From: an uncultured OCS116 cluster bacterium
Lineage (GTDB): Bacteria; Pseudomonadota; Alphaproteobacteria; Rhizobiales; TMED25
Assembly (NCBI GenBank): GCA_902538185.1
Contig: CACBED010000001.1
Span: 1 to 34,194 of the forward strand
Direction of reading: 5' to 3'
Length of the DNA: 34,194 nt
Part shown: in pieces, positions 1 to 34,194 of the stretch
Position numbering within the stretch: position 1 is the first letter of the stretch
Layout: each line of letters begins with the position of its first letter
The notes under the pieces: generated by a model
What the model was told of the DNA's origin: nothing
Database searches by the model: none
What the model saw: only the letters and a program-made list of their open reading frames with translations
Translations under genes and position numbers: made by a program

Positions 1-623
1 GCAACAACAATCGGCTTTTTGGATGCAGTAATCAAATCATTAGCTTTATCTAATGATTTTTTGTCTATGGTTCTTGATTTATTGGTACTCGTTATTATTC
101 CATCAATTTCAGAGTCATCTATGTCAATCTCTGCTATGGCCTGCACCGGCGAGATTGGGAGATAGACAGCGCCGGGTCGTGGATCTATCGCTACATTATA
201 TGCCCTGTCTAAAAGTGTGGTTACATTAGCTGATGTTATCTCTTCAGATAGTTTTGTAATCAGCCCACCAAATGCGACCAATGGGACCTCCTGATGGGGA
301 TTTTTTGATAAAAGTTCAGGATCGATTATTGCAGAGAAAACAATTATTGGACGACGGTCAAGGTGAGCTGATGCTATACCCGATGCAAGATTTGTTATAC
401 CTGGTCCTTTAGTTACAATTACAACACCTGGCACACCTGTAATTTCACCATATGTTGAAGCCATATATGCTGCTGTATTCTCATGATGGGTCAAAACATA
501 GTTTATGCCCTGATCAGAGAATGCATTGATTAAATTAATTGTATCACTACCAGGTGTCCCGAATACCTGCTTCACGCCTCTTTTCTTTAGATATTTCGCA
601 ATAAAATCACAAATATACATCAT
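1..623 (-). CDS. Thiamine-pyrophosphate-dependent enzyme, N-terminal part (acetolactate synthase / 2-hydroxyacyl-CoA lyase-like), truncated by left window edge
   Basis: Manual reverse translation from ATG at 623 gives MMYICDFIAKYLKKRGVKQVFGTPGSDTINLINAFSDQGINYVLTHHENTAAYMASTYGEITGVPGVVIVTKGPGITNLASGIASAHLDRRPIIVFSA..., open to position 1. FGTPG, HHENTAAYMA and TKGPGITN are typical of TPP enzyme N-domains. Start overlaps the stop of the upstream DUF35 gene; GGAGGAG Shine-Dalgarno. Absent from ORF track because it has no stop in the window. Confidence 0.85.
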   Translation of the reverse strand, partial: MMYICDFIAKYLKKRGVKQVFGTPGSDTINLINAFSDQGINYVLTHHENTAAYMASTYGEITGVPGVVIVTKGPGITNLASGIASAHLDRRPIIVFSAIIDPELLSKNPHQEVPLVAFGGLITKLSEEITSANVTTLLDRAYNVAIDPRPGAVYLPISPVQAIAEIDIDDSEIDGIITSTNKSRTIDKKSLDKANDLITASKKPIVV

Positions 624-931
624 TTCTCCTCCATTAGTTTACCGATTGGGGCTCCATTATCTGAATATATATAGAGGGCATCACCAACTTGTGCAGCGTC
701 TTCAATCCCAGCTGTTATATAAATCCCCAATGCTGTCTTTATATTTGCAATCTTTCTTGGTTTCCAATCCTTTTGTCCCAACATATGCCGAATTACAGAA
801 ATTTCTTCTACTTTTCCTTCATTAATGCTTATCGCGTCGAATTCAGTATTACCACACTCTGAACAAAAATATTTTTTTGGGAATGTAAATTTATTACAAT
901 TACTACATTTTTGAACAAATAATTTTTCCAT
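620..931 (-). CDS. DUF35 OB-fold protein with N-terminal rubredoxin-like Zn ribbon
   Basis: 103 aa; CSNCNKFTFPKKYFCSECG Zn-ribbon followed by OB-fold-like segment; directly downstream of thiolase-like gene, as usual for this pair. Confidence 0.85.
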   Translation of the reverse strand: MEKLFVQKCSNCNKFTFPKKYFCSECGNTEFDAISINEGKVEEISVIRHMLGQKDWKPRKIANIKTALGIYITAGIEDAAQVGDALYIYSDNGAPIGKLMEEK

Positions 932-2074
932 TTATATTGCCTCTAATATTGTTGCTGCAACGGTTCCACCATGCCTATATAATGTCATTCCATAACCAGT
1001 AGCAATTCCAAAATTTACATTATTTAACTGTCTCTCACCAGCCCTATTTTGTAACTGTAAAACAACTTCACCAATTCCATTCAATCCTCCGGCCATTCCA
1101 CCTGGTTGACCTGCTGAAAGCATACCACCCCAAGTATTAACCGCTTGAGTCTGCTGTTCCATGCCCTCAAGATAGTCCCTAAATTTTCCATTTTTTATTA
1201 TTCCAAGGTCATTCAACTGTGCGAGCACAATTGCTGGATAGTCATCATAAATACTCAGCACGCCAATATCGACTGGTGCTAATTTTGCCGTTCCAAAAAG
1301 CTTATCTTTAAAAGTTGAAATGCCTGTTGCGGTTCCATCACCCTCTTGATTTTCATAATTAAAACTTTGTTCAAATGCTCTAATTCTGACCTGCCTTTCA
1401 AGTCTTTCGTTTTCGTTTCTGGAGATTATTATTGCGTAAGCGCCAGCAACAACAGGTACACAATCATACCTACAAAGGGGGTCAGCGACTAAGGGAGCAC
1501 TGTTATATTCTTCCTCAGTTAATTCTTTTTTATAAACAGCATATGGATTTTTTGATGCCCAATTACGCTGAGATATCAAGAGGTTCGCATAATCACTTTT
1601 TTTTAAATTATACTTTTTCATTTGACGGGAGGTAACCAATGAATAAACTCCATTTGGGCCACCATGTCCAAGAGGCGCAAGATGATCTCTTGTAGCGCTG
1701 TTGTAAGAATTAGCGATTTTTGCATATCCGGAGAGTCCAGTCGCATCTCCTGCAAGAATCAATATATTATTTGCATCTCCGGTTTTAATCGCACGTGACG
1801 CATGTCCTAACATATTCATTGCAGACGAGCCACCATTTGTGTCTTGGAGTAACCAGTTTAAACTAAGGCCAAATCGCCAAGCTATATCAATTGCGGAGTC
1901 CGGAGTAATAGAAAATGATGCAATAGCGAGGCCGTCTATTTCTTGATGCTTCAGATTTGCATCCTTTAACGCATCCAATACGGCATCTTTCATAAGGTTT
2001 TGTATTGTTTGCTCGTCATTTGGATGTCTTGTGTAAATAGACTGTCCGACACCAATAATTCTAGGATCAAACAT
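932..2074 (-). CDS. Thiolase-superfamily protein (SCPx/Ltp lipid-transfer type, acetyl-CoA acetyltransferase-like)
   Basis: 380 aa; NTWGGMLSAGQPGG and ATGYGMTLYRHGG C-terminal thiolase-like motifs; DUF35 partner adjacent. Confidence 0.85.
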   Translation of the reverse strand: MFDPRIIGVGQSIYTRHPNDEQTIQNLMKDAVLDALKDANLKHQEIDGLAIASFSITPDSAIDIAWRFGLSLNWLLQDTNGGSSAMNMLGHASRAIKTGDANNILILAGDATGLSGYAKIANSYNSATRDHLAPLGHGGPNGVYSLVTSRQMKKYNLKKSDYANLLISQRNWASKNPYAVYKKELTEEEYNSAPLVADPLCRYDCVPVVAGAYAIIISRNENERLERQVRIRAFEQSFNYENQEGDGTATGISTFKDKLFGTAKLAPVDIGVLSIYDDYPAIVLAQLNDLGIIKNGKFRDYLEGMEQQTQAVNTWGGMLSAGQPGGMAGGLNGIGEVVLQLQNRAGERQLNNVNFGIATGYGMTLYRHGGTVAATILEAI

Positions 2075-2080
2075 TGACTC

Positions 2081-2908
2081 TTAATTTACTAGATATATTG
2101 GAATTTCAGAATGTAGCATGAGGTGCCGAGTGGCGCCGCCAAATATAATTTCTCTCAGACGACTTTGAGTGTAAGCGCCCTTTATAATAAGATCAGCGTC
2201 AACAGATTTACTAAAATCAAGTATGGCATCACCTATCTTTTTTTCATCACCTGATATTGTTACTGGCTTAGCATCTATTCCATGAGAAGCTAAGAGTTCA
2301 GAAACCTGTTCGCCGCTGGGGCCGTCAGTTATAACCTTTTCCACAGTCAAAATTGTGACATTATTTGCTTTCTTTAGTATTGGTAAAGCAGCAAAAACGG
2401 CTCTTGAACTTTCGGTTGTGCAATTCCAAGAGATTACGACTTCTTTACCAATATCAATCTGCTTATTCATTGGGATCAGCATTACTGGTCTACCACCATC
2501 GAATAGTATTGTTTGAATGGAACTTAGGCTCGCACTTTGAAGCTCTTGATAGGGTCTCGAGATAATCACTACATTATACACCCTGGAGAGATCTCCCAAA
2601 TATTTCTGATTCTCAAGCTCCTCAGATAACCACTTGTATTTTAAATCACTCAAATCACTATCACTCTTTTTCAAGGTATTTATATGATCTATAAACTTCT
2701 CTTTATATTTTATCGCCTCTTCCTTGTTTTCGTCGTGATGCAAGGAGTCAAAGACTATTGAACCTTCCTGCGCAATAAAGCTATCTATTCTCTGATGAAT
2801 GGCAACGCCACTAACGCTAGAATTATATTTCTTGGCAAGAGAAACTGCGCAATCTACAAGGTGGGGTATTGTCTCGATATATTCGAATGGTAATAATATA
2901 TTTCTCAT
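2081..2908 (-). CDS. Universal stress protein (UspA family)
   Basis: 275 aa; C-terminal DLIIKGAYTQSRLREIIFGGATRHLMLHSEIPIYLVN matches the UspA G-2x-G-9x-G(S/T)-like signature. Confidence 0.85.
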   Translation of the reverse strand: MRNILLPFEYIETIPHLVDCAVSLAKKYNSSVSGVAIHQRIDSFIAQEGSIVFDSLHHDENKEEAIKYKEKFIDHINTLKKSDSDLSDLKYKWLSEELENQKYLGDLSRVYNVVIISRPYQELQSASLSSIQTILFDGGRPVMLIPMNKQIDIGKEVVISWNCTTESSRAVFAALPILKKANNVTILTVEKVITDGPSGEQVSELLASHGIDAKPVTISGDEKKIGDAILDFSKSVDADLIIKGAYTQSRLREIIFGGATRHLMLHSEIPIYLVN

Positions 2909-2924
2909 CTTAATTTCTTGTACT

Positions 2925-4058
2925 TTACAAACCTTTCATTAGATCATTTACATCAATTGGAAGTTCAAGTTCTTTTCCAGTCTTTGATGATAAATCCATT
3001 GCCATAGTTAAAACTAGATTTCGATGGCCTTCTTCCGCGGTCGCATGCGGCGTATGCTTACCGAGGTATATTCTGCTAAACCAAGAATTTGTTTCCTCTC
3101 TCATTGGACCCCACAGATCACCATTATAAATATCACCAGGTGGAAAGCTTGTAAGAAAGTCTACATTTCTCGTAGCCTCTATTTGTAATCCTTCCGGCCT
3201 GTATGCCGGTCCCTGATTGAATTCTGTTGCCAAAATTACATCTCTATGTGTATCCTCAATATCGATAACACCCTTTGTGCCTACAACACCAATTTCAAGT
3301 CCATAAACAGCTCCAGGCCATACTTTTGGTAGCGCCCAACAAATGTTCATGCTAAAAATTGTGCCATCTTCCATAGTGAAAACACCGAATGTTGCATCTT
3401 TGGTTCCGAGCTCAGCCATGATTTTCTCTGTTGATCGTGCAAAAATTGAGACAGGCTTGGCTTGATCACCAAGCATCCATAAAGCCATATCTAAGCTATG
3501 AGTACCTGAGACAACCATTGGTGTTAAATGTCTTCTATCTTGAGATAATCTTACTTCCCCTGTTGGAGCCATTTTATTCATAAATGCTCTGACCACAACA
3601 GCAGTTGCCTCACCTATTTGCCCATTATTTATTCTTTCTTTTACAGCAAGGAAGCGCCTTCTAAATCTTTGTGTATAGCCAACAACTGCATCAACTCCTG
3701 CCTCTTGGATTGCACTCAGAACTTTTAGAGACTCAACAGCGTCTGTCGCTAGCGGCTTTTCAATAAGCATTGGAAGTTTTCTTTCAACAGCTGAAAGTAT
3801 TGGCTCAACATGGCTCCAAGTTGATGTGGCAATAATTACTGCATCAATCTCAGGTCTCTCAATTAACTCTCTAAAATTTGTTGTAAAGAAATCTGCTTTT
3901 ATATCTTCTTTTAACTTTAATCCCAAGTCTTCATTGATATCGGAAAGCCCAATCCATCCAATCCCAGGGTATTCTTTGGCGAGAGTTGAACGCATCCTAC
4001 CAACAACACCACAGCCAACAACTGCTAGACCTAATTTCTTATCACCTGCCATATTCAT
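2925..4058 (-). CDS. Gfo/Idh/MocA family oxidoreductase
   Basis: 377 aa; N-terminal Rossmann LGLAVVGCGVVGRMRS, then EKPLATD and YTQRFRRRF motifs. Confidence 0.9.
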   Translation of the reverse strand: MNMAGDKKLGLAVVGCGVVGRMRSTLAKEYPGIGWIGLSDINEDLGLKLKEDIKADFFTTNFRELIERPEIDAVIIATSTWSHVEPILSAVERKLPMLIEKPLATDAVESLKVLSAIQEAGVDAVVGYTQRFRRRFLAVKERINNGQIGEATAVVVRAFMNKMAPTGEVRLSQDRRHLTPMVVSGTHSLDMALWMLGDQAKPVSIFARSTEKIMAELGTKDATFGVFTMEDGTIFSMNICWALPKVWPGAVYGLEIGVVGTKGVIDIEDTHRDVILATEFNQGPAYRPEGLQIEATRNVDFLTSFPPGDIYNGDLWGPMREETNSWFSRIYLGKHTPHATAEEGHRNLVLTMAMDLSSKTGKELELPIDVNDLMKGL

Positions 4059-4119
4059 ACCCCTTTTTTATGACTTTATTCTACTCAAAAATCTTAATTA
4101 TTCAATTCATTTAAATCTA

Positions 4120-4842
4120 TTAGGAGCTAGAATCTCTTGTTTTCTTCTTATATTTCTCGTATAGGTCTGGTCTGTTCTTTTCTGTAGTAAGACGGGACTG
4201 GCTAAATCTCCATTTACTTATTGCCCCATGATCTCCCGACAAAAGTACGTCGGGTATTTTCAATCCACCATACTCTCTTGGTAATGTATATTGGGGATAT
4301 TCTAATAGCCCATTCTCATAGCTCTCGTTCTCTGTTGAAGCTTTTGAACTCAACACGCCATCTAATAATCTTACACAAGAGTCAATTATATTGATCGCTG
4401 CAATGTCTCCATTTGTGAGAATATAATCACCGATTGATAACTCCAGTGCTCCAGTTGACTCAATTATTCTTTGGTCAATTCCCTCAAATCTTCCACACAG
4501 AAATATCAGACCTTCATTTTTTACCAAATCTTTTGTTATTTTTTGATCATATTTAATACCTCTTGCCGCTGGCACAATTAATGGCCTTGTATCACCATTT
4601 TGTCGCATATTATTAATGATTGGAAGCACGATATCTGCTCTCATAATCATACCCGGTCCACCACCTGCTGGAGAGCTGTCGATCTTTACTTTCTTATTAT
4701 TTTGCCTCTTTTCTAGAGGAATTATTTCAAGACTCCATTTTCCTTCAGCTAAGGACTTGCCAATATTACTATATTGAAGTGGCCCAGGGAATAACTCAGG
4801 CGTTGTTGTGATAATAGATATTTTCCATGTAACGTTACTCAT
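4120..4842 (-). CDS. trmD: tRNA (guanine37-N1)-methyltransferase TrmD
   Basis: 240 aa; SPAGGGPGMIMRADIV, LCGRFEGIDQRI and IGDYILTNGDIAA motifs; next to rpsP and ffh. Confidence 0.95.
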   Translation of the reverse strand: MSNVTWKISIITTTPELFPGPLQYSNIGKSLAEGKWSLEIIPLEKRQNNKKVKIDSSPAGGGPGMIMRADIVLPIINNMRQNGDTRPLIVPAARGIKYDQKITKDLVKNEGLIFLCGRFEGIDQRIIESTGALELSIGDYILTNGDIAAINIIDSCVRLLDGVLSSKASTENESYENGLLEYPQYTLPREYGGLKIPDVLLSGDHGAISKWRFSQSRLTTEKNRPDLYEKYKKKTRDSSS

Positions 4843-4950
4843 CTCAGGTCAGTTCTACCCTATCTTAACCAGTATGATTTCTATCAACAAAATACACTTT
4901 TATTGCTCTGATTGATATAGATAATTAATGTGTTTATGGGATAGGTATAA

Positions 4951-5565
4951 TTATTTTTCTTTATCTTCGGTGGGCGCTTCTTCAGCTGGTGCTTCTGCTG
5001 GTGCTTCTGCTGGTGCTTCTTCGGCAGTTGCTTCTTCAGCGGGTGCTTCTTCGGCAGTTGCTTCTGCTGGTGCTTCTTCAGCGGGCGCTTCTTCTGGAGT
5101 TGCTTCTTCAGCGGGCGCTTCTTCAGCGGGTGCTTCTGCTGGTGCTTCTTCGGCAGTTGCTTCTTCAGCGGGTGCTTCTGCTGGTGCTTCTTCGGCAGGT
5201 GCTTCTTCAGCTGGTGCTTCTGCTGGTGCTTCTTCGGCAGTTGCTTCTTCAGCAGGCGCTTCTTCTTTATCTTTCTTTGGAATTGCTTTTTTTGGATTAT
5301 TTCTTGGTGGACGTTTTGCAATATCTTCGGCGTCTAAAAATCTTAAAACTCTATCGGTGGGCTTCGCTCCGACGCCAAGCCAATATTTTATTCTATCAAC
5401 TTGTAGGGTGACTCTTTCATTACTCTCTTTTGAGAGCAGTGGGTTATATGTTCCAAGCTTTTCTATAAACCTGCCGTCCCTCGGATTTCTGACATCTGCA
5501 ACTACTATCCTATAATATGGACGCTTCTTTGAACCACCTCTTGCTAACCTAATTTTTAATGCCAT
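4951..5565 (-). CDS. rpsP: 30S ribosomal protein S16 with long Ala/Pro/Glu repeat C-terminal extension
   Basis: [42 protein letters not shown] is the S16 N-terminus; about 100 residues of [18 protein letters not shown] repeats follow the core. Confidence 0.95.
4976..5265. repeat. Imperfect low-complexity tandem repeat (units related to GCTTCTTCGGCAGTT / GCTTCTGCTGGT on + strand) encoding the S16 tail
   Basis: Visible runs of gcttcttcagcgggtgcttcttcggcagttgcttctgctggt; on the minus strand encodes [19 protein letters not shown] units. Confidence 0.9.
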
Positions 5566-5611
5566 TACAATTCCTTCATTTTAAAAAAATTCCACCTATA
5601 CATAACCATAA

Positions 5612-7111
5612 TCACTTTTTTCGTCCAGTTATATTTAATAAATTTGATAATTTATTTTGGGAACTTGGTAATCCAGGTAATCCAGGTAATTTCGATCCCG
5701 CAGAACCGTTTTGCAAATCAGATAGCATTTTTTCACTTAATTTACTATCATTTAATTTATTTATCTCAGACTTATCTATGTCTTGTACTCCGAGATCTTG
5801 ATCTAACATACCTTTTTTGCCGAATTTTTTCATCATATCAGATGTCTGCCTATATAGCTTAATCAGTTTATTAATTTCTGAGACCTCTGTGCCAGATCCC
5901 ATCGCAATCCTTCTTTTTCTTGATGCGTTTAATATTTTTGGATTTCGTTTTTCTTTTGGAGTCATTGATGAGATTATCGCGATCTGTCTGTTAATTATTT
6001 GATCGTTAATATTTGACTCTGCCATCTGCTTCTTCACTTTATTTATCCCTGGGAGCATTCCAAGAATTCCTGATATTCCTCCCATCTTTGACATCTGCTT
6101 GAGTTGTTGTGCCATATCCTCAAGATCAAATAGGCCTTTCGATATCTTCTTGGCGATCTTATTTGCTTTATCAGCATCAATTGTTTCTTTTGCTTTCTCA
6201 ACAAGCGAGACAACGTCGCCCATTCCCAATATTCTATTTGAAACCCTATCTGGGTAGAACTCCTCTAGATTTTCAATCTTTTCTCCAATACCCGCAAATA
6301 ATATTGGCTTTCCAGTCACATGCCTCATTGATAAGGCAGCCCCGCCTCTTGCATCACCATCGAGCCTTGTCAGAATCACACCAGTCAAAGGTATTTTTTT
6401 TGAAAATGTATCTGCAACATTTACAGCGTCTTGTCCAGTCAGAGAATCTGCAACAAGGATAACGTTGTGAGCCTCCGCAATTTTGTTTACACTTTGCAGT
6501 TCATCCATCAATTCATCGTCAATATTCATCCGCCCGGCTGTATCGAGAATAAGTACATCAAAACCTCCCAGTTTTGCCTCTTTGCAAGCTCTTTTTGTGA
6601 TTTCGGTTGGTTTTTGACCTTTTATTATCGGTAGTGTCTCTATAGCATTTTCTGCCCCCAAAATCTCAAGTTGCTCCTGGGCTGCTGGCCTTGTAACATC
6701 AAGCGATGCCATCAAAATCTTCAATTTTGACTTATTTCTTATATAATTTGCTAATTTAGCAGAGGTTGTAGTTTTACCTGAGCCCTGAAGACCAACCATC
6801 ATTATTATTGAAGGTGGCTCTGATCGGAGATTTAGCTCGACATTTTCGGATCCGAGTAGTTCAGTAAGCTGGTCATTCACAATTTTTATAACTGTCTGTC
6901 CTGGTGATACAGACTTTATAACCTCCTCACCGATTGCCTTTTCACGAACTTTCGCAAGAAAGTCCTTCACAACCTCTAATGCAACATCTGCTTCTAGAAG
7001 TGCCCTTCGTACTTCCCTGAGCGCATCATCAACATTAGCTTCGGTGAGTAGGCCTCTTCCCGTTAATTTTGAAAATACAGATGAGAGCCTATCAGACAGC
7101 GTATCAAACAT
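5612..7111 (-). CDS. ffh: Signal recognition particle protein Ffh
   Basis: 499 aa; GLQGSGKTTTSAKLA, DTAGRMNID, TRLDGDARGGAALS; Met-rich M domain (KQMSKMGGISGILGMLPG, RKRRIAMGSGT). Confidence 0.97.
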   Translation of the reverse strand: MFDTLSDRLSSVFSKLTGRGLLTEANVDDALREVRRALLEADVALEVVKDFLAKVREKAIGEEVIKSVSPGQTVIKIVNDQLTELLGSENVELNLRSEPPSIIMMVGLQGSGKTTTSAKLANYIRNKSKLKILMASLDVTRPAAQEQLEILGAENAIETLPIIKGQKPTEITKRACKEAKLGGFDVLILDTAGRMNIDDELMDELQSVNKIAEAHNVILVADSLTGQDAVNVADTFSKKIPLTGVILTRLDGDARGGAALSMRHVTGKPILFAGIGEKIENLEEFYPDRVSNRILGMGDVVSLVEKAKETIDADKANKIAKKISKGLFDLEDMAQQLKQMSKMGGISGILGMLPGINKVKKQMAESNINDQIINRQIAIISSMTPKEKRNPKILNASRKRRIAMGSGTEVSEINKLIKLYRQTSDMMKKFGKKGMLDQDLGVQDIDKSEINKLNDSKLSEKMLSDLQNGSAGSKLPGLPGLPSSQNKLSNLLNITGRKK

Positions 7112-7285
7112 TAAATACCTCTAATTTTATCTGCAGAAGCAGTTGTAAATTATTTATCCAATAATATATTAAAATAGTTCTATTAGTCTAACAATTACTA
7201 TCATAAAATAAGAAAAATAACTATATTGCATGTAAGTGCGTTTAGCCTGAACTAGTCGAAATTGAAATAAAAAGTTAAGTGTAAT

Positions 7286-8404
7286 ATGGAACCAATAAAC
7301 TTTGTAGATTTAAAAAAACAATACTCAGCGATAGAAACTGATGTTAATGAGTCCTTATCTGCTATTTTAAAAAGTGGTCAGTTTATACTTGGACCAGTTG
7401 TTGAAGAAGCTGAGGAAGCGCTATCAAAATATACAAATGCAAAGCATACAATTTCTGTTTCCAGCGGAACAGATGCACTTTTTGTCAGTTTGTTAGCACT
7501 TGGAATTGGTCCAGGGTCAAAAGTCTTTATTCCGGCCTTTACATACACGGCAACAGCTGAAGTAATTGCACTTCTGGGTGCAGAACCTGCATTTGTTGAC
7601 GTGGATGAAGATACTTATAACATATCCTGTGAGAGTCTAATTACGAAAATAAATCAGTATCCAAAGTCAGAATTATCAAATTCTGCAATAATTGCTGTTG
7701 ATTTATTTGGTCTTCCAGCTGATTACATTACAATTTGTGATATTGCTATGAATTCTGGCTTACACCTAATATCTGATGCAGCTCAATCTTTTGGCGGTTC
7801 CATTGGAAGTCAAAAAGTTGGAAAATTATCACCAATCACCACTACAAGTTTTTACCCAACAAAGCCGCTGTCTTGTTATGGTGATGGAGGGGCCGTATTC
7901 ACAGACGATGATGAGATCGCAATGAAAATTAAATCTATCAGATCACACGGTATTACAGATAACCCCTATGAAAATGTCCGAATTGGAACAAACGCGCGTT
8001 TTGACGCAATACAAGCTGCGGTAATATTGAGTAAACTAAAAATTTTTGATGAAGAGTTAAGCAGGAGAGAAAGTACTTCACGCATATACAATCAAGAGTT
8101 AAAAAATATAGTCAAAACTCCAATTACAACAAACCAAGTAAAATCAGCTTGGGCCCATTACACAATAAGAACAAGAGACAGGGATGGACTTAGAGAATTT
8201 TTAACAAAAAATAGTATCCCTACAATGATATATTACCCAAAAGGTATGCATGAGCAAACTGCTTACCAAAAATATCACAATGGAGATCCCTTAATAGTTA
8301 GTGAAAAGCTATGCGGCGAAGTTTTAAGTCTCCCCTTACATCCGTACATGAGTGAAAATCAAGTTTACTATGTTTCAGGAAAGGTAAAAGAGTTTATAGG
8401 GTAA
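7286..8404 (+). CDS. DegT/DnrJ/EryC1/StrS-family PLP-dependent aminotransferase
   Basis: 372 aa; INFVDLKKQY start, SSGTDAL, DAAQSFGG and FYPTKPLSCYGDGGAVFTDDDE with the PLP lysine. Confidence 0.93.
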   Translation: MEPINFVDLKKQYSAIETDVNESLSAILKSGQFILGPVVEEAEEALSKYTNAKHTISVSSGTDALFVSLLALGIGPGSKVFIPAFTYTATAEVIALLGAEPAFVDVDEDTYNISCESLITKINQYPKSELSNSAIIAVDLFGLPADYITICDIAMNSGLHLISDAAQSFGGSIGSQKVGKLSPITTTSFYPTKPLSCYGDGGAVFTDDDEIAMKIKSIRSHGITDNPYENVRIGTNARFDAIQAAVILSKLKIFDEELSRRESTSRIYNQELKNIVKTPITTNQVKSAWAHYTIRTRDRDGLREFLTKNSIPTMIYYPKGMHEQTAYQKYHNGDPLIVSEKLCGEVLSLPLHPYMSENQVYYVSGKVKEFIG

Positions 8405-8406
8405 GG

Positions 8407-9258
8407 ATGATTGAAAATATAAAATATCATAAAATGAATGGTGCGGGTAACGAGTTCATTATAATAGATAATTCAGATATTAACTTTACCTATACACCTG
8501 ATATCGTCATGTCAATATGCTCCAATTCCCCCGAAACGAGTTGTGATCAGCTGATTACAATTGAAAAAAGAGTTAGGCATTGCCTAAATCTAAATATTTG
8601 GAATAAAGATGGCAGTAAAGCAGAAGCATGCGGAAACGCATCAAGGTGTGTTGCAAAGTTAATCTTTGATGAAATAGGTGTTGAGTATGTTGAACTGAGA
8701 TCAGAAAATTGTACCCATCTTTGTAAGAAAATGGATAATGGCGGCGTTATCGTAAATATGGGTAAAGCAAATACTAATGGGAAGAATATTCCTATATCAC
8801 TTGATATGGATGACACATTAAACTTCAAATACAATTTTGAGTTTAAAGATCTGAAAAAGGTAAAATATACGAGTGTAATAAATGTTGGTAACCCTCACAT
8901 CATATTTTGGCTTGAGAGCATAAACAATATCAAACCAGAGGTAATAGGTCCGTTGGTTGAGAATCATAAAATTTTCCCAGAAAAGATAAATGTTAGTTTC
9001 GCCGAAATAGTTGATAAAAATAATATAAAGTTAGCGGTATGGGAAAGAGGCGCAGGAATAACCAAAGCCTGTGGCACCGCCGCGTGCGCGGCTGCGTACT
9101 CAGCAATGAAATTAGGACTTGCAAGTAATAATTTGAACATAAGTTTACCAGGAGGTATATTAGAAATAAGTATTGACCCCGAAGGTAATATTCATAAAAC
9201 TGGGGCGGTTGAACTTGAATATTCAAGTTCAATGACAATAGAAGAAACTGATGAGTAA
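8407..9258 (+). CDS. dapF: Diaminopimelate epimerase
   Basis: 283 aa; KMNGAGNEFIIID, ACGNASRCVA and ACGTAACAAA with both catalytic cysteines. Confidence 0.95.
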   Translation: MIENIKYHKMNGAGNEFIIIDNSDINFTYTPDIVMSICSNSPETSCDQLITIEKRVRHCLNLNIWNKDGSKAEACGNASRCVAKLIFDEIGVEYVELRSENCTHLCKKMDNGGVIVNMGKANTNGKNIPISLDMDDTLNFKYNFEFKDLKKVKYTSVINVGNPHIIFWLESINNIKPEVIGPLVENHKIFPEKINVSFAEIVDKNNIKLAVWERGAGITKACGTAACAAAYSAMKLGLASNNLNISLPGGILEISIDPEGNIHKTGAVELEYSSSMTIEETDE

Positions 9259-10489
9259 TAATTTAAATTTTATAACATTTGGCTGCAAACTTAATGCTTT
9301 TGAAACGCAAGTCATGAAGGAAAAGGCTGAGGGTTATTTTTTGACTAACCATAGTTTTATCAATAGTTGTGCTGTAACAAACGAAGCTGTTAAGCAATCA
9401 AGAAGAGCTATTAGAAAAGAAAAGAGAAATAACCCAACTAATAAGATTGTTGTAACTGGCTGCGCCGCCGAACTCTATCCATCGGAATTCATTGATATGC
9501 CAGAAGTTGATATTGTCATTGGAAATGACGATAAAACCAAATCAAGTACATTTATGAACCTCGCACAAATTGATGATGCGGATAATAAAGTAATTGAGCT
9601 TACGCACGAAGATCCACCTTTCATAAATAACTTTGACAACAGAACAAGAGCCTTTGTCCAAATACAAAATGGGTGTGACCATAGATGTACATTTTGCATA
9701 ATTCCCCATGCAAGAGGTAATTCAAGGTCACTAGATGAAAGGCACATAATAAAACAAATTCAGACACTGATTGATGAGAGTTATCAGGAGATAATATTGA
9801 CTGGAGTTGATATTACTTCTTATGGAAAAGATCTTAATGAGGAAACTAACCTTGGAATACTTATAAAGAACATAATTAAAAAGACAAATAACTTAAAAAG
9901 ACTCAGAATTTCTTCAATTGACTCAATAGAAATTGATGATGACTTTCTCGAAGTATTCTCAAGTGAAGAAGTAATAATGCCTCACTTGCATTTATCTCTT
10001 CAGTCCGGTAACGACCTAATTCTAAAAAGAATGCTTCGCAGACATCAAACATCAGATGCAGTCAAATTTTGTGAAAGAATCCAAAAAATAAGGCCAAACA
10101 CAGTGTTTGGAGCTGACATGATCGCTGGATTCCCGACAGAAACAGATGACATGCATAGGAGTACAATGCAGCATATTAATGACTGTGACATAACATATCT
10201 GCATGTATTTCCTTTTTCATCAAAAACCGGAACACCGGCATCAAAAATGCCGCAAGTCGAAAAAAATATCATTCAGCGTCGTGCAAAAGATCTAAGAACG
10301 CTCGGCATGCAAAAAATGAACCTATTCCTAATGAGAGAAATTGGTAAGGAAAAAGCTATACTGATTGAAAAACAGGGATTTGGTCGTACTGAGCAATACT
10401 CAAAGGTTATAGTTAATGAAGTGGGCAATCCGGGTGAAATAATTAAAAAAAAGATTATAGGTATTTCAAAGGATCAACTAATTGCATAA
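9251..10489 (+). CDS. mtaB: tRNA t6A37 methylthiotransferase MtaB (radical SAM)
   Basis: 412 aa; TFGCKLNAFE, NSCAVTNEA, QIQNGCDHRCTFCIIPHARGNSRS; overlaps dapF stop. Confidence 0.95.
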   Translation: MSNNLNFITFGCKLNAFETQVMKEKAEGYFLTNHSFINSCAVTNEAVKQSRRAIRKEKRNNPTNKIVVTGCAAELYPSEFIDMPEVDIVIGNDDKTKSSTFMNLAQIDDADNKVIELTHEDPPFINNFDNRTRAFVQIQNGCDHRCTFCIIPHARGNSRSLDERHIIKQIQTLIDESYQEIILTGVDITSYGKDLNEETNLGILIKNIIKKTNNLKRLRISSIDSIEIDDDFLEVFSSEEVIMPHLHLSLQSGNDLILKRMLRRHQTSDAVKFCERIQKIRPNTVFGADMIAGFPTETDDMHRSTMQHINDCDITYLHVFPFSSKTGTPASKMPQVEKNIIQRRAKDLRTLGMQKMNLFLMREIGKEKAILIEKQGFGRTEQYSKVIVNEVGNPGEIIKKKIIGISKDQLIA

Positions 10490-10509
10490 TTAAATACAGA
10501 TAATTGGAA

Positions 10510-11433
10510 ATGAAAAATACTTGGTTCCAAAAATTAAAAAGTAGTCTTACCAAATCTTCAACGGTAATCTCAGAGGGTATCACAAATATAATATCATCAC
10601 GTAGGTTAGATGATGAAACTCTTCAAGAACTCGAGGATCTTCTTATAAAAGCTGATTTGGGTGTAGATAACTCTGTTTCAATAATTGAAAATTTAAAAAA
10701 AGAAAAATTTAATAAAGATGTTGAGACTGATGAGATAAAAAACTTCATAGCACACCAAATTGAGTTGAAGCTCGAGGGATCATATTCACCATTAGATACA
10801 GAAAAATCTAAATCACCCCGAACGATAATTGTTGTTGGAGTTAATGGATCTGGAAAAACAACGACAATTGCGAAGCTTGCATATCTAATGAAAAATAATG
10901 GGGCAAGGGTTGTTCTTGGTGCAGCAGATACATTTAGAGCAGCGGCCACTCAACAATTAGAAATGTGGGCTGAAAGATTAAACATCGATATTGTAAGCCT
11001 ACCAGAAACAAAGGATGCCGCCAGTGTTGCTTTTGAAACAATAAAAATAGCTACAGAAAATAATTATGATGCTGCGATCATTGATACTGCAGGCAGACTT
11101 CAAAACAGAAGTGAGCTCATGGATGAGCTTGCCAAAATAATTAAGGTTATTAAAAAATTCGAACCACAAGCCCCACATTCGATATTACTTACATTAGATG
11201 CAACTGCAGGTCAGAATGCGATTCAGCAAGCTAAAGTCTTTAGTGAAATTGCGAGAATCACAGGGCTTATAGTTACAAAGCTGGATGGCTCTGCAAAAGC
11301 TGGCTACGTGGTATCAATTTCACAAGAATTAAAAATCCCAATTCACTTCATTGGTGTCGGAGAAAGTATAGAAGATTTAAGTGACTTCAATATAAAAGAT
11401 TTTTCGCGCCTAATCGTTGGACTTGATAAATAG
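10510..11433 (+). CDS. ftsY: Signal recognition particle receptor FtsY
   Basis: GVNGSGKTTTIAKLA, DTFRAAATQQL, DTAGRLQNRSELMDEL, TKLDGSAKAGYVVS. Start set at second Met (10510) of the ORF at 10504. Confidence 0.96.
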   Translation: MKNTWFQKLKSSLTKSSTVISEGITNIISSRRLDDETLQELEDLLIKADLGVDNSVSIIENLKKEKFNKDVETDEIKNFIAHQIELKLEGSYSPLDTEKSKSPRTIIVVGVNGSGKTTTIAKLAYLMKNNGARVVLGAADTFRAAATQQLEMWAERLNIDIVSLPETKDAASVAFETIKIATENNYDAAIIDTAGRLQNRSELMDELAKIIKVIKKFEPQAPHSILLTLDATAGQNAIQQAKVFSEIARITGLIVTKLDGSAKAGYVVSISQELKIPIHFIGVGESIEDLSDFNIKDFSRLIVGLDK

Positions 11434-11435
11434 AA

Positions 11436-11882
11436 ATGCCTGTTAGAAAAAAGCCCCCAAAGTCAGAAAATCCAAAGGGGTCAATATTTCTCTTATTTCA
11501 CCAAGTACAGCAAAAAATGGATATTGAGCAAAAAAATATTTTTTTGAAATATGATATAACGCCAAGGCAATTTATCGTACTTCAAACAATCGATTTTCAG
11601 CCAGGATCTAATCAAAATGAAATTGTAAAGTCTATCAATATAGACCGGTCAACACTTAGCAAGATTATAGAAAAGCTAGAAAGTAAGAATTATATATCAA
11701 GTCAACACAAAGAGGGTGATAAAAGGCATAAACAGCTAAATATTAGCTCAAAAGGTAGGAGCATGCTGCGAAGACTCCAGCAGAATGTAAAAGATTTAGA
11801 AAATATTTTCATAAAAGAAATTGAACTTGACACAAAAAAGAAATTTTTGTCAAGCCTCAGGGCATACGTAACTAATAAATAA
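11436..11882 (+). CDS. MarR-family transcriptional regulator
   Basis: 148 aa; winged-helix core NEIVKSINIDRSTLSKIIEKLESKNYISSQHKEGDKRHKQLNISSKGR. Confidence 0.88.
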   Translation: MPVRKKPPKSENPKGSIFLLFHQVQQKMDIEQKNIFLKYDITPRQFIVLQTIDFQPGSNQNEIVKSINIDRSTLSKIIEKLESKNYISSQHKEGDKRHKQLNISSKGRSMLRRLQQNVKDLENIFIKEIELDTKKKFLSSLRAYVTNK

Positions 11883-11903
11883 TATCACACAAAAGATATT
11901 ATT
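11878..11903. terminator. Putative AT-rich hairpin between convergent marR and polymerase genes
   Basis: Perfect 9-bp dyad AATAATATC-(ACACAAAA)-GATATTATT in the convergent intergenic region; no clear U tract, so weak. Confidence 0.35.
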
Positions 11904-11910
11904 AAGGAGA

Positions 11911-13113
11911 CTACTCCCTTTCAAAAAATCCAGGGTGCTCTCTATGAACCCCAAAATTTATTATCCTCTTTCCGTAACGCATATTTAAATTATCAATGGA
12001 TGTAGATAATTTTTCTCTAGTATTTTTTTCTCCTGGATGTAAGTTTAATAAGAATTCACCTGACCTATCTTTTAAATAAATTAATCCACTGAGTCTAACG
12101 CCAACAAAGTCTACTTTTTTAGGGTCTAGTGTTAAAATCATTTTATCCCATAGTCCTTTGAATTCTTTCAGGAAAAATAATGTATCTTGGGAGAAGGAAA
12201 AAGTTATAGAGTCCTGCCAAACGCCAATATCACTTAATCTAATAAAGACATCTAGACGGCTTGAGCAATAATTATACTTTCTAATTCGTTCGGTGGATTT
12301 TTCTAATAGCCACCTGCCTACGAGGTAAGCTCTATTCGGAGAGCGGTTCTCCGGTGAAAGAACCTTTGAATTACCGTAGCTACCTCTATTAGACCTATTA
12401 ATAGGAATATTCTCACCTTTCAGAGACCTTACAAATCGCTCGCCCTCTATGGATCTCCAAACCAACCTAGCGTGACGCGGATCCATTTCATGTAAATCTT
12501 TAATAGAGTATATTCTTGCTCCTAAAAGCCTCCTTTTAATGCCCTTGGAAATTCCAGGAAGATCTTCCAAGGATAAATGGTTGATCTTTCCAGGCATATT
12601 CTCTTTACATAACCATTGCAATCCATTTGGCTTTTTTATCTTACCTGCGATCTTCGCCAATAAAGGATTTGGTCCAATACCTATTGACAGTCTTATTTCT
12701 TCCCCAACCTCTTTCCTAATAAGACCCTTTATCTTCATTGATAGATCTACCGCTTTTGAGAGTTTTGAATGACTGTTACCTAGATATATTTGAAACTCAT
12801 CAATGGATCTAACACTTTCCAGCTCAGCTACGCTATCCAGTAAATATGAAATATATCTATTATACTTTGCATATAGCTTATGCCTACTCTGCCTAAAATT
12901 AATAGCTGGACACAAAGTCTTAGCCTCATAAACTCTAGTCCCTGTTTTTATACCATACGCCTTCGCCTCATAACTAGCAGCCACTACACATCCCGAATCG
13001 TTATCTATGGCCGCTACCGCTACAGGCTTATTTCGTAAATTAGGATCTAATTGTTGTTCAATACTTGCAAAAAAGCTATCCATATCAATATATAAGGTTC
13101 TAAAGTTCGTCAT
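11911..13113 (-). CDS. Y-family (DinB/ImpB/UmuC-like) translesion DNA polymerase
   Basis: 400 aa; LYIDMDSFFASIEQQLDPNLRNKPVAVAA, SYEAKAYGIKTG, RSIDEFQIYL, LSIGIGPNPLLAKIAGKIKKPNG, LPGISKGIKRRL HhH. Confidence 0.92.
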   Translation of the reverse strand: MTNFRTLYIDMDSFFASIEQQLDPNLRNKPVAVAAIDNDSGCVVAASYEAKAYGIKTGTRVYEAKTLCPAINFRQSRHKLYAKYNRYISYLLDSVAELESVRSIDEFQIYLGNSHSKLSKAVDLSMKIKGLIRKEVGEEIRLSIGIGPNPLLAKIAGKIKKPNGLQWLCKENMPGKINHLSLEDLPGISKGIKRRLLGARIYSIKDLHEMDPRHARLVWRSIEGERFVRSLKGENIPINRSNRGSYGNSKVLSPENRSPNRAYLVGRWLLEKSTERIRKYNYCSSRLDVFIRLSDIGVWQDSITFSFSQDTLFFLKEFKGLWDKMILTLDPKKVDFVGVRLSGLIYLKDRSGEFLLNLHPGEKNTREKLSTSIDNLNMRYGKRIINFGVHREHPGFFERE

Positions 13114-13145
13114 TTATAATTTTTTTCTTTATTTTTTTTATTTTT

Positions 13146-13160
13146 GTTCTTATTTTGTTC
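13146..13160 (+). promoter_or_regulatory. Putative LexA/SOS box of the alphaproteobacterial type
   Basis: GTTC-TTATTTT-GTTC, an exact GTTC-N7-GTTC direct repeat, in the divergent intergenic region between the Y-family polymerase and the ORF at 13167. Confidence 0.8.
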
Positions 13161-13166
13161 TATACT

Positions 13167-13469
13167 ATGGAGAAAAAAAAACAATTAAAAAATGTTGCTT
13201 TTGGAGGTGATTGGTCTGAGAAAAGTTTAGAAGATCATGAAAAAAAAACCTTCTTAAGAAAAATGAATAATATACAAGAGTCTTGCTTCTCAAATGAGAT
13301 AGGAGAGGAGGATCTGCAAGGGGTTTTATACTACATAAGAAATAACTTAGAAAAAGGTCATGTATTTGCAAAATCATTCGAAGAAAAACTTGGAATAAAG
13401 GATCCTTATCTGAGAAAAGTAGAATTACTGAAGACTATAAATAATATAAAAAAATGGCTAGCAGTCTAA
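13167..13469 (+). CDS. Hypothetical protein (~100 aa), putatively SOS-controlled
   Basis: Open frame MEKKKQLKNVAFGGDWSEKSLEDHEKKTFLRKMNNIQESCFSNEIGEEDLQGVLYYIRNNLEKGHVFAKSFEEKLGIKDPYLRKVELLKTINNIKKWLAV; ATG 6 bp after the SOS box. Confidence 0.65.
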   Translation: MEKKKQLKNVAFGGDWSEKSLEDHEKKTFLRKMNNIQESCFSNEIGEEDLQGVLYYIRNNLEKGHVFAKSFEEKLGIKDPYLRKVELLKTINNIKKWLAV

Positions 13470-13486
13470 TTATTACCTATTTACAA

Positions 13487-13816
13487 TCACCCTGATTGAG
13501 TCCTAGACATCGTGAATATTATCAAGACACCTAGGGTTATAAGCCCAATGCCTATTAAGGCGGCCATATCCAGATTTTGTTTAAAATAAAAGTAACCGAC
13601 AAGGGTCACTAATACTATCCCCACGCCAGACCATATTGCATAAACAATACCAACCGCAAGATATTTTAGAGTAATTGCAGATAAGAAAAGAGCCAAACAA
13701 AAAAGAGCTATAGCTAAGATAGATGGAAAGAGTTGTGTAAAGCCATTAGACATTTTTAGAAATGTAGTCCCAAGTGTCTCTGCAATTACCGCTAAAAATA
13801 AATATAACCAGTGCAT
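13487..13816 (-). CDS. Small multidrug resistance (SMR/EmrE-like) transporter
   Basis: 109 aa; LAVIAETLGTTFLKMSNGF and VGIVYAIWSGVGIVLVTLVGYFYFKQ; four hydrophobic segments. Confidence 0.93.
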   Translation of the reverse strand: MHWLYLFLAVIAETLGTTFLKMSNGFTQLFPSILAIALFCLALFLSAITLKYLAVGIVYAIWSGVGIVLVTLVGYFYFKQNLDMAALIGIGLITLGVLIIFTMSRTQSG

Positions 13817-13866
13817 CTTATAAATATCCTAATCTTTGATATATAGTAATATAACAATCTGAAAGT

Positions 13867-15099
13867 TCAATTATTAAGATCCTTCATATCCTTTACCTCC
13901 TTCAAACCAGGAAATAAAAACCACCAAATAATTGAAAAAGAAACTGTTAGCATCCCACCTATCATAATCGCAGGAGCTATGCCGATAATACTTGCAGACA
14001 AACCTGCCCTAAAATCTCCTAACTCATTTGACCCAGTAGTTATAACGGAGTGAACTGACATAACTCTACCTCTCATATTATTCGGTGTAACAAGTTGTAC
14101 TATTATCTGCCTTATGTTCATGCTAATCATATCGGATGCCCCATAAATAAAAAGTGCAACAAGTGAAATCCATAACGTTGTTGATAAAGCAAATGTAATT
14201 GTGGCACTCCCAAAAATAATAATTGAATAAATTAGCATCCTACCCGGATACCTTAATGATGGTAATTGAGATAATGTCATTGCCGCGAATAATGCGCCGA
14301 TTGATGGTGTTGCTCTCAGTACTCCAAGGCCCTCAGAGCCAATATCCAAAATATCAATAGCAAATATGGGTAACATACCCATGACACTGCTAAACAACAT
14401 TGCAACAATATCTATTGTCATTGTTCCAAGCACTATTTTTGTTTTCCAAACATAAACAAACCCACTGAGCAAAACCTTTACATTTATCTGCTTGATCTCT
14501 CCAGATCCACTTCCAATATCTGGAAGTGATATCGCGCTTAATGTGGAAATTATGAAGCTAATTAAAGCCACCAAATAAACCCACTCATTAATGTATGCGA
14601 TTAATATCCCAGCAGCGATTGGGCCCGCTAATGAGCCAAACTCTTCAAAAAAGTTAACGTAATGTACGGCTCTTGGGAAAATTTCAGACTTGACTAAATT
14701 TGGTAGAATCGCAAAGCTACTGGGGCCTTCAAAAGACATTGCAACTCCATGTAATATTAAGATCAAATAAATTGGAATAACTGAGCCATCATCTAATTTG
14801 TAAGCAGAATAATATAAAAGAAACCCAGCAACAAAAACCTGAACTATGTTACATATTATGAGTATATGTCTCCTGTTGTATTTATCAGCGATAACACCTG
14901 CAGGTAAAATCAGGAAAAATTGTGGGGCAAATTGAATAAGTCCAATAAGCCCTAAAGCAAGCGGACTTCCCGTCTGTACATATATTTGCCAACCAACTGT
15001 TAAGGTTATTATTTTGAGCGCAAAATGACTAGACCATGTAAGACTTATAAACTTTAGCAGATTTATATTAAGTAATGTACTTTTAGAAAGTCTATTCAT
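13867..15099 (-). CDS. Major facilitator superfamily transporter (EntS-like)
   Basis: 410 aa, multiple TM segments; PAGVIADKYNRRHILI motif A and VTPNNMRGRVMSVHSVI. Confidence 0.88.
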   Translation of the reverse strand: MNRLSKSTLLNINLLKFISLTWSSHFALKIITLTVGWQIYVQTGSPLALGLIGLIQFAPQFFLILPAGVIADKYNRRHILIICNIVQVFVAGFLLYYSAYKLDDGSVIPIYLILILHGVAMSFEGPSSFAILPNLVKSEIFPRAVHYVNFFEEFGSLAGPIAAGILIAYINEWVYLVALISFIISTLSAISLPDIGSGSGEIKQINVKVLLSGFVYVWKTKIVLGTMTIDIVAMLFSSVMGMLPIFAIDILDIGSEGLGVLRATPSIGALFAAMTLSQLPSLRYPGRMLIYSIIIFGSATITFALSTTLWISLVALFIYGASDMISMNIRQIIVQLVTPNNMRGRVMSVHSVITTGSNELGDFRAGLSASIIGIAPAIMIGGMLTVSFSIIWWFLFPGLKEVKDMKDLNN

Positions 15100-15219
15100 C
15101 TATCATGGGTCCAATTCATATATTTCGTAACTATTATGAAATACATATGGATGATTTTTATAAAACCAGCTAGGATAATCCATACATAAAACTGTGATAA
15201 AACCTGTTAAAGATTATAC

Positions 15220-15483
15220 ATGAAACTAATATATGAATTATTAATAAGATTAACTGTTTTGTTAGGGATTATTTCTTATCTGCTTACGGTTGGAATCGCA
15301 TTTGTAAAAAATGGGTTTGTAGTTGGAGTACTCAGTGCAAGTCTGCCCCTAATCTCTAATACCTATTGGACATATGCATTATGGAATGAGCCTGATAAAT
15401 TCTATCAAATATATGTTAATGGACAAATTATTCTTTTCATACTCATACTATTAAGCATTGCCCTGCATAAACTAAAATCCTGA
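15220..15483 (+). CDS. Small predicted membrane protein of unknown function
   Basis: 87 aa ORF with about three hydrophobic stretches, in a gap between flanking genes. Confidence 0.55.
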   Translation: MKLIYELLIRLTVLLGIISYLLTVGIAFVKNGFVVGVLSASLPLISNTYWTYALWNEPDKFYQIYVNGQIILFILILLSIALHKLKS

Positions 15484-15490
15484 GTTATTA

Positions 15491-15567
15491 TGGCGCACCC
15501 GGAGAGATTCGAACTCCCGACCAAGTGGTTCGAAGCCACCTACTCTATCCAGCTGAGCTACGGGTGC
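15491..15567 (-). tRNA. tRNA-Arg (anticodon TCG), CCA encoded
   Basis: Reverse complement GCACCCGTAGCTCAGCTGGATAGAGTAGGTGGCTTCGAACCACTTGGTCGGGAGTTCGAATCTCTCCGGGTGCGCCA; 7-bp acceptor GCACCCG/CGGGTGC, anticodon loop CTTCGAA on stem GTGG/CCAC, T-arm GTTCGAATC. Confidence 0.95.
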
Positions 15568-15603
15568 GAAATACTAAATTCAAATTAGCTAGGGTCACAA
15601 TAT

Positions 15604-16446
15604 CTACAGCTTCAATGAAATTCTATCAAATAGATTATCTGTCAAAAATCTTTTCAAATACATCATTATCACTGTTGCCCAAGTAATTCTGTATCTTATA
15701 CGTGGATTACGTGCTGTACAAGCGTGTATAACTGCTTTACTAACAGCATTTGGTAATAGCTCAAATGTAGTTTTCTTTATTTTCTTTGATTCTAACCTTG
15801 GAATTATTTTATTTACATAAATTGATTTATAATCAGACTCCTGCCAATCTATAGACTCTTTAAAGCGAATGTAGCTATTTTCTCGAAACTTAGTCGTAAT
15901 TGGACCCGGTTGTATTATTATTACTTTTATATTGTCATCTTTTATTTCTAATCTAAGAGTATCTGACATGGCTTCAATCGCATATTTTGTTGCCGTATAG
16001 GCGCCACGATATTTTAGTGCCATAAAGCCTAAAATTGATGAGTTCTGGATTATCCGACCAGAGCCATTTACTTTCATATGTGGGATAATTTCTTTTGTGA
16101 GGGAATGCCACCCAAAAAAATTGGTTTCAAAGATGCCTCTTAAAGAATCCACAGGAATATCTTCTACTAGAGCGGGTAGTCCGTAGGCCCCATTATTAAA
16201 TAAAACATCAATCTTGCCATTCGTTTTTTCTAATGTATATTCCAGCCCCGATAGAATAGATTTCTGATTATCGTAATCAATGAGAGTGCTAGAGAGGCCG
16301 TATCTATCTTCTAATATTTTACAATCCTTCTCTTTACGGCAGGAAGCTATGACATTCCAACCCAATTTACTTAAATCCTTTGCTACAGCCAAACCAATAC
16401 CACTTGAGGATCCGGTGATTAAAATACTTTTCTTATCATTGTTCAT
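15604..16446 (-). CDS. Short-chain dehydrogenase/reductase
   Basis: 280 aa; ILITGSSSGIGLAVA (TGxxxGIG), NNGAYG, and YTATKYAIE (YxxxK). Confidence 0.93.
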   Translation of the reverse strand: MNNDKKSILITGSSSGIGLAVAKDLSKLGWNVIASCRKEKDCKILEDRYGLSSTLIDYDNQKSILSGLEYTLEKTNGKIDVLFNNGAYGLPALVEDIPVDSLRGIFETNFFGWHSLTKEIIPHMKVNGSGRIIQNSSILGFMALKYRGAYTATKYAIEAMSDTLRLEIKDDNIKVIIIQPGPITTKFRENSYIRFKESIDWQESDYKSIYVNKIIPRLESKKIKKTTFELLPNAVSKAVIHACTARNPRIRYRITWATVIMMYLKRFLTDNLFDRISLKL

Positions 16447-16600
16447 TATTTGCTCTGATTAAAATTGAAAGTTTTAGATCAATTTTTTTTAAATTATTTA
16501 TGATCATTAAAAAAAGCCCTCTTCCTTTGCTTAAAGTTATCCCAAACAATTAAATCATAATTAAGGTTTTATCAACCATTTGGCTACTAGAATATCGGCA

Positions 16601-16623
16601 AAGTGATAAATTTTTAATCACTT
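16601..16623. promoter_or_regulatory. Dyad AAGTGAT-N9-ATCACTT overlapping a -35-like TTGACT (16622-16627)
   Basis: Perfect 7-bp inverted repeat AAGTGATaaatttttaATCACTT; TTGACT-N16-TAGACT promoter-like arrangement follows. Confidence 0.5.
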
Positions 16624-16650
16624 GACTATTTTTTCGGCACATTTAGACTT

Positions 16651-16669
16651 TAAATAGTGATTCTATTTA
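16651..16669 (+). promoter_or_regulatory. 5'-leader dyad TAAATAG-TGATT-CTATTTA
   Basis: Perfect 7-bp inverted repeat with 5-nt loop just downstream of the putative -10 and upstream of the small membrane protein gene. Confidence 0.4.
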
Positions 16670-16714
16670 CTAAGTTTAAACGCTAAAAAATAGAAAATAA
16701 AGATGGGAGAAGTT

Positions 16715-16948
16715 ATGACAGCTTTATTAGACAAATTGAGAGGTGTTCTTAAGAGCTCTCTTGAAATAGCGCTTTGGGCGGTAGCACTGCTTACTCTGCT
16801 TCAGGTTCTGTTTGGTGATAGTTTTGTATTATTATTCGGAATTGATGTATTGGGTAACATTGGTGGGCTCATGGCACAATTTGGTAGCGAAGGACTTGTT
16901 GGACTTATAGCCGCTGGTCTCGTCGCGTACTTGATTAGCCGGAAATAG
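16715..16948 (+). CDS. Small hydrophobic membrane protein A (tandem paralog)
   Basis: 77 aa MTALLDKLRGVLKSSLEIALWAVALLTLLQVLFGDSFVLLFGIDVLGNIGGLMAQFGSEGLVGLIAAGLVAYLISRK; GGGAGAAG Shine-Dalgarno; clear paralogy with the next ORF. Confidence 0.85.
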   Translation: MTALLDKLRGVLKSSLEIALWAVALLTLLQVLFGDSFVLLFGIDVLGNIGGLMAQFGSEGLVGLIAAGLVAYLISRK

Positions 16949-17042
16949 CTCAAGCACTATAATAAAGGGATTTATGGTGTTTAGTCTATTTTAGGCACTG
17001 TAAATTTTGTTAAACTTTTTTATAACAAATGGGAGAAATAAC

Positions 17043-17258
17043 ATGTTTTCATCATTAACTGGCATGCTCAGAAGTGGCATTGACGTTGCGTTGGTTTTAG
17101 TTGGATTGGGAGTTGTTTTGCAAATCCTTTTCCCGGATGCATTAGCATTCATTAACGCTGACGTAGCAGGAAACCTGATTGATCTAATAAATCAATTCTC
17201 AGGTGCTGGTCTAATTGGTGTAATCGCAGCATTGATTGTTGTTGACCAATTAAAATAG
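17043..17258 (+). CDS. Small hydrophobic membrane protein B (tandem paralog)
   Basis: 71 aa MFSSLTGMLRSGIDVALVLVGLGVVLQILFPDALAFINADVAGNLIDLINQFSGAGLIGVIAALIVVDQLK; GGGAGAAA Shine-Dalgarno; aligns to protein A end to end with one gap. Confidence 0.85.
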   Translation: MFSSLTGMLRSGIDVALVLVGLGVVLQILFPDALAFINADVAGNLIDLINQFSGAGLIGVIAALIVVDQLK

Positions 17259-17273
17259 TTAATTTCATAAAAT

Positions 17274-17313
17274 AAAAATAGGGGCTGATGTGTTATATTT
17301 AGTCCCTATTTTT
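17274..17313. terminator. Bidirectional intrinsic terminator
   Basis: AAAAATAGGGGCT-N14-AGTCCCTATTTTT, 13-bp stem with one G-U pair, A-rich 5' and T-rich 3' flanks, between convergent genes; overlaps the ABC ATPase stop codon. Confidence 0.8.
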
Positions 17314-18256
17314 TATTCCCCCTTATAAATTCAAGAAAAATATCCTCCAGGTCGGTTTCTTTTGAAATTATATCAATTATGGATATATCTTGATTTTCAA
17401 GTTGCTGCAAAATATCGAAGAAATTTGTTTTACTTGGTTGATAAGTAATATCAATATAACCATCTTGACTTTTTTCTACGCTACCAACTCCATCTATTTG
17501 GATATTTATATCCTTTTGCTTAACATCGGCTTTTATTGATATTTGCTTTCTATCAAGACTATCGAGAAGGTCTTTTGTTGGAGCGTTAGCAACAAGACGA
17601 CCCTTATTGATTATGCCTATATGATCGCAAAGCGACTGGGCCTCCTCCAAATAATGTGTCGTCAGTAATATAGTTGTTCCTTTACTATTTAGTTCTCTAA
17701 CGAAATCCCATAGTTGGTGACGCAACTCAATATCGACACCTGCGGTTGGCTCATCAAGCACGAGAACCCTTGGTTTATGTGTTAGCGCTTTTGCAATCAA
17801 AAGTCTCCTTCTCATCCCACCAGATAGCGTTCTTGAATATGAATACGCCTGATCTTCTAGCCCCAATATCCTTAAAAGGCCCATTGAGTCACGATCTTTT
17901 TTTGGAATACCATACAAACCTGCTTGAGTTTCAAGCACTTCAACTGGTTTAAAAAATGGATCAAGGTTCAACTCTTGAGGCACGATACCAATTGCTGACC
18001 TTGCTTTTCTTTTTTCTTTTTCAATATCAAACCCTAAAATTTTTGCAGTTCCTGACGTTTTAACTACAAGATTTGCTAGTATATTTATAAACGTTGATTT
18101 ACCCGCCCCATTCGGCCCAAGCAGGCCATATATTTGCCCCGGCTCAATTTTTATCGTGAAATCAACTAGAGCGTGCTTCGCTAATTTTTTATTATTTCGC
18201 TGATAAATCTTATTTAGAAGATTCGTCTCAATTGCATATTCTGGTGTTTGATTCAT
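17306..18256 (-). CDS. ABC transporter ATP-binding protein (ABC-2/DrrA/YadG-like)
   Basis: 316 aa; GLLGPNGAGKSTFINIL Walker A, LSGGMRRRLLIAKAL signature, VLVLDEPTAGVD Walker B. Confidence 0.93.
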   Translation of the reverse strand: MNQTPEYAIETNLLNKIYQRNNKKLAKHALVDFTIKIEPGQIYGLLGPNGAGKSTFINILANLVVKTSGTAKILGFDIEKEKRKARSAIGIVPQELNLDPFFKPVEVLETQAGLYGIPKKDRDSMGLLRILGLEDQAYSYSRTLSGGMRRRLLIAKALTHKPRVLVLDEPTAGVDIELRHQLWDFVRELNSKGTTILLTTHYLEEAQSLCDHIGIINKGRLVANAPTKDLLDSLDRKQISIKADVKQKDINIQIDGVGSVEKSQDGYIDITYQPSKTNFFDILQQLENQDISIIDIISKETDLEDIFLEFIRGNKK

Positions 18257-18351
18257 TGATAAAGATTTATTTTCGTTTTGATTTTTTATAAGTCGTAGTA
18301 ATCTTATAACTGTTAAATTACTAATAAATATTTATTATCAAATTAAACCAA

Positions 18352-21129
18352 ATGTCAAAGATCAACTCTAATTCTACCTTATTTTTAATCGACGGTTCAA
18401 CTTTTATATTTAGAGCATATTTTGCAATGTATAAAGCGTCCCAGAGTAGAGGTAGTGGTTTTACAAGATCTGATGGTACGCCCAGTGGTGCTGTTATGGC
18501 GTTTTGTAATATGATGTGGAAAATTATAACAAATGGAATAGATGGAATACACCCGTCCCATATTGCAGTCATTTTTGATACTAAAGAGAAAACATTCAGA
18601 AATGATATTTATCCGTCATACAAAGCTAATAGAGATGCTCCTCCTGAAGACTTAATCCCTCAATTTCCTCTTATTCACCGAGCTGTTGAGGCATTTAATA
18701 TAAAGTGTATATCACAAATTGGATATGAGGCTGATGACCTTATCGCAACCTACTCTAAAATTGCATCCGAAAGAGATGCCAAGACTATCATAATATCTGG
18801 TGATAAAGATCTTATGCAACTGATCAATAAAAATGTAAGAATGTATGATCCCATGCCCGGAAAAGAACGATTCATTGATACCAATGGCGTGCAAGATAAG
18901 TTTGGAGTAACCCCAGATAAAGTTGTCGATGTTCAAGCTTTAGCTGGAGACTCAACAGATAACATACCCGGCGTCCCTGGTATCGGGATCAAAATTGCAG
19001 CTGAACTAATCAATGAATACCACTCACTTGAGAATTTATTATCCAACGCCGAGAACATAAAGCAAAATAAAAGGAGAGAAAATCTTATACATCATGCTGA
19101 AGATGCGCGTATCTCTTATCGACTAGCATTGCTAGAGTCATCTTCACCAATCGAGATTGATATTGATGATTTATATAATGAACAGCTTGATTATGACAAA
19201 ATCATTTCATTCTCAAACGAAATGGAACTCTCTAACCTTTCAAATCGCATAAATAATTGGTTCTCAAAAGAGGGACCAGAAAATACAATCTCAAATAATA
19301 CTACTTTGACAAATACAACGCCACAATCAAGTAATCACGTCTCAACAAAAACTGAAAAACAAGGCAGAGAATCAAATATTGAAATTCATTCTAATAATAT
19401 ACTAGAAGAACTAACAAATGAAATCGCATCTTCAGAAGCTTTTTGTATTGATTTTGAAATAAATGATAGTGAAATCAGAGAAATTTCTATTTCAACTGGT
19501 ATGCAAAAATATTTTCTCAGTAATGACAAAAACAGAGAAGGTATACCATCTATTCAAGATTTGATTAAAAAAATTAATCCGTTTATGGCTGATGAGTCTA
19601 TAAAAAAAATCTTTTTTGATCTGAAAAATATTTTACCAATCCTACATAGCTATAAAATTAATATCAAGTCATTTGATGATGTGTCTTTGATGTCATATGT
19701 GATTAATAATGGTAAATTAAAAAATGACCTAAACACTCTTACTATTGCCTACAAAGAACAAATTAAAACTCAAATTAGTATTGGAAGTGATGGGGCAAGC
19801 AGTGATCAGAAAATAAATATACCATGTTCAGATAGGGCTTCTATAATTTTCGATTTATGGGAATACCTAAGATTCTACCTGCTAGATTTTGATTTAGTAC
19901 AAATGTATGAATTAGTTGAAAAACCTCTAATAAGCGTGCTTTGTGAGATTGAAAACAATGGTATCAAAGCTGATCGAAGCATATTATCTGAACTGTCAGA
20001 GGAATTTGGTCAGAAAATTAAGAAAATTGAGCAAAATATTTATGACTTAGCTGGGAGTGAATTTAATATTGCAAGTCCAAAACAACTTGGTGAGATACTT
20101 TTCGAGAATCTTGGTCTCAGCGGGGGGAAAAAAACAAAAAGCGGCACATGGGCAACAGGGATCGATATCCTAGAAGATCTCTCGGCTATCGGACACACTA
20201 TTGCTGATGAAATAATTGAATGGCGCCAACTTAATAAGTTAAAAACAACTTATACTGATAGCCTTCCAAATTTTATTGATCCATCATCAGGACGTGTGCA
20301 TACTAAGTTCTCTCAAGCACTTACTTCTACCGGCCGCCTATCATCATCTAATCCTAATTTGCAAAATATACCAATCAGAACAAGCGAAGGCAAGCTCATC
20401 AGATCGGCATTTATTGCCGAAAAAGGGCAAACATTCTTGTCTGCGGATTATAGTCAAATAGAATTACGAGTATTATCGCATGTAGCAAATATTCAACAGC
20501 TTCAAAATGCTTTTTTAAACGATCTTGATATACATCAAATGACAGCCTCAACAATATTTGCTACCCCCTTAAATGAAGTTACAGAAAAAATGAGGTACAG
20601 CGCTAAGGCTATAAATTTTGGAATAATATATGGAATATCGGCTTTTGGACTTTCGAAGCAGCTTAAAATACAAAGAAAAGATGCACAGCAATTTATAAGT
20701 GATTATTTCAGCAGGTTTCCTGGGATTAGAGAATATATGGACTCCACAATTGAATTCGCTAGAACAAACGAACATGTCAAAACAATCTTTGGGAGAAGGT
20801 GTTATTTCCCGGATATAAACTCCAAAAATCATCCAATCAGATCCTTCAACGAGAGGGCTGCGATAAATGCACCAATTCAGGGAACGGCAGCTGATATAAT
20901 CAAAAGGGCTATGGTTCGGATTTCTAAAACTATGATAGAAAAAGAGGTAAAATCAAAAATGATCTTACAAATTCATGATGAACTTGTATTTGAAGTTCCA
21001 GACGATGAAATTGACGAAATGAAGAATATAGTAATAAGTAATATGGAAAGTGCAGCTCTGCCGTTGGTCAATTTCAAAGTTCCGCTTAAAGTTGACACAA
21101 AAATTTCAAATAGTTGGGATTGTGCATAA
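18352..21129 (+). CDS. polA: DNA polymerase I
   Basis: 925 aa; N-terminal 5' nuclease (FLIDGSTFIFRAYFA, GDKDLMQL, GVPGIGIKIAAELI), polymerase motifs SADYSQIELRVLSHV, RYSAKAINFGIIYGISAFGL and QIHDELVFEVP. Confidence 0.97.
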   Translation: MSKINSNSTLFLIDGSTFIFRAYFAMYKASQSRGSGFTRSDGTPSGAVMAFCNMMWKIITNGIDGIHPSHIAVIFDTKEKTFRNDIYPSYKANRDAPPEDLIPQFPLIHRAVEAFNIKCISQIGYEADDLIATYSKIASERDAKTIIISGDKDLMQLINKNVRMYDPMPGKERFIDTNGVQDKFGVTPDKVVDVQALAGDSTDNIPGVPGIGIKIAAELINEYHSLENLLSNAENIKQNKRRENLIHHAEDARISYRLALLESSSPIEIDIDDLYNEQLDYDKIISFSNEMELSNLSNRINNWFSKEGPENTISNNTTLTNTTPQSSNHVSTKTEKQGRESNIEIHSNNILEELTNEIASSEAFCIDFEINDSEIREISISTGMQKYFLSNDKNREGIPSIQDLIKKINPFMADESIKKIFFDLKNILPILHSYKINIKSFDDVSLMSYVINNGKLKNDLNTLTIAYKEQIKTQISIGSDGASSDQKINIPCSDRASIIFDLWEYLRFYLLDFDLVQMYELVEKPLISVLCEIENNGIKADRSILSELSEEFGQKIKKIEQNIYDLAGSEFNIASPKQLGEILFENLGLSGGKKTKSGTWATGIDILEDLSAIGHTIADEIIEWRQLNKLKTTYTDSLPNFIDPSSGRVHTKFSQALTSTGRLSSSNPNLQNIPIRTSEGKLIRSAFIAEKGQTFLSADYSQIELRVLSHVANIQQLQNAFLNDLDIHQMTASTIFATPLNEVTEKMRYSAKAINFGIIYGISAFGLSKQLKIQRKDAQQFISDYFSRFPGIREYMDSTIEFARTNEHVKTIFGRRCYFPDINSKNHPIRSFNERAAINAPIQGTAADIIKRAMVRISKTMIEKEVKSKMILQIHDELVFEVPDDEIDEMKNIVISNMESAALPLVNFKVPLKVDTKISNSWDCA

Positions 21130-21133
21130 TTAA

Positions 21134-22705
21134 TTAATTTGAAGGACCTGCATTAATGATGTCATCGTCCACCTCGTTTTGGAATCTTTTGAAATTTTCA
21201 ACAAACATCTCGACTAATTTCTTGGCGTGTATATCAAATTCATCTTTACTTGACCATGTATCAATTGGATTCAAGTAACTGCTATCACCATTTATCGAGA
21301 GGGGTACCATCAACTTAAAATATTTATCCTGCCTCATTTCGGCATTGTCTAGGTCATCATTAAGCGCTGCTTTTAGTAGACTTCTTGTAAGCTGAATTGG
21401 CATTCTTTGACCAATACCCGCTGGACCGCCACTCCATCCGGTATTAATCAGCCACGTTCGGACATTATATCTTTCCATGTACTCTTTTAATAACCGGCCG
21501 TAAACAATAGGGTGTCGTGGTAGAAATGGGGCAGCGAAACATGTTGAAAAAGTCGCAGACGGATCAATAACGCCTCTTTCAGTCCCAGCAACCTTTGCAG
21601 TATACCCTGATAAAAAATGATATACGGCCTGATTTGAGTCCAATCTTGAAATTGGAGGCATGACACCAAAGGCATCACACGTCAGCATTACAATATTTGT
21701 TGGCGTGCCCGCCATGCCGTCTTTCGATACATTCTCCCCGACAAAAGACATTGGAAATGCAGCTCTTGTATTTTCTGTCAAACTTCCATCATTAAAATCT
21801 AGTTCACCAGTTTTTTCATCTACAACCACATTCTCCAATACTGTTGTTGATCTCCTTACAGCATTATAAATCTGTGGCTCAGCATCTTTTGATAAATTTA
21901 TGGCCTTTGCATAAGATCCGTCCTCAAAATTAAACACACCTTTTTTTGACCATCCATGCTCATCATCACCAACTAAAAGTCGGTCTGGATCTGCAGATAA
22001 TGTTGTTTTGCCTGTCCCTGATAATCCGAAAAATATTGCGGTATTTTTACCTTCTGGGTCACTATTTGCTGAGCAATGCATCGGAAATATGCCTTTTGGT
22101 GGCAATGTATAGTTGAAATAAGTAAAGACTGATTTTTTTATTTCACCCGCATAATATGTTCCCGCAATTAGAATCTTATTATTTGTAAAGTCACATGCTA
22201 TAGTCGTATCTGTTCGTACGCCGTATTTATTAGGATCAGTTTTGAATGATGGTAGATCAATGATCAAAAGATCTTCTTTAAAATCATGCTGTTCAATATT
22301 TTCAGGTAAAATGAGTAAATGCTGAATAAATAGAGCCTGCCATGCAAATTCAGTGATAACTCTTACTTTAATTTTCTCGCTTGGATCTGTTCCGGCATGT
22401 AAGTCTTGAATAAACAGTTCTTTGTCTTGCATGTGGGTGAGCATATCGCTCTCGAGAAGATTGAAATCATTTCTTTTAATCCTTGCATTATTGCCCCACC
22501 AAACATTATCCTCAGTCTCATTATCAGCAATTATATGCTTATCCTTTGGTGATCTACCAGTGTGCTTCCCCGTATTTACCGAAAAAGAGCCATCAATGGT
22601 TAGAATACCCTCATTCAACTCAGTGGCAAGCTGAATGAGCTGTGAGGCTGAATTATTGTAGTGCACTTTTTTTGCTTTAGCCAAGTATGTCTTATAATCA
22701 GCCAA
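21134..22705 (-). CDS. pckA: Phosphoenolpyruvate carboxykinase (ATP)
   Basis: 523 aa; GRSPKDKHI, MHCSANSDPEGKNTAIFFGLSGTGKTTLSADPDRLLVGDDEHGW, INTGWSGGPAGIGQRMPI. Confidence 0.97.
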   Translation of the reverse strand: MADYKTYLAKAKKVHYNNSASQLIQLATELNEGILTIDGSFSVNTGKHTGRSPKDKHIIADNETEDNVWWGNNARIKRNDFNLLESDMLTHMQDKELFIQDLHAGTDPSEKIKVRVITEFAWQALFIQHLLILPENIEQHDFKEDLLIIDLPSFKTDPNKYGVRTDTTIACDFTNNKILIAGTYYAGEIKKSVFTYFNYTLPPKGIFPMHCSANSDPEGKNTAIFFGLSGTGKTTLSADPDRLLVGDDEHGWSKKGVFNFEDGSYAKAINLSKDAEPQIYNAVRRSTTVLENVVVDEKTGELDFNDGSLTENTRAAFPMSFVGENVSKDGMAGTPTNIVMLTCDAFGVMPPISRLDSNQAVYHFLSGYTAKVAGTERGVIDPSATFSTCFAAPFLPRHPIVYGRLLKEYMERYNVRTWLINTGWSGGPAGIGQRMPIQLTRSLLKAALNDDLDNAEMRQDKYFKLMVPLSINGDSSYLNPIDTWSSKDEFDIHAKKLVEMFVENFKRFQNEVDDDIINAGPSN

Positions 22706-22802
22706 AAATCTTCTCCCATGATTGAATTAAATTTTTTGATATTCATCCAATCTAAGTTAATATAATGCTTATTCCGAAGCAGTCAATGAAGATAAATTAG
22801 AT

Positions 22803-23480
22803 ATGCAGAAAATTATACTGATTGATGACGACCAAAATATACTTACGTCGCTTGAAATGGTATTAAAGTCGGCAGGTTTTGCGATTGAAGCATTTACAGA
22901 CGGTCTCGAAGCTATTGATTATATTAGAGATAAAGGGGCCCAAATTGTTTTACTCGACATTAAAATGCCAAGAATAGATGGACTCGAAGTTTTCACAAGA
23001 GTTAGAAAATTCAGTAATATACCAATCATATTTTTGACGTCGAAAGATAGTGAAATGGATGAACTGATTGGTCTGAGGATTGGTGCAGATGACTATATCA
23101 GAAAACCCTTCTCGCACAAATTAGTAGTTGAGAGAATAAAATCTATCTTGAGAAGATCCACAAAAAAAGTTCAAAAAGAAACTACAAGCGTTGAACTAAG
23201 CCATTTGTCTCTCGACAAACAATCGATGTTATGCAAGTGGAAAGATAATTCAATCGAGCTAACCTCTACAGAGTTTTCAATATTAATCACATTGATGGGA
23301 AGACCCGGAACTATTAGAACTCGTGATGATCTTATAAATGAGGCCTTTAACGAAACGTTAGGTAAAGAAGATCGGGTAATTGATAGCCATATAAAAAGGA
23401 TAAGAAAAAAATTTTTATCAGTAGATCCACAATTTGACCTGATAAAGACAATATATGGCGTTGGCTATAAAATAGAATAA
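22803..23480 (+). CDS. chvI: Response regulator ChvI (OmpR family)
   Basis: 225 aa; receiver domain IILIDDDQNIL..VLLDIKMPRIDG..FLTSK..DYIRKPF; winged-helix C-terminus; next to pckA and a ChvG-like kinase. Confidence 0.9.
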   Translation: MQKIILIDDDQNILTSLEMVLKSAGFAIEAFTDGLEAIDYIRDKGAQIVLLDIKMPRIDGLEVFTRVRKFSNIPIIFLTSKDSEMDELIGLRIGADDYIRKPFSHKLVVERIKSILRRSTKKVQKETTSVELSHLSLDKQSMLCKWKDNSIELTSTEFSILITLMGRPGTIRTRDDLINEAFNETLGKEDRVIDSHIKRIRKKFLSVDPQFDLIKTIYGVGYKIE

Positions 23481-23500
23481 TATGAATAAGTGATGCAATT

Positions 23501-25132
23501 ATGAGAATGATTAAAATTATTCAAAACACCCACTTAAGATTGTCAGCAAGAATACTATTATTGAATCTACTCGCTTTAATATTATTGTTGGTAGGTATTT
23601 TATATCTAAATCAATTCAGGCAAAGTTTAATTGAGTCAAAAGTTGATGCCCTTGAGACACAGAGCGAAATTATCTCTGCCACGATTTCAGCAAGTGCAAC
23701 ATCTAGCAAAGGAACTAATTTATTTGTATTTGATCGAAATATAGCAAATAGTAATGGCTTTGATCAAAGAGTGATCAAATACCGGAATTATACAATTAAC
23801 AAAAAACTTTTAGAGAGCATTATTGGCCAACTTATCGATCCTAAAACCTTGAACGCAAAAATTTATGACTCAAATAACAAACTTATCCATGAGTCTAATC
23901 AATTTTTTTCTGAGCAGAAAGTTGCAATATTTCCAATATCAGAGATAGAAGACAAAAGCCTTTTTTGGTCAATATACAATAAAATTATCAGATTTTTTGG
24001 TTTAGACAGCATACGACATCTTAAATACGCAAATGATTATGATGTTGTTGCGAATGCATTAGATGGTAGCAAAAATATTGTTGTGAATAAAAATCAGAGT
24101 GGTCAGGCTATTGTTCATGTTTCGGTCCCCATTGTTAAATTCAAAGCTATTGTTGGCTACCTTGTACTTTCAACACAAAGTAGTACTATTGATATGATTG
24201 TTTATGAAGAGCGCGCTGCAATAATGAAAGTATTTATGATTGCATCATTAATCACAATTATACTATCATTGATACTGTCGAATACAATTGCAAAGCCAAT
24301 GAGAGAGTTGGCTGATGCAGCTGATGAATTAACCAACAACCTAAATATAAGAAAAAAAATACCTGACTTCACTAAAAGAAATGATGAAATTGGAGACCTA
24401 TCCGGCGCTTTAAATAATATGACTGTAACACTATTAAATAGGATAGACACAATTGAAAAATTTTCAGCTGACGTGGCTCATGAGTTAAGGAATCCCCTAA
24501 CATCTCTGAGGAGTGCAATAGAAGCATTTCCTGTAATTAAAAATAAAAACGAAAGATTAAAGCTTATTGGAATTATACAAGAAGATATTGATAGAGTTGA
24601 TAGATTAATTTCTGATATTTCAGAGACATCAAAGCTAGATACCGCGCTGACTGTAGAGGAGAGAGAAATTACAGATATCTATGAGTTTCTTCATGATTTA
24701 ATCATGCTGCAAAATTCCAGGTATAAAATAAATCCTATCAAGCTTAGTCACGATGAGATAGGTATCAAACTCTATTCGGTGATAAATAGAGATAGGCTAA
24801 ATCAAGTATTTATAAATTTGTTCGATAACGCACGATCTTTCTCAAACGATGGCGATTGTATTGATGTAAACCTCAGAGATGAAAGGGATGATATATATAT
24901 AGAAGTCTCAGACTTTGGTGGAGGAATAATGGGGACAAAGATAGATCGTATATTTGATAGATTTTATACAGACAGGCCAAATAAAATGGACAAAAAAAAA
25001 CACTCCGGGTTAGGTCTATCAATTGTCAAACAAATAGTTGACTCCCATGATGGAGAAGTCTCGGTCAAAAACTTCAAATCAGGTCAGCATAAAGGTGCAA
25101 GGTTTAAAATTAAACTACCAAAACATATATAA
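23501..25132 (+). CDS. chvG: Sensor histidine kinase ChvG
   Basis: 543 aa; TM segments, HAMP region, FSADVAHELRNPLTSLRSAIEAF H-box, VFINLFDNARSFS N-box, VSDFGGGI and SGLGLSIVKQIV ATP motifs. Confidence 0.9.
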   Translation: MRMIKIIQNTHLRLSARILLLNLLALILLLVGILYLNQFRQSLIESKVDALETQSEIISATISASATSSKGTNLFVFDRNIANSNGFDQRVIKYRNYTINKKLLESIIGQLIDPKTLNAKIYDSNNKLIHESNQFFSEQKVAIFPISEIEDKSLFWSIYNKIIRFFGLDSIRHLKYANDYDVVANALDGSKNIVVNKNQSGQAIVHVSVPIVKFKAIVGYLVLSTQSSTIDMIVYEERAAIMKVFMIASLITIILSLILSNTIAKPMRELADAADELTNNLNIRKKIPDFTKRNDEIGDLSGALNNMTVTLLNRIDTIEKFSADVAHELRNPLTSLRSAIEAFPVIKNKNERLKLIGIIQEDIDRVDRLISDISETSKLDTALTVEEREITDIYEFLHDLIMLQNSRYKINPIKLSHDEIGIKLYSVINRDRLNQVFINLFDNARSFSNDGDCIDVNLRDERDDIYIEVSDFGGGIMGTKIDRIFDRFYTDRPNKMDKKKHSGLGLSIVKQIVDSHDGEVSVKNFKSGQHKGARFKIKLPKHI

Positions 25133-25211
25133 ATGATGTAATAACTTTTAGAGAACCAAAATTTTGTATATTTAACTAGTATAATTAACTGCATGGAACA
25201 ACCTAAAAAAA

Positions 25212-26603
25212 ATGTTTAAAGATTTCGTAATAAAGGATATCTCACTCGCTGATTTTGGCGACAAAGAAATAGAACTCGCAAAGAATGAGATGCCGGGTTT
25301 AGTAGCTTTGGCTGATGAGTATAAAAATCAAAAACCATTGTCTGGAGCTAGAATTGTTGGATGTCTACATATGACAATACAAACCGCTGTATTGATAGAA
25401 ACTCTTGTTAAACTAGGTGCACAGGTTCGATGGGCTTCTTGCAATATATTTTCGACGCAAGATCATGCCGCGGCAGCTATTGCAAAGAAAAAGATTCCTG
25501 TATTTGCATACAAGAATGAAAGCCTTGAAGAATATTGGGAATTTGTCGATAGAATATTTCAATGGGAAGATGGTGATCCTAACATGATATTAGATGATGG
25601 TGGGGATGCTACGATTTACATTATTCTCGGTGCAAAGTATGAAAAAAATCAGAGCGCCATTGATAACCCCCAAAACGAGGAGGAGGAGGTACTATTCAGA
25701 CAGATAAAAAAAAGATCTGATTTAAGCCCAAACTGGTTTTCAAAAATAAAAGATCAAATTATTGGGGTAACCGAAGAAACGACCACAGGTGTAAATCGAC
25801 TGAAAATGATGGAGAATGATAACACACTACCGTTTGCAGCAATAAATGTTAATAATTCTGTTACAAAATCAAAGTTTGATAATCTTTATGGTTGCCGTGA
25901 AAGCTTGATAGACGGAATAAGAAGAGCAACAGATATAATGATTGCTGGAAAACTTGCAGTCGTTGCCGGATATGGTGATGTTGGAAAGGGTTGCGCTTCT
26001 TCACTAAAAGCCGCCGGGGCCAGAGTTGTCGTAACCGAAATAGACCCAATATGCGCTCTTCAAGCGGCATTAGAGGGTTTCGAAGTGAGAACTATTGACG
26101 AAGTATCAAAAATTGCTGACATCTTTGTGACCGCAACAGGGAACAAAGATATAATTACACTTGAACATATGAGATTAATGAAGGATAAAGCAATTGTCTG
26201 TAATATAGGGCATTTTGATGCTGAGATACAAGTATCTAAATTAAAAAATTTAAAATGGGTAAATGTAAAACCTCAAGTCGACGAAATAGAATTTCCAGAT
26301 GGGAAAAAAATAATTTTGCTTGCTGAGGGTAGACTGGTCAATCTGGGCTGCGCTACTGGACATCCAAGTTTTATAATGAGTGCATCCTTTACGAATCAAG
26401 TATTGGCTCAAATAGAACTTTTTAATAATAAAGGCAAATATTCGAACAAAGTTTATATGCTACCAAAGGAGCTTGATGAAAAAGTTGCCTCACTCCATCT
26501 CAAAAAGTTAAATGTTAACTTAACTAAGTTAAACGAGGAACAGAGCGAATACATTGGTGTGCCAAATAATGGACCATTTAAACCAGATCATTATAGATAT
26601 TAG
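25212..26603 (+). CDS. ahcY: Adenosylhomocysteinase
   Basis: 463 aa; [74 protein letters not shown]-terminal KPDHYRY. Confidence 0.97.
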
Positions 26604-26676
26604 AAAATATCCCCACATCTCACCGATTTAATTTCAATAAATAAAAAATTCATTTACTATTAATTTATCAAAAAAT

Positions 26677-28641
26677 TTGATGAAATTTATAGATAGCATG
26701 AATGATTTTATATTAGATATGTACAATATGAGTGATATGATCTTTATACTCTTGCTATCCTTATTGGTCGCTTGCATCATTATTCATCAAAAGAAAAAAT
26801 CATATCCTGTTACAAACTCGCTCAAATACATCATTGAGGCATTTTTTATCTATGTTTTTGATTTACGTTTTGCAAAGAAAATTCAGGAAGATAAATATAA
26901 AATACAAACGTCCAATAAGATATGCTGGGTAATAAAAAATGGAAAAATAGTTGAATTTAATAAAAATTATGAAAATTTGCATAATGGCAAAACAATTTCT
27001 GAAATCATACGTCAAAATATACATATATTCCCTATTGAAGATTTAAAAAATATAGATGATGGCAAAACAAAAATAAAAAAAATACTTAATGGGAAGCAAT
27101 ATACTTTTATTTTGAAAAGTGAGAATAAGGACGACTCAATTATTATTACTGCAGAAGACAAAACTAAAGAAGACACTCAAAATCAGCTTCTCGACAAACA
27201 GAATGAGACAAATCTGCAATTAATGAACAGGCTAAATAGTCCAGTTGCTATTTTTGGTCAAGACCAATCACTGGTTTTTTTTAATTCAGCATTCGAGTCG
27301 TTTTCGATGTTGACGTATGAATACTTAAATAATAAACCAACTGAGTCAGAAATATTAGATAGCATGAGACAAAAAGAGATACTACCGTACCAGGCAAACT
27401 TTCAAGAGTGGAAGAAGAAACAACTCAATATCTACGAGACTCTAAATGATCGAGAGCAATGGTGGTATTTGCAGGATGGGAGGACATTACGCATGCTATC
27501 ACAACCAAATCCCATGGGTGGAGTAACGCATATATTTGAGAATCACACCGAAAGATTAGCACTTGAAAATGAAGCAAAACTTCTGTCTGAGATACAAAAA
27601 CAGACTATTGATAGCCTATCGGAAGGTATCGTACTGTTTGGGATTGATGGTAAAATAAAGCTTCATAACCCTAAATTCACTGAACTCTGGCAGATTGAAG
27701 ATAGTCTGGTTGGTATGCATGTAAAAAGTCTCATAAAAATTATAAAAAACTCAGAAATATTAGATGAGATATATATTAATATTGTATCTTCTGGAGTAGA
27801 TAGAAGAGAGCACAGCAATATCTTAAATTGTGAGAATAATAAAGTTATTTATTATCAATCTTCAATCTTACCCGATAGATCAATCCTATACACTTTCACT
27901 GATATAACAGATAGTAAGAAAATAGAAGAGGCGCTAATTGAAAAAAATAGTGCGTTGGCACAGGCAGATAATATTAAAACATCATTTATGAATAATATCT
28001 CCCACGAACTAAGGGCTCCTCTGCAAAATATTATTGGTTTTTCCGAATTAATCGAGGAAAATCATAAGAATGCCAATATGGCTAAACAAATTTCTGATTA
28101 TATCAAAGATATAAAAAAGTCTGGTAATGAGTTACACCATCAAATTAATCAAATACTCGAAATAACTGCTCTCGAGTCGGGCAATATAGAGTCCGAATAT
28201 CAAGAAATTAATGGGAATGACATAGTAGAAATTTTGCAGGACGAGCTGAATAAATTAGATTTCTTTAACATCAATTATGATGTAGCAGGGGATGACATAG
28301 ATGATAGCAAATTTATGAATATCGACGTAACACATATTTCAAGACTCTTCACTGGTGTGGTGAGGCTTGTGGACCGGCACATGTCAAGCGATGAAATCAA
28401 AAAATGTAAAATAAAAATAGATATTAAACTCAATCATAAATCTTCTAAATTTATTTTAAAATTTGATGAGATCTCACAAAATCTATTCAAAGATATCAAT
28501 AATTTGAATAGAGAATTTACCTATGTGCCTGGCAATATTGAAAATATTATTATTGATAAATATGTGATGTTTTTCTCAGGAAAAATTAATATTGAACCTA
28601 AAAATAAAATTACGATAGAAATACCAGCAATTCAATTATGA
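26677..28641 (+). CDS. Membrane-anchored PAS-domain sensor kinase-like protein with degenerate ATPase domain
   Basis: 654 aa; N-terminal TM, PAS-like regions, FMNNISHELRAPLQNIIGFSELI H-box; no recognisable N, G1 or G2 boxes. Confidence 0.85.
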   Translation: MMKFIDSMNDFILDMYNMSDMIFILLLSLLVACIIIHQKKKSYPVTNSLKYIIEAFFIYVFDLRFAKKIQEDKYKIQTSNKICWVIKNGKIVEFNKNYENLHNGKTISEIIRQNIHIFPIEDLKNIDDGKTKIKKILNGKQYTFILKSENKDDSIIITAEDKTKEDTQNQLLDKQNETNLQLMNRLNSPVAIFGQDQSLVFFNSAFESFSMLTYEYLNNKPTESEILDSMRQKEILPYQANFQEWKKKQLNIYETLNDREQWWYLQDGRTLRMLSQPNPMGGVTHIFENHTERLALENEAKLLSEIQKQTIDSLSEGIVLFGIDGKIKLHNPKFTELWQIEDSLVGMHVKSLIKIIKNSEILDEIYINIVSSGVDRREHSNILNCENNKVIYYQSSILPDRSILYTFTDITDSKKIEEALIEKNSALAQADNIKTSFMNNISHELRAPLQNIIGFSELIEENHKNANMAKQISDYIKDIKKSGNELHHQINQILEITALESGNIESEYQEINGNDIVEILQDELNKLDFFNINYDVAGDDIDDSKFMNIDVTHISRLFTGVVRLVDRHMSSDEIKKCKIKIDIKLNHKSSKFILKFDEISQNLFKDINNLNREFTYVPGNIENIIIDKYVMFFSGKINIEPKNKITIEIPAIQL

Positions 28642-30113
28642 TCCGTAGTGAATACATATCTCGAAATTTATCTGATTTAGAGAAACTTGCAAAAGAGCTT
28701 ACCCCACTACTAAATGAGGGGGGTGTAATGACACTAAATGGCCAAATTGGTGCTGGAAAAACAGCTCTTGCCAAGCTCGTAATACACGATCTAACGCAAG
28801 TCCCTCTTGAAGATATTATCAGCCCTACATTCAATTTATACCATACTTATAATAAGGATAATCTTGAGATTACGCATTACGATTTGTATAGAATTGAGAG
28901 TGAGATAGAACTTCTTGAAATTGACCTTAACGAAGCCTTTACTAATAAGATATGCATTATAGAGTGGGCAGATAGATTTAAGGACTTGCTGCCGAAAGAC
29001 CGTATTGAAGTTACAATTAAGTGTTTAAAAAATGAGAGATTGTATAAAATAAACCCCCTCGGCAAATTCAAGGATGTTGTAAAAAATTGGGCTAAAATAG
29101 AAAATTTCCTTAGCGATCTTGATATAAACTTCACTGAGTTACAGAGATTACGAGGTGATGCTTCAAAAAGAAAATACTATAGGGTTAAGAACCTAGATAA
29201 TACTATGATACTGATGGATGCAACCCAAGAAAGTGATATGAAAAGTAAGACCGGTCCAACCGATGGGATTAATGATTTCATTAAAATTCAGGAATACCTT
29301 GATAGTATTGACGTGCGTGTTCCAAAATTAATTGCGAGAAATAAGCATGATAATATTATCCTCGAAGAGGATTTAGGAGAATATTCTTATACAGATATGC
29401 TAACAAAAGAGAATTATGTGGAACTCTATAATCCTGCAATAAAGACACTAATACATATTTCTAATATTAATCACCCAAAAAATATTAGTACAAACTCAAA
29501 CCCACATTACCTAAGAGAATTTGATTTGGATACCTACCTTAATGAGGCAGAGATATTCATCGATTATTATTGGCCCTTCATTCATGGAAAGCAATGCAAT
29601 GCAGATAAAAAAAAAGAATTTAGAGATATTATGGTAGGAGTATATTCAAATCTTACGAATGATAAGACACTGATGTTGAGAGATTTTCACTCACCGAACC
29701 TTCTGTTTTTAGAGAATGAAAATGGCTACAGAAAATGTGCGGTAATTGACTTTCAGGACGCACTGTTTGGGCATCCTCTTTACGATCTTGTCTCCCTCAC
29801 GAATGATGCAAGGATTACAATAGATGAGTACCAAGAAAAATATTTAATTGAATTATACAAAAAAGATTTTCCTTTCAACAATTTCCAATTTGATAGTTTA
29901 TCATTTATGCAACAATATCATATCCTGGGAGTTCAGAGGTCAATTAAGATATTGGGAATCTTTGCAAGACTTGCTATACTTGAGACTAATCAAAATTATT
30001 TAGTTCATATGCCACGAGTAATTTGCTATATCAAACGGACAATGCAATCAGGTAGTATACAAGGGCTAGCAAGCTGGTTAAATCAGAATTTCAAGGAAAC
30101 GTTCAATGTTTAG
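28638..30113 (+). CDS. Fusion of TsaE (t6A ATPase) and AmgK-like sugar kinase (aminoglycoside phosphotransferase fold)
   Basis: 491 aa; N-half GQIGAGKTALAKLVI, SPTFNLYHTY, HYDLYRIE, IIEWADRF (TsaE); C-half LMLRDFHSPNLLFL..AVIDFQDALFGHPLYDLVSL (APH/AmgK). Confidence 0.92.
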   Translation: MIRSEYISRNLSDLEKLAKELTPLLNEGGVMTLNGQIGAGKTALAKLVIHDLTQVPLEDIISPTFNLYHTYNKDNLEITHYDLYRIESEIELLEIDLNEAFTNKICIIEWADRFKDLLPKDRIEVTIKCLKNERLYKINPLGKFKDVVKNWAKIENFLSDLDINFTELQRLRGDASKRKYYRVKNLDNTMILMDATQESDMKSKTGPTDGINDFIKIQEYLDSIDVRVPKLIARNKHDNIILEEDLGEYSYTDMLTKENYVELYNPAIKTLIHISNINHPKNISTNSNPHYLREFDLDTYLNEAEIFIDYYWPFIHGKQCNADKKKEFRDIMVGVYSNLTNDKTLMLRDFHSPNLLFLENENGYRKCAVIDFQDALFGHPLYDLVSLTNDARITIDEYQEKYLIELYKKDFPFNNFQFDSLSFMQQYHILGVQRSIKILGIFARLAILETNQNYLVHMPRVICYIKRTMQSGSIQGLASWLNQNFKETFNV

Positions 30114-31350
30114 ATCTTTTTTCCCAATGCCAAAAATTTTTTTTCCATCTGCCATAATTTGGATTATTTTATCAACAGTAATCTGGTTTTGGATAGGAAC
30201 TGATATTGCAAAAATCGTTGGTTTTAATATCGATGAAGATGCTGAACCAATAATTGGTCTTGGGTACTTTATATCTCATAAATTTATATGGTTCTATTTA
30301 TATTATCTCATAGCTACAATGATATTTGCTGGTTGTTGGTTTAGATATTCGCCTCATAAATGGCAAAATTGGTCTATATTGGGATCATCATTGATTATCT
30401 TTTCGACATACTTCGGGGTCCAAGTAGCAGTTGCAATCAATAATTGGAGAAGACCTTTCTTTGATGCTATACAAAATGCTTTGGGAAACGAAATTACCGT
30501 TTATTCAGAGGATCTGTATATTCTTTTATTTATATTTGCACAAATTGCTTTCGTTTCCCTTGCGGTGTTTGTTTTAACTAGGTTTTTTGTTAGTCACTAT
30601 ATTTTTAGGTGGCGCACTGCCATGAATTTTTATTACACCGATCAATGGTCAAAGCTCAGAAGTATAGAGGGCGCGGCCCAACGTGTCCAAGAGGACACAA
30701 TGAGGTTTGCGGCCATTATGGAAGGTCTTGGAGTCTCAATAATTGATGCTGTAATGACATTAATTGCATTCTTGCCAGTCCTCCTTGCTTTGTCTGAATA
30801 TGTTACAGTTTTACCGATACTAGGTGAAATACCGGCGCCATTATTAAATGCTGCAATATTCTGGTCATTATTTGGAACAATATTTTTAGCAATCGTGGGA
30901 GTAAAACTACCCGGTTTGGAATTCCGAAACCAGAGGGTTGAGGCTTCCCTTCGAAAGGAGTTGGTGTATGGGGAAGACTATGAAGATCGCGCCACCCCTC
31001 AATCAATAAATGAGCTTTTCAGTAACGTAAGAAGAAATTATTTTCGCCTGTATTTTCACTATTTATATTTTAACGTCGCAAGAAGCTTCTATTTACAAGC
31101 TGACAATATTTTTGCATATTTAATACTTATCCCTACAATTGTTGCTGGTAAAATAACTTTTGGGATATTGCAGCAAATACTCACAGCATTTGGTCAAGTA
31201 TCTAATTCTTTCCAATATATTGTAAACGCATGGCCAACCATTATTGAGCTCATTTCAATTTTTAAAAGACTACAGACATTTGAGTCAACATTATCAGGAA
31301 AAAGCTTATCTAAAATTGAATTCAGTGAGGATGGATATCAAAATAAGTAA
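30106..31350 (+). CDS. SbmA/BacA-like peptide transporter
   Basis: 414 aa; multi-TM with RWRTAMNFYYTDQWSKLRSIEGAAQRVQEDTMRFA and QADNIFAYLILIPTIVAGKITFGILQQI, as recalled for SbmA/BacA. Confidence 0.88.
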   Translation: MFRSFFPMPKIFFPSAIIWIILSTVIWFWIGTDIAKIVGFNIDEDAEPIIGLGYFISHKFIWFYLYYLIATMIFAGCWFRYSPHKWQNWSILGSSLIIFSTYFGVQVAVAINNWRRPFFDAIQNALGNEITVYSEDLYILLFIFAQIAFVSLAVFVLTRFFVSHYIFRWRTAMNFYYTDQWSKLRSIEGAAQRVQEDTMRFAAIMEGLGVSIIDAVMTLIAFLPVLLALSEYVTVLPILGEIPAPLLNAAIFWSLFGTIFLAIVGVKLPGLEFRNQRVEASLRKELVYGEDYEDRATPQSINELFSNVRRNYFRLYFHYLYFNVARSFYLQADNIFAYLILIPTIVAGKITFGILQQILTAFGQVSNSFQYIVNAWPTIIELISIFKRLQTFESTLSGKSLSKIEFSEDGYQNK

Positions 31351-32062
31351 ACATATTGATTATAAAGAAACAGTGGAGGAAGCCTTTATTCTTGCAGCAG
31401 GCTTAGGCAGAAGACTTATGCCTCTCACAAAAAATACACCAAAACCCTTGGTTGAAATTAACCAAAAACCAATGATTGATTATATTTTTGATGCATTAAC
31501 AACGATTGGTATAAATAAAATTTATATCAACACACATTATCAGCATAAAAGAATCTTCGAATATATTGAAAGGAAAAAAATATTGAATATCCGCATTTCC
31601 CATGAGACTGCGTTACTTGACACAGGCGGAGGGATAAAGAATGCAATAGACCCAGATACTACTCAAACTATTATGATTATCAATTGCGACGCTATATTAT
31701 TAAATAATTATTCAAATTTGCTTCAAGACTTACAAAAAAAATTTAATCCAGATAAAATGGACGCATTGTTAGCATTTTCAGCACCAAAAAATGCTGTTGG
31801 GTATTCTGGTAGTGGTGATTATATTATCGCTAACGATGGCACTGTGATTGAAAGCGATCGATCAGATAAAATGGTATTTATGGGTATTTCAGTCCTCAAT
31901 ACAAAAACTCTAGAATTAGTGAATGCTGATAGATTTTCGCTTGTTGAAATTTGGAGTAAACTCATAAATAAAAGAACATGTTACGGTATGGTATTTGAGA
32001 ACATCTGGTTCCACGCGGGTAATGTGGAAGCAATTAAGCTTGCTAACCAGTTTTCTGAGTGA
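31331..32062 (+). CDS. Sugar-phosphate nucleotidylyltransferase, MurU-like
   Basis: EAFILAAGLGRRLMPLTKNTPKPLVEINQKPMIDY signature; next to AmgK domain. Start placed at the ATG at 31331, overlapping the sbmA-like 3' end, instead of ORF start 31244. Confidence 0.85.
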   Translation: MDIKISKHIDYKETVEEAFILAAGLGRRLMPLTKNTPKPLVEINQKPMIDYIFDALTTIGINKIYINTHYQHKRIFEYIERKKILNIRISHETALLDTGGGIKNAIDPDTTQTIMIINCDAILLNNYSNLLQDLQKKFNPDKMDALLAFSAPKNAVGYSGSGDYIIANDGTVIESDRSDKMVFMGISVLNTKTLELVNADRFSLVEIWSKLINKRTCYGMVFENIWFHAGNVEAIKLANQFSE

Positions 32063-32070
32063 AATTAAAG

Positions 32071-33531
32071 ATGAGTAATTTAATATTTTATGACCTAGAA
32101 ACATCGGGTAGGGGAGAAAATCATAAAAAAACCCGAAATGGCCAGTGGGATCAGATACTTCAAGTAGGAGCAATTCTTTGCGACGAAAACTTGGTCGAGA
32201 GGGATCGTTTTGAAATTAAATGCAACTTAAATAAAACACTGATACCAAATCCATCGGCACTACTGGTTAATAATTTGTCACTGACAACAATCCGAAATAC
32301 GAATAATATTTCCAGCTATAGACTTGTCTGTGACATGCTAGATAAATTTAGAGAATGGGGCAGTGCAATATATATTGGCTTTAACTCAATAGATTTTGAT
32401 GAGGAATTTTTAAGAAATTCTTTATTTCAAAATCTACATAATCCATATTTTACCCAAATGAATGGTAATAAAAGAGCCGATGCGCTAAATATAGTAAGAG
32501 CATCCTCTGTGTTTAATCCATCTTGTATCAAGACCCTTAATGTTAAAAAGCAGTTTTCTTTAGAAAATCTAGCTGAAGCGAATAATATTGATCATTCAAA
32601 TGCACATGATGCTATGGCAGATGTTGAAACAACAATCGATTTATGCAAAATAATAAAACAGAAAGCTCCTGACTTTTGGTCGAAATCACTTGAAACTACC
32701 TCGAAAAATGATGTTACAAATTATATCCAAGATCGAGATATACTATGCCACCATGAGGCTTACTATGGAAAAGTCTATGCTTATGCAACAGCGCATATTG
32801 GATCCTACTCCAATAAAAATAACGCAGAAATAAATCTTTTTTTTGATTTAAAAAGAGATCCCCAACAACTTTTAGATCTCAATATAACAGAACTTAAGCA
32901 TATAAATAGTGATAGCAAAACAAAATTTTTAAGAACGCGAAGATTTAACAGACATCCAATATTCATGGATAAAGACTACGCCGTAAGCTTCCCACAATAT
33001 GAAGCTATTGGAATGGAAGAACTTCATCAAAGGGCTAGCATCATAAAAAATAGCAATGATTTTAAGATGAAAATTTTAGACTGGCATCAAAACGAGAGTG
33101 GCGATTTTGAACAACAAATATCGCAACTAGATCCTTTCTGGGAAGAGAGCCTATATTCTTTGGGATTTGCTTCAAATAAGGATAAGATGTTAATGGAAAA
33201 ATTCCATGCAGCTGACTGGAGCCAAAAATCTATTATCTCAGATGAATTTGAACAAGAAGGATACAAATATTTTGCAAAAAAAATAATTTATGAATATGAC
33301 GCATCCCTGTTGGATGAACAAGACCGTAGATCAATAGATCAAGATATATCGAAAAGACTAACAAGCAGTAATACTGAGAAATGGCTCACCATACCTGAGG
33401 CATTTGCTGCTGTTGATGATCTCAGAGAGAAATATAATGAGGATAATGATAAGCTAGACTTCCTCAATGATTACAATGATAATCTTGAGGAAATATTCAA
33501 GCAATTTGAAAGTAGATTATTGACTTCTTAA
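32071..33531 (+). CDS. sbcB: Exodeoxyribonuclease I
   Basis: DEDDh exonuclease: IFYDLETSGRG, GFNSIDFDEEFLRN, FSLENLAEANNIDHSNAHDAMADVETTIDLCKII; extended C-terminal domain as in SbcB. Start could alternatively be GTG at 32059. Confidence 0.9.
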   Translation: MSNLIFYDLETSGRGENHKKTRNGQWDQILQVGAILCDENLVERDRFEIKCNLNKTLIPNPSALLVNNLSLTTIRNTNNISSYRLVCDMLDKFREWGSAIYIGFNSIDFDEEFLRNSLFQNLHNPYFTQMNGNKRADALNIVRASSVFNPSCIKTLNVKKQFSLENLAEANNIDHSNAHDAMADVETTIDLCKIIKQKAPDFWSKSLETTSKNDVTNYIQDRDILCHHEAYYGKVYAYATAHIGSYSNKNNAEINLFFDLKRDPQQLLDLNITELKHINSDSKTKFLRTRRFNRHPIFMDKDYAVSFPQYEAIGMEELHQRASIIKNSNDFKMKILDWHQNESGDFEQQISQLDPFWEESLYSLGFASNKDKMLMEKFHAADWSQKSIISDEFEQEGYKYFAKKIIYEYDASLLDEQDRRSIDQDISKRLTSSNTEKWLTIPEAFAAVDDLREKYNEDNDKLDFLNDYNDNLEEIFKQFESRLLTS

Positions 33532-33567
33532 ATTAACGTGTTACTTTTTTAAAAAAGAGGTAATTAG

Positions 33568-33888
33568 ATGGCAACAAAACAACTTACTGACGATAACTTT
33601 CAATCAGAAATCGATAGTTCATCAGTTCCAGTGCTTGTAGATTTCTGGGCCGAATGGTGTGGTCCTTGCAAACAAATTGGCCCGATACTCGAGGAAATAT
33701 CATCTGATTATGAGGGTAAATTATCAGTTGTCAAAGTTAATATTGATGAAAATCCCATTACACCTACAAACTATGGGGTTAGAGGTATACCAACTCTATT
33801 ACTATTTAAAAATGCAGAGCTAGTATCAACAAAAGTTGGAGCTTTCCCAAAACTTACCCTGCTTGAGTGGATTGACGAAAACATTTGA
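33568..33888 (+). CDS. trxA: Thioredoxin
   Basis: 106 aa; [22 protein letters not shown] with WCGPC active site; [10 protein letters not shown]. Confidence 0.97.
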
Positions 33889-33897
33889 TAATAATCC

Positions 33898-34194
33898 CTA
33901 CCCCCTGTGTATTTTCACTGCATAACCAGCAAGGTACAAAGACCCACATATGAGTATCCTCTTAGAATCATCAAGATACTTACGTGTATATGCAAGTGCA
34001 TTGTGAAGGTCTATTTCTGCTATTGCAGTAATACCGAGTGATTCAGCGTCATGGACTATTTTTTCGGGTTCATGTGAGTTAATATTATCTGGAATCTTAA
34101 TTGCTATCAAAGTGTCTGTGATATTTTTAAAAGGATCAAGAAATTCAGTGCAATTTTTTGTGTTTAACATACCAATAATTAAGATTAACTTTTT
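33898..34194 (-). CDS. folC: Folylpolyglutamate synthase C-terminal part, truncated by right window edge
   Basis: Frame is open to 34194 (KKLILIIGMLNTKNCTEFLDPFKNITDTLIAIKIP...RILICGSLYLAGYAVK); LIIGMLNTK and ICGSLYLAG are FolC C-terminal motifs. Confidence 0.85.
   Translation of the reverse strand, partial: KKLILIIGMLNTKNCTEFLDPFKNITDTLIAIKIPDNINSHEPEKIVHDAESLGITAIAEIDLHNALAYTRKYLDDSKRILICGSLYLAGYAVKIHRG

Follow-up and report, generated by a model that had tools for sequence, protein, structure and literature searches.

A predicted LexA operator between a Y-family DNA polymerase gene and a divergent small-protein gene in a marine alphaproteobacterial lineage

Genes and features of the locus

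The window analysed here, a stretch of 34,194 nucleotides from an uncultured bacterium of the OCS116 cluster, contains a Y-family DNA polymerase gene and a gene for a small protein that diverge from a common intergenic region carrying a predicted LexA operator (Table 1). The operator, GTTCTTATTTTGTTC, is the sole exact GTTC-N7-GTTC within the window, and this direct repeat is the alphaproteobacterial LexA operator known, for example, from Caulobacter (PMC12700426). A preliminary description of this DNA had recognized the exact SOS box and placed it 6 bp upstream of the small-gene ATG, both of which hold, and 33 bp from the polymerase start, where the measured gap is 32 bp. The longest reading frame of the small gene begins at a TTG at 13155; homologs start at the ATG, and the gene is therefore taken to begin there. 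The box spacer includes a -10-like hexamer that ends 10 bp 5' of this ATG, and a similar T/A-rich hexamer is found in the spacers of all nine versions of the box, which keep the pattern GTTC-T-[AT]-[TCA]-N-T-[TA]-T-GTTC. LexA bound at the box would cover the hexamer, and the short distance to the ATG suggests a nearly leaderless transcript that LexA could block.

Table 1. Coordinates of the features at the locus within the 34,194-nucleotide window
Feature	Position	Strand	Remarks
LexA operator (SOS box), GTTC-N7-GTTC direct repeat, common to two divergent genes	13146..13160	.	predicted
TATTTT, -10-like hexamer in the box spacer	13151..13156	+	proposed from the sequence
Small protein, 100 aa, undescribed family, predicted four-helix body	13167..13469	+	ATG at 13167; homologs, AlphaFold
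Codons of the invariant N-terminal arm QLKNVAFGGDWSE, residues 6-18	13182..13220	+	mostly modelled with low confidence (flexible)
Y-family DNA polymerase, 400 aa	11911..13113	-	ATG at 13113; catalytic D10, D105/E106 present
RecA-NT-like motif, residues 367-388	11950..12015	-	profile-profile P 1.7e-4
C-terminal tail VHREHPGFFERE, residues 389-400	11914..11949	-	specific to the clade with the small protein

The polymerase has an IMS domain in the Pfam scan and, with its catalytic residues in place, is predicted to be an intact Y-family enzyme. Several named classes were considered and rejected for this protein. The best DinB (Pol IV) score is 161 bits against an equivalog cut-off of 399, and the UmuC (Pol V) score is 74 bits against a cut-off of 431; the Pfam scan detected neither a UmuC C-terminal domain nor an ImuB-C domain, and the intact catalytic residues also speak against ImuB. 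UmuD is absent from 12 of the 13 relatives, in which S24 matches are LexA except for a second fragment in one genome (G004) and one additional UmuD/UmuC-like pair in another (G013). The latter, an S24 peptidase with a Y-family polymerase, lies at a contig end (L129, G013:C48).

The C-terminal region of the polymerase is informative. The segment EKLSTSIDNLNMRYGKRIINFG aligns with the RecA N-terminus of the relatives in a profile-profile comparison at P 1.7e-4, compared with 0.67 for an internal control segment. A RecA-NT motif is described for UmuC, YqjW and others (PMC6511836, PMC12926913), and by this C-terminal feature the polymerase would belong with the RecA-binding PolY group. The motif is followed by a tail, H-x-GFF[ED] (in the form HPGFFExG), that is common to the whole clade of polymerases paired with the small protein; sister polymerases from more distant Rhizobiales, which lack the small gene, have other tails.

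The small protein combines a nearly invariant N-terminal arm (QL-NVAFGG-WSE) with a more variable body, mean conservation being 0.83 over residues 1-18 and 0.46 over the rest. AlphaFold predicts a four-helix body (mean pLDDT 82.8) and a low-confidence arm. Searches of Pfam, NCBIfam, PHROGs and PDB sequences gave no significant match, similarity to UmuD, YolD or ImuB-C was undetectable, and Foldseek comparison of two AlphaFold models with the PDB gave nothing at E <=0.001, the weak matches being generic helical bundles. Two more specific identifications were rejected: the arm is not a canonical beta-clamp motif, as QLKNVAF does not fit QL[SD]LF, and the protein is not a YolD/YqjX small subunit, as it has no Pfam YolD match and its model is all-helical rather than an SH3-type barrel.

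Conservation of the operator and of the gene pair

The preliminary description had regarded the small reading frame as an orphan; it is instead a member of a conserved unnamed family tied to a single polymerase clade. The protein is present in all 14 genomes of the bacterial family, and its nearest named relatives come from marine single-cell genomes and MAGs of the OCS116 cluster, which carry the labels Rhodobiaceae, Rhizobiales, Hyphomicrobiales or TMED25. In one single-cell genome (G002, locus L014) the frame is broken by differences in A-tract length, probably a poly-A length error of assembly or amplification. Elsewhere the protein is rare, occurring in one further genome among 398 of the order and in one of 385 drawn from the class, and it is also found on Rhodobacterales plasmids, in Paracoccus phage vB_PthS_Pthi1 and on seven IMG/VR contigs, the last detected with a broader alignment after a narrower one had given none.

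In 32 of 32 homologous loci, the small gene and the divergent polymerase gene are separated by an intergenic region with an exact GTTC-N7-GTTC. These loci comprise the 14 genomes of the OCS116-clade family, two distant alphaproteobacteria, nine Rhodobacterales plasmids, the Paracoccus phage and six viral contigs. The box occurs in nine sequence versions at 31-42 bp from the polymerase and at 2-6 or 20-28 bp from the small gene, with the 2-6 bp spacing to the ATG in most loci and kept across unrelated sequence backgrounds. AT-rich marine genomes share an identical 15-mer with Roseobacter plasmids despite very different flanks, and when the intergenic regions were shuffled, using one representative per lineage, the motif arose with P 0.000-0.0045 in each. 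This survey started from the box and is by itself biased; however, in the eight loci found through the small gene, with the box not required, neither the box nor the divergent polymerase was missing, and a polymerase-first survey of plasmids gave the same outcome for box and small gene. Some loci are near-identical (e.g. phage Pthi1 and L191), so that the set represents about a dozen independent cases, and in Paracoccus sp. TOH the polymerase is present though its start was not parsed in the survey.

The association of the small gene with the polymerase is equally strict. In every locus found, the small gene diverges from a polymerase of one clade, and the plasmid polymerases that are 52-60% identical to the query were accompanied by it in 10 of 10 cases (eight by tblastn, two by reading). 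In a tree, the partner polymerases group together to the exclusion of seven sister sequences, with support of 100/100 on the separating branch from a bootstrap that had not fully settled. Distances among the polymerases and among the small proteins are correlated (Spearman 0.91), as would be the case for a unit travelling together. In eight of the nine Rhodobacterales plasmid records read (L178-L183, L185, L186), five of which were profile-tested, a gene with an SRAP domain (PF02586) comes after the small gene, and this suggests a plasmid cassette of polymerase, small protein and SRAP protein; the plasmid polymerase is labelled UMUC-like in the record annotation, and no SRAP gene lies beside the window locus.

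Conservation upstream of orthologs, on which the preliminary description had staked its operator, thus extends over all 32 loci and, beyond them, to six of seven distant orthologs. These are sister polymerases beside which no small gene was found, and an exact SOS box precedes six of the seven, compared with one of nine more DinB-like genes. Since the sister polymerases are still boxed, SOS control is probably older than the partnership, and the operator may originally have served the polymerase. Distant Rhizobiales homologs with 32-37% identity (L057-L062), which lack the small gene, have the exact box just before the start codon.

LexA and RecA in the lineage

The source assembly is 870 kb and 53% complete, with family relatives of 0.9-1.6 Mb, and no lexA was found in it. 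The preliminary description had held that absence of lexA from the genome would count against the operator, and this absence is formally true of the assembly but probably reflects its incompleteness. recA, present in the other 13 family genomes, is missing as well, and a 4-kb lexA neighbourhood of one relative (G010), with genes recognized by eye in the translations as moaC, moeA and gltX, has no match whatever in the source assembly. Incomplete assembly is therefore the most likely reason for the gap, rather than a specific loss of LexA.

In the family as a whole, 11 of 14 genomes encode a LexA scoring above the curated cut-off, including every one that is at least 77% complete, and the full LexA proteins retain the Ala-Gly cleavage site and the self-peptidase Ser and Lys, as read from the sequences. 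In seven of seven relatives checked, the lexA start is preceded at a distance of 20-49 bp by an exact GTTC-N7-GTTC, which is probably autoregulatory, and a conserved box with one mismatch (GTAC-N7-GTTC) lies upstream of recA in 13 of 13. The earlier proposals that the repeat is an alphaproteobacterial LexA operator and that SOS control has been kept in this lineage are both supported by these results.

Apart from those at lexA, the only other conserved intergenic exact boxes found in the relatives are beside a dnaE/PLP-enzyme gene pair and a helicase gene. The former (G000:C9:9987-10001, equal to L005:1501-1515; also L083, L090, L091, L097 and L112) is ~240 bp from the DNA polymerase III alpha subunit gene and 58-91 bp from a gene for a cystathionine-lyase-like PLP enzyme, both genes being identified by eye; it is doubled in G003 and G008 and is a possible further LexA target. 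The latter lies 36-44 bp upstream of the helicase gene in three relatives (L096, L119 and L130); the helicase N-terminus, ILGPTNTGKT, appears Suv3-like by eye, and in the source genome itself a box is located where this gene begins (L007:1501-1515).

Interpretation and comparison with known polymerase partners

We propose that LexA bound to the 15-bp site would repress two divergent genes at once, one for a translesion polymerase and one for a 100-aa helical protein. DNA damage would activate RecA, LexA would cleave itself, and both genes would be released together. The polymerase would then bind RecA through its RecA-NT-like motif, as UmuC-type polymerases do, with the clade-specific HPGFFExG tail placed after it, and the small protein would serve as a dedicated accessory subunit with a role like that of UmuD' in Pol V and that proposed for YolD/YqjX in Bacillus, its invariant arm docking into the polymerase and its helical body modulating RecA-dependent lesion bypass. 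We assign this explanation as a whole a probability of about 0.6. That the site is a LexA operator of bidirectional design is very probable, and the divergent arrangement, unchanged in all 32 loci, lends strong support to the earlier suggestion that a single operator could serve both genes.

The rival explanations differ in how much of this design they accept. That the motif arose by chance in an AT-rich spacer would agree with its counts, as 0.63 matches are expected per window and the genome-wide count (7) is below that of a reversed control pattern (32). Abundance of the motif, at or below chance, accordingly gives no support to the operator and enrichment was dropped as evidence, but conservation in 32 of 32 loci in unrelated backgrounds refutes this explanation and leaves it a negligible probability. 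It is also improbable that the operator controls the polymerase only, the small gene being a passenger with its own promoter. The boxes at sister polymerases without the small gene are in its favour, yet in most loci the box is so close to the small-gene ATG, a short gap kept in unrelated backgrounds, and so overlaps the likely -10 element, that bound LexA would have to affect this gene too.

A more serious rival accepts a true bidirectional SOS operator and makes the small protein a separate damage-response effector rather than a polymerase subunit, such as a cell-division inhibitor, or a protein that helps a mobile element to get through the SOS response by modulating RecA or LexA. SOS modulators are common on plasmids, phages and viral elements, where this module also occurs; an invariant arm with a varying helical body would suit binding to any conserved host protein; and the SRAP-domain gene that follows on the Rhodobacterales plasmids would be in keeping with such a role. 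RecA, LexA or the clamp could be the target of the protein in place of the polymerase. Two observations argue against an independent effector, which we consider rather unlikely: the small protein pairs strictly one to one with a single, distinctively tailed clade of polymerases, and its family is fixed next to what is, in 13 of 14 genomes of a streamlined lineage, the only Y-family polymerase found. The accessory-subunit reading has difficulties of its own: a divergent, non-operonic layout would not fix a strict stoichiometry, and the all-helical fold predicted by the model differs from the beta core of UmuD' and YolD (PMC6511836). We nevertheless favour this reading somewhat, as the shared operator, the one-to-one pairing, the flexible conserved arm and the variable body would fit the description of PolY small subunits.

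Taken together, these results suggest that the small protein is an undescribed polymerase partner, part of a three-part unit that is fixed in the marine family and recurrent on plasmids and phages. In this small-genome marine lineage SOS has been kept and the only Y-family polymerase is probably tied to it. There is an even chance that the unit amounts to an undescribed SOS mutasome of RecA, the GFFE-tailed polymerase and the four-helix arm protein, encoded in a portable one-operator cassette that moves on alphaproteobacterial plasmids and phages and became the sole Y-family translesion system of a streamlined marine lineage. If the subunit role is correct, a structurally unrelated helical solution would stand beside UmuD and YolD for the control of error-prone polymerases, and the plasmids and phages would gain a compact mutagenesis cassette.

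Several known systems provide points of comparison. The Caulobacter-type LexA regulon uses the same operator and, as in the relatives studied here, includes lexA autoregulation and a recA site, whereas the present site serves a divergent polymerase/small-protein pair of which we found no description. One of the 11 module types in the main text of PMC12926913 joins a UmuC-like polymerase with an SRAP-related protein; the plasmid loci share the SRAP neighbour, unlike the window locus, so that the polymerase group may already be known, and that main text mentions neither the small protein nor the shared operator. The nearest parallel in the literature is that small subunits (UmuD', YolD/YqjX) work together with those Y-family polymerases that possess both a RecA-NT motif and a conserved tail; according to PMC12926913, Bacillus-type PolY small subunits may have nothing in common except an N-terminal arm that inserts into the polymerase. 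The Bacillus pairs YqjW-YqjX and UvrX-YolD, as described in PMC6511836 and PMC12926913, are SOS-induced, are in some cases located on prophages and are joined through the N-terminal arm in published models. They resemble the present pair in combining a UmuC-like polymerase with a small partner other than UmuD, and differ in that the partner here has a predicted four-helix body instead of an SH3 barrel and is encoded divergently instead of in an operon. With respect to Pol V, there is no UmuD at this locus and the partner is helical, unrelated and divergently encoded, but both systems have an SOS-controlled active Y-family polymerase with a RecA-NT-like motif and a conserved tail, and both have a small protein, here presumably co-regulated, that bears a flexible N-terminal arm.
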